The position numbers and the translations under genes are program-made. Positions 1-64,000 of a DNA stretch of 64,000 nucleotides are shown one piece after another. Below the pieces are notes generated by a model. The model ran no database searches. It was not told the DNA's origin and worked only from the letters and a program-made list of their open reading frames with translations. The stretch covers positions 372,001 to 436,000 of the forward strand of contig NZ_CP013355.1 in NCBI RefSeq assembly GCF_001543325.1, given 5' to 3'. The stretch's first letter is position 1. Every line of letters begins with the position of its first letter. Origin of the DNA: Lutibacter profundi (GTDB lineage Bacteria; Bacteroidota; Bacteroidia; Flavobacteriales; Flavobacteriaceae).

Positions 1-525
1 ACAGTTTTTGCAAAAAAGTTACAAAAAATTATTAAACACGAAAAAAGAAATAGTGTACCCGAATTTGATTTAAACGAGCCTCCGTTAATGGATATTCATA
101 AAATAATGAGTATTCTTCCTCATAGGCCTCCTTTTTTGTTAATTGATAGAATTTTAGAATTATCAGATAAGCATGTTATTGGAATGAAAAATGTAACTAT
201 GAATGAGGCTTTTTTTGTAGGGCATTTTCCAAACGCACCAGTTATGCCGGGGGTTTTACAAGTTGAAGCTATGGCACAATGCGGAGGTATTTTGGTATTG
301 AGCTCAGTACCAGATCCTGAAAATTACTTAACATATTTTATGAAAATGGATAAAGTTAAGTTTAAACGTAAAGTATTACCAGGAGACACTTTAATTTTTA
401 AAGCAGAACTTATTACACCAATTAGAAGAGGTATTTGTCATATGCAAGCATGCGGTTATGCAAATGGAAAATTAGTAGTAGAAGCAGAGTTAATGGCTCA
501 AATAGCAAAAAAATCAAAAGAATAA
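1..525 (+). CDS. lpxC-fabZ: Bifunctional LpxC-FabZ, C-terminal part (5' truncated by window edge)
   Basis: The frame is open from base 1 and reads through a short linker into a complete FabZ domain starting near base 88, so this is the 3' part of the LpxC-FabZ fusion usual in Bacteroidota. LpxC deacetylates UDP-3-O-acyl-GlcNAc (first committed lipid A step); FabZ is the 3-hydroxyacyl-ACP dehydratase of fatty acid elongation. The FabZ hot-dog domain shows LPHRPPFLLIDRI, the catalytic His in GHFPNAPVMPG and the catalytic Glu in QVEAMAQ. A separate start at the ATG at 88 is possible but unlikely because the upstream residues match the usual linker. Its stop overlaps the lpxA start by one base, indicating co-transcription. 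Confidence 0.93.
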   Translation, partial: TVFAKKLQKIIKHEKRNSVPEFDLNEPPLMDIHKIMSILPHRPPFLLIDRILELSDKHVIGMKNVTMNEAFFVGHFPNAPVMPGVLQVEAMAQCGGILVLSSVPDPENYLTYFMKMDKVKFKRKVLPGDTLIFKAELITPIRRGICHMQACGYANGKLVVEAELMAQIAKKSKE

Positions 526-1307
526 TGAATCAACCGTTGGCTTATATACACCCAGGAGCAAAGATAGCAACAAATGTAGTAGTAGAGCCCTTTACTACTA
601 TTTATAACAATGTAACAATTGGTGCAGGAACTTGGATTGGTTCTAACGTAACCATTATGGAAGGAGCGAGAATAGGAAAAAATTGTAGAATTTTCCCCGG
701 TGCAGTTATTTCTGCAATTCCTCAAGATTTAAAATTTGATGGAGAAGATTCTTTAGCAATTATAGGTGATAATACTACTATTAGAGAATGTGTAACAGTA
801 AATAGAGGAACAAAAGTATTAGGGAAAACCCAAATTGGTGATAATTGTTTAATTATGGCAACTTCACATATTGCCCATGATTGTATTGTTGGGAATAACT
901 GTATACTGGCAAATGGATCAATAATTGCAGGGCATGTAACCATAGGAGATTATGCAATATTAAGTGGTTTAGTGGCTGTTCATCAATTTATTCATATAGG
1001 AGATCATTCATTAGTATCAGGAGGGTCATTAGTTAGAAAAGATGTACCTCCATATACCAAAGCAGGTAAAGAACCTATTTCATTTATAGGTATTAATTCT
1101 ATTGGCTTAAGAAGAAGAGGTTTTGAAACGCAAAAAATTAGAGAAATTCAAAATATTTTTAGAATTTTATATCAAAAAAATCACAATACAACTCAAGCAC
1201 TCGAAAAAATTGAAGCTGATATGGAAGCAACAAAAGAAAGAGATCAAATCATACTTTTCATTAAAAATTCTCAAAGAGGGATTATGAAAGGTTATATAGG
1301 AGGTTAA
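525..1307 (+). CDS. lpxA: Acyl-ACP--UDP-N-acetylglucosamine O-acyltransferase LpxA
   Basis: LpxA transfers 3-hydroxyacyl from ACP to UDP-GlcNAc, the first step of lipid A synthesis, in the cytoplasm. The 260-residue length fits the family (E. coli 262). The N-terminal two thirds is a left-handed beta helix of hexapeptide repeats, with the catalytic-His segment SHIAHDCIVGNNCILANG; the C-terminal third is helical. The start is the ATG overlapping the fabZ stop (taATG); an in-frame upstream ATG at 435 lies inside fabZ and is rejected because family homology begins at MNQPLAYIHPGA. It is translationally coupled to lpxC-fabZ. Confidence 0.95.
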   Translation: MNQPLAYIHPGAKIATNVVVEPFTTIYNNVTIGAGTWIGSNVTIMEGARIGKNCRIFPGAVISAIPQDLKFDGEDSLAIIGDNTTIRECVTVNRGTKVLGKTQIGDNCLIMATSHIAHDCIVGNNCILANGSIIAGHVTIGDYAILSGLVAVHQFIHIGDHSLVSGGSLVRKDVPPYTKAGKEPISFIGINSIGLRRRGFETQKIREIQNIFRILYQKNHNTTQALEKIEADMEATKERDQIILFIKNSQRGIMKGYIGG

Positions 1308-1359
1308 TATTTATAAACTAGGTTAGATAATTCTACTTAGACTAAAACTTAAAATAAAA

Positions 1360-1926
1360 ATGGCAACAACATCAGACATAAGAAATGGTTTGTGTATAAA
1401 ACACAATAATGATATTTTTAAAGTAGTAGAATTTTTACATGTAAAACCAGGTAAAGGGCCTGCATTTGTTAGAACTAAATTAAAAAGCTTAACATCTGGT
1501 AAAGTGTTAGAAAATACATTTCCAGCTGGAAGAAAAATAGAGGATATAAGAGTTGAAACTAGAAAGTACCAATTTTTATATCCAGAAGGAGACACTTTTC
1601 ACTTTATGAATACAGACGATTACAACCAAATAACATTAGAAAAAGAAACTCTTGATGCTCCAGATTTGTTAAAAGAAGGAGAAATAGTAACTATAATTTT
1701 TAATACAGAAGATAGTATGCCTTTATCTGTAGATATGCCAGCAAGTGTTATTTTAGAAATTACACATACTGAGCCTGGAGTAAAGGGCAATACAGCAACA
1801 AACGCAACAAAACCAGCAACCGTTGAAACAGGAGCAAAAATAAATGTTCCTTTATTTATTAACGAAGGTGATAAAGTTAAAGTTGATACTTCAAAAGGAT
1901 CTTATTTAGAACGTGTTAAAGAATAA
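1360..1926 (+). CDS. efp: Translation elongation factor P
   Basis: EF-P relieves ribosome stalling at polyproline stretches by binding between the P and E sites. The 188 residues match the usual length: an N-terminal KOW-like domain and two OB-like domains ending in KGSYLERVKE. The loop that carries the modified residue reads VKPGKGPAF, with Lys32 at the tip; nothing nearby shows which modification enzyme would be used. It follows lpxA by 52 bases, an order (lpxA-efp) that is common in Flavobacteriaceae. Confidence 0.95.
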   Translation: MATTSDIRNGLCIKHNNDIFKVVEFLHVKPGKGPAFVRTKLKSLTSGKVLENTFPAGRKIEDIRVETRKYQFLYPEGDTFHFMNTDDYNQITLEKETLDAPDLLKEGEIVTIIFNTEDSMPLSVDMPASVILEITHTEPGVKGNTATNATKPATVETGAKINVPLFINEGDKVKVDTSKGSYLERVKE

Positions 1927-1948
1927 TTAATTCTGCTTAATTAGTATC

Positions 1949-2719
1949 ATGAAAAATTTAAAATCTGTTGAAGAAATAAATAAGACAGAACAGGAATATT
2001 GGGATGAAAATAAGTTAGAGAGAACAAAAATAAAGAAAATTAGGAGACATGCTTTTTTTTATTCTTATAAAAGAGAAAATAGAATATTAAATGATATTAT
2101 TAAGACTTTTCATAATAAAGAAATACTTGAAATAGGTTCTTATACTTGGGCAAGTTGGATAAAAAATGGGGTAATACCAAAAAAACTTTCCTGTATAAAT
2201 ATTTCTGAAGTAGAATTGAATAAAGGAATTTCTCAAGCTAAAAATGTTTTATTTGATATTAATTTTCAATTGATGGATGCAAATAATTTAACTTTTCCTG
2301 ATGAGTCATTTGATATTGTGTTTGGAGGTGCAATACTACATCATTTAAATATTGATAAATCAATTAAACATATTCATAGAGTATTAAAACCCAATGGTTA
2401 TATCTTGTTTCTGGAACCCCTTAACATTAATCCAATCTATAAGATTTACAGAAAATTGAATCCAAAAGAAAGGACTCCAGATGAGCATGCTTTAGTGTCT
2501 AAAGACTTTAAACTAATAAAAAATAAATTTACTTTTAATCATCACTTTTTTGATTTTTTTAGTGTGGTTTTTGGATATTTATCATTGCAAATTTTTGGAG
2601 ATAAAAAATACGATAATTGGTTAAATAAGACTGGGTATAACTTAGATGTTTTGATATCTAAAATTCCTATGTTATATTTCTTATTTGCACGTGTAATAAT
2701 TTATGGTAAAAAAAAATAA
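1949..2719 (+). CDS. Class I SAM-dependent methyltransferase, substrate unknown
   Basis: This 256-residue protein has a Rossmann-type methyltransferase core: motif I ILEIGSYTWASW (about 59-70), an acidic post-I segment, and FDIVFGGAILHHL (about 121-132), followed by the RVLKPNGY turn. A basic, Tyr-rich N-terminal 45 residues precedes it. The C-terminal quarter has a hydrophobic stretch (FFSVVFGYLSLQIFG), suggesting contact with membrane or lipid. It resembles the methyltransferase_11 type found in surface polysaccharide clusters. It sits between efp and the second lpxD-type gene, which are usually adjacent in relatives, so it looks like an insertion. The substrate is not evident. Confidence 0.8.
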   Translation: MKNLKSVEEINKTEQEYWDENKLERTKIKKIRRHAFFYSYKRENRILNDIIKTFHNKEILEIGSYTWASWIKNGVIPKKLSCINISEVELNKGISQAKNVLFDINFQLMDANNLTFPDESFDIVFGGAILHHLNIDKSIKHIHRVLKPNGYILFLEPLNINPIYKIYRKLNPKERTPDEHALVSKDFKLIKNKFTFNHHFFDFFSVVFGYLSLQIFGDKKYDNWLNKTGYNLDVLISKIPMLYFLFARVIIYGKKK

Positions 2720-2725
2720 TGAATC

Positions 2726-3649
2726 ATGAAATTTCCTCGAGGACATAGTTTAAAAGAAATTGCTCAGTTAATTGATGCAAAGTTTGTAGGACCTTCAGAT
2801 TTTCCAGTTTTTGGTTGTAATGAAATTCATGTAGTTGAAGAAGGAGATATTGTTTTTGTAGATCATCCTAAATATTACGATAAAGCTCTACAATCAAAAG
2901 CTTCAGTAATATTAATTAATAAAAAAGTAAAATGCCCGCAAGGCAAGGCTTTATTAATAGCAAAAGACCCATTTACGTGTTTCAATAAATTAACAAAACA
3001 TTTTAATCCTTTTGAGCCTTCAAATTCTTCAATTTCAAAAACTGCAATTATTGGAAAAAATACTATCGTACAACCAAATGTGTTTATTGGTAATAATGTT
3101 GAAATTGGGGAAAACTGTGTTATACATCCAAATGTAACAATTTATGATAATTGTATTATAGGAAATAATGTTACTATTCATGCCGGAAGTATTATAGGAG
3201 CAGATGCCTTTTATTATAAAAAAAGACAAGCAGGTTATGATAAGTTAATTTCTGGAGGAAGTGTACTGATAGAAGATAATGTAGATATTGGAGCTCTATG
3301 CACAATTGACAGAGGAGTTTCAGCAATTACAACAATTAAAAAAGGTACAAAATTAGATAATCAAGTACAAATAGGTCACGATACTATTATTGGTGAAAAA
3401 TGTTTAATAGCATCACAAACAGGTGTTGCAGGCTGTGTTATTATAGAAGATGATGTTATTTTATGGGGACAAGTAGGAACAAACAGCGGAATTACTATTG
3501 GAAAAGGCGCAATTGTACTTGGACAAACGGGAGTTACCAAGTCTGTAAAAGGTGGTAAAACCTACTTCGGAACACCAATTGAAGAATCAAGAAAAAAGTT
3601 AAAAGAAATAATAGAAATTAAACAATTGATAAAAAATCAAAAAAAGTAA
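2726..3649 (+). CDS. lpxD: LpxD-type UDP-3-O-acylglucosamine N-acyltransferase (second, short LpxD paralogue)
   Basis: The protein has an N-terminal LpxD uridine-binding domain (about 1-95, with [18 protein letters not shown]) and then a hexapeptide-repeat beta helix to near the end. The segment [24 protein letters not shown] holds the His expected to act as catalytic base in LpxD. At 307 residues it is shorter than classical LpxD (about 340). In Flavobacteriaceae a full-length lpxD usually precedes lpxC-fabZ, and this short paralogue follows lpxA-efp, so it may acylate a related nucleotide sugar. The start lies seven bases after the methyltransferase stop. Confidence 0.85.
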
Positions 3650-3679
3650 TTTTTCTTTTATTCAGAACCTAGAAAAAAT

Positions 3680-3687
3680 TACTTTTG
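3680..3687 (+). promoter_or_regulatory. -7 box (TACTTTTG) upstream of sucD
   Basis: The octamer fits the Bacteroidota sigma-A -7 consensus TAnnTTTG and lies 35 bases before the sucD ATG. No clear -33 TTTG was found. Confidence 0.55.
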
Positions 3688-3722
3688 TACTAGTTAATAC
3701 ATTAATAAAAAAATATACTTCA

Positions 3723-4595
3723 ATGAGTGTTTTAGTTAATAAAAATTCAAATATAATCGTACAAGGTTTTACAGGAGGTGAAGGAACATTTCATGCAACC
3801 CAAATGATAGATTATGGAACCAATGTTGTGGGTGGTGTTACTCCTGGAAAAGGAGGGCAAACTCACTTAGGGAAACCTGTTTTTAATACCGTACAAGATG
3901 CGGTTGATAAAGTTGCAGCAGATACTTCAATAATTTTTGTACCACCCGCATTTGCAGGAGATGCTATTATGGAAGCAGCAGCCGCGGGAATTAAAGTAAT
4001 TATTTGTATTACAGAAGGAATTCCAATTGCAGATATGGTAAAAGTAAAAGCCTATATTGATAATAAAGAGTGTAGATTGGTAGGCCCAAACTGCCCTGGA
4101 GTAATTACACCTGAAGAAGCTAAAGTTGGAATTATGCCTGGATTTATCTTTAAAAAAGGAAATGTAGGAATAGTTTCTAAGTCGGGAACTCTTACTTATG
4201 AGGCCGCAGACCAAGTTGTAAAAAACGGTTATGGTATTTCTACTGCAATTGGTATTGGAGGAGATCCTATTATTGGAACTACAACAAAAGATGCTATAGA
4301 ATTGTTTATGAATGATGATGAAACAGAAGCCATTGTAATGATTGGTGAAATTGGAGGACAATTAGAAGCTGAAGCTGCAAGATGGATAAAAGAAACTGGA
4401 AATAAAAAACCTGTAATAGGTTTTATTGCTGGGCAAACAGCTCCAAAAGGAAGAACAATGGGACATGCAGGTGCAATTGTTGGAGGAAAAGATGATACAG
4501 CACAAGCAAAAATGGCTATTTTAAAAGAAAATGGTATTCATGTAGTTGAATCTCCTGCTAAAATAGGAGAAAAAGTTGCTGAAATATTAGGTTAA
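3723..4595 (+). CDS. sucD: Succinate--CoA ligase [ADP-forming] subunit alpha
   Basis: SucD is the phosphohistidine-bearing subunit of succinyl-CoA synthetase (TCA cycle substrate-level phosphorylation). The 290 residues include the CoA-binding Rossmann domain ([15 protein letters not shown], about 14-28), [10 protein letters not shown] (121-130) and the active-site His248 in [13 protein letters not shown]. The beta subunit gene sucC is not in this window; separation of sucC and sucD is common in Flavobacteriaceae. It has its own -7 box upstream and a strong hairpin terminator after it, so it is probably monocistronic. Confidence 0.96.
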
Positions 4596-4617
4596 TAAAA
4601 ATCTTAACTTTTATTTA

Positions 4618-4646
4618 AAAAGCTTCCTATATGGAAGCTTTTTTTA
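4618..4646 (+). terminator. Rho-independent terminator after sucD
   Basis: A perfect 10-bp stem (4618-4627 with 4633-4642) with a TATAT loop runs into a T-tract, 22 bases after the sucD stop. Confidence 0.85.
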
Positions 4647-4656
4647 TACAAATGTG

Positions 4657-4664
4657 TATATTTG
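4657..4664 (+). promoter_or_regulatory. -7 box (TATATTTG) upstream of fabG
   Basis: It matches TAnnTTTG and lies 30 bases before the fabG ATG, directly after the sucD terminator. Confidence 0.6.
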
Positions 4665-4694
4665 GTTTATCAAAAAATTAATAATAATTAGTAT

Positions 4695-5441
4695 ATGAAA
4701 CTTTTAGAAAATAAAACAGCAATAATTACAGGAGCAACAAGAGGTATAGGAAAAGGAATTGCTGTTGTATTTGCAAAACAAGGAGCTAATATAGCTTTCA
4801 CATTTAATGCTTCTATTGAAGCGGCCAAAGAACTTGAAAAAGAATTAGAATCTTATGGTATAAAAGCTAAAGGATACCAATCTAATGCCGCTAATTTTGA
4901 CGCTGCACAAGAGTTAGCATCTAATGTATTGAAAGAATTTGGAACTATTGATATTTTAATTAACAATGCAGGTATAACTAAAGATAATCTTTTAATGCGT
5001 ATTTCAGAAGATGATTTTGATACCGTTATTGAAGTTAATTTAAAATCGGTTTTTAATTTAACAAAAGCTGTTATTAGACCAATGATGAAACAGCGTAAAG
5101 GTTCAATTATAAATATGAGTTCTGTAGTAGGGCTAAAAGGAAATGCAGGTCAGGCAAATTATGCAGCATCAAAGGCAGGTATTATTGGGTTTTCAAAATC
5201 AATTGCATTAGAGTTAGGGTCAAGAAATATAAGAAGTAATGTAATTGCACCGGGATTTATTGAAACTGAAATGACTGCAAATTTACCTGAAGATACTGTA
5301 AAAGAATGGAGAAATGCAATTCCTTTAAAACGAGGAGGAACACCTGAAGACGTGGCAAATGCCTGTGTGTTTTTAGCATCAGATATGAGTGCTTATATTA
5401 CTGGGCAAACACTAAGTGTTGATGGGGGAATGCTAACATAA
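4695..5441 (+). CDS. fabG: 3-oxoacyl-[acyl-carrier-protein] reductase FabG
   Basis: This is a 248-residue classical short-chain dehydrogenase with the NADPH-binding TGATRGIGKG (12-21), NNAG (90-93), catalytic Ser142/143, Tyr156 and Lys160 in YAASK, and the FabG-type C-terminus TGQTLSVDGGM. FabG reduces 3-oxoacyl-ACP in fatty acid elongation. Its overall match to FabG is close, though other SDR reductases share these motifs. It starts its own unit after the sucD terminator and is followed 10 bases later by a vWA-like membrane protein gene, probably co-transcribed. Confidence 0.92.
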   Translation: MKLLENKTAIITGATRGIGKGIAVVFAKQGANIAFTFNASIEAAKELEKELESYGIKAKGYQSNAANFDAAQELASNVLKEFGTIDILINNAGITKDNLLMRISEDDFDTVIEVNLKSVFNLTKAVIRPMMKQRKGSIINMSSVVGLKGNAGQANYAASKAGIIGFSKSIALELGSRNIRSNVIAPGFIETEMTANLPEDTVKEWRNAIPLKRGGTPEDVANACVFLASDMSAYITGQTLSVDGGMLT

Positions 5442-5451
5442 ATAAAAAGTA

Positions 5452-7479
5452 TTGAAAACAGCAACAATAGTATTCATAATTTTAGCAGTTTTTGCAGCTT
5501 TATTTATTGCTAGTTTTCAATATTTATTTCAAAATAAAGAAAAAAGCCAATTAAATTATTGGCTTTTCTTTATTCGGTTTCTAAGTGTTTTATCAATCTT
5601 AATTTTAATAATAAATCCTCAAATTGAAAAAGAGAAACTTGTAATTGTTAAACCAAACTTAATAGTAGCTATTGATAATTCAAGTTCAATTGAGTATAAA
5701 TCTCAAAATAAAAAAGTTAAAAATACAATAGAATTTTTAAAAAAAAATAAAGCGATAAATAACAAATTTTCAGTTAATTACTATAGTTTCGGAAGTAATT
5801 TAGCTGTTTTAGACTCTTTAAATTTTAAAAAAAACCAAACCAATTTATCACTGCCGTTTCAAGAATTTTCTAAATTATACAAAACAGGAACCAATCCTAT
5901 TATTCTTATTACTGATGGGAATCAAACAACTGGGAGTGGAATTGAATTTATAGATTATAAAAGTCCAGTTTTTCCATTAATTGTTGGTGATACTACAACC
6001 TTTAAAGATATTGCAATAAAGCAATTAAACGTTAATAAATTTACAAATATCAATCATAAATTTCCAGTTGAATTATTTATAAATTATTTAGGAAAAGAAA
6101 ACATTTCAAAAAATATTAATGTTTATCACAAAGGGAAAAAAGTTTACTCAAAAAAACTCCATTTTTTTGAGTCTGAGACTTCAAAAATAGCATCTTTCTT
6201 CTTAACGGCATCAATTAAAGGTACTCAATATTATACTGTTAAAATTGAAGAACTTGATGATGAGCAGAATACGCTTAATAATATGAAAACATTTAGTATA
6301 AATGTTATTGAAGAAAAATCTAAAATTTTAATTTTAACATCAATTATTCACCCTGATTTAGGAATGTTTAAAAAATCTATAGAACGCAATAAACAACGAT
6401 CTGTGAAAATATCTAAAATTACTAATTTTAAGGGTAATATAAATGAATATCAGTTAGTTATATTGTATCAGCCAACCAATGATTTTGGAAAAATATTTAA
6501 TGCTGTTAACTCTAATAAAATGAATTATTTGATAGTTTCAGGGTTAAGTACAGATTGGAATTTTTTAAATAAAATTCAATCAAACTTTCATAAAGAATCT
6601 ATACCACAATTAGAAAATTACTATCCTATTTTTAATACAAGTTATGCTGGTTTTTTGAGTAATGATATTGGTTTTTTAGATTTCCCTCCTTTAGAAGATA
6701 GTTTTGGCGATATTACATTTTTTATGCCCTTTAACTCTTTATTATATCAAAAAGTAGGAGGTGTTAATACAAGAAACCCATTACTTGCAACTTTTGAAAA
6801 TGGCAAGCAACGGATGGCAATTCTAACAGGTGAAAATATATGGCGTTGGAGAATGAGTAGTTATGCTTTAAATAACACATTTGAAATATTTGATGGGTTT
6901 ATTTCAAATTTAACTCAATATTTAGCTTCAAATGAGCAAACTAAAAGATTAAATATTATAAGTAAGTCTATTTACTATACAAATGAAACGGTTACAATAT
7001 CAGCAAGTTATTTAGATAAAAATTTTAACTTTGATAATAGAGCTAAACTTTGGTTGACGGTTTCCAATAAAAAAAGTGGTTTTTTAAAGAAAATACCATT
7101 TGCTAAATTCGATAGCAGATTTACAATTTATTTATCAAATATACCTGCAGGTGAATATAGTTACGTAGTTTCTGTAGAAAACCAAAAATCTTCAGTATCA
7201 GGACTCTTTAAAATACTACCTTTTGAAATTGAACAACAATATACAAATGCCAATAGCAAAGAATTAAAAATACTTGCGAATAATACGAATGGAAAAGTTT
7301 TTTACAATAACCAAGTAACTGAACTTGTAGCATATTTAAAATCTGATTCTCAGTTTAAAAAAATTCAGAAAACTGAAATTGTAAAAAAATCTTTGATTGA
7401 CTGGAAGTGGGTTTTAGGTTTAATTATACTTTTACTGAGTATAGAGTGGTTTGCACGTAAATATTATGGAATGGTTTAA
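5452..7479 (+). CDS. Membrane-anchored von Willebrand factor A-like protein
   Basis: The 675-residue protein has two N-terminal membrane segments (about 5-23 and 36-58) and a C-terminal one (about 652-668), with a large periplasmic region between. The segment LIVAIDNSSSIEYK carries a DxSxS metal-site motif of vWA domains, and ILITDGNQTTG fits the next strand of that fold. The layout resembles Bacteroidota BatA/BatB-related proteins of unknown function. The proposed start is TTG at 5452 (ATG is absent near the N-terminal helix); the start choice is uncertain. It lies 10 bases after fabG. The specific role is unknown. Confidence 0.75.
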   Translation: MKTATIVFIILAVFAALFIASFQYLFQNKEKSQLNYWLFFIRFLSVLSILILIINPQIEKEKLVIVKPNLIVAIDNSSSIEYKSQNKKVKNTIEFLKKNKAINNKFSVNYYSFGSNLAVLDSLNFKKNQTNLSLPFQEFSKLYKTGTNPIILITDGNQTTGSGIEFIDYKSPVFPLIVGDTTTFKDIAIKQLNVNKFTNINHKFPVELFINYLGKENISKNINVYHKGKKVYSKKLHFFESETSKIASFFLTASIKGTQYYTVKIEELDDEQNTLNNMKTFSINVIEEKSKILILTSIIHPDLGMFKKSIERNKQRSVKISKITNFKGNINEYQLVILYQPTNDFGKIFNAVNSNKMNYLIVSGLSTDWNFLNKIQSNFHKESIPQLENYYPIFNTSYAGFLSNDIGFLDFPPLEDSFGDITFFMPFNSLLYQKVGGVNTRNPLLATFENGKQRMAILTGENIWRWRMSSYALNNTFEIFDGFISNLTQYLASNEQTKRLNIISKSIYYTNETVTISASYLDKNFNFDNRAKLWLTVSNKKSGFLKKIPFAKFDSRFTIYLSNIPAGEYSYVVSVENQKSSVSGLFKILPFEIEQQYTNANSKELKILANNTNGKVFYNNQVTELVAYLKSDSQFKKIQKTEIVKKSLIDWKWVLGLIILLLSIEWFARKYYGMV

Positions 7480-7558
7480 GGATACTATAAAGGTTAACTA
7501 TTAGTAAATAAAATTTTATTATCATATTTTCTAGCCTAAATAAAAATAATGTAAAATA

Positions 7559-7586
7559 TTTGCAAATATTGATTGTATTAAATTTG
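7559..7586 (+). promoter_or_regulatory. Promoter of the metal efflux operon (TTTG-N16-TAAATTTG)
   Basis: TTTG at 7559-7562 and the -7 box TAAATTTG at 7579-7586 match the Bacteroidota consensus with slightly short spacing; the ATG of the first gene is at 7597. Confidence 0.6.
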
Positions 7587-7596
7587 TTAAGTATTA

Positions 7597-7983
7597 ATGA
7601 ATAAAACCATTGTCTTCATATTATCATTTACCATTCTAATTCAAAGTTTTAACTTTCAATTAGAAGATATTACCAAGATGCCAGCTTTAGTACATCATAT
7701 TGCTGATCATTTTAAGAGTGGAGATACTTTTATGGATTTTATTTCAATGCATTATGGGAGCCAGTTTGAAACTCATAAAAACAAACATAAAGAACATCAA
7801 AATTTACCACTTAAAAAATATTTGTTAGACCTACATTTTCAGGTTTATATTTCTGTAGCTATAAAAAATTTAGTATTAAATTCTTTTGAAGAAATCTATC
7901 TAGAAAAGAAAATATGTAATTATACAGAGCCTTTTTCAAGCTCATTCTCAACTGAAATTTTCCAACCGCCAAAGCATACATAA
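7597..7983 (+). CDS. Small exported His-containing protein preceding heavy-metal RND pump
   Basis: This 128-residue protein has an N-terminal signal-like segment (1-20) and a central stretch rich in His, Lys and Glu (HYGSQFETHKNKHKEHQNLPLKKY, described here by its ends at about 52-76), then ends in FQPPKHT. Small proteins of this shape, with an HExxLP-like centre and an FQPPK end, commonly sit directly before CusA/CzcA genes in Flavobacteriaceae; I recall the pattern but have not searched for it. The His cluster suggests periplasmic metal binding or sensing, which is inference. It is the first gene of the efflux operon, 73 bases before the pump. Confidence 0.65.
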   Translation: MNKTIVFILSFTILIQSFNFQLEDITKMPALVHHIADHFKSGDTFMDFISMHYGSQFETHKNKHKEHQNLPLKKYLLDLHFQVYISVAIKNLVLNSFEEIYLEKKICNYTEPFSSSFSTEIFQPPKHT

Positions 7984-8056
7984 TTCTATTATTATTTTAC
8001 TATCAAGAAAGTCATACCATTGATTTTCAGCACTATAAATTATAATTAATTAAATT

Positions 8057-11000
8057 ATGTTACAAAAAATTATTAAGCTAAGTATTAGCAATAAACTTAT
8101 TATACTATTAATAACAGCTGCCATTTTTGGATTTGGAATATTTTCTCTTACACAAATACCTATTGGTGCTGTACCTGATATAACTAACAATCAAGTACAG
8201 GTTATAACAACATCACGTAACCTATCAACTCAAGACGTTGAGCAGTTTATTACATATCCTGTAGAGTTAGAAATGGCAAATTTACCTGGAGTAAAAGAAA
8301 TACGTTCTGTATCAAAATTTGGGTTATCTGTAGTTACCATTGTTTTTGATGACGATTTAGGAACGTATTTACCAAGACAATTGATAGCTGAAAAAATAAA
8401 AACAGCTGCAGAAAAGATTCCTGAGGGCTTTGGAACTCCAGAAATGGGACCAATTACAACTGGATTAGGAGAAATTTATCAATATATTTTGGATACAAAA
8501 CCAGGATATAAAAATAAATATTCTCCAATGGAACTTAGAACTATCCAAGACTGGATAGTTAAAAGGCAACTTTCAGGAATTCCAGGAGTTGTTGAAGTAA
8601 ATACTTGGGGTGGCTTTTTAAAACAATATGAGGTTGCTTTAAACCCCGAAAAACTAAAATCAATGAATATTGAGATTACTCAAATTATTGATGCTTTAGA
8701 AAAAAATAATAGTATTGCTGGTGGTGGCTATATAGAAAAAAGTAATGAAAGTTACTTCGTTAGAGGGGAAGGAATGATAAAATCTCTCGAAGATATTAGA
8801 ACTATTGTAGTTAAGAACGTTGAGGGAATCCCTATTTTAATACAAGATGTTGCTGAAGTTAAGTTTGGCTTTGCAAATAGATTTGGCGCCATTACAGGTA
8901 ATGGAGAAGGAGAAAAAGTATTGGGACAAGTAATGATGCTTAAAGATGGAGATTCAAATAGAGTTATTGAAGCAGTTAAGCAACGTGTGGCTGAAATTCA
9001 AAAAACATTACCTGAAGGTATTTATATAAATGGTTTTTTAGAAAGAAGTGAACTAATTGGGAAAACTACTTTTACCATTGCCGAAAATCTAATTTTAGGG
9101 GTTATTATTGTAATATTTGTAGTCATCTTACTTTTAGGTAGTTTTAGATCTGGTTTAGTTGTCGCTTCTGTAATTCCTTTGTCGTTATTATTTACTCTCT
9201 CTATGATGTATATTTTTGGAGTAGATGCTAATTTAATGAGTTTAGGCGCTATAGATTTTGGAATTATTATAGACGGGGCTGTTATTATTGTAGAGTTTAT
9301 TGCCTTTAAAATTACTAGTAATAGAACTGAGTTGATGAAGCTATCAAAAAATGATAGACAAGATAGTATTGATAAAATAACTTATGATAGTAGTTCAAAA
9401 ATGATGACTTCAGCTGTTTTTGGACAACTTATTATATTAATTGTATTTATACCAATTTTATCACTGAGTGGCGTTGAAGGGAAAATGTTTAAACCCATGG
9501 CTATGGCTTTTAGTTTTGCATTAATTGGAGCTATGTTTTTATGTTTTACGTATGTACCTGTTATTGCATCTATCTTTTTAAAACCCGAAAAAGTAACAAA
9601 AAATAACATTTCAAAACGTTTAATGTCTTTCTTTTTAAGTTTATACGAACCAACAATTAAATGGGCATTAAACCATAAAAACACTGTAATTATTTCATCT
9701 GTAGCATTATTAATAGCAACAGGTATTCTTTTTAGTAGAATGGGAGGAGAGTTTATACCAACACTAGACGAAGGAGATTTTGTAATTCAACCTGTTTTAA
9801 AAACAGGAACTTCATTAACAAGAACTGTAGAAATTACAACACAGATAGAACAAATTTTATTAGATAATTTCCCTGAAGTAGCTCAAGTAGTTTCACGTAT
9901 TGGTGCTGCTGAAGTACCTACAGATCCTATGTCAATGGAGGAAAGTGATGTAATTATTAAATTAAAACCAAAAGGAGAATGGGTTTCTGCAAATACAAAA
10001 GATGAATTAGCAGATAAGTTTAAAGAAAAACTTTCAATAATTCCTGGAGTTGATTTTGAATTTACACAACCTATAGAAATGCGTTTTAATGAGTTAATTA
10101 CAGGTGTTAGAGCCGATGTTGCAATTAAGATATTTGGTGAAGACTTAACTGTTTTGGCAAGTAAAGCAACTGAAATTAAACAAAAAATAGCAAATGTTGA
10201 AGGAGCATCCGATATTATAGTTGAAAAAATTGACGGTTTACCTCAAATGACTGTTTCTTATGATAGAAAAAAAGTATCTCGGTACGGTTTAAATATCAAA
10301 GATTTAAATCAGGTAATTTCAATGGCTTTTGCAGGAGAAACTTTAGGGAGTGTTTTTGAGGGAGAGCGTAGGTTTGATTTAGTTGTAAGAATGCAATCGG
10401 GTTATAGAAAAAACATAGATGGACTTAAAAATTTATATGTTGATGCTCCTTCAGGAAATAAAATACCACTTCATGAATTGGCAACAATTGCATATACAAA
10501 AGGACCAGCAAAAATATCTAGAGACAATACTAAAAGGCGTATTGTTATAGGGGTTAATGTTAGAAATAGGGATATGGAATCAGTAGTTGAAGACATCCAA
10601 AAAATAATAGAAAAAGAAGTGAAATTACCTGTTGGTTACACCGTTTCTTATGGAGGACAGTTTGAAAATTTAAATAGCGCCAAAGCACGATTAATAATTG
10701 CACTTCCAATAGCGTTATTTCTAATTTTTATTCTATTACACTTTGCATTTAAATCTATAAAAGAAGCTCTTATGGTATTCTCTGCAATTCCTTTGTCAGC
10801 TGTAGGAGGCGTACTTTTCCTTTGGATAAGAGATTTGCCTTTTAGTATTTCTGCGGGTGTAGGGTTTATAGCATTATTTGGTATTGCTGTTTTAAATGGA
10901 ATAGTACTTATTGAGCATTTAAAAGAATTGAAAAAAAGAGGAATGGATGATATAAATGAACGCATATTATTAGGAACAAAAGAGCGTTTAAGACCCGTTA

Positions 11001-12385
11001 TATTAACTGCAGCAGCAGCAGCTTTAGGTTTTTTACCTATGGCAATATCTACAAATGCCGGAGCTGAGGTTCAAAGACCATTGGCTACGGTGGTTATTGG
11101 TGGTTTGGTAACTGCAACAATTTTAACCTTGGTAGTGCTACCTGTTTTATATGCTATTTTTGACACCAAAGAATTTAAAATTAAGAGAAAAAATAAATTT
11201 AAAATGACCATATTTTCTTTACTTATTTTGAGTCCAATAATTGCTTTTTCACAAGAAAAACCAATAACTTTAAGTGAAGCTATTTCTTTGGCTGTTAATA
11301 ATAATAAGCAGCTTAATATTAAGAAATTAGAAGTTAATAAAGATAAAAAATTGGTTAATGGAGCTTTTGAAATTGATAAAACGAGATTGTACTATACTTA
11401 TGATGAAACTAATTTAGGGGTTAATGGTAAACCATTTGAAACTTTTGGCATTGATCAAACAATTGAATTTCCAACAGTATACTTTGCGAAAAAGAAAGTA
11501 GCTAAAATAAACGCTAATTTATCGGATTTAAACTATAATATAGCGAAAGAAAACCTAATAAAAGAAGTATCTAAATCATATTATAAAATTGTTTATTTAA
11601 ATCAAAAGAAGAAATATTTAGCTCATATAGATAGTTTATATAAAAACTTTTCAATAGCAGCAAAGCGAAAATTTGAATTGGGAGAATCTAGTTATTTGGA
11701 AATGATTATTTCACAGTCAAAACACAAGCAATTTGAGGTACAGTACAATCAACTTCAAAATGATATAAATATAGCTTATGAAAGTTTTAACTTATTGCTT
11801 CAAACAAATAGAGTAACCAGAGTAAAAAATATTGGCGTAGCAAAAGTTAAATTAAAGTATTTAAATTTAAGCTCTCATTTGGTTAATAGATATTATTCAG
11901 AAAACTCAAGATTATTTAATGCTAAAAAAGGATTAGAAAAGCAACAATTATTACCCGATTTACAATTTAATTATTTTAATAGTAAAGATTTAGTCGCAAA
12001 TACATCTGTAAACAGTTTTCAGGCAGGAATTACGATACCATTGTTCTTCTTGGGAAAATCATCAAAAATTAATGCTGCCAAAATACAGGAGGATATTTCT
12101 AATGAAATGGCAATAGATTCAAGCCTGAAGCTAGCATCTAAATATGAGCGCTTATTAGAAGAACTTAATAAAAATGAATCACAGTTAAATTATTACCAAG
12201 ATAACGGAAAAAAAATGGCGTCTGAAATTTTAAAAACGGCCATACTAAGCTATAGAAATGGGGAAATAGATTTTTTTCAATACATACAAAGCATTGAAAC
12301 TGCAAGTAAAATTGAGATGGATTATTTAAACATTTTAAATGCATATAATCAAATTGTTTTAGAAATAAATTATTTAAACTTATAA
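8057..12385 (+). CDS. cusA/czcA: CusA/CzcA-family heavy-metal RND efflux pump fused to a TolC-like outer-membrane domain
   Basis: Residues 1 to about 1040 form a complete heavy-metal RND pump: TM1 at about 15-33, porter domains, and the TM4 proton-relay segment DFGIIIDGAVIIVE, which resembles CzcA-type divalent-cation pumps more than the Cu/Ag-type CusA. After the last pump helix (VVLPVLYAIFDTKEF) the same frame continues into a signal-peptide-like segment (MTIFSLLILSPIIAFSQ, from Met1050) and about 375 residues of helical TolC/CzcC-type protein. The join is well known in Flavobacteriaceae. Met1050 (ATG at 11204) could allow a separate outer-membrane product. The adaptor gene follows after 2 bases. 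The exported metal is not certain. Confidence 0.9.
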   Translation: MLQKIIKLSISNKLIILLITAAIFGFGIFSLTQIPIGAVPDITNNQVQVITTSRNLSTQDVEQFITYPVELEMANLPGVKEIRSVSKFGLSVVTIVFDDDLGTYLPRQLIAEKIKTAAEKIPEGFGTPEMGPITTGLGEIYQYILDTKPGYKNKYSPMELRTIQDWIVKRQLSGIPGVVEVNTWGGFLKQYEVALNPEKLKSMNIEITQIIDALEKNNSIAGGGYIEKSNESYFVRGEGMIKSLEDIRTIVVKNVEGIPILIQDVAEVKFGFANRFGAITGNGEGEKVLGQVMMLKDGDSNRVIEAVKQRVAEIQKTLPEGIYINGFLERSELIGKTTFTIAENLILGVIIVIFVVILLLGSFRSGLVVASVIPLSLLFTLSMMYIFGVDANLMSLGAIDFGIIIDGAVIIVEFIAFKITSNRTELMKLSKNDRQDSIDKITYDSSSKMMTSAVFGQLIILIVFIPILSLSGVEGKMFKPMAMAFSFALIGAMFLCFTYVPVIASIFLKPEKVTKNNISKRLMSFFLSLYEPTIKWALNHKNTVIISSVALLIATGILFSRMGGEFIPTLDEGDFVIQPVLKTGTSLTRTVEITTQIEQILLDNFPEVAQVVSRIGAAEVPTDPMSMEESDVIIKLKPKGEWVSANTKDELADKFKEKLSIIPGVDFEFTQPIEMRFNELITGVRADVAIKIFGEDLTVLASKATEIKQKIANVEGASDIIVEKIDGLPQMTVSYDRKKVSRYGLNIKDLNQVISMAFAGETLGSVFEGERRFDLVVRMQSGYRKNIDGLKNLYVDAPSGNKIPLHELATIAYTKGPAKISRDNTKRRIVIGVNVRNRDMESVVEDIQKIIEKEVKLPVGYTVSYGGQFENLNSAKARLIIALPIALFLIFILLHFAFKSIKEALMVFSAIPLSAVGGVLFLWIRDLPFSISAGVGFIALFGIAVLNGIVLIEHLKELKKRGMDDINERILLGTKERLRPVILTAAAAALGFLPMAISTNAGAEVQRPLATVVIGGLVTATILTLVVLPVLYAIFDTKEFKIKRKNKFKMTIFSLLILSPIIAFSQEKPITLSEAISLAVNNNKQLNIKKLEVNKDKKLVNGAFEIDKTRLYYTYDETNLGVNGKPFETFGIDQTIEFPTVYFAKKKVAKINANLSDLNYNIAKENLIKEVSKSYYKIVYLNQKKKYLAHIDSLYKNFSIAAKRKFELGESSYLEMIISQSKHKQFEVQYNQLQNDINIAYESFNLLLQTNRVTRVKNIGVAKVKLKYLNLSSHLVNRYYSENSRLFNAKKGLEKQQLLPDLQFNYFNSKDLVANTSVNSFQAGITIPLFFLGKSSKINAAKIQEDISNEMAIDSSLKLASKYERLLEELNKNESQLNYYQDNGKKMASEILKTAILSYRNGEIDFFQYIQSIETASKIEMDYLNILNAYNQIVLEINYLNL

Positions 12386-12387
12386 AA

Positions 12388-13521
12388 ATGAAAAATCACA
12401 TATTAAAAATAGCATTCCTTTTTTTTATAATTAGTACAGTTTCTTGTAAAAATTCAAAAACTGAAGAAATACCTGTTGATATTATAAAAAAAGATAATAG
12501 CCTTGTTGAAATTACTTCCTCTCAGTTTGAAAATTCAAAAATGGAATTAGGGAAAATTTCAAAGCAACTTTTTACAGAAACTATTAAAACAAATGGATAT
12601 ATAGATGTGCCTCCAGCAAACCGTGCAAAAGTAAGTGCTATAATTGGAGGATATGTTAAGAAATCTCCGTTACTAGTTGGTGATAGGGTAACCAAAGGAC
12701 AATTATTATTAACTATTGAGAACCCAGATTTTATTGAAATACAACAAAATTATTTAGAAATTTCTGAGAAATTAACCTATCTAAAATCTGAATATAATAG
12801 GCAAAAAATCTTATTTGATGAAAACATCACTTCGAAAAAAAACTATTTAAAAGCAGAAAGTGATTATAAAAGTTCTGTAGCTTTACTTAACGGATTGGCC
12901 GCAAAGTTGAAAATGATTAATATCAACCCCTTAAGTGTAAAAGCGGGTAAAATAACATCAATAGTGCCAATTTACGCTCCAATAAGTGGAAGTGTAACCG
13001 CTGTTTATACAAATGTAGGAGAATTTATGAATGCATCAGATGTTTTGTTGGAAATAATAAATAACGAACATAAACACCTTGAGTTAATTGTATTTGAAAA
13101 AGAAATTTTAAAAATTAGAGAAAAACAGCCAATTTTATTTAAAATTCCTGAGTCTTCTTCAGAAAAATATAAAGCTAAAGTTTTCTTAGTTGGAAAATCA
13201 ATTGATAAAAATAGAACAGTTAGGGTGCATGGACACCTAGAAAACGAAGATGTACCTTTTATAGTAGGTATGTTTGTTGAAGCGAAGATTATTACCAACT
13301 CTGTTGAAAAACAAGCATTACCTATTGAAACTGTTCTTGAAAAAGATGGCGAATATTTTGTTTTGGTGTTGAGAGAAAAAAATAATGAAACATATAAATT
13401 TGAAAAAATAAAAGTTGAAATTGGAGAAAAAAATGAAGATTGGATTGAAATATTAGACAATAACTTAGAAAATATACAAATTTTAACAAAAGGAGCTTTT
13501 TTACCATTGGAGAAAGGTTAA
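12388..13521 (+). CDS. cusB/czcB: RND efflux periplasmic adaptor (CusB/CzcB, HlyD family) lipoprotein
   Basis: The 377-residue protein starts with a lipoprotein signal peptide (lipobox STVSC, Cys about 20). It has a barrel-sandwich/lipoyl-like motif (GGYVKKSPLLVGDRVTKGQ), a long helical hairpin (about 110-170), the second lipoyl half (IYAPISGSVTAVY) and a beta barrel (IVGMFVEAKI). Such adaptors bridge inner-membrane pump and outer-membrane channel. Because the channel is fused to the pump in the preceding gene, this pair forms the complete tripartite system. The stop is followed by the promoter of the next gene. Confidence 0.9.
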   Translation: MKNHILKIAFLFFIISTVSCKNSKTEEIPVDIIKKDNSLVEITSSQFENSKMELGKISKQLFTETIKTNGYIDVPPANRAKVSAIIGGYVKKSPLLVGDRVTKGQLLLTIENPDFIEIQQNYLEISEKLTYLKSEYNRQKILFDENITSKKNYLKAESDYKSSVALLNGLAAKLKMININPLSVKAGKITSIVPIYAPISGSVTAVYTNVGEFMNASDVLLEIINNEHKHLELIVFEKEILKIREKQPILFKIPESSSEKYKAKVFLVGKSIDKNRTVRVHGHLENEDVPFIVGMFVEAKIITNSVEKQALPIETVLEKDGEYFVLVLREKNNETYKFEKIKVEIGEKNEDWIEILDNNLENIQILTKGAFLPLEKG

Positions 13522-13576
13522 ACTGTTTATTGTTACTAAATAGTATTTAAAATTAAATTTAATGAATTCTATTTTG

Positions 13577-13584
13577 TATTTTTG
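13577..13584 (+). promoter_or_regulatory. -7 box (TATTTTTG) upstream of prohibitin gene
   Basis: It matches TAnnTTTG and lies 22 bases before the ATG at 13607, downstream of a possible in-frame ATG at 13562; this decides the start for 13607. Confidence 0.6.
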
Positions 13585-13606
13585 GCTAAATCTAAAAAAA
13601 CTAAAA

Positions 13607-14440
13607 ATGAGCGATAACGGACAGTTAAAATTACCAAAATCAATAATGCCTATCATTATATTAGTGATAGTTGTTATAATATTTTTATCAAAGTCTACAA
13701 TTACCATTGATTCAGGAGAAGTAGGAGTTTTATATAAAACTTTTGGAGGCGGAGTTGTTACAGATGAAGCACCTTTGGGAGAAGGCTTTCATATAGTTGC
13801 ACCTTGGAATAAAGTTTTTGTATACAATGTAAGACAGCAAGAATTGTTTGAAAGAGAGATGTCTGTATTATCTTCAAATGGACTTGAAATTAAATTAGAT
13901 GCTTCTGTATTATATCAACCTACAGCAGCTACAGTTGGATTTTTACATCAAACAAGAGGTTCAGATTATTTAAATAGTGTAATTATACCTGCAATTAGAT
14001 CAGCAACAAGAAGTGTTGTTGGTAGATATACACCAGAACAATTATATTCAACAAAAAGAGATGCGATACAGGCAGAAATTTTTGAAGAAACAAAAAAAAT
14101 TATTGAACCTCAATATATACAACTAAATTCAGTTTTAGTGAGAGATGTAACACTTCCTCCTACAATCAAAACAGCAATTGAACGTAAACTAAAGCAAGAA
14201 CAAGAATCTTTAGAGTATGAATTTAGATTGGTAACAGCATCAAAAGAAGCTGAAAAAGTACGTATTGAAGCACAAGGAAAAGCAGATGCTAACCGTATTT
14301 TAAGTGCATCACTTAACGATAAAATTTTACGTGATAAAGGTATTGAAGCTACTATAAAATTAGCTGAATCTCCTAATAGTAAAGTTATTGTTATAGGTTC
14401 AGGAAAAGGTGGTTTACCTATTATTTTAGGAAATCAATAA
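13607..14440 (+). CDS. Prohibitin (SPFH/Band 7) family membrane protein
   Basis: The 277 residues carry one N-terminal membrane helix (about 10-30) followed by a Band 7 domain (GEVGVLYKTFGGG through SVLVRDVTLPPTIKTAIERK) and a charged coiled-coil tail (EQESLEYEFRLVTASKEAEKVRIEAQGKADANR). Prohibitins form ring-like membrane scaffolds and often modulate FtsH-type proteases; the role here is not shown by neighbours. The start at 13607 is preferred over 13562 because a -7 box lies between them. A strong palindromic terminator follows. Confidence 0.9.
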   Translation: MSDNGQLKLPKSIMPIIILVIVVIIFLSKSTITIDSGEVGVLYKTFGGGVVTDEAPLGEGFHIVAPWNKVFVYNVRQQELFEREMSVLSSNGLEIKLDASVLYQPTAATVGFLHQTRGSDYLNSVIIPAIRSATRSVVGRYTPEQLYSTKRDAIQAEIFEETKKIIEPQYIQLNSVLVRDVTLPPTIKTAIERKLKQEQESLEYEFRLVTASKEAEKVRIEAQGKADANRILSASLNDKILRDKGIEATIKLAESPNSKVIVIGSGKGGLPIILGNQ

Positions 14441-14460
14441 TAATTTATAGTTAACTTTTA

Positions 14461-14498
14461 AAAAAGACCGTCTGAAAATATTTTCAGACGGTCTTTTT
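14461..14498. terminator. Bidirectional terminator between prohibitin and glycerate kinase
   Basis: A perfect palindrome (18-bp arms around TA) with A- and T-runs can terminate both converging units. Its right half encodes the last codons and TGA stop of glycerate kinase on the minus strand. Confidence 0.88.
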
Positions 14499-15620
14499 TA
14501 TTGCCTGAATTAAGTTATGAGCGATATTTGTAACGTGACTTGAAGCATTTTGGGTAGCATCTTCAATAGTTACACCTAAATCTAGAATTGCATGAATAGA
14601 TGAAGGGTTTAAATTTTCTTGAACTAATTCTTTATCTTTAATAACTCCTGAAATAATAGAAAAGGGGATGTTATTTTGAGTAGCAATAACACTAATACCT
14701 TTAATTACTTTTCCTTCAAGAGTTTGTTTATCAACACTTCCTTCTCCTGTAATTATTAAATCTATTTTAGAGTTTAAATGCTTTTTGAATTTGGTTTGCT
14801 CTATCATAAAATCAATTCCTGATTTTATATTGGCATTTAAAAAACATACTGCGCCAGCACCCAATCCACCTGCAGCTCCAGCTCCAGCTCCTTCAATGGT
14901 ATTCACAGATTTACCGAAGTGATTTTTAACTTGTTTACTGAAATTTAGCAAGCCTAAATCTAGCATTTCAATTTCTTCAGCAGAAGCTCCTTTTTGACTT
15001 CCGTAGGCAAAAGCAGCTCCATTTTTGCCATACAATGGGTTTTTAACATCACAAACAACGGTAAAGTTAATGTTGGTCAAATCAAAAAGTATATTTTCTT
15101 TTTTTATTTTGGTTATATTTATTAATTCTTTTCCTATTGGAGTAATTAATTCATTTTTGGTGTTGTAAAACTCATAACCTAAGGCTGTAGCCATACCAAT
15201 ACCAGCATCGTTTGTAGCACTTCCTCCAATAAAAAGCACAATATTTTTAAAACCCTTTTCCAGTGCATCTAAAATTAATTGTCCTGTACCAATAGTTGAA
15301 GTATAATAACAATTTTGCTGATGTTTTTCTAATAATTGGAGTCCGGAAGCACTAGACATTTCAATAAAAGCGGTATCACTTGATACATTGTAATTTGCAG
15401 CAATATACTTGAACAAAGGGTTTTTTACAAGTACAGAAATGGTCTCTAATTTAAAATAGTTTTGTAAAATATCTAATGTACCTTCACCGCCATCGGCAAG
15501 AGGGTGTTTAATGGTTTCAATTGTAGAATCAAATTTTTTAATACCTTTTTCAACTGCATCACAAACATCTTGTGCAGAAAGGGAACCTTTAAATTTATCA
15601 GGAGCAATAATAATTTTCAT
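14484..15620 (-). CDS. glxK: Glycerate kinase (GlxK/GarK type)
   Basis: The 378-residue protein begins with the family signature MKIIIAPDKFKGSLSAQDVCDA and contains HPLADGGEGTLDIL, GGSATNDAGIGMATALGYEF and GAGAAGGLGAG, all typical of class-I glycerate kinases that make 2-phosphoglycerate from D-glycerate and ATP. It is the last gene of the operon 23074-14484 and starts 8 bases after the GH13 phosphorylase stop. In this setting it would capture the glycerate released from glucosylglycerate or mannosylglycerate and feed it to glycolysis. The terminator palindrome overlaps its 3' end. Confidence 0.93.
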   Translation of the reverse strand: MKIIIAPDKFKGSLSAQDVCDAVEKGIKKFDSTIETIKHPLADGGEGTLDILQNYFKLETISVLVKNPLFKYIAANYNVSSDTAFIEMSSASGLQLLEKHQQNCYYTSTIGTGQLILDALEKGFKNIVLFIGGSATNDAGIGMATALGYEFYNTKNELITPIGKELINITKIKKENILFDLTNINFTVVCDVKNPLYGKNGAAFAYGSQKGASAEEIEMLDLGLLNFSKQVKNHFGKSVNTIEGAGAGAAGGLGAGAVCFLNANIKSGIDFMIEQTKFKKHLNSKIDLIITGEGSVDKQTLEGKVIKGISVIATQNNIPFSIISGVIKDKELVQENLNPSSIHAILDLGVTIEDATQNASSHVTNIAHNLIQAIKKTV

Positions 15621-15628
15621 TTATGTTG

Positions 15629-17323
15629 TTATTTTTCTTTAAACCAAGCATAATTGTGTGGCTCAATTTTCCAAGTATTTTCTACTAACTCTTCATTATT
15701 TAATAAATCAACTGCATTTTTTGCTAAAGCATTTATTTTAATCAATGTATTGCTAAAGTTAAAAACTGTGTAAATAATTTCTTTATTGAACTGTCTTTTT
15801 ATGACAAATATTTTATGGTTTTCAAGATTAAAGTATTCCGCTTTACCAAACGGATTAAAGGCCTTTTCATTGGTTCTAACCTTTAAGAGTTTTTTATAAG
15901 AAGTGTAAACTTTATTTCTTAAGCCTCCAAAAATTTTAAGTTCTTTAGAAATTTCTTCAAAAATAAGTTTTTCTCTGTTTATTCTTCTTTTAATACCCGA
16001 TTCTTCAACGCCTTTATAATAATTACGGGAGCCAACTAACGAATGAAAATAAATACCTGGCACACCAGGCATTGCAAGCATAACAGCTTGTGTAAGTAAC
16101 ATTTTGCGTATAATGGTTTCTTCATTATCACTTTCGGTACTCAATAAATCCATATAGTTGCAATTCAATTCATAAGGAGATTGGGTACCGTCTTCGTTGT
16201 TTTTGTACCCAACTTGTCCGCCACGTTTTTCAGCATGATGTGCTAATTCATTTATTTCTTCACTAGAAATAATATTTTGAAGCGGTCGCATACCTATACC
16301 ATCATGACTGGCGGTGAAATTGAAAAAACACACTTTATTACTTGGAAGTTCTAATGAGTTTGCCCATTTAGAAAGTACTTTTGTATTTCCTTTTATAATT
16401 GAATAAACTAATAAAGGAGCTAAGGTAAAATTATATACCAAATCAGCTTCATCTTGTCCATTTCCAAAATAGGAAATATTTTCTTTATGCGGAACGTTAG
16501 TTTCTGTAATAAGAAAAACGTTGTTTGTTAATGTCTTAATTATCTGTTTATACAATTTAATAATTGTATGAGTTTCAGTTAAATGAATACAAGATGTTCC
16601 AATTTTTTTCCATAAAAAAGCAATAGCATCCAATCGTATAAATTTTGCATTTTTTGAAGCATAGAATAACAAAACATCTAAAACTGCAATAAAAACTTCG
16701 GGTGCTGCATAATTTAAATCTACCTGATCTTCACTAAAAGTAGTCCATATATGCTTTTCAACTCCATGTGTATTTTTAAAAGGTGTTAATAGCGGTAAAG
16801 CTCTAGGACGAACTACCATAGATAGGTTTTCATTTGGGGTAACAGCTAAAAAAAAATCTTTATATTCACTATCTTCGGCTAAAAATGATTTGAACCATTG
16901 TGAAGATTTAGACATGTGATTTACTACTGCATCAAACATTAAATTACTACGATTAGATAGGTTTGAAATATCATTCCAACTCCCTAAATTTGAATCTACT
17001 TCAAAATAATCTGTAACAGAAAATCCATCATCTGATGTGTATGGAAAAAATGGTAAAATGTGTGTAGTATTAATTTCAGGTAAACAAAATTCATCCACAA
17101 ACTGTTTTAATGTTTGCAAATGAGTTTGACCTTGTTTTTGTACATTATCTCCATAGGTAATTAGAATCACGTCCTTTTCATTTAAAGGATTATTTGTCGC
17201 ATTAATTTTTGTCCTATATTTTTCAATTAATTGTTCTATATGCTTGTAAACCCAATTAGAACGATCTCCGTAAAGGTCTTTTAGGGAGTTAATTATAGTT
17301 GCTTTATTTAAAGGTTTTGTCAT
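15629..17323 (-). CDS. GH13 subfamily 18 phosphorylase, probable glucosylglycerate phosphorylase
   Basis: The 564-residue protein is a sucrose-phosphorylase-type GH13 enzyme: opening LITYGDNVQ, HILPFFPYTSDDGFSVTDY, region I DAVVNH (131-136), nucleophile Asp232 in RLDAIAFLWK, acid/base Glu274 in LITETNVPH and HD (340-341) in FTASHDGIGMRP. Known GH13_18 members phosphorolyse sucrose, sucrose 6-phosphate, glucosylglycerate or glucosylglycerol; E. coli YcjM acts on glucosylglycerate and has a similar length. Pairing with glycerate kinase and a GH63 mannosyl/glucosylglycerate-type hydrolase favours glucosylglycerate, giving glucose 1-phosphate plus glycerate. The substrate assignment is inference from context; membership of GH13_18 is fairly sure. 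Confidence 0.85.
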   Translation of the reverse strand: MTKPLNKATIINSLKDLYGDRSNWVYKHIEQLIEKYRTKINATNNPLNEKDVILITYGDNVQKQGQTHLQTLKQFVDEFCLPEINTTHILPFFPYTSDDGFSVTDYFEVDSNLGSWNDISNLSNRSNLMFDAVVNHMSKSSQWFKSFLAEDSEYKDFFLAVTPNENLSMVVRPRALPLLTPFKNTHGVEKHIWTTFSEDQVDLNYAAPEVFIAVLDVLLFYASKNAKFIRLDAIAFLWKKIGTSCIHLTETHTIIKLYKQIIKTLTNNVFLITETNVPHKENISYFGNGQDEADLVYNFTLAPLLVYSIIKGNTKVLSKWANSLELPSNKVCFFNFTASHDGIGMRPLQNIISSEEINELAHHAEKRGGQVGYKNNEDGTQSPYELNCNYMDLLSTESDNEETIIRKMLLTQAVMLAMPGVPGIYFHSLVGSRNYYKGVEESGIKRRINREKLIFEEISKELKIFGGLRNKVYTSYKKLLKVRTNEKAFNPFGKAEYFNLENHKIFVIKRQFNKEIIYTVFNFSNTLIKINALAKNAVDLLNNEELVENTWKIEPHNYAWFKEK

Positions 17324-17385
17324 AAATATTGATAAAACAGATTGTTATAAATACAGATTAATAGTATTAATAATTAGATTTGAGA

Positions 17386-19005
17386 TTAAATATACCCTAA
17401 AATTGTTGGTAAATAGAGACTAAATATTAAGATGACAATAAAGAATATAAGTAAAATTAAAACTTCTTTTGATAACACATCTTCTCGCTTTATTATGAAA
17501 TTAATAGTGAAACTTTCTTTGGTTTTTGATTTGTAAATTTCGCTAAATAATAAAGCAAGCACTATAGTAATTACAAAACCTGTAAGATTAAACCATATCC
17601 AAAAGATGTTTTCAAAATTGAATTTGATTAAAAGGTTAATAACAACACCACCAACAATACCTACATTCATACCTATATGGTTTACTCTTTTCACTAAAAT
17701 AGCCAATACAAATGTTGCTAAAATTGGCCCATAAAATTGAGATGAAATGATATTAATAAGTTCAATTACAGTTCCTTGAGTTCCTCCAAATAAATATGCT
17801 GCGGCAATACATACAATACCCCAAAAAATTACTGATAATTTGGAATATTTCATATAGTTAGCTTCACTTAATTTTTTTGAACCCCTATTAAAAAAATCCT
17901 CGATACTAACAGCACCCAAAGAGTTAATAGTTGAACTTAACGAAGACATTGCTGCAGATAAAATACCAACTATTAAAATCCCTATTAACCCATGTGGTAA
18001 ATATTTGGTTATAAAAACAGGAATCATTAAATCTGCTTTAATGCCATTTGTAAGAAATTGCTCAGGATAATGTAATCGTGTCATATCAGTAATTTCGGTA
18101 AGAAAATCAGGTGTTAATAGTACTAAAGCACCAATAATCAATCCCATTAAGCTGTATACCAGTACAATAGGAAAACGTAACAATCCATTTGCTAATAATA
18201 ATTTTTTAATTGTTCCTTCATTTTTAGCAGACATTAACCGTTGTGCCTGTGTTTGATCAGTTCCGTAGTATGAAATATATAAAAATAAGCCACCCAAAAC
18301 CATTGGCCAAAAACCAAATTCACCACCATCAAATCCGTAATTTGAAAATTCGATAACATTTAATCTTTGTGGGTCAAAACCAGTAAAATTACCATTATCT
18401 TGTAATAAGTTCCATCCGTAAATTAAACAAATAATTAAGCCTGTAAATAAAATAATCATTTGTATAGCATCTCCCCAAACAACAGCTTTCATTCCTCCTT
18501 GGTAGGAATATATTAAAGTAATAACACTTATAATTAAAATGGTCCAATGAAAGTTTATATTTAATACAGCTTGCAATATCATTGCAATAGTGTACACCAT
18601 TACACCAGTTGCCAAAGATCTACTAATTTGAAAAACAACACTTAAAATAATACGGGTTGAAGTTGAAAAACGTCTTTCAACAAATTCATAAATACTAATA
18701 ATATTTGCACGGTAGAGTGGTGGGATAATAATTAGCATTATTCCAATCATAGCCAATGGAACAGCGAATTCAAAAGTCAACCATTTCATTCCGCCATTTT
18801 GTGCCAACCCAACAAAAGCGGGAGCAGAAATAAAGCTAATTGCAGATAATTGTGTAGCCATTGTTGATAAACTTAATGGAAACCAACCCATATCTTGACC
18901 ACCCAAAAAATAGTCTTTAGCATTTTTATTTTCTTTGAAAAAATAACCCAATCCTAAAAAGCCTACGGAATAAACGATAACAACTAAATAATCTAACCAA
19001 TTCAT
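17386..19005 (-). CDS. Sodium:solute symporter (SSS family)
   Basis: The 539-residue integral membrane protein has 13-14 hydrophobic helices and SSS-family signatures: DYFLGGQDMGWFPLSLSTMATQLSAISFISAPA near the N-terminus (residues about 31-64) and the GILIVGILSAAMSSLSSTINSLGAVSIEDFF sodium-site helix (about 340-370). It closely resembles sugar/glycoside-type SSS transporters. It lies in the operon between the GH63 hydrolase and the GH13 phosphorylase and probably imports the glycoside (or a cleavage product) across the inner membrane with sodium. Confidence 0.9.
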   Translation of the reverse strand: MNWLDYLVVIVYSVGFLGLGYFFKENKNAKDYFLGGQDMGWFPLSLSTMATQLSAISFISAPAFVGLAQNGGMKWLTFEFAVPLAMIGIMLIIIPPLYRANIISIYEFVERRFSTSTRIILSVVFQISRSLATGVMVYTIAMILQAVLNINFHWTILIISVITLIYSYQGGMKAVVWGDAIQMIILFTGLIICLIYGWNLLQDNGNFTGFDPQRLNVIEFSNYGFDGGEFGFWPMVLGGLFLYISYYGTDQTQAQRLMSAKNEGTIKKLLLANGLLRFPIVLVYSLMGLIIGALVLLTPDFLTEITDMTRLHYPEQFLTNGIKADLMIPVFITKYLPHGLIGILIVGILSAAMSSLSSTINSLGAVSIEDFFNRGSKKLSEANYMKYSKLSVIFWGIVCIAAAYLFGGTQGTVIELINIISSQFYGPILATFVLAILVKRVNHIGMNVGIVGGVVINLLIKFNFENIFWIWFNLTGFVITIVLALLFSEIYKSKTKESFTINFIIKREDVLSKEVLILLIFFIVILIFSLYLPTILGYI

Positions 19006-19026
19006 ATTACAGATTTTATGTGTTTA

Positions 19027-20367
19027 TTAATTATTAATTAAATCTAAAAATAAAGCTGCACTCCATGAAAAATTATTTCCTCCACATCCTTTACTTTCTG
19101 TATTATAAACTGATTTTCTAGCGTCAAAATATTCATAAAAACCAACTTTATCAACTAATTCTATACTGTCTGACTTTATTCTTTGTGCAATTTCATTATA
19201 TCCATAATCAAGTAATCCATAATATAGCATCCAATTTAAATTAATCCAAACAGGGCCTCTCCAATATTTTTTCGGGTTATAGCGCTCATTTGTTGGATCA
19301 AATGAAGCACATAAATACATGTCTTCTCCTCCAAATTTTGTAATCATTGTAGAAATAAGTTGAGCTGCTCTTTGCTTACTTGGTATGTTTGCAAATATAG
19401 GTACAAAAGAAGATGAACTTACTAAACGAATAGGTTTTTCATTTCTTAAATCGTAATGAACATAAGCTCCTAATTCATCATCATATAATTTGGTGTTAAA
19501 TGATTTAACACCTTTGTTTGTCCATTTTAGAAGTTGCGTTATTTTATCTTCATTATTACCAATAATTTTGTACAAATTAATTAATGCATTATTAGATTTT
19601 ATAAGTACTGCATTAAACAAGGGGTCTTGCACTAAAAAAGGAGATAATTCAGCAATTTTTGCATCATCGTAATTGTTTTCTTTAGCAATATCAATAATGT
19701 GTAGATAGTAATTGTATTCTTTTTTTGTAGGTCTTTCAGAAGGATCTACATGTGAAGTGTCCCTTCTTTCAAAATCGTAATCAGGTGAGTTCATTGTTTT
19801 CCATATATCATCCCAAACAGGGGAGTTATCTGTTCCAGATTCCCAGTTGTGATAAATATAAACAAGTCCTTCATTATTTATATCTCTATTCTTATAAAAG
19901 TAGGTGTGATTATCATAAACTTTATCGATATTTTTTTTTATAAAATCCAAAATATCTATTTTATCTTTTGCAATCTGATATATTTTTTCAAGAACAAAAC
20001 CTGTAACAGGAGGTTGAGTCATTCCTGTCGACTTATATTCTGTTGAAGCATCTAGATGTAATTCTGCCATATGAAAATCGGGCCCTGGGAAATAAGAATT
20101 ACTTTCATTATGGAAAATTATGTGTGGAATAAATCCGTTATTCCATTGAGCATTTAAAAGTGTTTCTATTTCACTTTTTGCTTTATTTATGTCATAATGA
20201 GCATATCCAATAGCTATAAATCCAGAATCCCAATACCATTGAAATGGATACAAACCTTTGCATGGCAATGTAAATCCTTTTTTTTCTTGGAAGTTAGAGT
20301 TCAAAATATTTTGAGCGGTATTTACTAGGCTAGATGTCATTGAGGTGATTTTAAAAAAAGGATACAT
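19027..20367 (-). CDS. GH63 family hydrolase, probable mannosylglycerate/glucosylglycerate hydrolase
   Basis: The 446-residue protein has an (alpha/alpha)6 GH63 look: FQWYWDSGF (Asp47), FHMAELHLDAST, GMTQPPVTGF, NWESGTDNSPVWDD with probable acid Asp180, and FYEYFDARKSV (Glu412, probable base) before NNFSWSAALFLDL. These segments and the length agree with the bacterial mannosylglycerate/glucosylglycerate hydrolase group known from Thermus and Mycobacterium. No signal peptide is seen, so it should act in the cytoplasm, releasing a hexose and glycerate. An alternative start at Met10 (20340) is possible. It lies 47 bases after the TonB receptor stop. Confidence 0.82.
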   Translation of the reverse strand: MYPFFKITSMTSSLVNTAQNILNSNFQEKKGFTLPCKGLYPFQWYWDSGFIAIGYAHYDINKAKSEIETLLNAQWNNGFIPHIIFHNESNSYFPGPDFHMAELHLDASTEYKSTGMTQPPVTGFVLEKIYQIAKDKIDILDFIKKNIDKVYDNHTYFYKNRDINNEGLVYIYHNWESGTDNSPVWDDIWKTMNSPDYDFERRDTSHVDPSERPTKKEYNYYLHIIDIAKENNYDDAKIAELSPFLVQDPLFNAVLIKSNNALINLYKIIGNNEDKITQLLKWTNKGVKSFNTKLYDDELGAYVHYDLRNEKPIRLVSSSSFVPIFANIPSKQRAAQLISTMITKFGGEDMYLCASFDPTNERYNPKKYWRGPVWINLNWMLYYGLLDYGYNEIAQRIKSDSIELVDKVGFYEYFDARKSVYNTESKGCGGNNFSWSAALFLDLINN

Positions 20368-20413
20368 TAATAAGTTACCTCATTAATGTACCCTAGTCAT
20401 TAATTAACAAATA

Positions 20414-23074
20414 TTAAAAATTAAATGTTGCAGTTAAGAATACTCTACGAGGTAAAATAGGTCTTCCAAAGAAAAACTCTTCTTCTACCTGCCCTACAGC
20501 TCTTGGATCTCCTTCTGTAACAGCATCACTATCAAGTGCATTAAAGACTGAAAACCCAAGTCTTAAAGTCTCATCATTTTCACCTAAATTCATGGAATAA
20601 CCAGCACCTAATCTTAGTATACTAATAGCTTCTAATTCTATATTGTTATTATCTGCAGCAAATTTTTTGCCCGTATAGTTCATTGATAGCATTGTATCAA
20701 ACTTGCTATTGTCATAATATAAACCTAAGCTCCCTAAAATATTAGGCTGTCTTGCTAACTTATTTCCTTCATCAGCAATTGTTGTACCGCCATTCACTAA
20801 ATCTTCATTTATATTTTTGGTAATTTCATGGTTTTGATAAGTTGCTGAACCTCTAAAGTTTAAAACTTCAGTAAGTTTATAATCCCAAGTAGCTTCTAGG
20901 CCAAAAGTAGCTGTATTTTGCTCAGACCTAGTTTGATCAACTAAAGAACCGTTTACAATTGCTTGAGTTATTTTAATTCTATCTTTTAAACTAACATAAT
21001 ACATGGCTAAAGAACCGGTTAATTTATCATTACCAATTTTAGTACCTGCTTCAAATTGAATAATTTTTTCTGAATCATATTTACTACCAGTAACACCTGT
21101 TGCAATTGGAGTAAACCCTCTAAGTTGTGGAAAGAAAAATCCTTTTGAAAAGTTTGCATATAAGTTTACTACATCAGATAATTCATATAAACCTGCTAAA
21201 GATAAGGCCCAATCTGTTGCATTAACATCTGCAATAGTAAAGCCTCCATCTGCATATTTTACATTACTTAATGCTGATGTAATGTTAGCATCATTATAAA
21301 CTGTAGATTCAACTATACTACCATTGCTAAAAGTACCTTTTGTATTTTCAATTCTAAACCCTACATCAAAACGCCATTTATCAAAAATCATTTCATCTGT
21401 AGCATAAAAAGCAGATTTGTTTTGAGATAAATACTTGTTAGATGTCATTCCTATTCTGTTATAAATACCTTGTTGTGAATAAATAACATTGTTACCGCTA
21501 GCATTAGTATAACTAAGATTTACTATTTGTGGGTTATTGTTAAATTCAGATAACACTCTAAATTGATAGTTAATATCTTCAGCTTCCGTACGTGATATAA
21601 AAGTACCTACTGTAATATTATGAGATCCATTATCTGTTTCAACTCTTTTTATTAAAGAAGCTTCACCTGAGTAATCTGTCATAGGGCGTAGTCTATCAAT
21701 ATGTAAATTGTCAATTACTAAATCTGAACCACTAATTTGTTCAGAAGAACCTTGGTATGTAGCAGAGTAACCTAAATTACCAGCATCTAAACCATTTACA
21801 TAATCATTTAAGGAAATTGGGTTGCCTTGAGCACCGTTTCCTCCAATGTATAATGCAAAGCTGTGTTTGTAATTTGCGTATTTAATTTTTGATTTAAATT
21901 TTAAATTATTATCAAACCTGTAATTAAAATCTGCCATTAAATATCCGCCTTGTGTTGAAACTCCATCAGCGATAGGACTTTTATAAATACCACCAGGTGT
22001 ATTAAAAGAAACGTTAGCTAATTGAGAAGGTAATAATTGATATACATCTTCTCCGTCATTACCTGCTAAACGAGATCTACTACCTCCTTCTAATGGTAAT
22101 GGCATAAAGAACTGAGCGTTATCATTTATAAATTGTCCGTGAATTGTAAAAGACCCATTATCAAATTTCTTTTTAATGTTAGCTCTTAACTGAACACCTT
22201 TTGTTGGTAATCCCGTGTTAATTGGTCCTTCATCATATCTCATAAACCCTGTTAAGGCATAGTATGTGTTAGAATCTTCACCACCTAATTGGCCACCAGT
22301 ATAAAAATCAGTTTTAATTCTTCCTTCGTTAGCCCACTCTACGTTAACAAGATTTTCAGGATTAGAATCACCTGTTTTACTTGTATAATTTATAATACCA
22401 GCTACTGAACCTGCACCATATAATACTGCAGCACCACCTCTTACAAATTCTACACCTTTAAAACCAACATCAGGTCTAGCGTATACATCGTGTGCAGAAG
22501 AGTTTAAGCCAAAAGTACTCATTAATGGCATTCCATCATATTGTAAAGGGTTAAAAACATACTGACCACCAGAAGGTAACCCTCTAACAAAAACATTTGT
22601 TGCAGTTTCACCACCACCACCTTCAGCAGTTATACCAGGTACACTTCTAATGATGTCTGCTTGGCTATTTGCAGATAATTTAATAATATCTTTTTGTTTG
22701 ATAGAAGTAATTGATAAAGGAGATTGTTTTTGGGATCTTCTAGTAGATGTAGCTGTTAAAACAACATCTTCGAGGCTTTCAACACTTTCATTTAAGATAA
22801 AATCAACTGTTACAATTCCAGAAAAATTAATAGTTTTAGTTTGAGAAAAGTATCCCATAAATAAAGCTTTTAATTCATGTTCACCCGTTAATTGAGTTGT
22901 TATTTCATAGTTTCCGTCAAAATCAGTAGTAGTTCCAACATCAGTACCACTAATAATAATATTTACCCCAGGTATTGGACTTCCAGATTTATCAACAACA
23001 GTCCCTTTAACTGTTGTTTGAGAATAAGCAAAAGAACTTATTAATAATAAAAGTCCTAGTATAATTTTTTTCAT
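20414..23074 (-). CDS. TonB-dependent outer-membrane receptor of the glycoside locus
   Basis: The 886-residue protein has a signal peptide (1-19, FAYSQ), a carboxypeptidase-regulatory-like domain (about 20-105), a plug (SITSIKQKDIIKLSANSQADIIRSVPGITAEGGG onward, about 120-230) and a 22-strand type barrel ending in VFLTATFNF. No SusD-type partner gene is adjacent, so it is a stand-alone receptor rather than a SusC/D pair, which fits uptake of a small charged glycoside. It is the first gene of the operon 23074-14484 and is divergent from the LacI regulator, with palindromic operators between. Confidence 0.92.
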   Translation of the reverse strand: MKKIILGLLLLISSFAYSQTTVKGTVVDKSGSPIPGVNIIISGTDVGTTTDFDGNYEITTQLTGEHELKALFMGYFSQTKTINFSGIVTVDFILNESVESLEDVVLTATSTRRSQKQSPLSITSIKQKDIIKLSANSQADIIRSVPGITAEGGGGETATNVFVRGLPSGGQYVFNPLQYDGMPLMSTFGLNSSAHDVYARPDVGFKGVEFVRGGAAVLYGAGSVAGIINYTSKTGDSNPENLVNVEWANEGRIKTDFYTGGQLGGEDSNTYYALTGFMRYDEGPINTGLPTKGVQLRANIKKKFDNGSFTIHGQFINDNAQFFMPLPLEGGSRSRLAGNDGEDVYQLLPSQLANVSFNTPGGIYKSPIADGVSTQGGYLMADFNYRFDNNLKFKSKIKYANYKHSFALYIGGNGAQGNPISLNDYVNGLDAGNLGYSATYQGSSEQISGSDLVIDNLHIDRLRPMTDYSGEASLIKRVETDNGSHNITVGTFISRTEAEDINYQFRVLSEFNNNPQIVNLSYTNASGNNVIYSQQGIYNRIGMTSNKYLSQNKSAFYATDEMIFDKWRFDVGFRIENTKGTFSNGSIVESTVYNDANITSALSNVKYADGGFTIADVNATDWALSLAGLYELSDVVNLYANFSKGFFFPQLRGFTPIATGVTGSKYDSEKIIQFEAGTKIGNDKLTGSLAMYYVSLKDRIKITQAIVNGSLVDQTRSEQNTATFGLEATWDYKLTEVLNFRGSATYQNHEITKNINEDLVNGGTTIADEGNKLARQPNILGSLGLYYDNSKFDTMLSMNYTGKKFAADNNNIELEAISILRLGAGYSMNLGENDETLRLGFSVFNALDSDAVTEGDPRAVGQVEEEFFFGRPILPRRVFLTATFNF

Positions 23075-23148
23075 AAGTATAAATAGTTAAAAATTAGTAT
23101 TCTATTAATTATTCTGTAAATGAAAACATAAACTAGTTAATTTTGCAT

Positions 23149-23156
23149 CAAATTTA
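23149..23156 (-). promoter_or_regulatory. -7 box of the TonB receptor operon
   Basis: On the minus strand it reads TAAATTTG (TAnnTTTG), 75 bases before the receptor start. The LacI-type palindrome begins 13 bases upstream of it, a position suited to repression. Confidence 0.6.
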
Positions 23157-23168
23157 GTCAAATATCTA

Positions 23169-23182
23169 CGCAAACGTTTGCG
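23169..23182. promoter_or_regulatory. LacI-family operator O1 (perfect 14-bp palindrome)
   Basis: CGCAAACGTTTGCG is a perfect palindrome with the central CG and flanking AAA/TTT typical of LacI/GalR operators. It lies between the divergent regulator and receptor genes, next to the receptor's -7 box. Confidence 0.85.
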
Positions 23183-23195
23183 GTAACGTTTGCAA
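23183..23195. promoter_or_regulatory. Second, degenerate LacI-family operator O2
   Basis: GTAACGTTTGCAA repeats the right half of O1 exactly with its centre 12 bp further on; the left half is degenerate. It contains the -33 TTTG of the regulator's promoter, which suggests autoregulation. Confidence 0.6.
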
Positions 23196-23219
23196 TTTAA
23201 AATTATAAGGTTAAGTTTG
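23189..23219 (+). promoter_or_regulatory. Promoter of the LacI regulator (TTTG-N19-TAAGTTTG)
   Basis: TTTG at 23189-23192 and TAAGTTTG at 23212-23219 are separated by exactly 19 bases, a full match to the Bacteroidota consensus; the ATG is 25 bases downstream. Confidence 0.75.
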
Positions 23220-23244
23220 TACTCATAAACCAAAAATTTATAAA

Positions 23245-24273
23245 ATGCCAAAGAAAAATTTAATTACACTAAAAAAAATTGCTCAAGATTTAGGGTTCTC
23301 AATTTCTACTGTTTCAAGAGCATTAAATGATCATCCAGACATTAGTATAAAAACGAAGGAGAAAATTAAGGCATTTGCGTCTAAATTTAACTATGTACCA
23401 AATTTATTTGCTAGAGGTTTTAGAACACATAAAACAAATATAATAGGGGTTATTGTCCCAAATATTTCGCATTACTTTACCTCAACTTTGCTTAAAGGTG
23501 TTTTAGAAGAGGCAGAAATTCATGGGTATAAAGTAATTATATCAGAATCTGTTAACAATATTACAAAGCAAACTGAAATGCTGCAAACAATGAACCAATT
23601 TGGCGTTGATGGAATCTTATTATCTTTAGCAAGGGAGACTAAAAATGTAGATACTATTCTAAATATACTTGAGCAAGTACCGCTAGTTTTGGTAGATAAA
23701 GTATCTACTAAAGTGCCTTGCACTCAGGTTGTTATAGATGATGAAGATGCAGCATTTAGAGCTGTTGAACATTTAATAAATACAGGAAAAAAACGTATTG
23801 CAATTATTAAAGAGACAGAAAGTTCTTTTACTTCTGAAAAAAGATATTTGGGTTATTTAAGAGCTTTAAGAACATATAATTTAGAAATTGATGATACTAT
23901 TATTTTAAGCTCGGAAGACATTTCAATTCATCAGGCAAAAAGACTTGCAAATATTTTAATAAGTCTACAACATAAACCTGATGCCGTTTTTGCTATTACC
24001 GATGGAGCAGCTATTGGGGTCATAAAAGCATTGAAAAAAAATAAAATTAACATCCCAGAAGAAATTGCTGTTGTTGGATTTAGCAATTCTCTAAATTCAA
24101 TTATTATAGAGCCTAAATTAACTACTATTGATCAACCAGGTAATAAAATTGGGTCTGTAGCTATGAAATACCTCATTAATGAAATTAACAATGAAAATAA
24201 TATTTCTAATAAAACAGTTGTTATAAAAACGAATTTAATAGTTAGGGACTCATCATTTAAAATAAATAAGTAG
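23245..24273 (+). CDS. LacI-family transcriptional regulator of the glycoside locus
   Basis: The 342 residues begin with a LacI helix-turn-helix (LKKIAQDLGFSISTVSRALNDHPDIS, about 9-34), a hinge (NYVPNLFARGFRTHKT) and a periplasmic-binding-protein-like effector domain starting NIIGVIVPNISHYF. It is divergent from the receptor operon, and the shared intergenic region has a LacI palindrome, so it should repress that operon and itself until the glycoside or a derivative binds. Effector identity is inferred from the operon only. Confidence 0.92.
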   Translation: MPKKNLITLKKIAQDLGFSISTVSRALNDHPDISIKTKEKIKAFASKFNYVPNLFARGFRTHKTNIIGVIVPNISHYFTSTLLKGVLEEAEIHGYKVIISESVNNITKQTEMLQTMNQFGVDGILLSLARETKNVDTILNILEQVPLVLVDKVSTKVPCTQVVIDDEDAAFRAVEHLINTGKKRIAIIKETESSFTSEKRYLGYLRALRTYNLEIDDTIILSSEDISIHQAKRLANILISLQHKPDAVFAITDGAAIGVIKALKKNKINIPEEIAVVGFSNSLNSIIIEPKLTTIDQPGNKIGSVAMKYLINEINNENNISNKTVVIKTNLIVRDSSFKINK

Positions 24274-24297
24274 TTATAAATAAGATTAAAAGTATTC

Positions 24298-25125
24298 TTA
24301 TTGTTTATCAATTTTTTTTATGGTACTTCCCTTTTTTATAGCTTTGTAATTTTCATAACATAATAGTACAGCTTCAATTAACTGTAAATCGCTTGCAGAC
24401 TTAATAAAGTAATCTGAATAATTACATTCATTTAATAAATCATTTAATTCTTGGGCATCCATATCTAAATACTCCATCATAATTTCTCTATTAAATTTAC
24501 CTTCTAGCATTTCTCGCAAATTATCAGTGCTTCTAAGTTTTTTTAATTTTTTGAGCTGCTTCGGTTTTTTACCAAATAAATTGTACACAAAATCTATAGG
24601 ACGAAATAAGGCATCAATAGGAGAGGTGTAATTTTTTCTACTTCTTGAGCCTACTTCGTATGTTTGGCGTAAGCCAACAATATGAATTCTAGAATATTTA
24701 TCTTTTGGTACATTTTTGGCGTCAATTTCTAAAACACCAATAAGTTTATGTGATTTAACAACTACCTCTTTTAACTGCTCTGTTTTTTCATTCAATTCAA
24801 TAACAAGCTCATTTCTTAGTAAATCATTTGTTATTTTTAACTTAATAGATTGGAAACCTAAATAAGAAATATAAAGAGTATCATTAGCTTTTGTTTCAAT
24901 TTCAAAATATCCATTGTCATCAGTTACGGTTCCAATTACAGAATTTAAATTAAATAAATTGGCGCCAATTAAGGGTTTTTGGTTACTATTATTAACAACT
25001 TGTCCTCTTAATGAAGCAGTTAATCCAATAGTGTCAATAGGTTTAATAACGTTAGATTCTTGTGAAAACCCTTTAAGTGTTATTAAAAAAAAGGCTATAT
25101 ATAGTGTGTATTTATGCATATGCAA
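24298..25125 (-). CDS. Exported protein with carboxypeptidase-like regulatory domain
   Basis: The 275-residue protein has a signal peptide (about 1-21, FSQ) and a CarboxypepD_reg-like beta-sandwich (LRGQVVNNSNQKPLIGANLFNLNS to YISYLGFQSIKLKI, about 39-100). The remainder is basic and helical, with no recognised enzyme motif; it resembles flavobacterial cell-envelope proteins annotated only by the N-terminal domain. It converges on the LacI gene and has no operon partner. Function unknown. Confidence 0.75.
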   Translation of the reverse strand: MHMHKYTLYIAFFLITLKGFSQESNVIKPIDTIGLTASLRGQVVNNSNQKPLIGANLFNLNSVIGTVTDDNGYFEIETKANDTLYISYLGFQSIKLKITNDLLRNELVIELNEKTEQLKEVVVKSHKLIGVLEIDAKNVPKDKYSRIHIVGLRQTYEVGSRSRKNYTSPIDALFRPIDFVYNLFGKKPKQLKKLKKLRSTDNLREMLEGKFNREIMMEYLDMDAQELNDLLNECNYSDYFIKSASDLQLIEAVLLCYENYKAIKKGSTIKKIDKQ

Positions 25126-25235
25126 TGATACTAATTAAAAAGGAAAAAATTGTTAAAGAAATACAAAAGAGGCAGTATTTTTTTATTTTAGTATTAACAA
25201 TTTAAAAAGTATATTCTCTACACTTAAAAAAGAAG

Positions 25236-25319
25236 TGCACATAACAGGAGTCGAACCTGCACGAACTATTGTTCACCAGCCCCTCAAGCTGGCGCGTCTA
25301 CCAATTCCGCCATATGTGC
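25236..25319 (-). tRNA. tRNA-Leu (anticodon GAG)
   Basis: On the minus strand the acceptor stem GCACATA pairs with TATGTGC, discriminator A; the anticodon arm is CCAGC-TTGAGGG-GCTGG. A long variable arm (TGAACAATAGTTCG) marks a class II tRNA. CCA is not encoded. Confidence 0.95.
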
Positions 25320-25445
25320 TTTATTAGATGTGAATTTAAATAAAAAAGTTAAGCTAGTAGCTCAACTTTTAATGCGAATAGGCTTGGGCTTACTTTGGCT
25401 ACGCTCAACATAAACTTTTCGCTCATAAAATTTTTATTCCAAATG

Positions 25446-25518
25446 TGACCTGGCTGGGGCTCGAACCCAGGACCACCTCCTTAAAAGGGAGGTGCTCTAC
25501 CAACTGAGCTACCAGGTC
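25446..25518 (-). tRNA. tRNA-Lys (anticodon TTT)
   Basis: On the minus strand the acceptor stem GACCTGG pairs with CCAGGTC, discriminator A; the anticodon arm is CTCCC-TTTTAAG-GAGG, and the T-arm has GGTTCGAGCC. It is probably transcribed first, followed by tRNA-Leu; the 126 bases between hold no recognisable feature. Confidence 0.95.
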
Positions 25519-25543
25519 AATTCTCCTTTAGCAATTGCGAGTG

Positions 25544-25573
25544 CAAATATACTATCTAAACTTAAGAAAACAA
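25544..25573 (-). promoter_or_regulatory. Promoter of the tRNA-Lys/tRNA-Leu unit
   Basis: On the minus strand TATATTTG (25544-25551) is preceded by TTG with a 19-base spacer, 26 bases before the mature tRNA-Lys 5' end. Confidence 0.65.
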
Positions 25574-25636
25574 GTTTTTTTATGTTGTTTTTTAAACGAT
25601 ATTTGTTTTCTAATTTGAAATACGTAAAAAGTAATT

Positions 25637-26146
25637 ATGAAAATTGTTTTATTAGGATATATGGCAAGTGGAAAATCTGCCATAGGTAGTGTTTTAGCAA
25701 ACAAATTAAAAATTCAGTTTATGGATTTAGATGCATATATTGAAGAAAAAGAACAATTATCTATTGCTACTATTTTTGAAAAGAAAGGTGAGATTTACTT
25801 TAGAAAAATAGAAGGTGACTATTTACTAGAATTACTTAATTTAAAAAAAGATATTGTACTTTCTGTAGGTGGAGGAACGCCTTGTTATGGTAGAAATATG
25901 AAGCTAATTGAAACAAATTCAATTTCATTTTATTTAAAAGCCTCCATTCAAACAATTTTTGAGCGACTTCAAAGTAATAAATCTCAAAGACCATTGGTTG
26001 CCTCTATTGATAAAGAAAACTTGAAAGAATATATAGCAAAACACTTATTTGAGAGAGTTGCTTTTTATGAAAAAGCTAAACACACTATATTGGTAGATAA
26101 AAAAAATATTTTTGAGATTGTAAATGAAATTAAGCGGCTACTCTAA
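25637..26146 (+). CDS. aroK: Shikimate kinase
   Basis: The 169-residue P-loop kinase has Walker A GYMASGKS (7-14), the DLD shikimate site in QFMDLDAYIEEKE, and VGGGTPCYGRN. It phosphorylates shikimate at O3 in aromatic amino acid synthesis. The usual family length is 170-175. Its end overlaps by 9 bases with the converging phosphoribosyltransferase gene. No other aro gene is in the window. Confidence 0.93.
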   Translation: MKIVLLGYMASGKSAIGSVLANKLKIQFMDLDAYIEEKEQLSIATIFEKKGEIYFRKIEGDYLLELLNLKKDIVLSVGGGTPCYGRNMKLIETNSISFYLKASIQTIFERLQSNKSQRPLVASIDKENLKEYIAKHLFERVAFYEKAKHTILVDKKNIFEIVNEIKRLL

Positions 26147-26635
26147 AAAGGCATATGAATTTTTATTTTCAAATACTACTGAAACATGCTCTCCCATTGA
26201 AGTTGATAATGAAAGACCTTTAAAATCTGCTTTCACAGGATATTTTTTATGATTTCTATTAATTAATACAGCTGTGTTAAATTGTTTTAATGGAACTTCT
26301 AAAAAATGTTTAATTCCATATATTAAAGTAGTCCCAGAGTTTAGTACATCATCAACCAAAATTAATGATTTATTTTTATAATTATCAGTATCTATACTTG
26401 TTGTTATTTTTTTTAAAGGATTTTTTTTATCAATTATAACCTCACATAAAGTTACTTTTAATTTAGATATTGTTTTTAAAATAGTTGTTATTTTTTGCGC
26501 AAATACGTATCCATTCCCATTTATTCCAGCAATTATAATTTCATTTTCATTATAATTATTTTCATAAATTTGATATGCTATTCTCCTAGTTTTATTTTGA
26601 ATTTGCTCGTTTGTTAGAATAATAGAACCGTTCAT
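26138..26635 (-). CDS. Phosphoribosyltransferase family protein
   Basis: The 165-residue protein has the type I PRTase PRPP-binding motif LILVDDVLNSGTTL (about 92-105) and an upstream flexible loop. It resembles the PyrR/hypoxanthine PRTase-like group of small flavobacterial PRTases, but the base specificity cannot be read. The start MNGSIILTNEQ is preferred; a longer frame to 26713 would overlap the upstream methyltransferase gene. It follows that gene by seven bases and converges on aroK. Confidence 0.82.
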   Translation of the reverse strand: MNGSIILTNEQIQNKTRRIAYQIYENNYNENEIIIAGINGNGYVFAQKITTILKTISKLKVTLCEVIIDKKNPLKKITTSIDTDNYKNKSLILVDDVLNSGTTLIYGIKHFLEVPLKQFNTAVLINRNHKKYPVKADFKGLSLSTSMGEHVSVVFENKNSYAFLE

Positions 26636-26642
26636 TTTAAAA

Positions 26643-27233
26643 TTATTTTTTTTCAAAGATAAAAAACAATTCTCTACCAAATCTCGGTTTAATAGAATTA
26701 TAACATTTGTCAAGTGTTTTTATAGTAAAAAAAGGTGAAAATAGTTGCGAATATTTTTTTAAACTGCCACCATAAGGAGGTCCTTCTTTAGAAAATTCAA
26801 CATCAAAAAATAAGCCAATTAATTTTCCGTTATGCGATAGTAAATCATGTGTTTTATGTACATATTTTTCTCTATGAGTAGGGTGTAAAGAAGAAAAAAA
26901 AGTTTGCTCTATAATTAAATCATATTTTTTTTGATGATTGAAGAAATTTTTTTGGATTAGATTCGTTTTAGGAAAGGAGGGAACCCTCTTTTTAAAATTA
27001 TTTAACGGTTGTGTTGCAATATCAATTACATCTACATTTTGGAAGCCTTTTTTATGCAAATATTCCGCTTCATAACTATTGCCTGCTCCAGGAATTAAAA
27101 TTTGCAAGTTTATAGTATTCAGTTGGTCAATATATTCTTTAATAGGGGGTGAAATATAACCAATATCCCAACCTGTTTTATTGCTATTGTATAAGTCTTC
27201 CCAATAACTTCTATCTAAAGCTGTTTTATTCAT
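26643..27233 (-). CDS. TPMT-family class I methyltransferase
   Basis: The 196-residue protein opens with the TPMT-family pattern SYWEDLYNSNKTGWDIGYISPP and has SAM motif I ILIPGAGNSYEAEYL, then VDVIDIA and LIIEQTFFSSLHPTHREKYV, as in thiopurine/thiol methyltransferase-like bacterial proteins. Substrates of such proteins in Bacteroidota are not established. It overlaps the S4-domain gene by 8 bases (start chosen at 27233; an ATG at 27245 is also in frame) and is co-transcribed with it and the phosphoribosyltransferase. Confidence 0.82.
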   Translation of the reverse strand: MNKTALDRSYWEDLYNSNKTGWDIGYISPPIKEYIDQLNTINLQILIPGAGNSYEAEYLHKKGFQNVDVIDIATQPLNNFKKRVPSFPKTNLIQKNFFNHQKKYDLIIEQTFFSSLHPTHREKYVHKTHDLLSHNGKLIGLFFDVEFSKEGPPYGGSLKKYSQLFSPFFTIKTLDKCYNSIKPRFGRELFFIFEKK

Positions 27234-27591
27234 TTTGTAATTCATCTAAATTTCTTCTATCTTTTTTAGTAGGTCTTCCTGCTCCTTTCTTTCTGTAATA
27301 ATCTTTAGAATATTTTAACAGTTCAAATTTTTCAAATTCTTCAGCAGGGGTAATATCTTTTCTGTATAAGTCAACAAGTTTAGCTCCAACACGATTAGTG
27401 GGAATATCTAGAACTTCTAATTTATAATTAATTTGATTTTTTCTAATTGTAATTTTTTCCTGATTGAATATTGCTTTTGAAGGCTTAACACTTTCACCAT
27501 TTACTTTAACATGTCCCTTTCTGCAAGCTTCTGTAGCAATATTTCTAGTTTTGTAATAACGTACACACCATAAATATTTATCAATTCTCAT
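27226..27591 (-). CDS. hslR: S4-domain RNA-binding protein (Hsp15/HslR-like)
   Basis: The 121-residue protein is an S4 RNA-binding domain (MRIDKYLWCVRYYKTRNIATEACRKGHVKVNGESVKPS in its first 38 positions) followed by a basic C-terminal tail (GAGRPTKKDRRNLDEL). This is the layout of Hsp15, which rescues 50S subunits carrying stalled peptidyl-tRNA in E. coli. A minus-strand -7 box lies 34 bases upstream. It is the first gene of a three-gene unit. Confidence 0.85.
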   Translation of the reverse strand: MRIDKYLWCVRYYKTRNIATEACRKGHVKVNGESVKPSKAIFNQEKITIRKNQINYKLEVLDIPTNRVGAKLVDLYRKDITPAEEFEKFELLKYSKDYYRKKGAGRPTKKDRRNLDELQNE

Positions 27592-27624
27592 ATAATTAAG
27601 TTAAAATTCCTCTTTCTCTTTTGT

Positions 27625-27632
27625 CAAAGATA
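27625..27632 (-). promoter_or_regulatory. -7 box of the S4/TPMT/PRTase unit
   Basis: On the minus strand it reads TATCTTTG, matching TAnnTTTG, 34 bases before the S4 gene start. Confidence 0.5.
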
Positions 27633-27670
27633 GAGAAAATAGTATCTTGCGCACCTAAAAATTAGACTGA

Positions 27671-28498
27671 ATGAAATTAAAAAATTTATTTTTTATACTA
27701 GCTTTGGGTTTTGTAATTTTTTCTTGTAAAAAAGACGATTCAACAGATGTTGTATTTGATGCAGCTGCACAATCTTTACTTGATGATGAAGCCTTAATTG
27801 AATATTTACAAACACATTATTTAAATGATGTTGATGGAGGTATTTGGACTATCACAAATAATGAAACACCACTGATGGGGCAAGTTGAAACTCAAAATAT
27901 TACTAAAAATGATATTTCATATAAATTATATTACTTAAAAGAAAATGAAGGCGCTACAGTTTCTCCTTCACGAGCAGATTCTGTACTAACAACATATACT
28001 GGTATGCTATTAGACAGTACTGTTTTTGATTCTAGATCATCATTAACTTGGTTGTCTCTAACAAAAGTGATTGATGGTTGGAGTTATGGATTTACAAATT
28101 TTAAAGGAGGAGATAAGATTGTAAATGAAGATGAATCTTTTTATTTTGAAAATTCAGGCAAGGGTATTTTGTTTATTCCTTCAGGTCTTGCTTATGGTAA
28201 TATTGGTCAGATTGTAATCCCTGCAAACTCGCCACTTGTTTTTCAAATTACTTTAGAAGATGTTAACCAGTCTGATGATGATAATGATAGTATTTTATCT
28301 ATTTTAGAGGATATAGATCAAGATGGTGATGTTAAAAATGATGACTCAGATGGTGATTTGATTCCTGATTATTTAGACATTGATGATGATAACGATGGTA
28401 TTTTAACGAGAGATGAAGATCCAAATGGTGATGGAAATCCCTTAAATGATGATACGGATAACGATGGTATACCAGATTATTTAGATACAGATAATTAA
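27671..28498 (+). CDS. FKBP-type peptidyl-prolyl isomerase lipoprotein with acidic calcium-repeat tail
   Basis: The 275-residue protein has a lipoprotein signal peptide (lipobox VIFSC, Cys about 19). Residues about 80-200 form an FKBP domain (DSVLTTYTGMLLDSTVFDSR, then GGDKIVNEDESFYFENSGKGILFIPSGLAYGN and SPLVFQITLEDV). Residues about 203-275 are Asp-rich thrombospondin type 3-like repeats (DDDNDS, DGDLIPDYLDIDDDNDG, DNDGIPDYLDTDN), which bind calcium. It should sit in the outer membrane, either periplasmic or surface-exposed, and assist protein folding. It is monocistronic with a strong terminator. Confidence 0.87.
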   Translation: MKLKNLFFILALGFVIFSCKKDDSTDVVFDAAAQSLLDDEALIEYLQTHYLNDVDGGIWTITNNETPLMGQVETQNITKNDISYKLYYLKENEGATVSPSRADSVLTTYTGMLLDSTVFDSRSSLTWLSLTKVIDGWSYGFTNFKGGDKIVNEDESFYFENSGKGILFIPSGLAYGNIGQIVIPANSPLVFQITLEDVNQSDDDNDSILSILEDIDQDGDVKNDDSDGDLIPDYLDIDDDNDGILTRDEDPNGDGNPLNDDTDNDGIPDYLDTDN

Positions 28499-28517
28499 AT
28501 AGCGAATTTTAATTTAT

Positions 28518-28551
28518 AAAAAAAACCTTCTCAAAAAAGAAGGTTTTTTTT
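28518..28551. terminator. Bidirectional terminator between FKBP lipoprotein and porin-family genes
   Basis: A 14-bp stem (28518-28531 with 28538-28551), with A- and T-runs inside the arms, serves the two converging genes. Confidence 0.88.
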
Positions 28552-28568
28552 ATAAATTAATTTGAAGG

Positions 28569-29189
28569 TTATTTCTTTTTATTTGATAAACGGTACGATA
28601 AGCTGAAAATAATTTGCTCAGGTCTAGAATCTAACGTAAAAGTATCACCAGCATTTGTCCAGCTGGCTTCATTACTACTTAATCCTCTTTCATACCTAAC
28701 ATCAATTCCTAATTTACCCAATTCAATAGAGGCGCCAATATTTACTCCAACAGTAAAATCATTTTTTATGGACTGAAACTCTAGCCCTTTTAAATCATTG
28801 TTTAAGATGTATTGGAATGCAGGGCCTGCAAATATATTTAAAGGGCCAATTAATTTTAAGCCAACCAATACAGGAACATCTAATTTGGATAATTTATAAT
28901 CTTCTGTATTTCCTGTATTTAAAACATACTCACTTGTTGTTTTGGTATAAACCAATTCAGGACGTAAATAAATAGGCCCTAAGTCTAATTTACCATAAAA
29001 TCCAATATTGAAACCAGATTTTCCTTTACCTTCATTTTTGTAAATATTTGTTACTTCAGATGTAAATTCTTTATACTCACCGTTTGAGTTATAGCTTAAA
29101 CCTCCTTTGATTCCAAATTCACTTTGTGCATTTGCATAAAACAACGTTGATAAAAATACAACAGTTAATAAAATAATTCTTTTGTTCAT
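28569..29189 (-). CDS. Outer-membrane beta-barrel (PorT-like/porin family) protein
   Basis: The 206 residues start with a signal peptide (about 1-21, NAQS) and then alternate amphipathic strands (GIKGGLSYNS, IGFYGKLDLGPIYLRPELVYT, FAGPAFQYILN, VNIGASIELGKLGIDVRYERGL), ending with ..IIFSLSYRLSNKKK. This is an OmpA-like eight-strand barrel often named porin family or PorT. No specific cargo or role can be inferred. It lies 51 bases downstream of the transketolase subunit gene. Confidence 0.82.
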   Translation of the reverse strand: MNKRIILLTVVFLSTLFYANAQSEFGIKGGLSYNSNGEYKEFTSEVTNIYKNEGKGKSGFNIGFYGKLDLGPIYLRPELVYTKTTSEYVLNTGNTEDYKLSKLDVPVLVGLKLIGPLNIFAGPAFQYILNNDLKGLEFQSIKNDFTVGVNIGASIELGKLGIDVRYERGLSSNEASWTNAGDTFTLDSRPEQIIFSLSYRLSNKKK

Positions 29190-29240
29190 AAGATTAAAAT
29201 TTAGGGTTTACAATATTCTTTAAACGCAATAATGATATCA

Positions 29241-30194
29241 TTATTTTCTTGAGATTGCTTTTTTAGCTGCTAAAACAATATCATTGTCCGTTAAGCCATA
29301 TTTTTTCATGAGTTGTTCTGGGGTTCCAGACTCTCCAAAACTGTCATTTACGGCAACAAATTCTTGAGGCACAGGATTGTTTTTAGCTAAAACACGCGAA
29401 ACACTTTCACCTAAACCTCCTAAAATATTGTGTTCTTCAGCTGTTACAATACAACTTGTTTTAGCAATTGATTTTAGTATTGCTTCTTCATCTAACGGTT
29501 TAATGGTATGTATATTAATTACTTCAGCACTAACACCCATAGCTTCTAATTTTTCTGAAGCTTGTAAAGCTTCCCATACTAAATGACCCGTAGCAATAAT
29601 TGTAACGTCATTACCCTCAGTTAGTTGAATTGCTTTTCCAATTTCAAATTTTTCATTTTCAGGCATAAACACAGGTACTTTTGGTCTGCCAAAACGTAAA
29701 TAAACAGGGCCAACATGTTCTGCAATTGCCAATGTAGCTGCTTTAGTTTGGTTATAATCACAGGTATTAATAACGGTCATTCCCGGCAACATTTTCATTA
29801 AGCCAATATCTTCTAAAATTTGGTGAGTTGCTCCATCTTCGCCTAATGTTAAACCTGCATGTGATGCACATACTTTTACATTTTTATTGGAATAAGCAAT
29901 AGATTGTCTAATTTGATCATAAACTCTACCAGTTGAAAAATTTGCAAATGTTCCTGTGAAAGGAATTTTACCTCCTATAGTTAAACCTGCAGCAATTCCC
30001 ATCATATTAGCCTCAGCAATTCCAATTTGGAAAAATCTTTTAGGATGATTTTCAATAAATTTTTCCATTTTTAATGAACCTACTAAATCGGCACAAAGCG
30101 CTACAACATTCTCGTTTGTATCTCCTAACTCAGCTAATCCTGCTCCAAAACCAGATCTGGTATCTTTTTTTTCTGTATACGTGTATTTTTTCAT
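29241..30194 (-). CDS. Transketolase, C-terminal subunit (split transketolase)
   Basis: The 317-residue protein corresponds to the C-terminal half of transketolase: a pyrimidine-binding domain ([41 protein letters not shown] by position 45-86; [25 protein letters not shown]) and the C-terminal domain ([21 protein letters not shown]). It moves two-carbon units in the pentose phosphate pathway only together with a thiamine-diphosphate-binding N-terminal subunit. That partner usually lies directly upstream in Flavobacteriaceae but is absent here; the next upstream gene is maf. A -7 box lies 25 bases before the start. Confidence 0.9.
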
Positions 30195-30218
30195 CTTTAT
30201 TATTTATTAAAAATCCTT

Positions 30219-30226
30219 CAAAAATA
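30219..30226 (-). promoter_or_regulatory. -7 box of the transketolase subunit gene
   Basis: On the minus strand it reads TATTTTTG, matching TAnnTTTG, 25 bases before the start. Confidence 0.55.
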
Positions 30227-30246
30227 AGGATATTAATGATACGAAA

Positions 30247-30828
30247 CTATATTTTTAGCAATTCTTCATACAATTTATGTACAGGTAATCCCATAACATT
30301 AAAATAGCTCCCTTCAATTTTTGTAACACCAATAAAACCAATCCATTCTTGTATTCCGTAAGCACCTGCTTTATCAAAAGGTTTATATTTTTCAACATAA
30401 TAACTAATTTCATCGCTGGTTAATTGTTTAAAATAAACAATGGTAGTATCAAAAAAAACTTTTTGTACTTCTGTTGATTTAATGCAAACCGACGTAATTA
30501 CTTTATGATGAGTTCCCGATAATTTTTGCAACATTTCAATTGCTTGTTTTTTGTTTTTAGGCTTTTCTAAAGCACTGTTTTTATACCATACAATTGTATC
30601 AGAAGTAACTACAAATTCATTTTTATTTATTTCACCTTCGAAAGCTTCGGCTTTGAGTATCGCTAAATAATTGGTTATTTCTTCTTCTTTTAAGTTCAAA
30701 GGGTAATTTTCTTCAATTTCTTTTATTTTGATTGAAAAATCAATTCCCAATTTTTTAAATAACTCTTGTCTTCTAGGTGAAGATGAAGCCAATACAATGT
30801 GTTTATCTTTAAATTTATTAAAAATCAT
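30247..30828 (-). CDS. maf: Maf-like nucleoside triphosphate pyrophosphatase
   Basis: The 193-residue protein has the Maf signature ASSSPRRQELFKKLGIDF near the N-terminus, VTSDTIVWYKNSALEKPKNKKQA in the middle and DKAGAYGIQEWIGFIGVTKIEGSYFNVMGLP near the end. Maf proteins hydrolyse non-canonical or pyrimidine NTPs (house-cleaning). It starts 3 bases after the stop of the upstream prenyltransferase gene, a gene pair that recurs in flavobacteria. Confidence 0.93.
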   Translation of the reverse strand: MIFNKFKDKHIVLASSSPRRQELFKKLGIDFSIKIKEIEENYPLNLKEEEITNYLAILKAEAFEGEINKNEFVVTSDTIVWYKNSALEKPKNKKQAIEMLQKLSGTHHKVITSVCIKSTEVQKVFFDTTIVYFKQLTSDEISYYVEKYKPFDKAGAYGIQEWIGFIGVTKIEGSYFNVMGLPVHKLYEELLKI

Positions 30829-30831
30829 TTT

Positions 30832-31740
30832 TTAGGTATTAAATGAAAAAAACAGAAGTGAATTGATTCCTAAAAACATAATTATTTTTAGAAGTATGCT
30901 AATTTTTTTATAATTTTTTATTGAGGTTGCATAAAACAACTTTAATGCAATATAGAGTAAAGGAATGAAAGTAAAAAGTAACAAATACAACACTGTGAAT
31001 TTATATATTGAGGCATAATTTATAATTATAAATAATAATATTATAATAGGGATTATACATAAAATTAATGCAGTTTGTTTAGCTCTTTTTTTACCAATTA
31101 AAATAGGTAATGTATTCATTTTTAGGTTGTAATCTCCTTTTACATCTTCAATATCTTTAATAATTTCTCTTATTGTATTTAAGAAAAAAGCAAAAAGAGA
31201 TAGTATTAAAATAGCGTTTGTAACTAATTGTTGTTCATTACTTTGAATGGTTTTGTTAACATCAAATACAACTAAAATTAAAAAGCTACATGCAACTAAA
31301 AAAGAGACAACAATATTACCTATTAACGGTTTTGATTTTAACTTTTTAGCATAGTAGTAGAGTAGTAGTGAAGCTCCAATAAAAATTAGTGAATATGTTG
31401 GTTTTTCTATATTTAAAGATAAAGCGACACCTAAAATAATTCCGCAGGTATTTAAAATTAAATAGAATTGCTTTGCTTGTTCAACTGAAAAGTATTTTGT
31501 AATAATAACTTTAGAAGGCTTATTAATTAAATCTGTTTTTATGTCGTAAATATCATTAATAATATATCCAGCAGCAGTAATTAATAATACTGAAATAATT
31601 AAAACAATAAATTGAATTGGAGAAAGGTTTAGAGAAATATTAAAAGAATTAAAGACCAAAAATCTTATTAAAAGTAATGTGTATAGTATTAATAGTAAGT
31701 TTTTCCAACGTATTAATTTTAAAAAGGCTATAAACTTCAT
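30832..31740 (-). CDS. UbiA-family prenyltransferase (geranylgeranylglycerol-phosphate geranylgeranyltransferase-like)
   Basis: The 302-residue membrane protein has about nine helices and both Asp-rich UbiA motifs: NDIYDIKTDLINKP (about 62-75) and EIIKDIEDVKGDYNLKMNTLP (about 195-215). It resembles the UbiA members that are automatically named geranylgeranylglycerol-phosphate geranylgeranyltransferase in Bacteroidota. Whether the acceptor is glycerol phosphate or a quinone precursor cannot be read from sequence. It lies between smpB (5 bases upstream) and maf. Confidence 0.83.
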   Translation of the reverse strand: MKFIAFLKLIRWKNLLLILYTLLLIRFLVFNSFNISLNLSPIQFIVLIISVLLITAAGYIINDIYDIKTDLINKPSKVIITKYFSVEQAKQFYLILNTCGIILGVALSLNIEKPTYSLIFIGASLLLYYYAKKLKSKPLIGNIVVSFLVACSFLILVVFDVNKTIQSNEQQLVTNAILILSLFAFFLNTIREIIKDIEDVKGDYNLKMNTLPILIGKKRAKQTALILCIIPIIILLFIIINYASIYKFTVLYLLLFTFIPLLYIALKLFYATSIKNYKKISILLKIIMFLGINSLLFFSFNT

Positions 31741-31745
31741 TAGTG

Positions 31746-32204
31746 TTAATTAAAGTTCTTTTTAATTCTATCTAAGCTAATTTTGCTTTCACGATCTTTA
31801 ATGGCTTCTCGTTTATCATAATTCTTTTTACCTTTACATAGTGCAATATCTAATTTAGCCCAGCCTTTTTCGGTTAAAAATAATCTTAATGGAATAATTG
31901 TTAATCCAACATTTTGAACTTCTTTCTGTAATTTTTTAAGTTCTCCTTTGTTTAATAAAAGTTTTCGTTCACTTTTAGGCTTATGGTTGTATGAGTGTCC
32001 GTATAAATATTCTTCAATAAACATATTTATAACAAATAATTCTCCTTGTTCATTAAATTCACAAAAACTCTCTGTAATACGTGCCTTACTTTCTCTAATT
32101 GATTTAATTTCAGTACCTGTAAGTTGAATTCCTGCCGTATACCTATCAAGTATTTCATATTCAAAACGGGCTTTTTTATTTTGTATATTAATTTTCTTCT
32201 GCAT
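31746..32204 (-). CDS. smpB: SsrA-binding protein SmpB
   Basis: SmpB carries tmRNA to stalled ribosomes in trans-translation. The 152 residues contain NKKARFEYEILDRYTAGIQLTGTEIKSIR (about 9-37), YLYGHSYNHKPKSERKLLL and a basic C-terminal tail (GKKNYDKREAIKDRESK) that enters the decoding centre. The tmRNA gene ssrA is not seen nearby. A -7 box ends four bases before the ATG, so the transcript may be leaderless. It heads the smpB-ubiA-maf unit. Confidence 0.95.
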   Translation of the reverse strand: MQKKINIQNKKARFEYEILDRYTAGIQLTGTEIKSIRESKARITESFCEFNEQGELFVINMFIEEYLYGHSYNHKPKSERKLLLNKGELKKLQKEVQNVGLTIIPLRLFLTEKGWAKLDIALCKGKKNYDKREAIKDRESKISLDRIKKNFN

Positions 32205-32208
32205 GCTA

Positions 32209-32216
32209 CAAATGTA
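32209..32216 (-). promoter_or_regulatory. -7 box directly before the smpB start
   Basis: On the minus strand TACATTTG is followed by only four bases and then the smpB ATG, which would place transcription start at or next to the start codon. Confidence 0.5.
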
Positions 32217-32297
32217 CTATAATTTATAATGAATTTATATAGGATTTAAAGGTCTTTTAATATGATTTTTATCATAATATTTTAACATAAAATATAA

Positions 32298-32305
32298 TAT
32301 TTTTG
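32298..32305 (+). promoter_or_regulatory. -7 box (TATTTTTG) of the OmpW-like gene
   Basis: It matches TAnnTTTG, 21 bases before the ATG at 32327. Confidence 0.6.
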
Positions 32306-32326
32306 TAAAACTAATAAACTATAAAT

Positions 32327-32968
32327 ATGAAAAAATTACTTTTAAGTTTTATTGCAGTAGCAACAATTTCAATTAGCATGACTGCACAAGAGAATAGTGA
32401 TAATTTTAAAAAATGGCAAGTTAGGCTTAGGGTAATCACAGTTATTCCATATGAAAGCGCCACGATTGAAACTATTGGAGGAGATGTTGAAATTTCTACA
32501 GCTGTAGTTCCAGAATTAGACTTTACCTATTTTTTTAACAAAAATTGGGCGGCTGAATTAATTTTGGGAACAACAAATCATGATGTAAAAGCAGTAGCAA
32601 CCTCAGTAGGGGATATTGAACTAGGTGATGTTTGGTTGTTGCCACCAACATTAACATTACAATATCACTTTGATACAGAGGTGGTTAGGCCTTATTTAGG
32701 CGCGGGTTTAAATTACACTATATTTTATAGTGCTAACGAAGGACCAACCGCAGATGATGTTACTTATGACAACTCCGTTGGATTTGCATTTCAAGGTGGA
32801 TTTGATTATGATTTAAATGAAAAATGGTTTTTAAATTTAGATGTAAAATACATTTTATTATCAACCAATGTTACAGTAGATGCAACAACTGCTTTAGGAG
32901 CTACAGTAGGTGCTGATGTAGATATCAATCCATTAATTATTGGATTTGGTATTGGAATGAAATTTTAA
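32327..32968 (+). CDS. OmpW-family outer-membrane protein
   Basis: The 213-residue protein has a signal peptide (1-20, TAQE) and an OmpW-like eight-strand barrel: KWQVRLRVITVIPYESA, VPELDFTYFFNKNWAAELILG, PPTLTLQYHFDTEVVRPYLGAGLNYTIFY and WFLNLDVKYILL are typical, ending in IIGFGIGMKF. OmpW proteins form small hydrophobic channels. It is monocistronic with its own -7 box and a terminator. Confidence 0.9.
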   Translation: MKKLLLSFIAVATISISMTAQENSDNFKKWQVRLRVITVIPYESATIETIGGDVEISTAVVPELDFTYFFNKNWAAELILGTTNHDVKAVATSVGDIELGDVWLLPPTLTLQYHFDTEVVRPYLGAGLNYTIFYSANEGPTADDVTYDNSVGFAFQGGFDYDLNEKWFLNLDVKYILLSTNVTVDATTALGATVGADVDINPLIIGFGIGMKF

Positions 32969-32992
32969 GATAAAATTATTTAGATAAATTTT

Positions 32993-33022
32993 AAAAAGTC
33001 ACTTTCTTAAGTGGCTTTTTTT
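32993..33022 (+). terminator. Terminator after the OmpW-like gene
   Basis: A 10-bp stem (one T-G wobble) ends in a T-tract; it lies against the 3' end of the converging phosphatase gene. Confidence 0.8.
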
Positions 33023-33023
33023 A

Positions 33024-33530
33024 TTATTCAATTTTCAATAAAATGGTTGTTTTCTGTCCATTTATAATAGTAACAATATATAGATTTGAATTGTTTGAAT
33101 CATCTATATTAGCATATTTTTCTTCTTCTATTATTTTATTTACAAATTGTGGTGTTGTATTACTATGCCCAACTACTAAAACTGTTTTTCCCGTTGTTTT
33201 TAATTTAAATTTTTCATTGTATAAATTTTTTGGGTTATAGTATTGAATTTCTAAATTTTTACAGTTAGCCGTTGGTTTAGCTGTTTGTTTAGTTCTGTTG
33301 TAATTTGTTGAATAAATTAAATCAAAAGGAATATTTTTAAAAACCACACTCCACTTTTTCGCCCTTTTTCTTCCCTTTTCAGTTAGATTAGGGTCTTTAT
33401 TTAAATTATTGGTTCTATCTTTTTCTGCATGTCTTATTAGGTAATAAGTAGTGACTTCACCTTTTTTTTCTTGAGATTTAGCGGCTGATAAGTTTATTAT
33501 AATTAGTAATAAGAAGAAATAATATTTCAT
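33024..33530 (-). CDS. Exported histidine phosphatase family protein
   Basis: The 168-residue protein has a signal peptide (about 1-19) and a phosphoglycerate-mutase-like histidine phosphatase fold: YYLIRHAEKDRT (catalytic RH near 32), LIYSTNYNRTKQTA and the second catalytic His in VLVVGHSNTTPQF. It is shorter than cytoplasmic members and likely periplasmic. The substrate is unknown. Confidence 0.87.
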   Translation of the reverse strand: MKYYFFLLLIIINLSAAKSQEKKGEVTTYYLIRHAEKDRTNNLNKDPNLTEKGRKRAKKWSVVFKNIPFDLIYSTNYNRTKQTAKPTANCKNLEIQYYNPKNLYNEKFKLKTTGKTVLVVGHSNTTPQFVNKIIEEEKYANIDDSNNSNLYIVTIINGQKTTILLKIE

Positions 33531-33560
33531 ATATAAATTTTAGTATTTTGGTGAAATATA

Positions 33561-33589
33561 AAAAAACTCCTTCAATTATAAGGAGTTTT
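33561..33589 (-). terminator. Terminator after the small lipoprotein gene
   Basis: A 10-bp perfect stem (33563-33572 with 33580-33589) with a T-run on the minus strand, 24 bases past the gene's stop. Confidence 0.8.
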
Positions 33590-33612
33590 ATGATGATAAA
33601 TAAAATTATAAG

Positions 33613-34053
33613 TTACTTAAAACTATTTTTATAAAATTGATTTTTAATAGAATCTAGCCTTTTAAGATACTGCTTAAGTTGTTTTTCTTGAAGCTTAAAA
33701 TTATCATTAAAAAAATGATCTGTATAAAAATCATTCATTTTAAATAAGTCGTCATTAAAAAAATTATTAAATAATATTGAATCAATATTTTGAGAGTTAT
33801 TATTTAAATCTAATTTTAAATTATCAAATAATTTTTTTTGTAACAAACTGTCATTTTTAAGGGTAGAATACACATACGTATAAGAAGAATCTACACGAAT
33901 TAAATTTCCATTTTCATCATACTCTTTATGAACAACAATGTTTGTTTTTGGTTTAACGGCTTCATTATTTCCCTTATTTTTATCAGTGTTGGTTTGAGCA
34001 TTACAACTAGAAATAGTAAGCAGAAGCATTAATAATAAACTAATTTTTTTCAT
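33613..34053 (-). CDS. Small lipoprotein of unknown function
   Basis: The 146-residue protein starts with a lipoprotein signal peptide (LLLTISSC, Cys about 17) followed by a charged linker and an Asn/Asp/Leu-rich, probably helical body (FDNLKLDLNNNSQNIDSILFNNFF). I do not recognise a family. A longer frame to 34101 begins inside the adjacent 135-bp repeat and adds residues LFRQPL encoded by the repeat terminus, so the start at 34053 is preferred. Confidence 0.65.
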   Translation of the reverse strand: MKKISLLLMLLLTISSCNAQTNTDKNKGNNEAVKPKTNIVVHKEYDENGNLIRVDSSYTYVYSTLKNDSLLQKKLFDNLKLDLNNNSQNIDSILFNNFFNDDLFKMNDFYTDHFFNDNFKLQEKQLKQYLKRLDSIKNQFYKNSFK

Positions 34054-34080
34054 AACTAAAGGTTTAAATTTAAAATAAAG

Positions 34081-34215
34081 AAGAGGCTGTCTGAAAAGCA
34101 ATTATACTTGTCATTTTGAACAAAGTTAAAAATATCAACATCTTGATATGTAAGTGTTTAACCTCAAGGAGATTCTTCATTTACATTCAGAATGACACTT
34201 TTTAGACAGCCTCTT
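34081..34215. repeat. 135-bp dispersed repeat with terminal inverted repeats, copy 1
   Basis: The element runs from AAGAGGCTGTCT to AGACAGCCTCTT; its 18-bp ends are inverted repeats with one mismatch. It is about 95% identical (about 6 differences in 135 by eye) to the reverse complement of 56742-56876. It has no coding capacity, so it looks like a MITE or other non-autonomous palindromic repeat, and its pairing ends could also act as a terminator. It separates hsp20 from the small lipoprotein gene. Confidence 0.9.
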
Positions 34216-34220
34216 CCAAG

Positions 34221-34658
34221 TTATTTAATTTCAATTAATTTAGCAGGTACAGGTTTAGCTTCTTCTCGCTTTGGTACAGTAATAATTAATTCGCCATTTT
34301 TGTAGCTGGCAGTAATTTTTTCGCTATTTACAACGTTTTTTGGCAAATTAAAACTTCTTTCAAATGATTGATAACTATATTCTTTACGAGTATATTTATC
34401 ATTTTTTTCTTCGTTTTCTATTTCTTTTTCTGATGAAATTGTTAGGATGTTATTTTCTAAATTAATTTTAAAATCTTTTTTATCCATACCAGGAACTGCT
34501 ACTTCAACTTTAAATTCATCATCATTTTCTTTGATGTTAACAGCAGGTAAAGTAGTGTTGGTATTAGAAAAATTTGATAAAGACCAATCTCTAAAAAAAT
34601 CATCAAAAATAGATGGCATTACAGGAATACCGTTGCTTTTTACTAACATATCTTTCAA
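34221..34658 (-). CDS. Small heat shock protein, Hsp20/alpha-crystallin family
   Basis: The 145-residue protein has an N-terminal aromatic arm (IFDDFFRDWSL), the alpha-crystallin domain from LPAVNIKENDDEFKVEVAVPGMDKKDFKINLENNIL (about 38-73) to YKNGELIITVPKRE (about 116-129), and a C-terminal tail ending VPAKLIEIK with an IxI-like motif for oligomerisation. It is an ATP-independent holdase. It lies downstream of clpB on the same strand but after a terminator, so it has its own promoter; three TGTCA sites lie in its upstream region. Confidence 0.93.
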   Translation of the reverse strand: MKDMLVKSNGIPVMPSIFDDFFRDWSLSNFSNTNTTLPAVNIKENDDEFKVEVAVPGMDKKDFKINLENNILTISSEKEIENEEKNDKYTRKEYSYQSFERSFNLPKNVVNSEKITASYKNGELIITVPKREEAKPVPAKLIEIK

Positions 34659-34735
34659 TTTTTAAGTTAAACATCTAATTTAAATTTCTTTTTACATTAA
34701 GTGTATTTACAAAATAAATACCAAAATAGAAACAC

Positions 34736-34781
34736 TGTCAATTTTTCATTATTTATGTCATTTTGGCTACTGACTGTCAGT
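34736..34781. promoter_or_regulatory. Candidate stress operator region upstream of hsp20
   Basis: TGTCA occurs at 34736, 34756 and 34775, i.e. about two helical turns apart, and the last is inside a 13-bp palindrome with perfect 6-bp arms (ACTGAC-T-GTCAGT, 34769-34781). GACA/TGTC half-sites also occur upstream of clpB. Operator function is inferred. Confidence 0.4.
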
Positions 34782-34788
34782 TGCTTAA

Positions 34789-34826
34789 CAAAAAAAAACT
34801 CCTTTTAGATTTCTCTAAAAGGAGTT
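34789..34826 (-). terminator. Terminator after clpB
   Basis: A 12-bp perfect stem (34797-34808 with 34815-34826) is followed on the minus strand by eight T residues, 18 bases past the clpB stop. Confidence 0.88.
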
Positions 34827-34844
34827 CTCATTAATCAATATATT

Positions 34845-37433
34845 TTACTTATTTCTAAATACTATTTTTCCGTCAAAGGCATCAATTAAAATTGTACTTG
34901 ATGCTGTTATTTTACCAGCTAAAATTTCTTTAGATAATTCATTTAATATATCTCTTTGAATCACTCTTTTAACGGGTCTTGCACCAAATTGAGGGTCAAA
35001 TCCTTTTTCAATAAGTTCATTAACAGCTTCATCAGTATAACTGAGGTGTATATCTTTTTTAATTAGTATTTTAATTAAGTTATTTAATTGCAATTTAACA
35101 ATTTCACCTATTTCTCCTTTATTTAGAGGTGTAAACATTATTATTTCGTCTATTCTGTTTAAAAATTCAGGTCTAATTGATTGTTTTAATAAATTAACAA
35201 CCTCTATTTTGGTTTCTTTAGTTATTAATGCACGTTTAGACATGTCAATATTTTCAAATTTTTCTTGAATAATACCTGCCCCCATATTCGAAGTCATAAT
35301 AATAATTGTATTCTTAAAATCTGCCACTCTTCCTTTATTGTCTGTTAATCTTCCTTCATCTAAAACTTGCAATAAAATATTAAATGTGTCAGGATGTGCT
35401 TTCTCAATTTCATCGAGTAAAATAACAGAATATGGTTTTCTACGTACAGCCTCGGTAAGTTGTCCTCCTTCATCATAACCAACATATCCTGGAGGAGCAC
35501 CAACTAACCTACTTACAGCATGCCGTTCTTGATACTCACTCATATCAATTCTGGTTAATGAATTTTCATTATCAAATAAATATTCGGCTAATGCTTTTGC
35601 AAGTTCGGTTTTACCTACTCCTGTAGTTCCTAAAAACAGAAATGTTCCAATAGGTCTTTTCTCATCTTGTAATCCAGCTCTTGAACGTCTAACGGCGTCA
35701 GCTACTGCTTGGATAGCTTCATTTTGGCCAACAACTCTTTCATGTAATTCTTCCTCAAGGTGTAATAATTTTTCACGATCACTTTGTAGCATTTTGCTTA
35801 CAGGTATTCCTGTCCATTTTGCCACAACTTCGGCAATATCATCACGTGTAACCTCTTCTTTAATTAAAGCTGAATCTTGATTTTGAATTAATTGTTGTTG
35901 AAGTTCATCTAAGCGTTCTTGCTCTTGTTTTACTTTCCCATATCTAATCTCAGCCACTTTTCCATAATCCCCTTCACGTTCGGCACGTTCGGCTTCAAGT
36001 TTATAATTTTCTATTGCTTCTTTAGAAGCCTGTATATTTTCAATTACTTCTTTTTCACTTTTCCATTTCGCATTAATTTCATTACGTTCTTCTTTTAAAT
36101 TAGCGACCTCTTTTTTAAGGAAATCTAATTTCTTTTCATCTTTTTCACGTTTAATAGCTTCAATTTCTATTTCTAACTGCATAATTTTTCTATCCAAAAC
36201 ATCTAATTCTTCAGGTTTTGAATTTATTTCCATTCTAATTTTTGCAGCAGCTTCATCCATTAAATCAATTGCTTTATCAGGTAAAAAACGATTTGTAATA
36301 TAGCGTTGAGAAAATTCTACAGCAGCGATTATAGCATCATCTTTAATTTGTACTTTATGATGATTTTCATATTTATCTTTAATACCTCTTAAGATTGATA
36401 TAGCACTTTCAGTATCAGGCTCATCCACTTGAACTCTTTGAAAACGACGCTCTAAGGCTTTATCTTTCTCAAAATATTTTTGATATTCATCAAGCGTTGT
36501 AGCTCCAATTGCTCTTAGTTCACCTCTTGCCAATGCAGGTTTTAAAATATTTGCGGCATCCATTGCTCCTTGCCCGCCACCAGCACCAACCAATGTGTGT
36601 ATTTCGTCAATAAATAAAATAATTTCTCCATTAGCAGAAGTTACTTCTTTGATAACGGATTTTAATCTTTCTTCAAACTCGCCTTTATATTTAGCTCCTG
36701 CAATAAGAGCTCCCATATCTAAAGAGTAAATTTGCTTATCTTTTAAATTTTCAGGGATATCACCTTTTACAATTCTATGAGCTAAGCCTTCTGCAATAGC
36801 TGTTTTTCCAGTTCCAGGCTCACCAACTAACATTGGATTGTTTTTGGTTCTTCGTGATAAAATTTGTAAAATTCTTCTTATTTCTTCATCTCGTCCAATT
36901 ACTGGATCTAATTTTCCTTCTTTAGCTAATTGATTAAGGTTTTTAGCATATTTGTTTAATGAGTTGTAGGTTTCTTCTGCACTTTGAGAAGTTACTTTAC
37001 TACCTTTTCTCAATTCTTGAATAGCAGTTATTAAATCTTTTTCAGAAACTCCTTGATCTTTTAAAATTTGAGATGTAGTATCCTTGGTTTTTAGAATTGC
37101 CAATATTAAATGCTCAATAGATACATATTCATCTTTCATTTTTTTAGCTTCAGTCTCAGCTATATTTAACATTTTTGAGGCATTTCTTGAAAGCATAATG
37201 TCTCCTCCAGTAACTTTTGCATAGCTTTCAATTGTTTTGTCTATCAAACTTTTTAACAGCTCTATATTTACTCCTAGTTTATTTAAAATAAATGGAATTA
37301 CATTTTCATCTACTTCAAAAATTCCTTTTAAAATATGTGAATTTTCTATTTGTTGATGCTCATTACTTTGCGCAATTTGTTGTGCTTGTTGTATGGCTTC
37401 TTGTGATTTTATAGTAAATTTATTTAAGTTCAT
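34845..37433 (-). CDS. clpB: ATP-dependent disaggregase ClpB
   Basis: ClpB with DnaK dissolves protein aggregates. The 862 residues show the N-terminal Clp_N repeats (from FTIKSQEAIQQAQQIA), NBD1 with Walker A GEPGTGKT, the coiled-coil middle domain (about 395-525), and NBD2 with GTTGVGKT and the KRPIGTFLFLG entry. There is no ClpP-binding IGF loop region, as expected for ClpB. The start MNLNKFTIKSQ is chosen over an in-frame ATG at 37490, which overlaps the -7 box. Confidence 0.96.
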   Translation of the reverse strand: MNLNKFTIKSQEAIQQAQQIAQSNEHQQIENSHILKGIFEVDENVIPFILNKLGVNIELLKSLIDKTIESYAKVTGGDIMLSRNASKMLNIAETEAKKMKDEYVSIEHLILAILKTKDTTSQILKDQGVSEKDLITAIQELRKGSKVTSQSAEETYNSLNKYAKNLNQLAKEGKLDPVIGRDEEIRRILQILSRRTKNNPMLVGEPGTGKTAIAEGLAHRIVKGDIPENLKDKQIYSLDMGALIAGAKYKGEFEERLKSVIKEVTSANGEIILFIDEIHTLVGAGGGQGAMDAANILKPALARGELRAIGATTLDEYQKYFEKDKALERRFQRVQVDEPDTESAISILRGIKDKYENHHKVQIKDDAIIAAVEFSQRYITNRFLPDKAIDLMDEAAAKIRMEINSKPEELDVLDRKIMQLEIEIEAIKREKDEKKLDFLKKEVANLKEERNEINAKWKSEKEVIENIQASKEAIENYKLEAERAEREGDYGKVAEIRYGKVKQEQERLDELQQQLIQNQDSALIKEEVTRDDIAEVVAKWTGIPVSKMLQSDREKLLHLEEELHERVVGQNEAIQAVADAVRRSRAGLQDEKRPIGTFLFLGTTGVGKTELAKALAEYLFDNENSLTRIDMSEYQERHAVSRLVGAPPGYVGYDEGGQLTEAVRRKPYSVILLDEIEKAHPDTFNILLQVLDEGRLTDNKGRVADFKNTIIIMTSNMGAGIIQEKFENIDMSKRALITKETKIEVVNLLKQSIRPEFLNRIDEIIMFTPLNKGEIGEIVKLQLNNLIKILIKKDIHLSYTDEAVNELIEKGFDPQFGARPVKRVIQRDILNELSKEILAGKITASSTILIDAFDGKIVFRNK

Positions 37434-37487
37434 AATATTTAATTTTTTTGTGTTTATATTTGACACTTCAAAGAATATTCCAAGATA

Positions 37488-37495
37488 CAAAATTA
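37488..37495 (-). promoter_or_regulatory. -7 box of clpB
   Basis: On the minus strand it reads TAATTTTG (TAnnTTTG), 54 bases before the clpB start, with the GACA/TGTC repeats just upstream. Confidence 0.6.
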
Positions 37496-37504
37496 AATTA
37501 TTCT

Positions 37505-37555
37505 TGTCATTCTGTCTTTATTTTATGAGTTTAACGACATTTTGTCTTTATTTTG
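37505..37555. promoter_or_regulatory. Direct repeat with GACA/TGTC dyad upstream of clpB
   Basis: CATTCTGTCTTTATTTT (37508) recurs as CATTTTGTCTTTATTTT (37538), one mismatch in 17, 30 bp apart. The second copy sits in GACA-TTT-TGTC (37536-37546). This is a candidate heat-shock regulator site; function is inferred. Confidence 0.45.
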
Positions 37556-37567
37556 GTAGTTATGGAT

Positions 37568-37575
37568 TAATTTTG
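37568..37575 (+). promoter_or_regulatory. -7 box (TAATTTTG) of ytxJ
   Basis: It matches TAnnTTTG, 21 bases before the ytxJ ATG, divergent from clpB. Confidence 0.55.
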
Positions 37576-37596
37576 GCTAAAAGAAAAATAATATAA

Positions 37597-37992
37597 ATGG
37601 GGTTATTTAGCAATTTTCTTAAAGGAAGTGAGGAAAATAAAAATTCAGTAGAAGTACAATGGGTATTATTAACTGAAAAAAGTCAAATAGAAGAAATTAT
37701 TTTAAAGTCAACTACAAAACCTGCTTTAATATTTAAGCATAGTACCAGATGTGGTGTTAGTAGAATGGCTCTTAAGAACTTTGAAAGAGGTTTTGATATA
37801 GCAAAAACGGATTTAACGCTATATTTTTTGGATATTCTAAAATACAGAGAGTTATCAAATGAAATTTCTGATAAGTTTGGAGTTCATCATCAATCTCCAC
37901 AAATTTTACTTATAAAAAATAAATCTGTGATTTACCATGATTCTCACTATCAAATAAGTATTGAAACAGTAAAAGGGGCTTTATTAAAATAA
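37597..37992 (+). CDS. ytxJ: Bacillithiol system redox-active protein YtxJ
   Basis: The 131-residue thioredoxin-fold protein has FKHSTRCGVSRMAL with the single active-site Cys52, and SPQILLIKNKSVIYHDSHYQI near the end, as in YtxJ (monothiol bacilliredoxin-like). Such proteins are linked to bacillithiol metabolism, which implies that this organism uses bacillithiol; no bshA/B/C gene is in the window. It is divergent from clpB and could share its stress control. Confidence 0.85.
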   Translation: MGLFSNFLKGSEENKNSVEVQWVLLTEKSQIEEIILKSTTKPALIFKHSTRCGVSRMALKNFERGFDIAKTDLTLYFLDILKYRELSNEISDKFGVHHQSPQILLIKNKSVIYHDSHYQISIETVKGALLK

Positions 37993-38023
37993 TGCAACCT
38001 TATATAAAAAGCTAAGTTTAAAA

Positions 38024-39310
38024 TTATTTTAAATTTATTGGAGGTAATATTTTACCAGAGCATTTCCCAAAACCTATTTTAACGTTATCATTTTCACAAG
38101 AACCTTGTAAAATAACAGTATCTCCATCATTAAAGAAAGTTCGTTTAGTACCGTCTTTTAATATTATGGGCTCTTTACCTGCCCAAGTTAATTCTAACAT
38201 AGAGCCAAAGCTATTTTTAGTAGCACCCGAAATAGTACCACTACCAATCATATCACCAGTTCTAATGTTACAGCCATTTATTGTATGGTGAGCCAGTTGT
38301 TGTGACATAGACCAATATAAATATCTAAAATTAGATTTACTTAATAGGTTTAAATCTCCGTTTTCTGTTTTTAAGATAGCTTCTAGTTTAATATCGTAAG
38401 TACTATCCTTTCTTTCTTGTTGTAAATAGGGTAGTGGTGTTATTTCTTGTTTTGGACTTTCACATCTAAAAGGTTCTAAAGCATCCATTGTTACTATCCA
38501 AGGAGATATTGTTGAAGCAAAGTTTTTTCCAAGAAATGGGCCTAGAGGAACATATTCCCATTTTTGAATATCACGAGCGCTCCAATCATTAAATAAAACC
38601 ATTCCAAAAATATATTCCCAAGCTTCATCAACAGCTATAGATTCACCTAAATTATTTGCAGCAGTTGTTATAAAAGCTGTTTCAAGTTCCATATCTACTC
38701 TTTTTGAAGAACCAAAAACAGGTGTTGTTTCTCCTATTGGTAGTGTTTGTCCATAAGGTCTGTGAATTGGTGTTCCAGAAACAACAATAGATGATGAACG
38801 ACCGTGATAAGCTACGGGCATATGTAACCAGTTTGGCATTAAGGCATTTTCTTTTCCTCTAAACATCATACCTACATTAGTAGCATGTTCTTTACTAGAG
38901 TAAAAGTCTGTATAATCCCCAACATCAATAGGTAATAACATTTCAACATCATTCATATCAAAAATAATAATATCTCTATGCTTTTTATTCTCTCTCAAAC
39001 TTGAATTTTCTGCATCAAATACATCTGCAATTCTATTGCGTACCAATCTCCAAGTTTTTCTTCCATCAGCAATAAAATCATTTAAAGAATCTTGCATAAA
39101 CATATCATCTGTAAGAGGTATACCATCGAAATAACCTAATTGGTGAAAAGCACCTAAGTCAATAGCATATTCACCAATTCTAGTTCCAATGGTTATAATA
39201 TCCTCTTTGGTTAAAAAAACACCAAAAGGTATATTTTGAATAGGGAAATCTGTATCTTTATTTACATGTAACCAAGATTTTCTGTCTGGATTATTGGCTG
39301 TTATTTGCAT
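38024..39310 (-). CDS. fahA: Fumarylacetoacetase
   Basis: The 428-residue protein has the FAH N-terminal SH3-like domain (PFGVFLTKEDIITIGTRIGEYAIDLG, about 29-54) and the catalytic FAH domain: DFYSSKEHATNVGMMFRG, MPVAYHGRSSSIVVSGTP, MELETAFI, DWSARDIQKWEYVPLGPFLGKNF and GTISG. It splits 4-fumarylacetoacetate into fumarate and acetoacetate, the last step of tyrosine/homogentisate breakdown. The other pathway genes are not here. A -7 box lies 37 bases upstream of the start. Confidence 0.95.
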   Translation of the reverse strand: MQITANNPDRKSWLHVNKDTDFPIQNIPFGVFLTKEDIITIGTRIGEYAIDLGAFHQLGYFDGIPLTDDMFMQDSLNDFIADGRKTWRLVRNRIADVFDAENSSLRENKKHRDIIIFDMNDVEMLLPIDVGDYTDFYSSKEHATNVGMMFRGKENALMPNWLHMPVAYHGRSSSIVVSGTPIHRPYGQTLPIGETTPVFGSSKRVDMELETAFITTAANNLGESIAVDEAWEYIFGMVLFNDWSARDIQKWEYVPLGPFLGKNFASTISPWIVTMDALEPFRCESPKQEITPLPYLQQERKDSTYDIKLEAILKTENGDLNLLSKSNFRYLYWSMSQQLAHHTINGCNIRTGDMIGSGTISGATKNSFGSMLELTWAGKEPIILKDGTKRTFFNDGDTVILQGSCENDNVKIGFGKCSGKILPPINLK

Positions 39311-39347
39311 ATAGGTAAATTTATTTTCAATTATTAAATATTCTTAT

Positions 39348-39355
39348 CAAATATA
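39348..39355 (-). promoter_or_regulatory. -7 box of fahA
   Basis: On the minus strand it reads TATATTTG, matching TAnnTTTG. Confidence 0.5.
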
Positions 39356-39387
39356 TGAGTTTCTTGTTAATTGCGAAATGAAATTGC

Positions 39388-39395
39388 TATTTTTG
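39388..39395 (+). promoter_or_regulatory. -7 box (TATTTTTG) of glyA
   Basis: It lies 32 bases before the ATG at 39428 and downstream of an in-frame ATG at 39371, which excludes that earlier start. Confidence 0.6.
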
Positions 39396-39427
39396 CGAAT
39401 AATTTAACTTTTAAAATTTTATATGTA

Positions 39428-40702
39428 ATGCAACGTGACCAAGTAATATTTGATTTAATAGCGGAAGAAAGAGATAGACAAACGAATGGTTTAGAATTAA
39501 TTGCTTCAGAAAACTTTGTGAGTAACCAGGTTATGGAAGCGGCAGGTTCTATTTTAACCAATAAATATGCAGAAGGATACCCTAATAAACGTTATTACGG
39601 AGGTTGTGAAGTAGTTGACATTATTGAACAAATTGCTATTGATAGAGCAAAAGAGCTTTTTGGAGCTGAATATGTTAATGTACAACCTCACTCTGGTTCC
39701 CAAGCAAATGCAGCAGTTTACCAAGCAGTTTTAAATCCGGGTGATAAAATTTTAGGGTTTGATTTGTCTCACGGTGGACATTTAACTCATGGTTCACCAG
39801 TTAATTTTTCGGGCAAATTGTATAAAACTTCATTTTATGGCGTTGAGAAGGAAACAGGGATATTAAATTATGATAAAATCCAAGAAACTGCAGAAAGAGA
39901 AAAACCTAATTTAATAATTGCGGGTGCTTCTGCTTATTCAAGAGATATTGATTTTGAGAAATTTAGAAAAATTGCAGATTCAGTTGGAGCACTATTATTG
40001 GCTGATATTTCTCACCCAGCAGGTTTAATAGCAAAAGGTATTTTAAATGATCCTATTCCTCATTGTCATTTTGTTACTACTACTACTCATAAAACATTGA
40101 GAGGTCCTAGAGGTGGGATGATAATGATAGGAACCGATTTTGACAATCCTTTTGGTTTGAAATTAAAAAGTGGAAAACTTAAAAAAATGTCAACACTCAT
40201 AAATTCAGCCGTATTTCCAGGAAATCAAGGAGGACCGTTAGAGCATATAATTGCAGCAAAGGCTATCGCTTTTGGGGAGGCATTGACAGATGATTTTTTA
40301 CATTATCAAATTCAGGTAAAGAAAAATGCAGCTGCTATGGCAGAAGCTTTTGTAAAAAAAGGATATGATATTATTTCTGGAGGCACAGATAATCATATGA
40401 TGCTAATTGATTTACGCAATAAAAATATTAGCGGAAAAGATGCTGAAAATGCATTGGTTAAAGCAGATATTACTGTAAATAAAAATATGGTTCCTTTTGA
40501 TGATAAATCTCCTTTTGTTACCTCGGGAATTCGAATAGGTTCGGCAGCAATTACAACACGAGGTCTTAAAGAAAATGATATGAAAAATGTGGTTGACTTA
40601 ATTGATGAAGTAATTTTAAATTTTGAAAATCAGGAAATTATTGAAAAAGTAGCCCATAAAGTAAACAATATGATGGCAAATAAACCGCTATTTAATAAGT
40701 AA
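39428..40702 (+). CDS. glyA: Serine hydroxymethyltransferase
   Basis: GlyA interconverts serine and glycine with tetrahydrofolate. The 424-residue PLP enzyme has [51 protein letters not shown] and the PLP-lysine motif [14 protein letters not shown]. The start [11 protein letters not shown] is the family start and lies after the -7 box. With gcvT 3.5 kb away it links this region to one-carbon metabolism, but the two are separate units. A strong terminator follows. Confidence 0.96.
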
Positions 40703-40730
40703 ATTATCCATTTATTATGTTGTATAACCT

Positions 40731-40758
40731 AAAATCCTGCTTTTGCAGGATTTTTTTT
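40731..40758 (+). terminator. Terminator after glyA
   Basis: A 10-bp perfect stem (40731-40740 with 40745-40754), TTTT loop, then a T-run. Confidence 0.88.
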
Positions 40759-40851
40759 AAATTAACTTTTTGAATAATAAACTATCAATATTATTGATAC
40801 TTAAATTTAAAAAATCAATTTATTTTATAGCTAATAATTGCTTTTATGATG

Positions 40852-40859
40852 TATCTTTG
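40852..40859 (+). promoter_or_regulatory. -7 box (TATCTTTG) of the peroxiredoxin gene
   Basis: It matches TAnnTTTG, 28 bases before the ATG. Confidence 0.55.
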
Positions 40860-40887
40860 ATGTAGAAATAATCTAAAACATATAAAT

Positions 40888-41598
40888 ATGGAAACACAAC
40901 AAGAATTTACGTCAATGCCAAGAATTGGAGATAAAGCTCCTGAATTTAAAGCAGTAACAACACAAGGAGATATAAATTTCCCTAGTGATTACAACGGAGG
41001 ATGGTCAATATTATTTAGTCATCCAGCAGATTTTACACCTGTTTGTACTTCAGAATTTATAACTTTTGCCTCTTTAGAAGATAAATTTAAGGAAGCTAAC
41101 TGTAGCTTAATAGGTTTGTCAATTGATGGTTTATACAGTCATATTGCTTGGTTGCGTTCAATTAAAGAAAAAATTGAATATAAAGGAATGAAAAATGTAG
41201 ATGTTAAATTTCCTTTAATTGAAGATATTACTATGGAAATTGCTAAAAAATATGGTATGCTTCAACCTAATGAAGATTCTACCAAAGCTGTAAGAGCGGT
41301 ATTTTTTGTAGATCCAAAAGGAATTATACGAACAATCATTTACTATCCGTTAAGTTTAGGTAGAAATTTTGATGAATTGTACAGAGTTTTAATTGCATTA
41401 CAAGCAGCAGACGCTTTTGATATTGCAACACCAGCAGATTGGAGACCAGGAGATGATGTAATTATTGGACCTGCAGGTTCATGTGGAACAGCAAAAGATA
41501 GAATGGAAGGTAAAGAAGATATGGATTGTAAAGATTGGTATTTCTGCACCAAAAAAATTAGTAAAGAAGAAATTTTAAGTAAAGTTTTAAAAAAGTAA
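40888..41598 (+). CDS. Peroxiredoxin of the Prx6 clade (archaeal-type, three Cys)
   Basis: The 236-residue protein has the peroxidatic site HPADFTPVCTSEF with Cys53 and, near the end, MDCKDWYFCTKK with Cys214 and Cys220. This arrangement (one peroxidatic and two C-terminal Cys, six apart) matches archaeal-type Prx6-clade peroxiredoxins such as that of Aeropyrum, where the C-terminal pair resolves the sulfenic acid. It reduces hydrogen peroxide or organic peroxides in the cytoplasm. It is monocistronic. Confidence 0.92.
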   Translation: METQQEFTSMPRIGDKAPEFKAVTTQGDINFPSDYNGGWSILFSHPADFTPVCTSEFITFASLEDKFKEANCSLIGLSIDGLYSHIAWLRSIKEKIEYKGMKNVDVKFPLIEDITMEIAKKYGMLQPNEDSTKAVRAVFFVDPKGIIRTIIYYPLSLGRNFDELYRVLIALQAADAFDIATPADWRPGDDVIIGPAGSCGTAKDRMEGKEDMDCKDWYFCTKKISKEEILSKVLKK

Positions 41599-41626
41599 TT
41601 TTTTAAAAATAAAATTTTTAAAAATA

Positions 41627-41666
41627 AACGGCCTTGTTAATTTGTTTAAACAAGGTCGTTCTTATT
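41627..41666. terminator. Terminator after the peroxiredoxin gene
   Basis: A 12-bp stem with one wobble (41627-41638 with 41649-41660) between converging genes, followed by a T-rich stretch. Confidence 0.75.
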
Positions 41667-41691
41667 TTTTAGCTTTATTCATTTGCCCTAT

Positions 41692-42984
41692 CTAAAATAT
41701 TTTGAGGTAATGATTTTTTGTTTTAGCCCCTAATTTTTTAAGGTTTTCAATTTTTTTAATCATGTTTCCTCTCCCAGACGAAAGTTTATTCATAGCATTC
41801 TGATAGCTTTCTTGTGATGAATTTAGAGCTTTCCCTATTTTTATTAAATCCTGCACAAAACCTTCAAATTTATCATATAGCAATCCGCTCTCTTTAGCAA
41901 TTTCCATTACATTTCTTTTTTGATCTTCCTGTTTCCAAATTGAAGCTACAGTGCTTAAAGTAGCTAATAATGTTGAAGTAGATACTAATACTACATTTCT
42001 GTCTAAAGCTTCTAAATATATTTTATTCTCTTCATGCAAAGCAATTAGTAATGCAGGTTCTATAGGTACAAACATTAAAACGTAATCAGGAGTATTTATA
42101 CCGTATAAATTGGTGTAATTTTTTTCTCCTAATTCTTTAAAATGCTTTCTAATACTTATCAAATGATTTTTTAAAGCTATTTTTTGATTTACATCATCTT
42201 CAGCATTAAAATAATTTTCATAAGCTGTTAGCGAAACTTTTGAATCAATAATAAGTTGTTTATTATCAGGTAAATTAATAATAAAATCGGGTTTTTTTAA
42301 TAAATCATTATCATCTCTGAAGCCTCCCTGAGTTGTAAAGTGCAATCCTTTAGTTAAGCCCGCTTTCTCTAATAATACTTCTAGTTGTATTTCGCCCCAA
42401 TCGCCTTGAGTTTTAGATTCTCCTTTTAGGGCATTTGTTAAATTAATGGCATCTTGACTCATTTGTTGATTTAGCGATTCAAGAGATTTTATTTTTTGAA
42501 TTAGAGCTGAATTTCGCTGTATATCTTCCTTGTTTATATCTTCTACTTTTTTCTCAAATGTTTGAATTTTTGCTTGAAGAGGCTCTAAAATATTTTTGAT
42601 GTTTTCTTTATTTTGTAGCGTAAACTTTGAAGATTTTTCTTCTAATATTCTATTCGCTAGAATTTCAAAATCTTTTGTGAATTTTTCTTGAAGTTTTTCA
42701 ACTTCAGCTTTGTTTTCTTGTAATTTTTCTTCTAAATATTTCAATTCCGACAGTTTATCTGCAAGTTTTAAGTCTAGTGCGTGTTTTTCATTGTTTAAAT
42801 TAACTTTATCGTCATTTAACTTATTGATTGTACTTATGTTATCTTCTTTATCTTCAAGTAAAAGTTTATTTTTAATTTCCAATTCAGAAATTCGTTTTTC
42901 ATAAGAACTTTTTGAGAGTAACTTGCCTATAAAAAACCCAATTATGAGACCTAAAATTAAAACACCAATAATATATTGTTCCAT
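41692..42984 (-). CDS. rmuC: DNA recombination protein RmuC
   Basis: The 430-residue protein has an N-terminal membrane helix (about 4-21), a long coiled coil (about 25-190) and the RmuC nuclease-like domain: GDWGEIQLEVLLEKAGLTKGLHF, PDFIINLPDNKQLIIDSKVSLTAYENYF and VLMFVPIEPALLIAL. RmuC limits recombination between inverted repeats, but its mechanism is not settled. It starts three bases after the DsrE-like gene stop. Confidence 0.92.
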   Translation of the reverse strand: MEQYIIGVLILGLIIGFFIGKLLSKSSYEKRISELEIKNKLLLEDKEDNISTINKLNDDKVNLNNEKHALDLKLADKLSELKYLEEKLQENKAEVEKLQEKFTKDFEILANRILEEKSSKFTLQNKENIKNILEPLQAKIQTFEKKVEDINKEDIQRNSALIQKIKSLESLNQQMSQDAINLTNALKGESKTQGDWGEIQLEVLLEKAGLTKGLHFTTQGGFRDDNDLLKKPDFIINLPDNKQLIIDSKVSLTAYENYFNAEDDVNQKIALKNHLISIRKHFKELGEKNYTNLYGINTPDYVLMFVPIEPALLIALHEENKIYLEALDRNVVLVSTSTLLATLSTVASIWKQEDQKRNVMEIAKESGLLYDKFEGFVQDLIKIGKALNSSQESYQNAMNKLSSGRGNMIKKIENLKKLGAKTKNHYLKIF

Positions 42985-42987
42985 GGC

Positions 42988-43530
42988 TTAATTAAAGGTT
43001 ATAAGTTGATAGCCGTTTGATTGATACTCTATCAATGCAGTTAAAGCTGAAAGCGCGAGTTTTACTTGGGTAGATTTTTCATTTATTTGGTATTTATGTG
43101 CAATATAAGACTGTCCGCAAACAAATAACTCTACATCGGCTTTTTCTAATGCTTCAATTAATGCTGTGTTTGGGTTACTAACTTTAAAATGTTTTTGATA
43201 GGAGCTATCATTAAGTGCATTCTTGGTAGCTGATCCGTGCAAAACCAATACAACCTTCATGTTTTTTAATGGTACACCTTGTTGAGCGTGCATATTTAAG
43301 TAACGAGCAACAGTATTCAGTAAAGGATTAACGTTATTTTCTTTAGATTTATCGGTATAAATATCAAAAATTACTTTATATACTTTGTCTGTTTTAAGTA
43401 ATAATTCTGGACTTTCAATTTGAAATACTTTGCCATAGTTTTCAATAATTGGACCCATTTTTGTTTGAGTATTTTGAGCATTTATTTTTGTTAGACTTAA
43501 CAATAGCATTAAAAGCATTATTTTTTTCAT
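42988..43530 (-). CDS. Exported DsrE/DsrF-like family protein
   Basis: The 180-residue protein has a signal peptide (about 1-18, NAQ) and a DsrE-like fold: KVIFDIYTDKSKENNVNPLLNTVARYLNMHAQQGV, MKVVLVLHGSATKNAL and ADVELFVCGQSYIAHKY (single Cys about 139), YQSNGYQLITF. Exported DsrE-like proteins are common in Bacteroidota; their role is not established. It is probably co-transcribed with rmuC. Confidence 0.8.
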   Translation of the reverse strand: MKKIMLLMLLLSLTKINAQNTQTKMGPIIENYGKVFQIESPELLLKTDKVYKVIFDIYTDKSKENNVNPLLNTVARYLNMHAQQGVPLKNMKVVLVLHGSATKNALNDSSYQKHFKVSNPNTALIEALEKADVELFVCGQSYIAHKYQINEKSTQVKLALSALTALIEYQSNGYQLITFN

Positions 43531-43574
43531 AAGTGGATTTTTAAAATTTTAATAGTTTATAAAAGTAAGATTTT

Positions 43575-43582
43575 TATATTTG
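43575..43582 (+). promoter_or_regulatory. -7 box (TATATTTG) of the acyltransferase gene
   Basis: It matches TAnnTTTG, 50 bases before the ATG at 43632; a TTG at 43593 is a possible but less likely start. Confidence 0.5.
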
Positions 43583-43631
43583 CTGAAATAACTTGAAGTT
43601 TAAAAATAAAAACGGAGTTATTAACAATTAT

Positions 43632-44177
43632 ATGAAAACACTTACACGATTTATTTTATACACTATTTTAGGTTGGAAAACGGTTGGGAAGTTCCAAAAA
43701 GATATAAAAAAATGCGTTATTCTTGGCGCTCCACATACGCATTGGCTAGATTTCCCTCTTGGAATTGCTATTAAATTTGCTGAAGAAGTACCAGCAAACT
43801 ATATAGGTAAAGCATCATTATTTAAGCCTCCTTTTGGTTTTATTTTTAGGTGGCTAGGAGGAACACCAATTGATAGGAGTACAAGTAATAACAAAGTGGA
43901 TGCTATTGTAAATATTTTCAATAGTCGTGAAAAATTTATTTTGGCAATGTCTCCAGAAGGCACTCGAAAAAAAATAACTAAATGGAAAACAGGGTTTTAT
44001 TACATAGCTAAAGGAGCCAATGTGCCCGTTGTTATGATAACCTTTGATTTTGAAAATAAACAAGTTAAAGTTTCAAACCCATATTACCTAACCGGTAATA
44101 GAGAAGAAGATTTTAACTTTATTTATAACTTTTACAGAGGTGTAAAAGGTAAAATTCCAGAAAATTTTAATTTGTAA
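43632..44177 (+). CDS. PlsC-like 1-acyl-glycerol-3-phosphate acyltransferase family protein
   Basis: The 181-residue protein has the acyltransferase HX4D motif in APHTHWLDFPLG, a GGTPIDRS motif and the EGTR motif in SPEGTRKKITKWKTGFYYIAKGANVPV. It should acylate a lysophospholipid or similar acceptor at the membrane; short members of this type in Bacteroidota are not assigned to a single lipid. A TTG start at 43593 would add 13 residues. It ends one base before the converging gcvT stop. Confidence 0.87.
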   Translation: MKTLTRFILYTILGWKTVGKFQKDIKKCVILGAPHTHWLDFPLGIAIKFAEEVPANYIGKASLFKPPFGFIFRWLGGTPIDRSTSNNKVDAIVNIFNSREKFILAMSPEGTRKKITKWKTGFYYIAKGANVPVVMITFDFENKQVKVSNPYYLTGNREEDFNFIYNFYRGVKGKIPENFNL

Positions 44178-45260
44178 TTACCCTTTATAAAATGGCAATT
44201 TAACAACTACTGCCGGCAATGCTTTTTTACGAACTTGAATAAAGATTTTTGAGTCGCGTTTTGCAAATTCTTTTGGTACATATCCCATACCAATTCCTTT
44301 CTTAAGAGAAGGGCTCATTGTTCCTGACGTTACAACTCCAATTTTTTCACCTGTTTCATCAACAATATGATACCCATGACGTGGAATTCCTTTTTCAATT
44401 AACTCAAATGCTACCAATTTACGTGTAACACCTTCTTCTTTTTGTTTTTTCAATGCCTCTGCATTTACAAAATCTTTGGTAAACTTAGTAATCCAACCCA
44501 ACCCAGCTTCAATAGGAGAGGTAGTATCATCAATATCATTTCCGTATAAACAAAACCCCATTTCTAAACGCAATGTATCACGTGCTGCCAATCCAATTGG
44601 TTTAATTCCAAAATCACTACCTGCCTTAAAAATAGCCTTCCAAATTTGTTCAGCATCTTTATTGCTGAAATATATTTCAAAACCACCAGAGCCTGTATAG
44701 CCTGTTGCTGATATAATTACATTATTAACTCCTGCAAAAGTGTCAATTTTAAATGTATAATATTTCATAGTTGACAAATTGATATCTGTTAACGATTGTA
44801 AGGCTTCTGCAGCCTTTGGGCCTTGAACTGCCAACAATGAAATATCATTTGATTTATTAATCATTTCAACACCTAAATCGTTGTGTTGTGAAATCCAGTT
44901 CCAATCTTTTTCAATATTTGAAGCATTTACAACTAATAAATACTCTTCACTGTTTATTCTATACACTAGTAAATCATCAACAATACCGCCGTCAAAGTTC
45001 GGTAAGCAGCTATATTGTACTTTGCCATCAATAAGTACTGAAGCATCATTAGATGTTACTTTTTGTATCAAAGCAAGTGCATTTTCACCTCTTAAATAAA
45101 ATTCACCCATATGTGATACGTCAAAAACACCAACATTATTTCTAACGGTTTGGTGTTCAATATTAATACCTTCATATTGTACAGGCATATTATAGCCAGC
45201 AAATGGCACCATTTTAGCTCCTAAAGATTCGTGAATATGTGTTAAAGCAGTATTTTTCAT
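44178..45260 (-). CDS. gcvT: Aminomethyltransferase (glycine cleavage T protein)
   Basis: GcvT releases ammonia from the aminomethyl-lipoyl H protein and makes methylene-THF. The 360 residues include [27 protein letters not shown], the folate-site [12 protein letters not shown] and [17 protein letters not shown], and the C-terminal barrel. The start MKNTALTH is chosen because an in-frame ATG at 45278 lies two bases after the -7 box and cannot be transcribed properly. gcvH and gcvP are not in the window. Confidence 0.95.
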
Positions 45261-45280
45261 TGAATTAAATTTTTGCATAA

Positions 45281-45288
45281 CAAAAGTA
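45281..45288 (-). promoter_or_regulatory. -7 box of gcvT
   Basis: On the minus strand it reads TACTTTTG, 20 bases before the gcvT start at 45260. Confidence 0.6.
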
Positions 45289-45357
45289 CTAAATATTCAA
45301 TAATTGAATTGGTAGTATTTTACCTTTTTATCAACTAATTTTATAGGTAATTAAAAG

Positions 45358-45545
45358 GAGTCGTTGCGACGCGGTAATTTATTACTTTGTAGTTCTAATA
45401 TAAGAGATTGCCGCGCTATTGCTCGCAATGACGGTTCAATTCATGAGATTGCTTCATTTCACGCCATTGCGAGGAGCGGTAGCGACGAAGCAATCTGTTA
45501 CTATTGTTTCGTCATTGCGAAGGAGGTACGACTGAAGTAATCTAT
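45358..45545. repeat. Cluster of degenerate intergenic palindromic repeats
   Basis: The 379-base gap between gcvT and pepP holds several related units of the type CATTGCGAGGAGCGGTAGCGACGAAGCAATCT: at about 45410-45432, 45446-45496 and 45510-45543. The middle one is a dyad with perfect 10-bp arms AGATTGCTTC / GAAGCAATCT (45446-45455, 45487-45496). The units are locally richer in GC than the surroundings. Repeats of this kind are dispersed in many Bacteroidota genomes between genes; no ORF is present. Confidence 0.8.
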
Positions 45546-45618
45546 TTAAAAGATTTTTTATATTTACTATTTGCATATTAATGTTTAAATGATTAGAACC
45601 TTGCTTATTTCTTTTTTA

Positions 45619-45626
45619 TATATTTG
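45619..45626 (+). promoter_or_regulatory. -7 box (TATATTTG) of the aminopeptidase P gene
   Basis: It matches TAnnTTTG with an upstream TTG at 45601, and lies 30 bases before the ATG at 45657. Confidence 0.6.
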
Positions 45627-45656
45627 AACCTAATATTTATAACAATCCAATTATTT

Positions 45657-47120
45657 ATGAAGTTTTTTAAGTTATTCTTTTCGTTATTTTGTTTGTATCT
45701 CTCAATAAGTTTCGCTCAAAATAATGATTTGCCACAAGATTTTTTAACTCCGGAATTTCATAAAGATAGACGAGAACAACTACGAGCTTTATTGCCAAAA
45801 AATAGTGTAGCTGTGTTTTTTTCAGCTGCGGTGAGAAACAGGGCAAATGACGTAGATTATATATACCATCAGGATTCTAATTTTTATTATTTATCAGGTT
45901 ATAAAGAGCCAAATAGTTTATTAATGATTTTTAAAAATGAACAAACCATTGATGGAAAAACATTTAATGAAGTTTTATTTGTACAAGAACGGAATGAGTA
46001 CGCAGAAATGTGGACAGGGAAAAGACTTGGTGTTGAAGGGGTACAAGATAATTTGGGATTTCGAGTAGTTTACAATGGAAAAGACTTCAAAAGTTATAAC
46101 ATTGATTTTTCCAAGTTTGATACCATTATTTTTGAGAACTTTAAAAATGACGTAAGAAATACAAATGATGCTGCAGATTTATTTGATTTAATTAAAACAT
46201 TTAAAGAAAAAATATCATTTGATTTAATGAATTTGGAAAGTTTAACGAATGACAAAATAGATAATAAAGCAAAAAAAAGAATTGACACAAAAATACTTCA
46301 AAACCTTATGGCTTCAATGCGGGAAGTTAAAACCATAGAAGAATTAAAATTACTAAAAAAAGCAATTAATATTTCAGCAATTGGTCAAATTGAAATAATG
46401 AAGGCAATGAAACCTAATATGTCTGAAACTGAAGCTCAAGGTGTACATGAATTTGTATATAAAAAATATGGTGCTGAGTATGAAGGATACCCTTCAATAG
46501 TAGGATCAGGAGATAATGGCTGCATTTTACATTATATAGAAAATAGTAAAACTACCATTGGTAATAATAATTTAGTTTTGATGGATTTAGGAGCTGAATA
46601 TCATGGGTATACAGCAGATGTTACACGTACCATCCCATCAAATGGTAAATTTACCACCGAACAAAGATTAATTTACGATTTAGTTTACAAAGCTCAAGAG
46701 GCTGGTATTGCTCAAGCAAAAGTTGGTAATAAATTTAGTACAACTACTACTGTTGCCCGTAAAGTAATTAATAAAGGTTTAGCTGATTTAGGCATTATAG
46801 CATCAGAAAAATCATATCACAGTTACTTCCCCCATGGTGCAACGCACCACATTGGTTTAGATGTTCACGATTTAACGAATTATGGGAAGTTTAAAGAAAA
46901 TATGGTAATTACCGTTGAGCCAGGAATTTATATACCAAAAGGAAGTGCTTGTGATAAAAGGTGGTGGGGTATTGCCGTAAGAATTGAAGATGATATTCTG
47001 ATAACAAAAAAAGGCCCAATAATTTTATCAGCAATGGCACCTAGAAAATCTGAAGATATTGAGAAAATGATGAAATTACCAAGTGTTTTAGATAATTTTA
47101 ACTTACCAAAGTTAGATTGA
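45657..47120 (+). CDS. pepP: Exported aminopeptidase P (M24 Xaa-Pro aminopeptidase)
   Basis: The 487-residue protein begins with a signal peptide (about 1-20, SFAQ), then an aminopeptidase P N-terminal domain (FLTPEFHKDRREQLRALLPKNSVAVFF, DSNFYYLSGYKEP) and the M24 pita-bread fold with dinuclear metal ligands in DLGAEYHGYTADVTRT, HHIGLDVHD, TVEPGIYIP and VRIEDDIL. It removes N-terminal residues before proline from peptides in the periplasm. The start is set by the signal peptide and -7 box; a TTG at 45624 is too close to the box. Confidence 0.94.
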   Translation: MKFFKLFFSLFCLYLSISFAQNNDLPQDFLTPEFHKDRREQLRALLPKNSVAVFFSAAVRNRANDVDYIYHQDSNFYYLSGYKEPNSLLMIFKNEQTIDGKTFNEVLFVQERNEYAEMWTGKRLGVEGVQDNLGFRVVYNGKDFKSYNIDFSKFDTIIFENFKNDVRNTNDAADLFDLIKTFKEKISFDLMNLESLTNDKIDNKAKKRIDTKILQNLMASMREVKTIEELKLLKKAINISAIGQIEIMKAMKPNMSETEAQGVHEFVYKKYGAEYEGYPSIVGSGDNGCILHYIENSKTTIGNNNLVLMDLGAEYHGYTADVTRTIPSNGKFTTEQRLIYDLVYKAQEAGIAQAKVGNKFSTTTTVARKVINKGLADLGIIASEKSYHSYFPHGATHHIGLDVHDLTNYGKFKENMVITVEPGIYIPKGSACDKRWWGIAVRIEDDILITKKGPIILSAMAPRKSEDIEKMMKLPSVLDNFNLPKLD

Positions 47121-47211
47121 TTTGTTAATAAAACAAATTTTTGTTAAAAATGACACTATCCTAAAAATTATGATATGTCTTCTGTTTTTTTGGACGCATC
47201 ATTTTTTATTT

Positions 47212-48507
47212 CTATGAACTTAACAAAAAATGTTTCAATTCTTCATATTTTGAGATTTTTATAGAAACTTTCTCTTTTTCAATTACTTCTTTAATTTGAG
47301 TTGGCAGTTTAATAGTTTCATTAATAACAGGTTCAACAACATCTAAAAATTTAACAGGATGTGCTGTTTCTAAAAATATTCCCTGAACGTTGCTTTTTGT
47401 TAAATATTTTTTCAAACCTAGATACCCAACAGCACCATGTGGGTCAGCAATATAATTGTATTTTTGTTTTAATTCTTTCATAGCTTCACGTGTTTCATTA
47501 TCTGTAAAAGAATAGGAGGATAGGTGTTTTTTCAATGTTGAAATATCATTATTGTATATTTCTAAAATACGTATAAAATTGCTTGGATTACCTACATCCA
47601 TTGCGTTAGAGATGGTTTGTTTTGATAATTTTGGTATGTATTTACCAGTTTTTAAGTAATTAGTAACAATATCATTCACATTCGTTGAAGCAATAAATTG
47701 TTTTACAGGTAGTCCTAATTGTTGTGCCATCATACCAGCGCAAATATTTCCAAAGTTTCCACTAGGAATAGAAAAAATAAGGTTTTTCTCTTTGTTTTTT
47801 AATTGTTTATAAGCAAAAAAGAAATAAAACATTTGAGGTAACCAGCGAGCTACATTTATAGAGTTTGCTGAAGTTAAATTTTTATTTGAAATTATTTCCT
47901 CATCTAAAAAAGCTCTTTTCACCATTGCTTGGCAATCATCAAAAGTACCATTAACTTCCAACGCTGTTATATTTTGGCCTAGTGTTGTTAACTGTTTTTC
48001 TTGCACATTACTAACTTTCCCACTTGGATATAAAATTACAACGTTAACACCTTTAACTCCCAAAAAACCACTAGCAACCGCCCCTCCAGTGTCTCCAGAT
48101 GTAGCTACCAAAACAGTAACTTTTGTAGTGTTTTCTTGTTTGTTGAAAAAAGCCAAACAACGTGCCATAAAACGGGCTCCTACATCTTTAAATGCCATTG
48201 TTGGGCCATGAAACAATTCTAATGTAGCGATATTATCATTAATTTTGACAATGGGGAAATCAAAATTAATAGTCTCAGAAACTATTTTTTTTAGCGCTAT
48301 TTCTGGAATTTCATCACCAACAAACTGTTTAATGACCTCAAAAGCAATTTCTTCATTAGAAAAACAGTCTATCTGATTAAAAAAATCTTTAGGTAAAGGA
48401 GTAATTTTTTTCGGGAAATACAATCCTTTATCTGGAGCTAATCCCTTTATTACCGCATCTTTAAATGATACATTTGGTGCTTTTTTATTTAAACTATAGT
48501 ACTGCAT
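47212..48507 (-). CDS. thrC: Threonine synthase
   Basis: ThrC converts O-phosphohomoserine to threonine. The 431-residue PLP enzyme has PTMAFKDVGARFMARCL with the PLP lysine, VATSGDTGGAVASGF, and IFSIPSGNFGNICAGMMA. The start MQYYSLNKKAP is the family start; a longer frame to 48531 starts within an intergenic hairpin repeat. It is the third gene of thrA-thrB-thrC, but a 213-base repeat region separates it from thrB. Confidence 0.95.
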   Translation of the reverse strand: MQYYSLNKKAPNVSFKDAVIKGLAPDKGLYFPKKITPLPKDFFNQIDCFSNEEIAFEVIKQFVGDEIPEIALKKIVSETINFDFPIVKINDNIATLELFHGPTMAFKDVGARFMARCLAFFNKQENTTKVTVLVATSGDTGGAVASGFLGVKGVNVVILYPSGKVSNVQEKQLTTLGQNITALEVNGTFDDCQAMVKRAFLDEEIISNKNLTSANSINVARWLPQMFYFFFAYKQLKNKEKNLIFSIPSGNFGNICAGMMAQQLGLPVKQFIASTNVNDIVTNYLKTGKYIPKLSKQTISNAMDVGNPSNFIRILEIYNNDISTLKKHLSSYSFTDNETREAMKELKQKYNYIADPHGAVGYLGLKKYLTKSNVQGIFLETAHPVKFLDVVEPVINETIKLPTQIKEVIEKEKVSIKISKYEELKHFLLSS

Positions 48508-48529
48508 ATTTTTATTATTTTTATTTGTC

Positions 48530-48696
48530 ATTCCTGCAAAGGCAGGAATCTGTAACTTAGAAGTTCAATTCAAAAAATCCCCAGTCAAGCTTAGGATGAC
48601 AACTTTAATTCAATTTTGTTTGTCATTCTGAACGTGTTTCAGAATCTCACCATACGAATCACTAGTTTATATGAGAACCTGAAACAAGTTCAGGTT
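48530..48696. repeat. Three short hairpin repeats between thrB and thrC
   Basis: Three perfect 8-bp stems occur in the gap: ATTCCTGC/GCAGGAAT (48530-48549), ATTCTGAA/TTCAGAAT (48625-48645) and AACCTGAA/TTCAGGTT (48676-48696). They are variants of one family of small intergenic repeats. They lie inside the thr operon and could alter message stability or termination before thrC. No ORF is seen. Confidence 0.8.
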
Positions 48697-48720
48697 GATG
48701 TAAATTTCTTGATTTCATAA

Positions 48721-49644
48721 TTATTTTAAAATTTTAATTCCTTCTTTATTCACTTTAGATATGTGTATATCATAATCAATACCAACCTTATTATAAACTA
48801 ATTTCATTGCTTCTGCTACTTTTAAGGCTGTTTCTTTCCCCTTACTTAAAGCGAAAATTGAAGGGCCTGATCCTGAAATACCACACCCTAAAGCACCTGC
48901 TGTTAAAGACTGTTGCTTAACAAGGTTAAAAGCAGGAATTAAAATTGAACGAATTGGTTCCACAATATGGTCTTCTAAAGAGCGACCTATTAAATCGTAG
49001 TCTTCAGTATATAAACCACTTATTAATCCGCCAACATTTCCCCATTGTTTAATAGCATCTTTTAAAGTAACAGTTGTTTTTAAAATATTTCGAGCATCAG
49101 AGGTTTTAACTTCAATTTGAGGGTGGATAATTGTGGCGTATAATTCTTTAGGAGTGTGAATACGAATAATATCTAATGGCTTATAACTTCTAACCAATGT
49201 AAAACCTCCAAAAAGGGCAGGAGCTACATTATCTGCATGTGCTACACCAGAAGCTAAACGTTCCCCTTCCATAGCAAAACGCACTAAATCTAAATTGCTA
49301 AAAGGTTGCTCTAGTAATTTGTTAATAGCCCAAACGGCACCTGCAGAACTTGCTGCGCTGCTTCCAATGCCACTTCCGGGTTTTATTTTTTTAGTTATTT
49401 CAATTTCAAATCCAAATTCACAATCAATTTCATCTAGCAAGGCTAATGCGGCCACACCAGCAACATTATTATGTGTTTCTAAAGGTAGTTTTTGACCAAT
49501 TATTTTTGTAATTCGAATACCTTTTTGCGTTACTTTTTTAATAATCATTTCATCTCCAACAGTATCAAGTGCTAAGCCTAATACGTCAAATCCACAAGAA
49601 ACATTCGCTATGGTTGCTGGGGTAAATATTTTAATTTCGTTCAT
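48721..49644 (-). CDS. thrB: Homoserine kinase
   Basis: ThrB phosphorylates homoserine. The 307-residue GHMP kinase has PATIANVSCGFDVLGLALD at the N-terminus, the ATP-binding PGSGIGSSAASSAG motif (about 91-104) and the C-terminal GCGISGSGPSIFAL motif. It starts five bases after the thrA stop, so the two are co-transcribed. Confidence 0.95.
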   Translation of the reverse strand: MNEIKIFTPATIANVSCGFDVLGLALDTVGDEMIIKKVTQKGIRITKIIGQKLPLETHNNVAGVAALALLDEIDCEFGFEIEITKKIKPGSGIGSSAASSAGAVWAINKLLEQPFSNLDLVRFAMEGERLASGVAHADNVAPALFGGFTLVRSYKPLDIIRIHTPKELYATIIHPQIEVKTSDARNILKTTVTLKDAIKQWGNVGGLISGLYTEDYDLIGRSLEDHIVEPIRSILIPAFNLVKQQSLTAGALGCGISGSGPSIFALSKGKETALKVAEAMKLVYNKVGIDYDIHISKVNKEGIKILK

Positions 49645-49649
49645 AATTA

Positions 49650-52094
49650 TTAATTATTTCCAATTCTAATAATATCTGCAAATAATCCTGAAGCAGTTAC
49701 GTCTGCACCAGCACCAGCACCTTTAATAATAAGTGGTTGCTGCTTGTATCTTTCTGTGAAAAAAAGCACAATATTATCACTTCCTTCTAAATTATAAAAA
49801 GGATGATTAGGCGCAATTTCATTTAAACCAACTTTTGCATTCCCATTGTTCAACTCGGCAACATATTTTAATCTGCAATTATTAGTTACTGCTTTATCTC
49901 TGATTTTATTAAAATGAGTTGCTTCATTTTTTAAGGTATCCATAAAATCTTCAACTGAATCAGTATTTAGGGACGATTTTGGCAAAAAAGATTCATTTTT
50001 AATATCTTCTAATTCCAATTTCATTCCACTTTCACGAGCTAAAATTAGTATTTTTCGCATTACATCTACACCACTTAAATCTATTCTTGGGTCAGGCTCT
50101 GTGAAACCCTCAACACCAGCTTGTTTAACCACTTCAAAAAATGAAGTATTAGCATTGAAATTATTAAATATAAAGTTTAAACTACCAGATAAAACAGCTT
50201 GTATTTTAGTTACTTTATCTCCTGAAGCTATCAAGTTTTTAAGTGTGTCAATTATTGGTAAACCTGCACCAACATTTGTTTCATATAAAAAAGGAGCATT
50301 GTATGCTCGTGATAATTTTTTTAGGTTCAAATAGTTTGAATAATTTGAGGAACATGCAATTTTATTACAAGTAACAACAGCAACACTTTCTTTTAAATAA
50401 TTAGCATATAAATTAGCAATATTTTTATTGGCTGTATTGTCAACAAAAATACTATTTCTATAATTCAGTTCAATTATTTTAGTATGAAATAAACTCATAT
50501 CTAAATTTTCTGCATTTTCTAGAGGTGTCTTCCAATTCTCTAAATCAATACCATCCTCATTAAATAACATTTTTTTAGAATTTGTAATTGCAATTATTCT
50601 AATTTGAATTCTTAAGTTATCTACCAAATATTGTTGCTGGTTTTTAATTTGATTAAGCAATTTGCTACCTACATTACCAACTCCAACTACAAACAGGTTT
50701 AATTGTTTTACTTGATTTTCAAAAAAGGTAGAGTGTAATGTGTTTAAAGCTTTTTTAACATCTTTATGTGCAATTACAGCTGAAATATTTTTTTCTGATG
50801 CACCTTGGGCAATAGCTCTAATGTTTACATTATTTTTCCCTAGTGTACTAAACATTTTACCACTTATACCTTGATGACTTTTCATACTGTCACCAACTAA
50901 AGCAATAATGGCATTATTTTTCTCAACATGCAAAGGCTTTACTTTGTGCTGTTGTATTTCATAAACAAATTCTTCATCAATTATTAATTTTGCCTTTTCA
51001 GTATCAATATTATCAATGGCAATACATATAGAATGCTCTGATGATGCTTGAGTTATTAGAGATATGTTAATTTTTTCTTGAGAAAGTGCACCAAATAAAC
51101 GTTTAGAAATACCAGGAATACCAATCATTCCACTGCCTTCTAAGGTAATAAGTGCCATGTTTTCAATATGACTAATTCCTTTTATTGGATTTTTATTTGT
51201 AGATATTTTGGTAATTAAAGTCCCTTCTTCTTTAGGGTTGAATGTATTTTTTATTACAATTGGAATTTCTTTTTCTAGTACAGGTTGTATCGTTGGAGGG
51301 TAGAGTACTTTTGCTCCAAAATGAGACAACTCCATGGCTTCTTGGTATGAAATATTTTTTATTGGAAATGCCTGCTTTACAAATTTAGGATTGGCTGTAA
51401 ACATACCACTAACATCTGTCCAAATTTCTAGAATTTCAGCATTTGTTGCTGCAGTAATAATTGCAGCGGTATAATCTGATCCTCCACGTCCTAAAGTTGA
51501 AGTTTCACCTTTGTTTGTAGCAGCAATAAATCCGGGTAAAATAACTATCTTATTTTTACTTTGTGTAAAAAAATCTTCAATAGCTGTATTTGTTTTCTTA
51601 AATTTAACAGTTGCATTTGAGAAATTTTCATCAGTAAATATCAACTCTTTAGTGTTTTTTAAAGAAACATCAAGATTGTTATTTTTCATTGCTTCAGCAA
51701 TAATATATGATGAAAGTAATTCTCCAAAACTTACTATTTTATCAGCTGTTTTGTTAGAGAGTTCATTAATTAAAAAAACACCTTCAAGTATATCTTCTAA
51801 TTTATTTAGCATTTTTTTTACGGTTCCTAAAATACTACTTTGACTATTTATGGATATTAATTCTCTAACAATTTGTAAATGGCGTTCTTCAATATCTTGT
51901 AATTTTTCTAAATAAAATTTATTATTGGCACAAGCCAAATCACCAGCTTCTAAAAGTAAGTTTGTAACTCCACCAAATGCAGATACAATAACTGCTATTT
52001 TAGATTTTTTAGCACTTTTTTTTACAATATGGATTACTTTATTTATATTTTCAGAGGAAGCTACTGATGAACCTCCAAATTTTAATACTTTCAT
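49650..52094 (-). CDS. thrA: Bifunctional aspartate kinase / homoserine dehydrogenase I
   Basis: The 814-residue protein has an aspartokinase domain (KFGGSSVASSENI at the N-terminus, LGRGGSDYTAA about 195-205), two regulatory ACT domains (about 310-455) and homoserine dehydrogenase (VVGVGNVGSKLL about 465-476; ETNVGAGLPIIDTLKNL; EPDPRIDLSGVDVMRKILIL). It catalyses the first and third steps from aspartate to threonine/methionine; threonine feedback through the ACT domains is likely. It is first in the thrABC operon and is preceded by a Thr/Ile-rich leader peptide. Confidence 0.96.
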   Translation of the reverse strand: MKVLKFGGSSVASSENINKVIHIVKKSAKKSKIAVIVSAFGGVTNLLLEAGDLACANNKFYLEKLQDIEERHLQIVRELISINSQSSILGTVKKMLNKLEDILEGVFLINELSNKTADKIVSFGELLSSYIIAEAMKNNNLDVSLKNTKELIFTDENFSNATVKFKKTNTAIEDFFTQSKNKIVILPGFIAATNKGETSTLGRGGSDYTAAIITAATNAEILEIWTDVSGMFTANPKFVKQAFPIKNISYQEAMELSHFGAKVLYPPTIQPVLEKEIPIVIKNTFNPKEEGTLITKISTNKNPIKGISHIENMALITLEGSGMIGIPGISKRLFGALSQEKINISLITQASSEHSICIAIDNIDTEKAKLIIDEEFVYEIQQHKVKPLHVEKNNAIIALVGDSMKSHQGISGKMFSTLGKNNVNIRAIAQGASEKNISAVIAHKDVKKALNTLHSTFFENQVKQLNLFVVGVGNVGSKLLNQIKNQQQYLVDNLRIQIRIIAITNSKKMLFNEDGIDLENWKTPLENAENLDMSLFHTKIIELNYRNSIFVDNTANKNIANLYANYLKESVAVVTCNKIACSSNYSNYLNLKKLSRAYNAPFLYETNVGAGLPIIDTLKNLIASGDKVTKIQAVLSGSLNFIFNNFNANTSFFEVVKQAGVEGFTEPDPRIDLSGVDVMRKILILARESGMKLELEDIKNESFLPKSSLNTDSVEDFMDTLKNEATHFNKIRDKAVTNNCRLKYVAELNNGNAKVGLNEIAPNHPFYNLEGSDNIVLFFTERYKQQPLIIKGAGAGADVTASGLFADIIRIGNN

Positions 52095-52134
52095 TTGTAT
52101 TAATTTTTTATCTTAATTTAAATTTTTATTAATT

Positions 52135-52261
52135 GATATTCCTTGTTTCAATATCTTTTGAAAACGAATATATAACGGACGGATGATATAAATAAAATGA
52201 TAACCCTAAAGGGTAATTGTAATTGTAGTAGCCATAACAAAACGACGCAAAGATGTTGCGT
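52135..52261 (-). promoter_or_regulatory. Leader-region hairpins of the thr operon (candidate attenuator)
   Basis: Three stems lie in the thrA leader: ACGCAA/TTGCGT (52245-52261), a short ACCCTTTAGGGT palindrome overlapping the leader stop (52202-52213) and GATATT/AATATC (52135-52155). Position over and after the Thr-codon run fits translation-coupled attenuation; a classical terminator with a T-run is not clear. Confidence 0.5.
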
Positions 52262-52295
52262 TTTTAGTTAATTGATATGATTTTATAATTTGCAT
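52206..52295 (-). CDS. thrL: thr operon leader peptide (Thr/Ile-rich)
   Basis: A 29-codon frame upstream of thrA ends in Met-Ala-Thr-Thr-Ile-Thr-Ile-Thr-Leu-stop, closely resembling the TTITIT run of the E. coli thrL leader. Threonine and isoleucine codons would sense charged tRNA levels. It starts four bases after a -7 box; a second in-frame ATG at 52235 would give just the nine-residue peptide. It is too short for ordinary gene calling. Confidence 0.75.
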   Translation of the reverse strand: MQIIKSYQLTKNATSLRRFVMATTITITL

Positions 52296-52299
52296 AAGG

Positions 52300-52307
52300 C
52301 AAAAGTA
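52300..52307 (-). promoter_or_regulatory. -7 box of the thr operon
   Basis: On the minus strand it reads TACTTTTG (TAnnTTTG); the leader peptide ATG begins five bases downstream of its last base. The remaining 139 bases up to lysA show nothing recognisable. Confidence 0.65.
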
Positions 52308-52446
52308 ACTATTTTTTTAATTACACGAAGATTTTATCAAACTTTTGTTGTTTTCTTTATTGAATGCTTTATTAATTGTTTAATTGATAGTATTTCGATA
52401 TGTTTTTTATGAATATTTAAATATAGAATAATTTTTTATACATTGT

Positions 52447-53655
52447 TTAGTTTAAGTTAATAATAACTTGATTTTTAAGTAAATCATCAAAGGTTTCTTG
52501 TTTTCTTATCAAATAGTCTTTGCCATTATAAAGTAAAACTTCGGCAGGTTTGTAGCGAGAATTATAATTAGAAGCCATAGAAAAACAATAGGCACCCGCA
52601 TTGTTAAAACATAAAATATCACCTTCTTTAATTTCGCTAATTCTTCTGTTAGATCCAAAAGTATCTGTTTCACAAATATAACCTACAACAGAGTAATAGC
52701 GTTCACGTCCTTTAGGGTTTGATATGTTGTGAATATGATGATATGAATCGTACATCATTGGGCGAATTAAGTGGTTAAATCCAGAATCTACACTAGCAAA
52801 AACATTTGATGTTGTTTGTTTAACTACGTTTACATTTGCTAAAAACACACCCGATTCACTTACTAAGAATTTACCAGGCTCAAACATTAAAGTCAATTTT
52901 TTACCGTATTCTTTACAGAACAGATTGAATCTTTTAGATAGTTTTTCTCCTAATTCTTCAATATTTGTTGAAATATCTCCTTCTTTATAAGGTACTTTAA
53001 ACCCACTTCCAAAATCTATAAAATCTAAGTTTTTAAATTCAGTAGCAGTATTAAAAAGTATTTCTGTAGCAGCAATAAATACATCAATATCTAAAATATC
53101 AGAGCCAGTGTGCATATGAAGACCATTAATATGCATTCCTGTGTTTTTAACAACACGCATTATGAGTGGAACCTGATGAACTGAAATCCCAAATTTAGAA
53201 TCTATATGACCTACTGAAATTTTATGATTCCCACCGGCCATAATATGTGGGTTTATACGTACACAAACAGGAATATTAGGGTGCTTGTTTCCAAACTGTT
53301 CTAAAATGGAAATATTATCAATGTTTATTTGAACACCTAATTTTGAAACTTCTTCAATTTCTTCTAAAGAAACACCATTTGGTGTAAATATAATATTCTC
53401 TGGTGAAAAACCAGCTTTAATACCTAGTTGAACTTCTTGAATAGAAACAGTATCAATTCCAGATTTTAATTTTTTGAAAAGCTTTAAAATATTAATATTT
53501 GAATTTGCTTTTACGGCATAATTTAATTTTAAGTTTTTTACTGTTGAAAAAGCATTTGTAATACGGTTGTATTGTGATATGATTTTTTCAGCATCATAAA
53601 CATATAATGGGCTTCCATATTTATGAATAAGTGAAACTAAGGTTTTATTTTCCAT
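52447..53655 (-). CDS. lysA: Diaminopimelate decarboxylase
   Basis: LysA makes lysine from meso-diaminopimelate. The 402-residue fold-III PLP enzyme has the PLP lysine in LNYAVKANSN, HMHTGSDILD, DFGSGFKVPY, FEPGKFLVSESG and CETDTFGSNR. The aspartate-family connection with thrA next to it is functional, but the two are separated by the thr promoter. A -7 box lies upstream. Confidence 0.95.
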   Translation of the reverse strand: MENKTLVSLIHKYGSPLYVYDAEKIISQYNRITNAFSTVKNLKLNYAVKANSNINILKLFKKLKSGIDTVSIQEVQLGIKAGFSPENIIFTPNGVSLEEIEEVSKLGVQINIDNISILEQFGNKHPNIPVCVRINPHIMAGGNHKISVGHIDSKFGISVHQVPLIMRVVKNTGMHINGLHMHTGSDILDIDVFIAATEILFNTATEFKNLDFIDFGSGFKVPYKEGDISTNIEELGEKLSKRFNLFCKEYGKKLTLMFEPGKFLVSESGVFLANVNVVKQTTSNVFASVDSGFNHLIRPMMYDSYHHIHNISNPKGRERYYSVVGYICETDTFGSNRRISEIKEGDILCFNNAGAYCFSMASNYNSRYKPAEVLLYNGKDYLIRKQETFDDLLKNQVIINLN

Positions 53656-53676
53656 TCATTTATTTTTTTGAAGTCT

Positions 53677-53684
53677 CAAATGTA
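53677..53684 (-). promoter_or_regulatory. -7 box of lysA
   Basis: On the minus strand it reads TACATTTG, matching TAnnTTTG, 21 bases before the start. Confidence 0.55.
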
Positions 53685-53750
53685 TAAAACAAATTCAGGT
53701 TTTTAAATATAATTCTATAAAATTACAATATCTAACAAATTGTTAAATAA

Positions 53751-53776
53751 AAAAACTCTCGTTAAAGAGAGTTTTT
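53751..53776 (-). terminator. Terminator after pepT
   Basis: A perfect 10-bp stem (53751-53760 with 53767-53776) with T-run on the minus strand, 21 bases past the pepT stop. Confidence 0.85.
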
Positions 53777-53797
53777 AAAAAAAATATCAAAAATAGC

Positions 53798-55030
53798 TTA
53801 CTTAGCTCTTTCAGTAGTAATTTGTGCAATTTTAACAATTACATCAGTCGCCAATTGCATAGATTCAACGGCTACATATTCATATCTTCCGTGAAAATTA
53901 TGACCTCCAGCAAAAATATTTGGACAAGGTAAACCCTTGTATGATAACTGAGAACCATCGGTACCACCTCTAATTGCTTTAATTAGTGGCTTAATACCAA
54001 GTTGTTTCATAGCTTCTTCAGCAATATCAACAATATGCATCACAGGTTCTATTTTTTCACGCATATTGAAATACTGATCTTTAATCTCAACTTCTACAGT
54101 AGTACTCCCTATTTTTTTATTTAAATCATCAGCTACTTTTTGAAAGGTTTCTTTACGTTCTTGGAATAACTTTAAATCGTGATCTCTAATAATATATTGA
54201 AGTTCGGTTTTTTCAACTTCACCCTTCATAGCATATAGGTGATAAAAACCTTCGTAACCTTCCGTTTTTTCGGGAACTTCATCTTTTGGTAGTGCTGCAA
54301 TAAAATCGTTAGCGATTAACATAGAGTTAATCATTTTTCCTTTCGCATAGCCAGGATGCACAATTTTACCATTAATTGTAACTTTTGCTCCAGCAGCATT
54401 AAAATTTTCGTATTCTAATTCTCCAACTTGACTTCCATCCATTGTGTAGGCCCAATCTGCACCAAATTTTTTAACATCAAACATTCCTGCTCCTTTACCC
54501 ACCTCTTCATCTGGAGTAAAAGCTACTCTAATTTTACCATGTTTAATTTCAGGGTGCTTAATTAAATATTCCATGGCTGTTACTATTTCAGCAATTCCAG
54601 CTTTATCATCGGCCCCTAATAGGGTAGTGCCGTCAGTGGTTATTAATGTTTTTCCTTTGTATAGTAGTAAATCTTCAAAATAACTTGGAGAAAGAATAAT
54701 ATTTTTTTCTTTATTTAAAATAATGTCTTCACCATTGTAATTGGGATGAAATTGAGGGTTTACGTTAGTGCCTGAATAATCTGGACTAGTATCAATATGT
54801 GAGATAAAACCAATGGTTGGAACTTTGAAATCTACATTTGAAGGTAGTGTAGCCATTACATAACAATTATCATCTAATGTTACATTTTGCATCCCAATTT
54901 CTTGCAGTTCATCAACTAAAATACGTGCTAAATCCCATTGTTTTTCAGTACTTGGAAATGCTGAATTTTCAGGGTCTGACTGAGTGTCTATAGTAATATA
55001 CTTAACGAATCGATCTGTTATATTTTGCAT
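53798..55030 (-). CDS. pepT: Peptidase T (tripeptide aminopeptidase, M20B)
   Basis: The 410-residue protein has M20 metal-site motifs: [63 protein letters not shown] and the C-terminal [31 protein letters not shown] (shown here by positions about 356-386). PepT removes N-terminal residues from tripeptides in the cytoplasm. It has its own -7 box and terminator. Confidence 0.95.
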
Positions 55031-55046
55031 TTTTTTATATTTTTAT

Positions 55047-55054
55047 CAAAAGTA
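55047..55054 (-). promoter_or_regulatory. -7 box of pepT
   Basis: On the minus strand it reads TACTTTTG, matching TAnnTTTG, 16 bases before the start. Confidence 0.55.
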
Positions 55055-55092
55055 AGAATAAGACAAAGGTTTTACAATCTAATTGTCATAAA

Positions 55093-55650
55093 TTATTGTA
55101 AAAATTCTACTTTTTCTATAAGTGAAATAGTTTCGCAAATACGCTCATTTATATCAGTATCTCCATAAATTTCAGAATAAACGTTAAAATAGGTGTTTTC
55201 TGAACGTTTGGTAGTTAAATTAAATTGATGATAACTAAATCCGTTTTTCACTCCCTTTGCAACATACCAGTAGGTTGGTTTAGATTGGTATGGTTGATTT
55301 CCAGAGTCAATTATTTGTAAATTATTTTTTTTTAAGATGGAATCAACTCTCCTATAAAAAAGGGAATCAATATTTAATATTCCCGTACTAAATGAAGCAA
55401 CTAGTATTAACGATTTTGTAAGTTGTTTTGTAGTGTCAGCAGTAAATATTTCAGATTCAAAATTGTTATAATATAATTTTGTTTTCCAGTTAGTTATTAT
55501 ATCTAATTTAAAGTTTTTCTTAAAGTCGTATACTGATAAGGTTTTTTCTGATTTATTAACCGGACAATTGTATTTTTTGCTTAATTCAGATGGATTATTA
55601 CAACTAATAAGTTGTGCACAGAATACAATTAAAATAATTTTTCTTTTCAT
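55093..55650 (-). CDS. Lipoprotein of unknown function
   Basis: The 185-residue protein has a lipoprotein signal peptide (AQLISC, Cys17). The body (KKNFKLDIITNWKTKLYYNNFESEIFTAD by start near 49; KPTYWYVAKGVKNGFSYHQFNLTT) resembles a small PsbP/MOG1-like mixed alpha-beta domain, but I cannot name a family. It starts two bases after the stop of the beta-propeller lipoprotein gene, so the two are co-transcribed. Confidence 0.7.
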   Translation of the reverse strand: MKRKIILIVFCAQLISCNNPSELSKKYNCPVNKSEKTLSVYDFKKNFKLDIITNWKTKLYYNNFESEIFTADTTKQLTKSLILVASFSTGILNIDSLFYRRVDSILKKNNLQIIDSGNQPYQSKPTYWYVAKGVKNGFSYHQFNLTTKRSENTYFNVYSEIYGDTDINERICETISLIEKVEFLQ

Positions 55651-55652
55651 TT

Positions 55653-56696
55653 TTAAAAATTAAGAATATTCATTTTTGCAATTTTATTGTTTCCTGAAAG
55701 CCAAGCTGTTTTTCTTGAGACAAATCTAATGGCATAAAAACCTTTGTCACTAATTTTCTCCCAATTTCTTCCTGAATTTTTAGAATAAAATATACCGTTG
55801 GTTGATACCGCAACAACTTCTTTCCCCTGTGTGTTTGGTATGTATTGTACACAACTTACGTATTTGGGTGCTTTATTTTCTGATACCAACTCCCACGTTT
55901 TACCTCCATCAAAAGTAAGTGCTTTATTTGCGTAATTTCCAAATTTATCTGTATAATCTCCGCCACAAATAATGCCTTGTTTTTCATTATAGAAATCTAC
56001 GGAGTAAATGCCTGTTGTACTTTTCCCTTGAATGATGGGTGTGTTATAAACTTCCCATGTTAAACCCATGTCTGGTGTGTGAAAAATACGTGATTTTAAG
56101 CCACCAGTTACTATCCAAGCTTTTTTACCAATAATAGCAATATTAGTGTTACTTGCAGCAAAAGCAGCTTCTCCTTTATTAACTTTGGGTAAAAAATCAC
56201 AATTTATTTTATTCCAAGTGTTTCCTCCATCACGTGTGATTAATATGGATAAACAATCATCTGTTGGGTCACCAATTGCAATTCCATTTATACTATCGAA
56301 GAATTTTATGCAGTCGTAAAAAACTTTTTCATGCTCTTCTTTATATACAACAACTGCTTTATTATTCTTCACTTTATAAAGTAGTGCTGGGTTCCCAATG
56401 CTTAGTGCATATATTCCTTTATTGGTGTATGCCAATGACCTAAAGTGAGGTACAATAGTATCTGTAACTATTTTTTTAACGACTTTAAATTTACCTGAAT
56501 TGGTAATTATACCAATGTCGCCTATAGATCCAGCATACACAATAGATGAGTCATTTATAATTTCAATAGCCCTAATGCTACTACTGTCTAATTTAATATT
56601 TTTTATTGAAATTTTAATAGTTTCTCTAGCTTTGTATTCTTTTTTACAGGTGCTAAAAAAGATTAAAATTAAGAAGAGTAATACTTTGTTTTTCAT
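55653..56696 (-). CDS. YCF48/BNR-repeat beta-propeller lipoprotein
   Basis: The 347-residue protein has a lipoprotein signal (LIFFSTC, Cys about 18) and repeated beta-propeller blades with the signatures SRDGGNTWNKI-like (ITRDGGNTWNKINCDF), HTPDMGLTWEVY, TFDGGKTWELV and SKNSGRNWEKI. This is the YCF48/BNR-repeat architecture; annotation pipelines often label such flavobacterial proteins oxidoreductase, which the sequence does not support. The start at 56696 is preferred because a longer frame to 56765 begins inside the 135-bp repeat. Confidence 0.82.
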   Translation of the reverse strand: MKNKVLLFLILIFFSTCKKEYKARETIKISIKNIKLDSSSIRAIEIINDSSIVYAGSIGDIGIITNSGKFKVVKKIVTDTIVPHFRSLAYTNKGIYALSIGNPALLYKVKNNKAVVVYKEEHEKVFYDCIKFFDSINGIAIGDPTDDCLSILITRDGGNTWNKINCDFLPKVNKGEAAFAASNTNIAIIGKKAWIVTGGLKSRIFHTPDMGLTWEVYNTPIIQGKSTTGIYSVDFYNEKQGIICGGDYTDKFGNYANKALTFDGGKTWELVSENKAPKYVSCVQYIPNTQGKEVVAVSTNGIFYSKNSGRNWEKISDKGFYAIRFVSRKTAWLSGNNKIAKMNILNF

Positions 56697-56741
56697 ATTA
56701 CTAACAAATATAATTAAAATAAAAGTATGATGTAAAACAAA

Positions 56742-56876
56742 AAGAGGCTGTCTAAAAAGTGTCATTCTGAATGTAAATGAAGAATCTCCTTGAAATTAAA
56801 CACCTATATATCAAGATGTTGAGATTTTTCACTTTGTTCAAAATGACAAGTATAATTGCTTTTCAGACAGCCTCTT
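56742..56876. repeat. 135-bp dispersed repeat with terminal inverted repeats, copy 2
   Basis: Same length as copy 1 and about 95% identical to its reverse complement; ends AAGAGGCTGTCT and AGACAGCCTCTT. It lies between the propeller lipoprotein start and the S41 peptidase stop and has no coding capacity. Possible target duplications are not clear because the flanks are A/T-rich. Confidence 0.9.
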
Positions 56877-56901
56877 TTAAAATTTGGGTTTTATTAATAA
56901 A

Positions 56902-58380
56902 TTATTTATTGATAAAAAAATCGTCACTAATATACATTTCTTTTTCAAATCTAGTTTCAAGTTCAAGCACATCAAATTTTTCTAGATTATTGTATTTAAA
57001 TGTACTTACATTTTTTGAAGTAAGTCCCCTAATATCATCAAGTGCTGCTTTAAGTACTACTTCATTTTCATCTCCAAAAGGTAAAATAGCATTCCAAAAC
57101 TGATATTCTTTCACTTCAATATCAGGTGTAAATCCTTGTGTGTAATCACTTTCACCATTCTTGTTATATATTTGAAAAACAATAGGTTGCATAGCATTTA
57201 GGTGGGTTGTTTTTGCTGAAGATTGACTCAGAAAATCTGTAGCAGGAGAGTCGTACAACGTAATTGAACCAACATTTTTACCATAAGTAGTGGTGCCAAT
57301 TACTTTAACAGGAATATACGATTTTAAACCATTGATAATCATTTCACTTGCTGAAGCTGTACTACCTGAAGTTAAAACATACAATTTTGAAATATCACTT
57401 AATCGGTTTATAGCCTCTTCAGTTGTTTTATTACCATTTACATCGTAAACATTCAATGTATTTTGAAAGTTATAAGAACTATTTTGATTGCTATGTTTTG
57501 GGTTAAATTTTAAAGTTGCGAATATATCCGTATTTGCGTTGCTGTATATCATACTTGCCAAGTAAGCAGACGACAAAACAGATCCTCCGCCATTTAACCT
57601 TAAATCTAAAATTAGTTCATTTACTCCTTCACCTTTAAAATAGCTAAAAGCAGCGTTTAATTCATCGTTATATGAAGATCTAAACCCATTGTAAACTAAA
57701 TATCCAACTTTTCTACCGTTAATATCATTAAAAACTTTTTTTAAGTAAATAGGGTTGTCAGAAACTTCAACTGCCGTAATTGTTTTATCTTCAATAGGGG
57801 TAAGTACACCTCCATTTTCAGAAACAAAAGATAACGTAATTGTTTCATTTGAAAGTTTGCTAACAGTATTGCTGTAATTACTTTCATTTAAAACGATACC
57901 GTCAATGGCATTTATAATATCTCCTCTTTTTATTCCTGCAATAGCTGCAGGCGAGTTAAGAGCCACATACCTAACATAAAATATAATATCATTATTGTCA
58001 TTTATCAATACAGCTTGTAATCGAAATCCAAATGATAATGAAATTCCTTGAAATGATTTCTGTAGTTCAATATAGTCTTCAACAAACCATGAAAACCTAT
58101 CCGTATTTCCTTTATCAAATAACAGGCTTTCAAATAAGGTTTCTGGATCTGCAAATCCATCCAAATAATTAGTATAACTCTCTTGGTTATCATCTTTAGA
58201 ATCTGCTAAATTTGGCACATTTGCTTGCCAGTTGTACCATGAATTCATTCCTTTCCATACAAAATCTTGAATTTCAATGTTTTGAGGAATAGGTATAACA
58301 ATATCATCTTTTTTGCTGCAACTAACTGATATAGCAATAATTAACAGTGTAGCTGCTATAAAATTGGGGATTCTTTTCAT
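56902..58380 (-). CDS. S41-family C-terminal processing peptidase, lipoprotein
   Basis: The 492-residue protein has a lipoprotein signal peptide (IAISVSC, Cys about 21), a helical N-terminal part (WKGMNSWYNWQANVP), a PDZ domain (SPAAIAGIKRGDIINAIDG, about 143-161) and the S41 catalytic domain: ELILDLRLNGGGSVLSSAYLAS, catalytic Ser in TSGSTASASEMI and Lys in TTYGKNVG. It is a tail-specific type protease at the cell envelope. It is divergent from the ECF sigma operon. Confidence 0.92.
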   Translation of the reverse strand: MKRIPNFIAATLLIIAISVSCSKKDDIVIPIPQNIEIQDFVWKGMNSWYNWQANVPNLADSKDDNQESYTNYLDGFADPETLFESLLFDKGNTDRFSWFVEDYIELQKSFQGISLSFGFRLQAVLINDNNDIIFYVRYVALNSPAAIAGIKRGDIINAIDGIVLNESNYSNTVSKLSNETITLSFVSENGGVLTPIEDKTITAVEVSDNPIYLKKVFNDINGRKVGYLVYNGFRSSYNDELNAAFSYFKGEGVNELILDLRLNGGGSVLSSAYLASMIYSNANTDIFATLKFNPKHSNQNSSYNFQNTLNVYDVNGNKTTEEAINRLSDISKLYVLTSGSTASASEMIINGLKSYIPVKVIGTTTYGKNVGSITLYDSPATDFLSQSSAKTTHLNAMQPIVFQIYNKNGESDYTQGFTPDIEVKEYQFWNAILPFGDENEVVLKAALDDIRGLTSKNVSTFKYNNLEKFDVLELETRFEKEMYISDDFFINK

Positions 58381-58449
58381 TTTTTAAAATTTATCTTTTT
58401 ATGATTATAAGTCGCAATATATTAATTTTTATTACAAAATTTAGGACTC

Positions 58450-58489
58450 CTGTTACAAAAACGTAACTTGCTCGTCATAATTGTAACAG
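58450..58489. promoter_or_regulatory. GTAAC repeats and dyad in the sigma/S41 divergent region
   Basis: CTGTTAC (58450-58456) and GTAACAG (58483-58489) are inverted repeats, with a further GTAAC at 58463, exactly 20 bp before that of the right arm, and CGTC between. GTAAC/CGTC resemble ECF sigma -35/-10 elements, so autoregulated promoters for one or both divergent genes are plausible. Confidence 0.4.
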
Positions 58490-58523
58490 CATCAAAAAAA
58501 ATGTTGTTAAACCAAACTTTAAA

Positions 58524-59033
58524 ATGAAGCAGTCTGAGTTTTTAAAAACGGTAATGCCTTTTAAAGATAAAGTTTTTCGAGTGGCGAAAAGACTTTTGGT
58601 ATCTACAGAAGAAGCAGAAGACGCTACTCAGGAACTTTTTTTTAAGTTATGGAAAAACAAATCGAAATTAAAAGACTATAAAAGTATTGAGGCATTTGCT
58701 ATGACAATGACTAAAAATTATTGTTTTGATCGTTTAAAATCAAAGCAAGCTAATAATTTAAAATTAATACATAGTAACTATAAAGAGAATGGAACGTCTT
58801 TAAATAGACAAATAGAACTAAATGATAGTGTAAGTAAGGTTCATGAATTAATACAGAATTTGCCTGAGCAACAAAAATTAATAATACAACTCAGAGATAT
58901 TGAACAATATGAATTTGAAGAAATTGCGGAAATGTTAAATTTAAAGCCAACAGCAATTAGAGTTTCATTATCTAGAGCACGAAAAACAATAAGAGAACAA
59001 TTAATAAAACAACATAATTATGGAATTAGCTAA
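58524..59033 (+). CDS. ECF RNA polymerase sigma factor
   Basis: The 169-residue protein has sigma region 2 (VMPFKDKVFRVAKRLLVSTEEAEDATQELFFKLWKN, about 10-45) and region 4 (IQNLPEQQKLIIQLRDIEQYEFEEIAEMLNLKPTAIRVSLSRARKTIREQL, about 111-161) without regions 1 and 3, typical of ECF sigma factors. It overlaps the next gene by 14 bases. In this four-gene unit it probably reads its own promoter, with the following single-pass protein as its likely anti-sigma factor. Confidence 0.93.
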   Translation: MKQSEFLKTVMPFKDKVFRVAKRLLVSTEEAEDATQELFFKLWKNKSKLKDYKSIEAFAMTMTKNYCFDRLKSKQANNLKLIHSNYKENGTSLNRQIELNDSVSKVHELIQNLPEQQKLIIQLRDIEQYEFEEIAEMLNLKPTAIRVSLSRARKTIREQLIKQHNYGIS

Positions 59034-59442
59034 CATAGAAAGGTTGTTAGAAAAATATCTAAATGCAGAAACCACATTAAATGAAGAAAAGGAGTTAAAA
59101 AACTACTTTTCTGGAGATAATGTAGCACCACATTTAGAAGAATACCGAGTATTATTCGAATATTTTTCAACTAGTAAAAATGAGCGCTTTACAAAAACCA
59201 TCCAATTAAACAGTAAAAAGAAGCATTGGAAATGGCTTTCGGTAGCAGCCTCAATAATATTGCTGGTAAGCGTTTATACTGGTTATGAAAAAAATCAGGA
59301 AAGAAAAGCTGAAAAAATATACAAAGAAACTCAATTTGCTCTTGAAATACTTGCTTCTAACCTAAACAAAGGAACAGTTGCAGTGGCCCAATTGAAAGAG
59401 TTTGAAAAAGCAAAAAATAAAATTTTTAAACAACCTAAATGA
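59020..59442 (+). CDS. Single-pass membrane protein, probable anti-sigma factor
   Basis: The 140-residue protein has a cytoplasmic N-terminal half (IERLLEKYLNAETTLNEEKELKNYFSGDNV), one membrane helix (about 70-88, WLSVAASIILLVSVYTGY) and a periplasmic helical tail. No zinc-binding HxxxCxxC is present, but size, topology and the 14-base overlap with the sigma gene point to an anti-sigma role. The stop overlaps the next start (ATGA). Confidence 0.72.
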   Translation: MELANIERLLEKYLNAETTLNEEKELKNYFSGDNVAPHLEEYRVLFEYFSTSKNERFTKTIQLNSKKKHWKWLSVAASIILLVSVYTGYEKNQERKAEKIYKETQFALEILASNLNKGTVAVAQLKEFEKAKNKIFKQPK

Positions 59443-59969
59443 AACAAAAAATGAAAAAAATAATAACACTAATTGCTCTTGTAATTTTACCTTTTGTAAA
59501 TTATGCACAGAGTTCAATTTTCGATAAATTTGAAGATATGGATGATGTATCATCTGTAATTGTAAATAAAGAAGCCTTTAAAATGGCTAGTAAATTTGGA
59601 GGAAATAGCCCTGAAGCAAAAGAATATGTGGATATGGTTAAAAATTTAGAATCGTTAAAAGTATTTAGCACAGAAAGTGTTGAAATTGCAAAACAAATGA
59701 GCAATATTGTATCTAAATATTTAAAATCTGCAAAATTGACTGAATTAATGCGTATTAAAGATGATGAAGCTCATGTAAAAATTTATATACGACAAGGAAA
59801 AGATGAAAATCACGTAAGTGAATTGTTAATGTTTGTGAGTAACTTAAAAAATAAATCGAATCAAGAAGCTGTGATACTTTCATTGACTGGAGAGATTGAT
59901 TTAAACAAAATTTCAGAGTTAACAAATAATTATATTCCAGAAAGTGGTAAAAAACTTAAAAAACAATAA
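59439..59969 (+). CDS. DUF4252 domain protein, exported (first copy)
   Basis: The 176-residue protein has a signal peptide (about 1-24, NYAQS) and a DUF4252-like body: SIFDKFEDMDDVSSVIVNKEAFKMA, YVDMVKNLESLKVFSTES, LMRIKDDEAHVKIYIRQG and AVILSLTGEIDLNKISELT. No lipobox is seen. DUF4252 proteins occur in pairs behind ECF sigma genes in Bacteroidota; their function is unknown. The start is set by the ATGA overlap with the upstream gene. Confidence 0.82.
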   Translation: MKQKMKKIITLIALVILPFVNYAQSSIFDKFEDMDDVSSVIVNKEAFKMASKFGGNSPEAKEYVDMVKNLESLKVFSTESVEIAKQMSNIVSKYLKSAKLTELMRIKDDEAHVKIYIRQGKDENHVSELLMFVSNLKNKSNQEAVILSLTGEIDLNKISELTNNYIPESGKKLKKQ

Positions 59970-59970
59970 A

Positions 59971-60516
59971 ATGAAATTATTTATAAAAATAACGGGATTT
60001 ATAGTAGTAGCCTTTTTAATAATTTCATGTGATACCAACCCTTCACTTCAAAAATATTATGTTAACAGTAAAGAAAATAACGAGTTTATTTCTATTGATT
60101 TACCATCGAGTATTTTAGAACTAAAAGATAACAATATTTCTGAAGATATTAAAAACACCTTGTCAACAATAAAAAAAGTTAATTTTTTAGCATTGCAGTT
60201 AAGTGATACAAATAAAGAATTGTACACCTCTGAAAAACAGAAAGTTAAAGATATTCTTAAAAATCCAAAATACAAACAGCTAGTTCGTATGAAGATGGGT
60301 AAAACGAGTATTTTAGTTAATTTATTAGGTGAGGAAGATGCTATTGACGAGGTTATTGTTTTTGCTTCAGATAATGAAAAAGGGTTTGCAATAGTTAGAG
60401 TTTTAGGAGAAAATATGAATCCGTCAAATATTTTAAAACTAACACAGGAAATAAAAATGGATGGAGATTCTGAGCAATTGAAACAACTTGGAGGATTGCT
60501 AAGTAGCCTTAAATAA
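59971..60516 (+). CDS. DUF4252 domain lipoprotein (second copy)
   Basis: The 181-residue protein has a lipoprotein signal peptide (FLIISC, Cys about 19) and the same body plan as its neighbour (FISIDLPSSIL, KVNFLALQLSD, LVRMKMGKTSILVNLLGEEDAIDEVIVFASDNEKGFAIVRVLGENMNPSNILKLT by position about 105-160). The two copies are diverged duplicates: one soluble or surface-exported, one lipid-anchored. The start is chosen at the ATG two bases after the upstream stop. Confidence 0.82.
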   Translation: MKLFIKITGFIVVAFLIISCDTNPSLQKYYVNSKENNEFISIDLPSSILELKDNNISEDIKNTLSTIKKVNFLALQLSDTNKELYTSEKQKVKDILKNPKYKQLVRMKMGKTSILVNLLGEEDAIDEVIVFASDNEKGFAIVRVLGENMNPSNILKLTQEIKMDGDSEQLKQLGGLLSSLK

Positions 60517-60533
60517 CCTTTTTTAAATACAAA

Positions 60534-60567
60534 AACACAAGCCATACTATGAAAAGTATGGCTTTTT
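60534..60567 (+). terminator. Terminator after the sigma/DUF4252 unit
   Basis: GCCATACT pairs with AGTATGGC (60541-60548 with 60555-60562), followed by TTTTT, 24 bases past the last stop. Confidence 0.85.
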
Positions 60568-60602
60568 AACAGCCCATTAACTCTTGAAAGCAATTAAAAT
60601 AG

Positions 60603-60610
60603 TATTTTTG
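60603..60610 (+). promoter_or_regulatory. -7 box (TATTTTTG) of the M1 peptidase gene
   Basis: It matches TAnnTTTG with TTG 16 bases upstream (60584) and lies 24 bases before the ATG. Confidence 0.65.
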
Positions 60611-60634
60611 AAATCTTAAAATAAATAATTACGA

Positions 60635-63070
60635 ATGAAAAATTTATTACTTACACTAATTTTGTTGTTTTCAGTACTCTTAACCGCTCAAGAAAAAGAA
60701 TACAGAGGAGAAAGAGAAAAAATTAATGATTTAGTACATACAAAACTAAAAGTAAATTTTAATTTTGAAAAAAGTCAAATGAATGGAGAAGCTTGGATTA
60801 CGTTAAGCCCTCATTTTTACCCAACAAATAAGCTGGTTTTAGATGCAAAGTCTTTTAAAATTTATGAAGTAAAAATTAATAACAGGAATGCTCCATATAA
60901 TTATTCGAATGATGAATTAACAATAGAGTTGGGTAAAACATATAAAAAAGAAGAAAATTACACTGTTTATATAAAGTATACAGCAAAGCCTGAAGAAGTT
61001 AGACAAAAGGGAAGTAATACTATTAAAGAAGCTAAAGGATTGTATTTTATTGATCCAAAAGATGAAGACCCTGAAAAGCCAACTCAAATTTGGACACAAG
61101 GCGAAACTGAGTCAAGCAGTTGTTGGTTTCCTACTATAGACTCACCTAACCAAAAAACTACAGAAGAGATTTATATGACGGTTCCAAACAAATTTGTAAC
61201 ACTATCAAACGGAGAATTAATAAGCCAAACCTCAAATGCTGATGGTACAAGAACCGATTATTGGAAAATGGATAAAAAACATGCTCCATACTTGTTTTTT
61301 ATGGGAGTAGGAGAATTTAGTATTGTAAAAGATACCTGGAATGGTATTGAAGTAAATTATTATGTTGAAAAGGAATATGAATCTGTTGCTAAAGATATTT
61401 TTGGAAAAACTCCTGAAATGATGACGTTTTTTTCAACAATTACAGGAGTGCCATATCAATGGAATAAATATAGCCAAATAGTTGTTAGAGATTATGTAAG
61501 TGGAGCAATGGAAAATACGACTGCAGTTGTACATGGAGAAGCAGCACAACAAAAAAAAGGACAATTAATTGATGAAAATATTTGGGAAGAAACTATTGCC
61601 CATGAATTATTTCACCATTGGTTTGGTGACTTAGTAACTGCTGAAAGCTGGTCAAATTTAACAGTAAATGAATCTTTTGCCACTTATAGTGTTTATTTGT
61701 GGTATGAACATAAATACGGAAAAGATAAAGCAAATGCTCATATGTATAATGATGTACAAACGTATTTACAAAGTCAAAGTGAAGATAAAAAACTAGTCAG
61801 ATTCTATTATGAAAATAGAGAAGATATGTTTGATACTGTTAGTTATCATAAAGGGAATGCAATACTACATATGTTGCGTGATGTTTTAGGGGATGAAGCC
61901 TTTTTTGCAGGGATGAAAAACTACTTAATTGAGCATAAATTTGGGACCGCAGAAGCACAAGAGCTCCGTTTATCTTTTGAAGAAGTTAGTGGAAAAGATT
62001 TAAATTGGTTTTTTAACCAATGGTATTATGGAGATGGCCACATAAGGTTAAGTGTAACGTATGATTACAATACCATAATCAATACTGTGACGGTTAACAT
62101 TAATCAGCAAGGGAAAACATTTAAATTTCCTCTAAGTATTGATATTTATGAAGGAAATAGTAAAACTAGGCATAACGTTTGGGTAGATAAAACTAGAAAT
62201 TCATTTACATTTCCTTTTAATAAACTCCCTAAACTAATTAATATAGATGCTAAACATGTGCTTTTAGCTGAAATAGATGATAAAAAAACGTTAGATAACT
62301 ATATATTTCAATATAAAAACGCGTCACATTATTTAGATAGGAGGTATGCTTTAGAAGAAATTGCCAAACACCAAGATAATAAAGAAGCATTTAATACTCT
62401 AATCAAAGCTATGAATGATTCGTACTATGAAATAAGAATTTTGGCACTAGAGAGTGTAGATTTGTTTCAGAAATATTATAAAAAGGAAGCGATTTCAAAA
62501 ATTGAAAATTTGGCAAAATTTGATAAAAAAACTTTGGTAAGAGCCGCTGCAATAGAAGTTTTAGGTAAATTAGTTGAAGTAAAGTATAAGTCTCTTTTTG
62601 AAAAAGGGATGAATAGTAAATCATACGCTATCTTAGGAAAATCATTATTTTCTTTATATCAAATAGATAGAGAAACCACATTGAAAAAAATTAATACCTT
62701 AAATAGTGATACTGAAAAACTTTTAGCTGAGGCAATTACCAATATTTATATTAATGAAAAAGATAAAACAAAATTACCTTTTATAGCAAACCATGTGTTA
62801 AGCGGTATGTTTTTATCTAACAATAAAAGAGTGCAACAGCTTTATTCTGAAGCGTTTAAATGGATTTCAGAAAGTGACAATAAAGAAGCAATAATAAACC
62901 TTACAAATGATTTTGTAAAATTAGGTAAACTGTATAAAAAATTCAATTTTGATAAAATGGCAATTAATATGCTGAATCAGTTGGTTTATACACAACAGCA
63001 ATCTAGCAATGAGAATAAAGAAGAATTGATATTAATTTTAAAAACAGGTATGGCTAAATTAATTGAATAA
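60635..63070 (+). CDS. Exported M1-family aminopeptidase
   Basis: The 811-residue protein has a signal peptide (about 1-19, LTAQ), an M1 N-terminal beta domain, the substrate-binding GAMEN motif (in DYVSGAMENTTAVV), the zinc site H323-E-x-x-H327 and Glu346 (HELFHHWFGDLVTAESWSN and NESFA), and a C-terminal alpha-solenoid of HEAT-like repeats (about 560-800). It removes N-terminal residues of peptides in the periplasm or outside. It is monocistronic with its own promoter. Confidence 0.94.
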   Translation: MKNLLLTLILLFSVLLTAQEKEYRGEREKINDLVHTKLKVNFNFEKSQMNGEAWITLSPHFYPTNKLVLDAKSFKIYEVKINNRNAPYNYSNDELTIELGKTYKKEENYTVYIKYTAKPEEVRQKGSNTIKEAKGLYFIDPKDEDPEKPTQIWTQGETESSSCWFPTIDSPNQKTTEEIYMTVPNKFVTLSNGELISQTSNADGTRTDYWKMDKKHAPYLFFMGVGEFSIVKDTWNGIEVNYYVEKEYESVAKDIFGKTPEMMTFFSTITGVPYQWNKYSQIVVRDYVSGAMENTTAVVHGEAAQQKKGQLIDENIWEETIAHELFHHWFGDLVTAESWSNLTVNESFATYSVYLWYEHKYGKDKANAHMYNDVQTYLQSQSEDKKLVRFYYENREDMFDTVSYHKGNAILHMLRDVLGDEAFFAGMKNYLIEHKFGTAEAQELRLSFEEVSGKDLNWFFNQWYYGDGHIRLSVTYDYNTIINTVTVNINQQGKTFKFPLSIDIYEGNSKTRHNVWVDKTRNSFTFPFNKLPKLINIDAKHVLLAEIDDKKTLDNYIFQYKNASHYLDRRYALEEIAKHQDNKEAFNTLIKAMNDSYYEIRILALESVDLFQKYYKKEAISKIENLAKFDKKTLVRAAAIEVLGKLVEVKYKSLFEKGMNSKSYAILGKSLFSLYQIDRETTLKKINTLNSDTEKLLAEAITNIYINEKDKTKLPFIANHVLSGMFLSNNKRVQQLYSEAFKWISESDNKEAIINLTNDFVKLGKLYKKFNFDKMAINMLNQLVYTQQQSSNENKEELILILKTGMAKLIE

Positions 63071-63299
63071 TTTACCTGTATAAATTTTACTTTTTTAAGT
63101 TCAACTGGTTTTTATAAGATTTGTGTAATTCTGTTTTTGACTAAAACATTCAGATAACTAACTCAATTTCTTTAATTGTTCAACCCCCAATTAATCGAGC
63201 GTTGTTTATAATAATTAGGATAATACCAATCAAGGTTTAAATTGAAAATCATTTAATTAATTTTTTCTTCTATTATTTACAATATTGAGAGTAATTTAT

Positions 63300-63327
63300 A
63301 ACAACCCAAAACCGGTAGAAGGTTGTT
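63300..63327 (-). terminator. Weak hairpin after the XRE regulator gene
   Basis: AACAACC (63300-63306) pairs with GGTTGTT (63321-63327) right at the gene's end, but no strong T-run follows. The rest of 63071-63299 shows nothing recognisable. Confidence 0.4.
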
Positions 63328-63720
63328 TTAGGAAATGAAATTTTTAAAAGTGCCATTTTTATAAAAAATAACGATTCGTTCAATTTCATCTTCTTTTTTA
63401 GCATCAGTTACACTCTCAGTACCTAATTTTTTTGTTTGTGTACTGCCACCATCAGTCAAAGATAGGGGAGTGTATTTGTTGTTCGTTATTGTTTGTTTGG
63501 GAAATTCTCCAATACCATTTAGTAACCAATATAATTCTACCTCGGGAAATGTTTTTAAAATTTTAAGCACAAATTCTAAACTGGGTTTATTTCTTCCAGA
63601 TAAAATATGTGAAATACTCGATCGCTGTATTTCCATTTTTTCTGCTAGTAGGGATGCCGATATTTCGTAATAATCTATAATTATTTTAAGCCGTTTTGCA
63701 AATTCTTCAACGTTTACCAT
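63328..63720 (-). CDS. XRE-type helix-turn-helix transcriptional regulator
   Basis: The 130-residue protein has an HTH_3 domain in its first half (FAKRLKIIIDYYEISASLLAEKMEIQRSSISHILSGRNKPSLEFVLKIL by position about 7-55) and a Phe-Pro-containing linker followed by a variable polar tail. The type is common in Bacteroidota as a stand-alone regulator. Nothing next to it shows a target; the 280 bases upstream are non-coding and include a large inverted repeat. Confidence 0.87.
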   Translation of the reverse strand: MVNVEEFAKRLKIIIDYYEISASLLAEKMEIQRSSISHILSGRNKPSLEFVLKILKTFPEVELYWLLNGIGEFPKQTITNNKYTPLSLTDGGSTQTKKLGTESVTDAKKEDEIERIVIFYKNGTFKNFIS

Positions 63721-63739
63721 TGTAATAAAATTAATATTA

Positions 63740-63771
63740 CAAATGTAACATATCTCTAAGTAAGAAACAAA
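63740..63771 (-). promoter_or_regulatory. Promoter of the XRE regulator
   Basis: On the minus strand TTTG (63768-63771) is followed after 20 bases by TACATTTG (63740-63747); the ATG is 20 bases downstream. Confidence 0.6.
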
Positions 63772-63929
63772 AAATAAATTTAAACGAGTAATAAACCCTG
63801 ACTAAACCTACAATAATCACTTCAAATAATACTAACTAATGTATTAATTAACAAGACTTTAAAATTAGTATATAGATTTTTCTTATTTCATTTATCTAAA
63901 TGGTTCACATACTTAAATAAAAGCAAGTA

Positions 63930-63987
63930 AAATGTTTACAATTGTATATTTTTGAATAGGTAATCTTGTATACAATTGTAAACATTT
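63930..63987. repeat. 19-bp perfect inverted repeat with 20-base spacer
   Basis: AAATGTTTACAATTGTATA (63930-63948) is perfectly complementary to 63969-63987. Each arm itself holds the palindrome TACAATTGTA. It is in a gene-free 280-base stretch at the window end; 63772-63929 shows nothing else. It might be a double operator or a hairpin element; its partner gene lies beyond the window. Confidence 0.8.
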
Positions 63988-64000
63988 GATTATTTACATT

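What the first reader, a model, noticed from the sequence alone, without database searches (positions are those of the whole stretch)
14484..24273. Complete compatible-solute (glucosylglycerate/mannosylglycerate) utilisation locus
Seen: one minus-strand operon (TonB receptor, GH63-type hydrolase, SSS symporter, GH13_18 phosphorylase, glycerate kinase) divergent from a LacI regulator. Family knowledge: GH63 members of this type hydrolyse mannosyl/glucosylglycerate, and GH13_18 includes glucosylglycerate phosphorylase; both release glycerate, which glycerate kinase would phosphorylate. Inference: the locus takes up and degrades a glycerate glycoside made as an osmolyte by algae or bacteria. It has both a hydrolytic and a phosphorolytic route and lacks SusD, unlike a standard polysaccharide utilisation locus.
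Basis: partly seen in the sequence, partly recalled or inferred. Interest (0 to 1): 0.75.

Follow-up and report, generated by a model that had tools for sequence, protein, structure and literature searches.

The report
Two-enzyme osmolyte-sugar breakdown locus
A bacterium carries a compact gene set that appears to import salt-stress sugars made by algae and bacteria (mannosylglycerate and glucosylglycerate) and break them down with two different enzymes, while relatives keep the shared parts with only one enzyme or the other.

Summary
In detail: divergent LacI gene, then TonB receptor, GH63, SSS symporter, GH13_18 and glycerate kinase at the stated places. The GH13_18 protein has both published glucosylglycerate phosphorylase (GGaP) fingerprints and clusters with E. 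coli YcjM, apart from sucrose and glucosylglycerol phosphorylase references. The GH63 keeps the catalytic pair and most substrate contacts of mannosyl/glucosylglycerate hydrolases, and is nearer Thermus MgH (41%) than MhGgH (32%). No glucosylglycerate synthase over cut-off was found, so scavenging fits. New here: in 397 sampled family genomes 57 hold the hydrolase and 10 GGaP; only 2 have both in one operon. Joint loci are not one clade on the GGaP tree (AU p 2e-27); one congener's GGaP operon keeps a 53-residue hydrolase remnant; a predicted LacI operator is shared by hydrolase-only, GGaP-only and joint operons. Best reading: interchangeable enzyme modules behind one import, regulation and kinase chassis, mannosylglycerate being hydrolysed and glucosylglycerate phosphorolysed. 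No activity was tested. Known enzyme kinds, unusual combination.

The parts
23245..24273 (+). LacI-family regulator, 342 aa, divergent from the enzyme genes
23169..23182 (.). Predicted LacI operator CGCAAACGTTTGCG, perfect palindrome in the divergent intergenic region; the only zero-mismatch match to YGCAAACGTTTGCR in the 2,966,978-base genome
23181..23194 (.). Overlapping weaker operator-like site (3 mismatches to CGCAAACGTTTGCG)
20414..23074 (-). TonB-dependent receptor, 886 aa, with carboxypeptidase-regulatory-like domain; N-terminus looks like a signal peptide (by eye)
20359..20394 (-). Terminator-like hairpin (16 pairs, 4 G-C, then T run) between receptor and hydrolase
19027..20340 (-). 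GH63 mannosyl/glucosylglycerate hydrolase-like protein; start moved from 20367 to Met10 because the first ATG lies in the hairpin
17386..19005 (-). Sodium:solute symporter (SSS family), 539 aa
15629..17323 (-). GH13_18 predicted glucosylglycerate phosphorylase, 564 aa (TETN 273-276, loop-A Glu385; Asp232 and Glu274 are the presumed nucleophile and acid/base)
14484..15620 (-). Glycerate kinase (TIGR00045 family), 378 aa

Best explanation
The locus imports and degrades two similar anionic osmolytes. Step 1 (inferred): the TonB receptor brings 2-O-alpha-mannosyl- and/or 2-O-alpha-glucosyl-glycerate through the outer membrane and the sodium symporter takes it into the cytoplasm. Step 2: the GH63 enzyme hydrolyses mannosylglycerate (and perhaps glucosylglycerate) to free sugar and D-glycerate, while the GH13_18 enzyme phosphorolyses glucosylglycerate to glucose 1-phosphate and D-glycerate (assigned by signatures and phylogeny; activity not shown). 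Step 3: the glycerate kinase phosphorylates glycerate for glycolysis (family knowledge). The LacI protein represses the set from CGCAAACGTTTGCG (operator predicted from conservation; inducer unknown). The chassis (LacI, operator, symporter, kinase) is shared with operons that hold only the hydrolase or only the phosphorylase, so the enzymes behave as interchangeable diet modules; here both are present.
For: GGaP: both published fingerprints in 48 of 48 rows of its clade and in 0 of 5 outgroup locus rows; tree with YcjM; sucrose phosphorylase model TIGR03852 under its cut-off (209 against 334 bits). Hydrolase: of 24 MhGgH active-site, tunnel or loop positions checked, 21 are identical to the 6g3n chain used as the MhGgH row and 20 to the residues named in PMC6608630 (which has Gln434 where 6g3n, Tt8MgH and the window have Phe); the catalytic Asp182/Glu419 equivalents are Asp180 and Glu412. 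Glycerate kinase adjacent. No glucosylglycerate synthase over cut-off in the genome. Mannose link: 5 of 55 hydrolase-only loci carry a manA-like gene in the same run of genes (TIGR00218 over cut-off for the one tested). Shared operator: 41 of 41 LacI-divergent intergenic regions (29 hydrolase-only, 7 GGaP-only, 5 joint) have a site with at most 3 mismatches; 0.1 of 41 expected from mononucleotide shuffles. Modularity; hydrolase remnant in L171.
Against: No activity, uptake or expression was measured. MgH of Thermus and Selaginella act on both glycosides with similar efficiency (PMC6608630 passage), so the GH63 may overlap the phosphorylase. The GH63 is under the NCBIfam glucosylglycerate hydrolase cut-off (311 against 550 bits). 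It differs from wild-type MhGgH at 215 and at loop-E positions 432, 433 and 434. No mannose kinase or isomerase lies in the window's own locus. The operator consensus came from the same regions in which it was counted. The synthase controls are weak: only 1 of 14 control genomes is over the cut-off for NF010496 and 0 of 14 for NF040724, and mannosylglycerate synthase was not searched. Five of the seven joint loci are MAG contigs.
Confidence: 0.7

Rival explanations
1. One substrate, two routes: both enzymes act on glucosylglycerate, the hydrolase serving when phosphate or flux makes phosphorolysis unfavourable.
For: Characterised MgH/GgH enzymes cleave glucosylglycerate too (PMC6608630 passages); NCBIfam's best model for the GH63 is named glucosylglycerate hydrolase (311 bits, under its cut-off). 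Redundancy would also let relatives lose either enzyme.
Against: Hydrolase operons are far commoner in the family than GGaP (57 against 10 of 397 genomes), a few with manA nearby (5 of 55); the GH63 is nearer Thermus MgH than MhGgH (41% against 32%) and, like Thermus MgH, has Phe where wild-type MhGgH, which prefers glucosylglycerate, has the sugar-contacting Gln434.
Confidence: 0.22
2. The joint locus is a passing state: one of the two enzyme sets is a recent gain or on its way out, and the pair has no special functional meaning. (Not exclusive of the best explanation.)
For: In congener L171 the receptor and most of the hydrolase are gone, 53 residues remaining; of nine congeners examined 2 are joint, 3 GGaP-only, 4 hydrolase-only.
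Against: Seven joint loci were seen, with GH63 and GH13 open frames of near-full length, and the joint state needs at least three changes on the GGaP tree, which can be gains or losses.
Confidence: 0.15
3. The GH13_18 protein is a sucrose, sucrose-phosphate or glucosylglycerol phosphorylase.
For: Its best neighbours among solved structures, by sequence and fold, are sucrose and glucosylglycerol phosphorylases, amylosucrases and sucrose hydrolases.
Against: No chain named glucosylglycerate phosphorylase was among those listed, so this was expected; fingerprints and tree put the protein with YcjM.
Confidence: 0.04

Closest known systems
Glucosylglycerate phosphorylase (GGaP, EC 2.4.1.352, GH13_18; E. 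coli YcjM)
   Same: TETN motif, loop-A Glu, phylogenetic clade, glycerate kinase neighbour in many loci
   Different: Here in a TonB/SSS import operon beside a GH63 hydrolase; in E. coli it sits with an ABC importer
Mannosylglycerate / glucosylglycerate hydrolase (GH63; Tt8MgH, MhGgH)
   Same: Catalytic pair and most substrate contacts, similar length
   Different: 41% and 32% identical; loop E differs from MhGgH; substrate preference unknown
Hydrolase-only operon of Flavobacteriaceae (probably the 'digeneaside' genes reported for Zobellia and Maribacter)
   Same: LacI, TonB receptor, GH63, SSS, glycerate kinase in the same order in many genomes
   Different: Lacks the phosphorylase. The link to the Zobellia genes is inference: that paper was not held and only a mention in PMC8072126 was seen
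GGaP-only operons (SSS-GGaP-glycerate kinase), e.g. Lutibacter oceani L050, Robiginitalea L020, Poritiphilus L021
   Same: Symporter, phosphorylase and kinase in order; operator in the seven GGaP-only loci with a scorable LacI-divergent region
   Different: No hydrolase; no TonB receptor in these three (other GGaP-only loci, L018, L022, L027, L030, have one)
susC/susD polysaccharide utilisation locus
   Same: TonB receptor, carbohydrate enzymes, regulator
   Different: No SusD found, receptor under the SusC cut-off, small predicted substrate

Membership tests
GGaP (GH13_18) | (T/S)ETN at the tip of beta-strand 5 | tested here: met
   TETN 273-276; 48 of 48 clade rows, 0 of 5 outgroup locus rows (motif from PMC7178133 passages)
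GGaP (GH13_18) | Glu in loop A | tested here: met
   PYELN, Glu385; 48 of 48 clade rows, 0 of 5 outgroup locus rows
GGaP (GH13_18) | Groups with a characterised GGaP, apart from SP and GGoP | tested here: met
   SH-aLRT 100, quick tree; one named GGaP (YcjM, L055); SP and GGoP rows were fragments copied, the GGoP row flagged as a long branch
GGaP (GH13_18) | Phosphorolysis of glucosylglycerate, not sucrose | not testable with these tools
   needs enzyme assay
MgH/GgH (GH63) | Catalytic Asp and Glu and conserved substrate contacts | tested here: met
   the 11 contacts that PMC6608630 lists as strictly conserved with the catalytic pair are all present; MhGgH's Gln434 is Phe here, as in Tt8MgH
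MgH/GgH (GH63) | PF22422 over cut-off | tested here: met
   294 bits against 27
NCBIfam NF047898 glucosylglycerate hydrolase equivalog | Score over the curated cut-off | tested here: not met
   311 against 550 bits: not filed as that equivalog
MgH (EC 3.2.1.170) | Mannosylglycerate as substrate | not testable with these tools
   41% to Tt8MgH, 32% to MhGgH is suggestive only
TIGR00045 glycerate kinase | Score over cut-off | tested here: met
   383 against 168 bits
susCD polysaccharide utilisation locus | SusD and SusC-type receptor | tested here: not met
   no SusD in the nine proteins scanned; receptor 90 against 368 bits for TIGR04056
Zobellia-type digeneaside operon | Gene content as published | not testable with these tools
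   source paper not held; only mentions seen

The most novel reading that the evidence does not exclude
Bacteroidota run a modular glycerate-glycoside diet system: one chassis (LacI, its CGCAAACGTTTGCG operator, symporter, kinase) is fitted with a hydrolase for mannosylglycerate, a phosphorylase for glucosylglycerate, or both, and lineages repeatedly gain and lose the enzyme modules, in part at the same chromosomal site, so the enzyme content of the operon reads out which osmolyte producers the bacterium feeds on.
Probability: 0.5. Interest if true: 0.55.

Novelty: new variant of a known kind. Interest (0 to 1): 0.42.

Why it matters
PMC7178133 notes that plenty of organisms not believed to accumulate glucosylglycerate still carry a putative GGaP and that its in vivo purpose needs study (passage). 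A regulated import-plus-kinase operon in a genome without a detected synthase gives a concrete, testable scavenging role. The natural series (hydrolase-only, phosphorylase-only, joint, and a decayed intermediate) makes the division of labour testable by growing wild strains, and would give a genome marker for feeding on mannosylglycerate (a red-algal solute, digeneaside) against glucosylglycerate (cyanobacteria and other bacteria).

Tried and rejected
Rejected: sucrose phosphorylase reading; susCD PUL; the cell recycling its own glucosylglycerate, because no GpgS-type synthase is over cut-off (best 49 against 262 bits for NF010496; no match for NF040724; both controls are weak, with 1 and 0 of 14 control genomes over the cut-off) and because GGaPs of operons with GpgS-like genes form a separate, well supported clade. 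Mannosylglycerate synthase was not searched for.

Errors on the way: MhGgH numbering was off by two (the solved chain carries extra residues) and was redone; ORF extraction was wrong for a few GH63 rows and was redone; L116 was labelled GGaP in the groups although it fell outside the GGaP clade, and was treated as outgroup from then on. It also used loss of either enzyme as an argument against the one-substrate rival; redundancy allows such losses, so that was taken out. The GH63 structure was not predicted (one of two jobs used). Foldseek and VIA-align list amylosucrases, sucrose hydrolases, trehalose synthases and GH13_18 phosphorylases together, which does not resolve substrate. Papers that gave nothing on this: PMC5507952 and PMC8443644 (passages).

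In the genus the kinase hit in G409 covers 33 residues and was not fetched, so 8 of the 9 hits in other genomes were examined. In one search only loci with a LacI hit over 150 bits and a divergent gene were scorable (41).
Full report
Observation. The window lies in a single-contig genome of 2,966,978 bases. Its genus is probably Lutibacter: G413, same genus, holds a contig of 103,827 bases, the length of the Lutibacter sp. B1 contig of L011, and G403 one of 817,607 bases, the length of the Lutibacter oceani contig of L050. Gaps inside the minus-strand run are 8 to 62 bases (coordinates). A 16-pair terminator-like hairpin lies between the receptor and hydrolase genes (the whole region has 4 such sites against 3.7 expected, so the scan as a whole is not enriched). 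With a scan of my own, terminator-like hairpins followed the receptor gene in 16 of 37 receptor-containing runs, against 65 of 740 mononucleotide shuffles. The hydrolase's listed ATG is inside the window's hairpin and homologues begin near the equivalent of Met10.

GH63 protein. Best solved relatives are Thermus Tt8MgH (2z07/4wva, 311 bits) and MhGgH chains (199 to 207 bits). Of 24 MhGgH positions checked (most named in passages of PMC6608630), the window equals the 6g3n chain at 21 and the residues named in the paper at 20. Identical are the catalytic pair (Asp180, Glu412) and the equivalents of Tyr36, Trp40, Trp42, Asp43, His78, Tyr88, Phe89, Gln115, Trp177, Gly180, Ser214, Arg216, Tyr222, Tyr375, Trp376, Trp381, Ser435 and Trp436. 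Positions 215, 432 and 433 differ. Position 434 is Phe in the window, in all 61 Bacteroidota rows and in Tt8MgH, but Gln in the paper's MhGgH and in chain 5ohc (6g3n has Phe). Gln434 contacts the sugar in MhGgH, which prefers glucosylglycerate over mannosylglycerate, while MgH of Thermus and Selaginella act about equally on both. So the window enzyme is MgH-like at that site, a hint rather than proof. Identity is 41% to the Tt8MgH fragment and 32% to the MhGgH fragment.

Distribution. In a sample of 397 genomes of the family, 57 hold the hydrolase and 10 the phosphorylase, both at E <= 1e-60. Four hold both (G000, G002, G180, G181); they share an operon only in G000 (the window) and G181. In G002 and G180 the phosphorylase sits elsewhere with genes clustering with a GpgS-like synthase, a phosphatase and a second kinase type (families named from one member each, L035). 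Over 103 loci (55 hydrolase-only, 41 GGaP-only, 7 joint, from the loci) the runs are LacI/receptor-GH63-SSS-kinase, SSS-GGaP-kinase, the joint order and others. The joint set is the window, L009, L011, L013, L015, L017 and L023; L013 has the order GH63-GGaP-SSS. Five of the seven are MAG contigs. In the genus, 10 of 38 genomes have the kinase (one hit is a 33-residue fragment). Of the nine others-plus-own examined, 2 are joint, 3 GGaP-only and 4 hydrolase-only.

History. In a 22-row GGaP tree the joint rows are not one clade (5 changes, at least 3 forced by starred branches; p-AU 2.4e-27). In the symporter tree (74 rows) the joint label needs 5 changes, all forced by starred branches; in the hydrolase tree (63 rows) it needs 3, with 2 forced. 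The window symporter's nearest row is from a hydrolase-only run (L129). Changes can be gains or losses. One loss is visible: in L171 the receptor and about the first 392 residues of the hydrolase are missing, and residues 393-445 remain between the operator and a symporter-GGaP-kinase run. The flanking genes also match: BamP-like and Band_7/HlyD genes in the window and L011, Band_7/HlyD in the GGaP-only L014, BamP alone in L171. So at least one GGaP-only operon derives from a joint one.

Regulation. CGCAAACGTTTGCG at 23169-23182 is the only zero-mismatch match to YGCAAACGTTTGCR in the genome; at up to 2 mismatches the pattern is no commoner than its reversed control (26 against 27 per strand). 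In 41 of 41 scorable LacI-divergent regions the best site has at most 3 mismatches (0.1 of 41 expected in mononucleotide shuffles), across hydrolase-only (29), GGaP-only (7) and joint (5) loci. The consensus was taken from these same regions, which inflates the count somewhat; the shared site still supports one regulator type for the three versions.

Metabolic fit. Outside the locus the genome has one ROK-family hit, one type I mannose-6-phosphate isomerase hit and two phosphoglucomutase/phosphomannomutase-family hits. No glucosyl-3-phosphoglycerate synthase is over cut-off (weak controls). Import and catabolism, rather than turnover of a home-made solute, is the simplest reading.

Prior art. 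Digeneaside (mannosylglycerate) degradation genes in Zobellia, with homologues in Maribacter, are mentioned in PMC8072126 (passage), and digeneaside as a possible substrate in PMC6298971 (passage); the Zobellia paper was not held. GGaP is reviewed in PMC7178133 and PMC11009771, and possible uptake of glucosylglycerate by Prochlorococcus is raised in PMC11631117 (passages). I saw no description of a joint hydrolase-phosphorylase operon in the listings or in the passages read; the library holds open-licence papers only, so this is weak evidence of absence.

Verdict. Known enzyme families in an unusual and evolutionarily mobile combination: a new variant of a known kind, moderately interesting because it offers a natural comparative series for a poorly understood enzyme.

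Noticed in passing
L018:8638-9984 and 11666-14521; also L022, L027, L030, L037, L042, L013, L015: A GT4 protein like mannosylglucosylglycerate synthase (NF041101, 437 bits in L018 and 420 in L013, cut-off 640) occurs in 8 GGaP-bearing runs, in four of them with a GH38 protein (the one tested, L018, is like mannosylglycerate hydrolase, 488 bits, cut-off 1138). In an import operon this suggests mannosylglucosylglycerate catabolism, perhaps with the GT4 working as a phosphorylase (inference).
   Followed up: partly
L149, L151, L152, L154, L025, L026, L028, L032, L033, L035: A second kind of GGaP run with GpgS-like synthase, phosphatase and MOFRL-type glycerate kinase (families named from L035), shared by Campylobacterota and some Flavobacteriaceae within one supported GGaP clade, which suggests transfer between phyla.
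   Followed up: partly
L171:8717-8875: 53-residue C-terminal hydrolase remnant between operator and symporter in a GGaP-only operon.
   Followed up: yes
window 20359-20394: Strong terminator-like hairpin between TonB receptor and enzyme genes; hairpins of this kind in 16 of 37 related receptor-containing runs.
   Followed up: partly
L127, L090, L091, L096, L138, L144, L145: A GNAT acetyltransferase-like gene of about 200 aa (Pfam tested for L127) lies between hydrolase and symporter in seven hydrolase-only runs; role unknown.
   Followed up: no
L014:481-1992 (same in L170): The symporter of this GGaP-only operon matches in three separate pieces, so it may be broken or misassembled.
   Followed up: no
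G000:C1:2775225-2775238: The only one-mismatch operator-like site in the genome lies within a cluster of GH13 hits at 2.77-2.79 Mb, perhaps a starch or maltose locus with its own LacI-type regulator.
   Followed up: no
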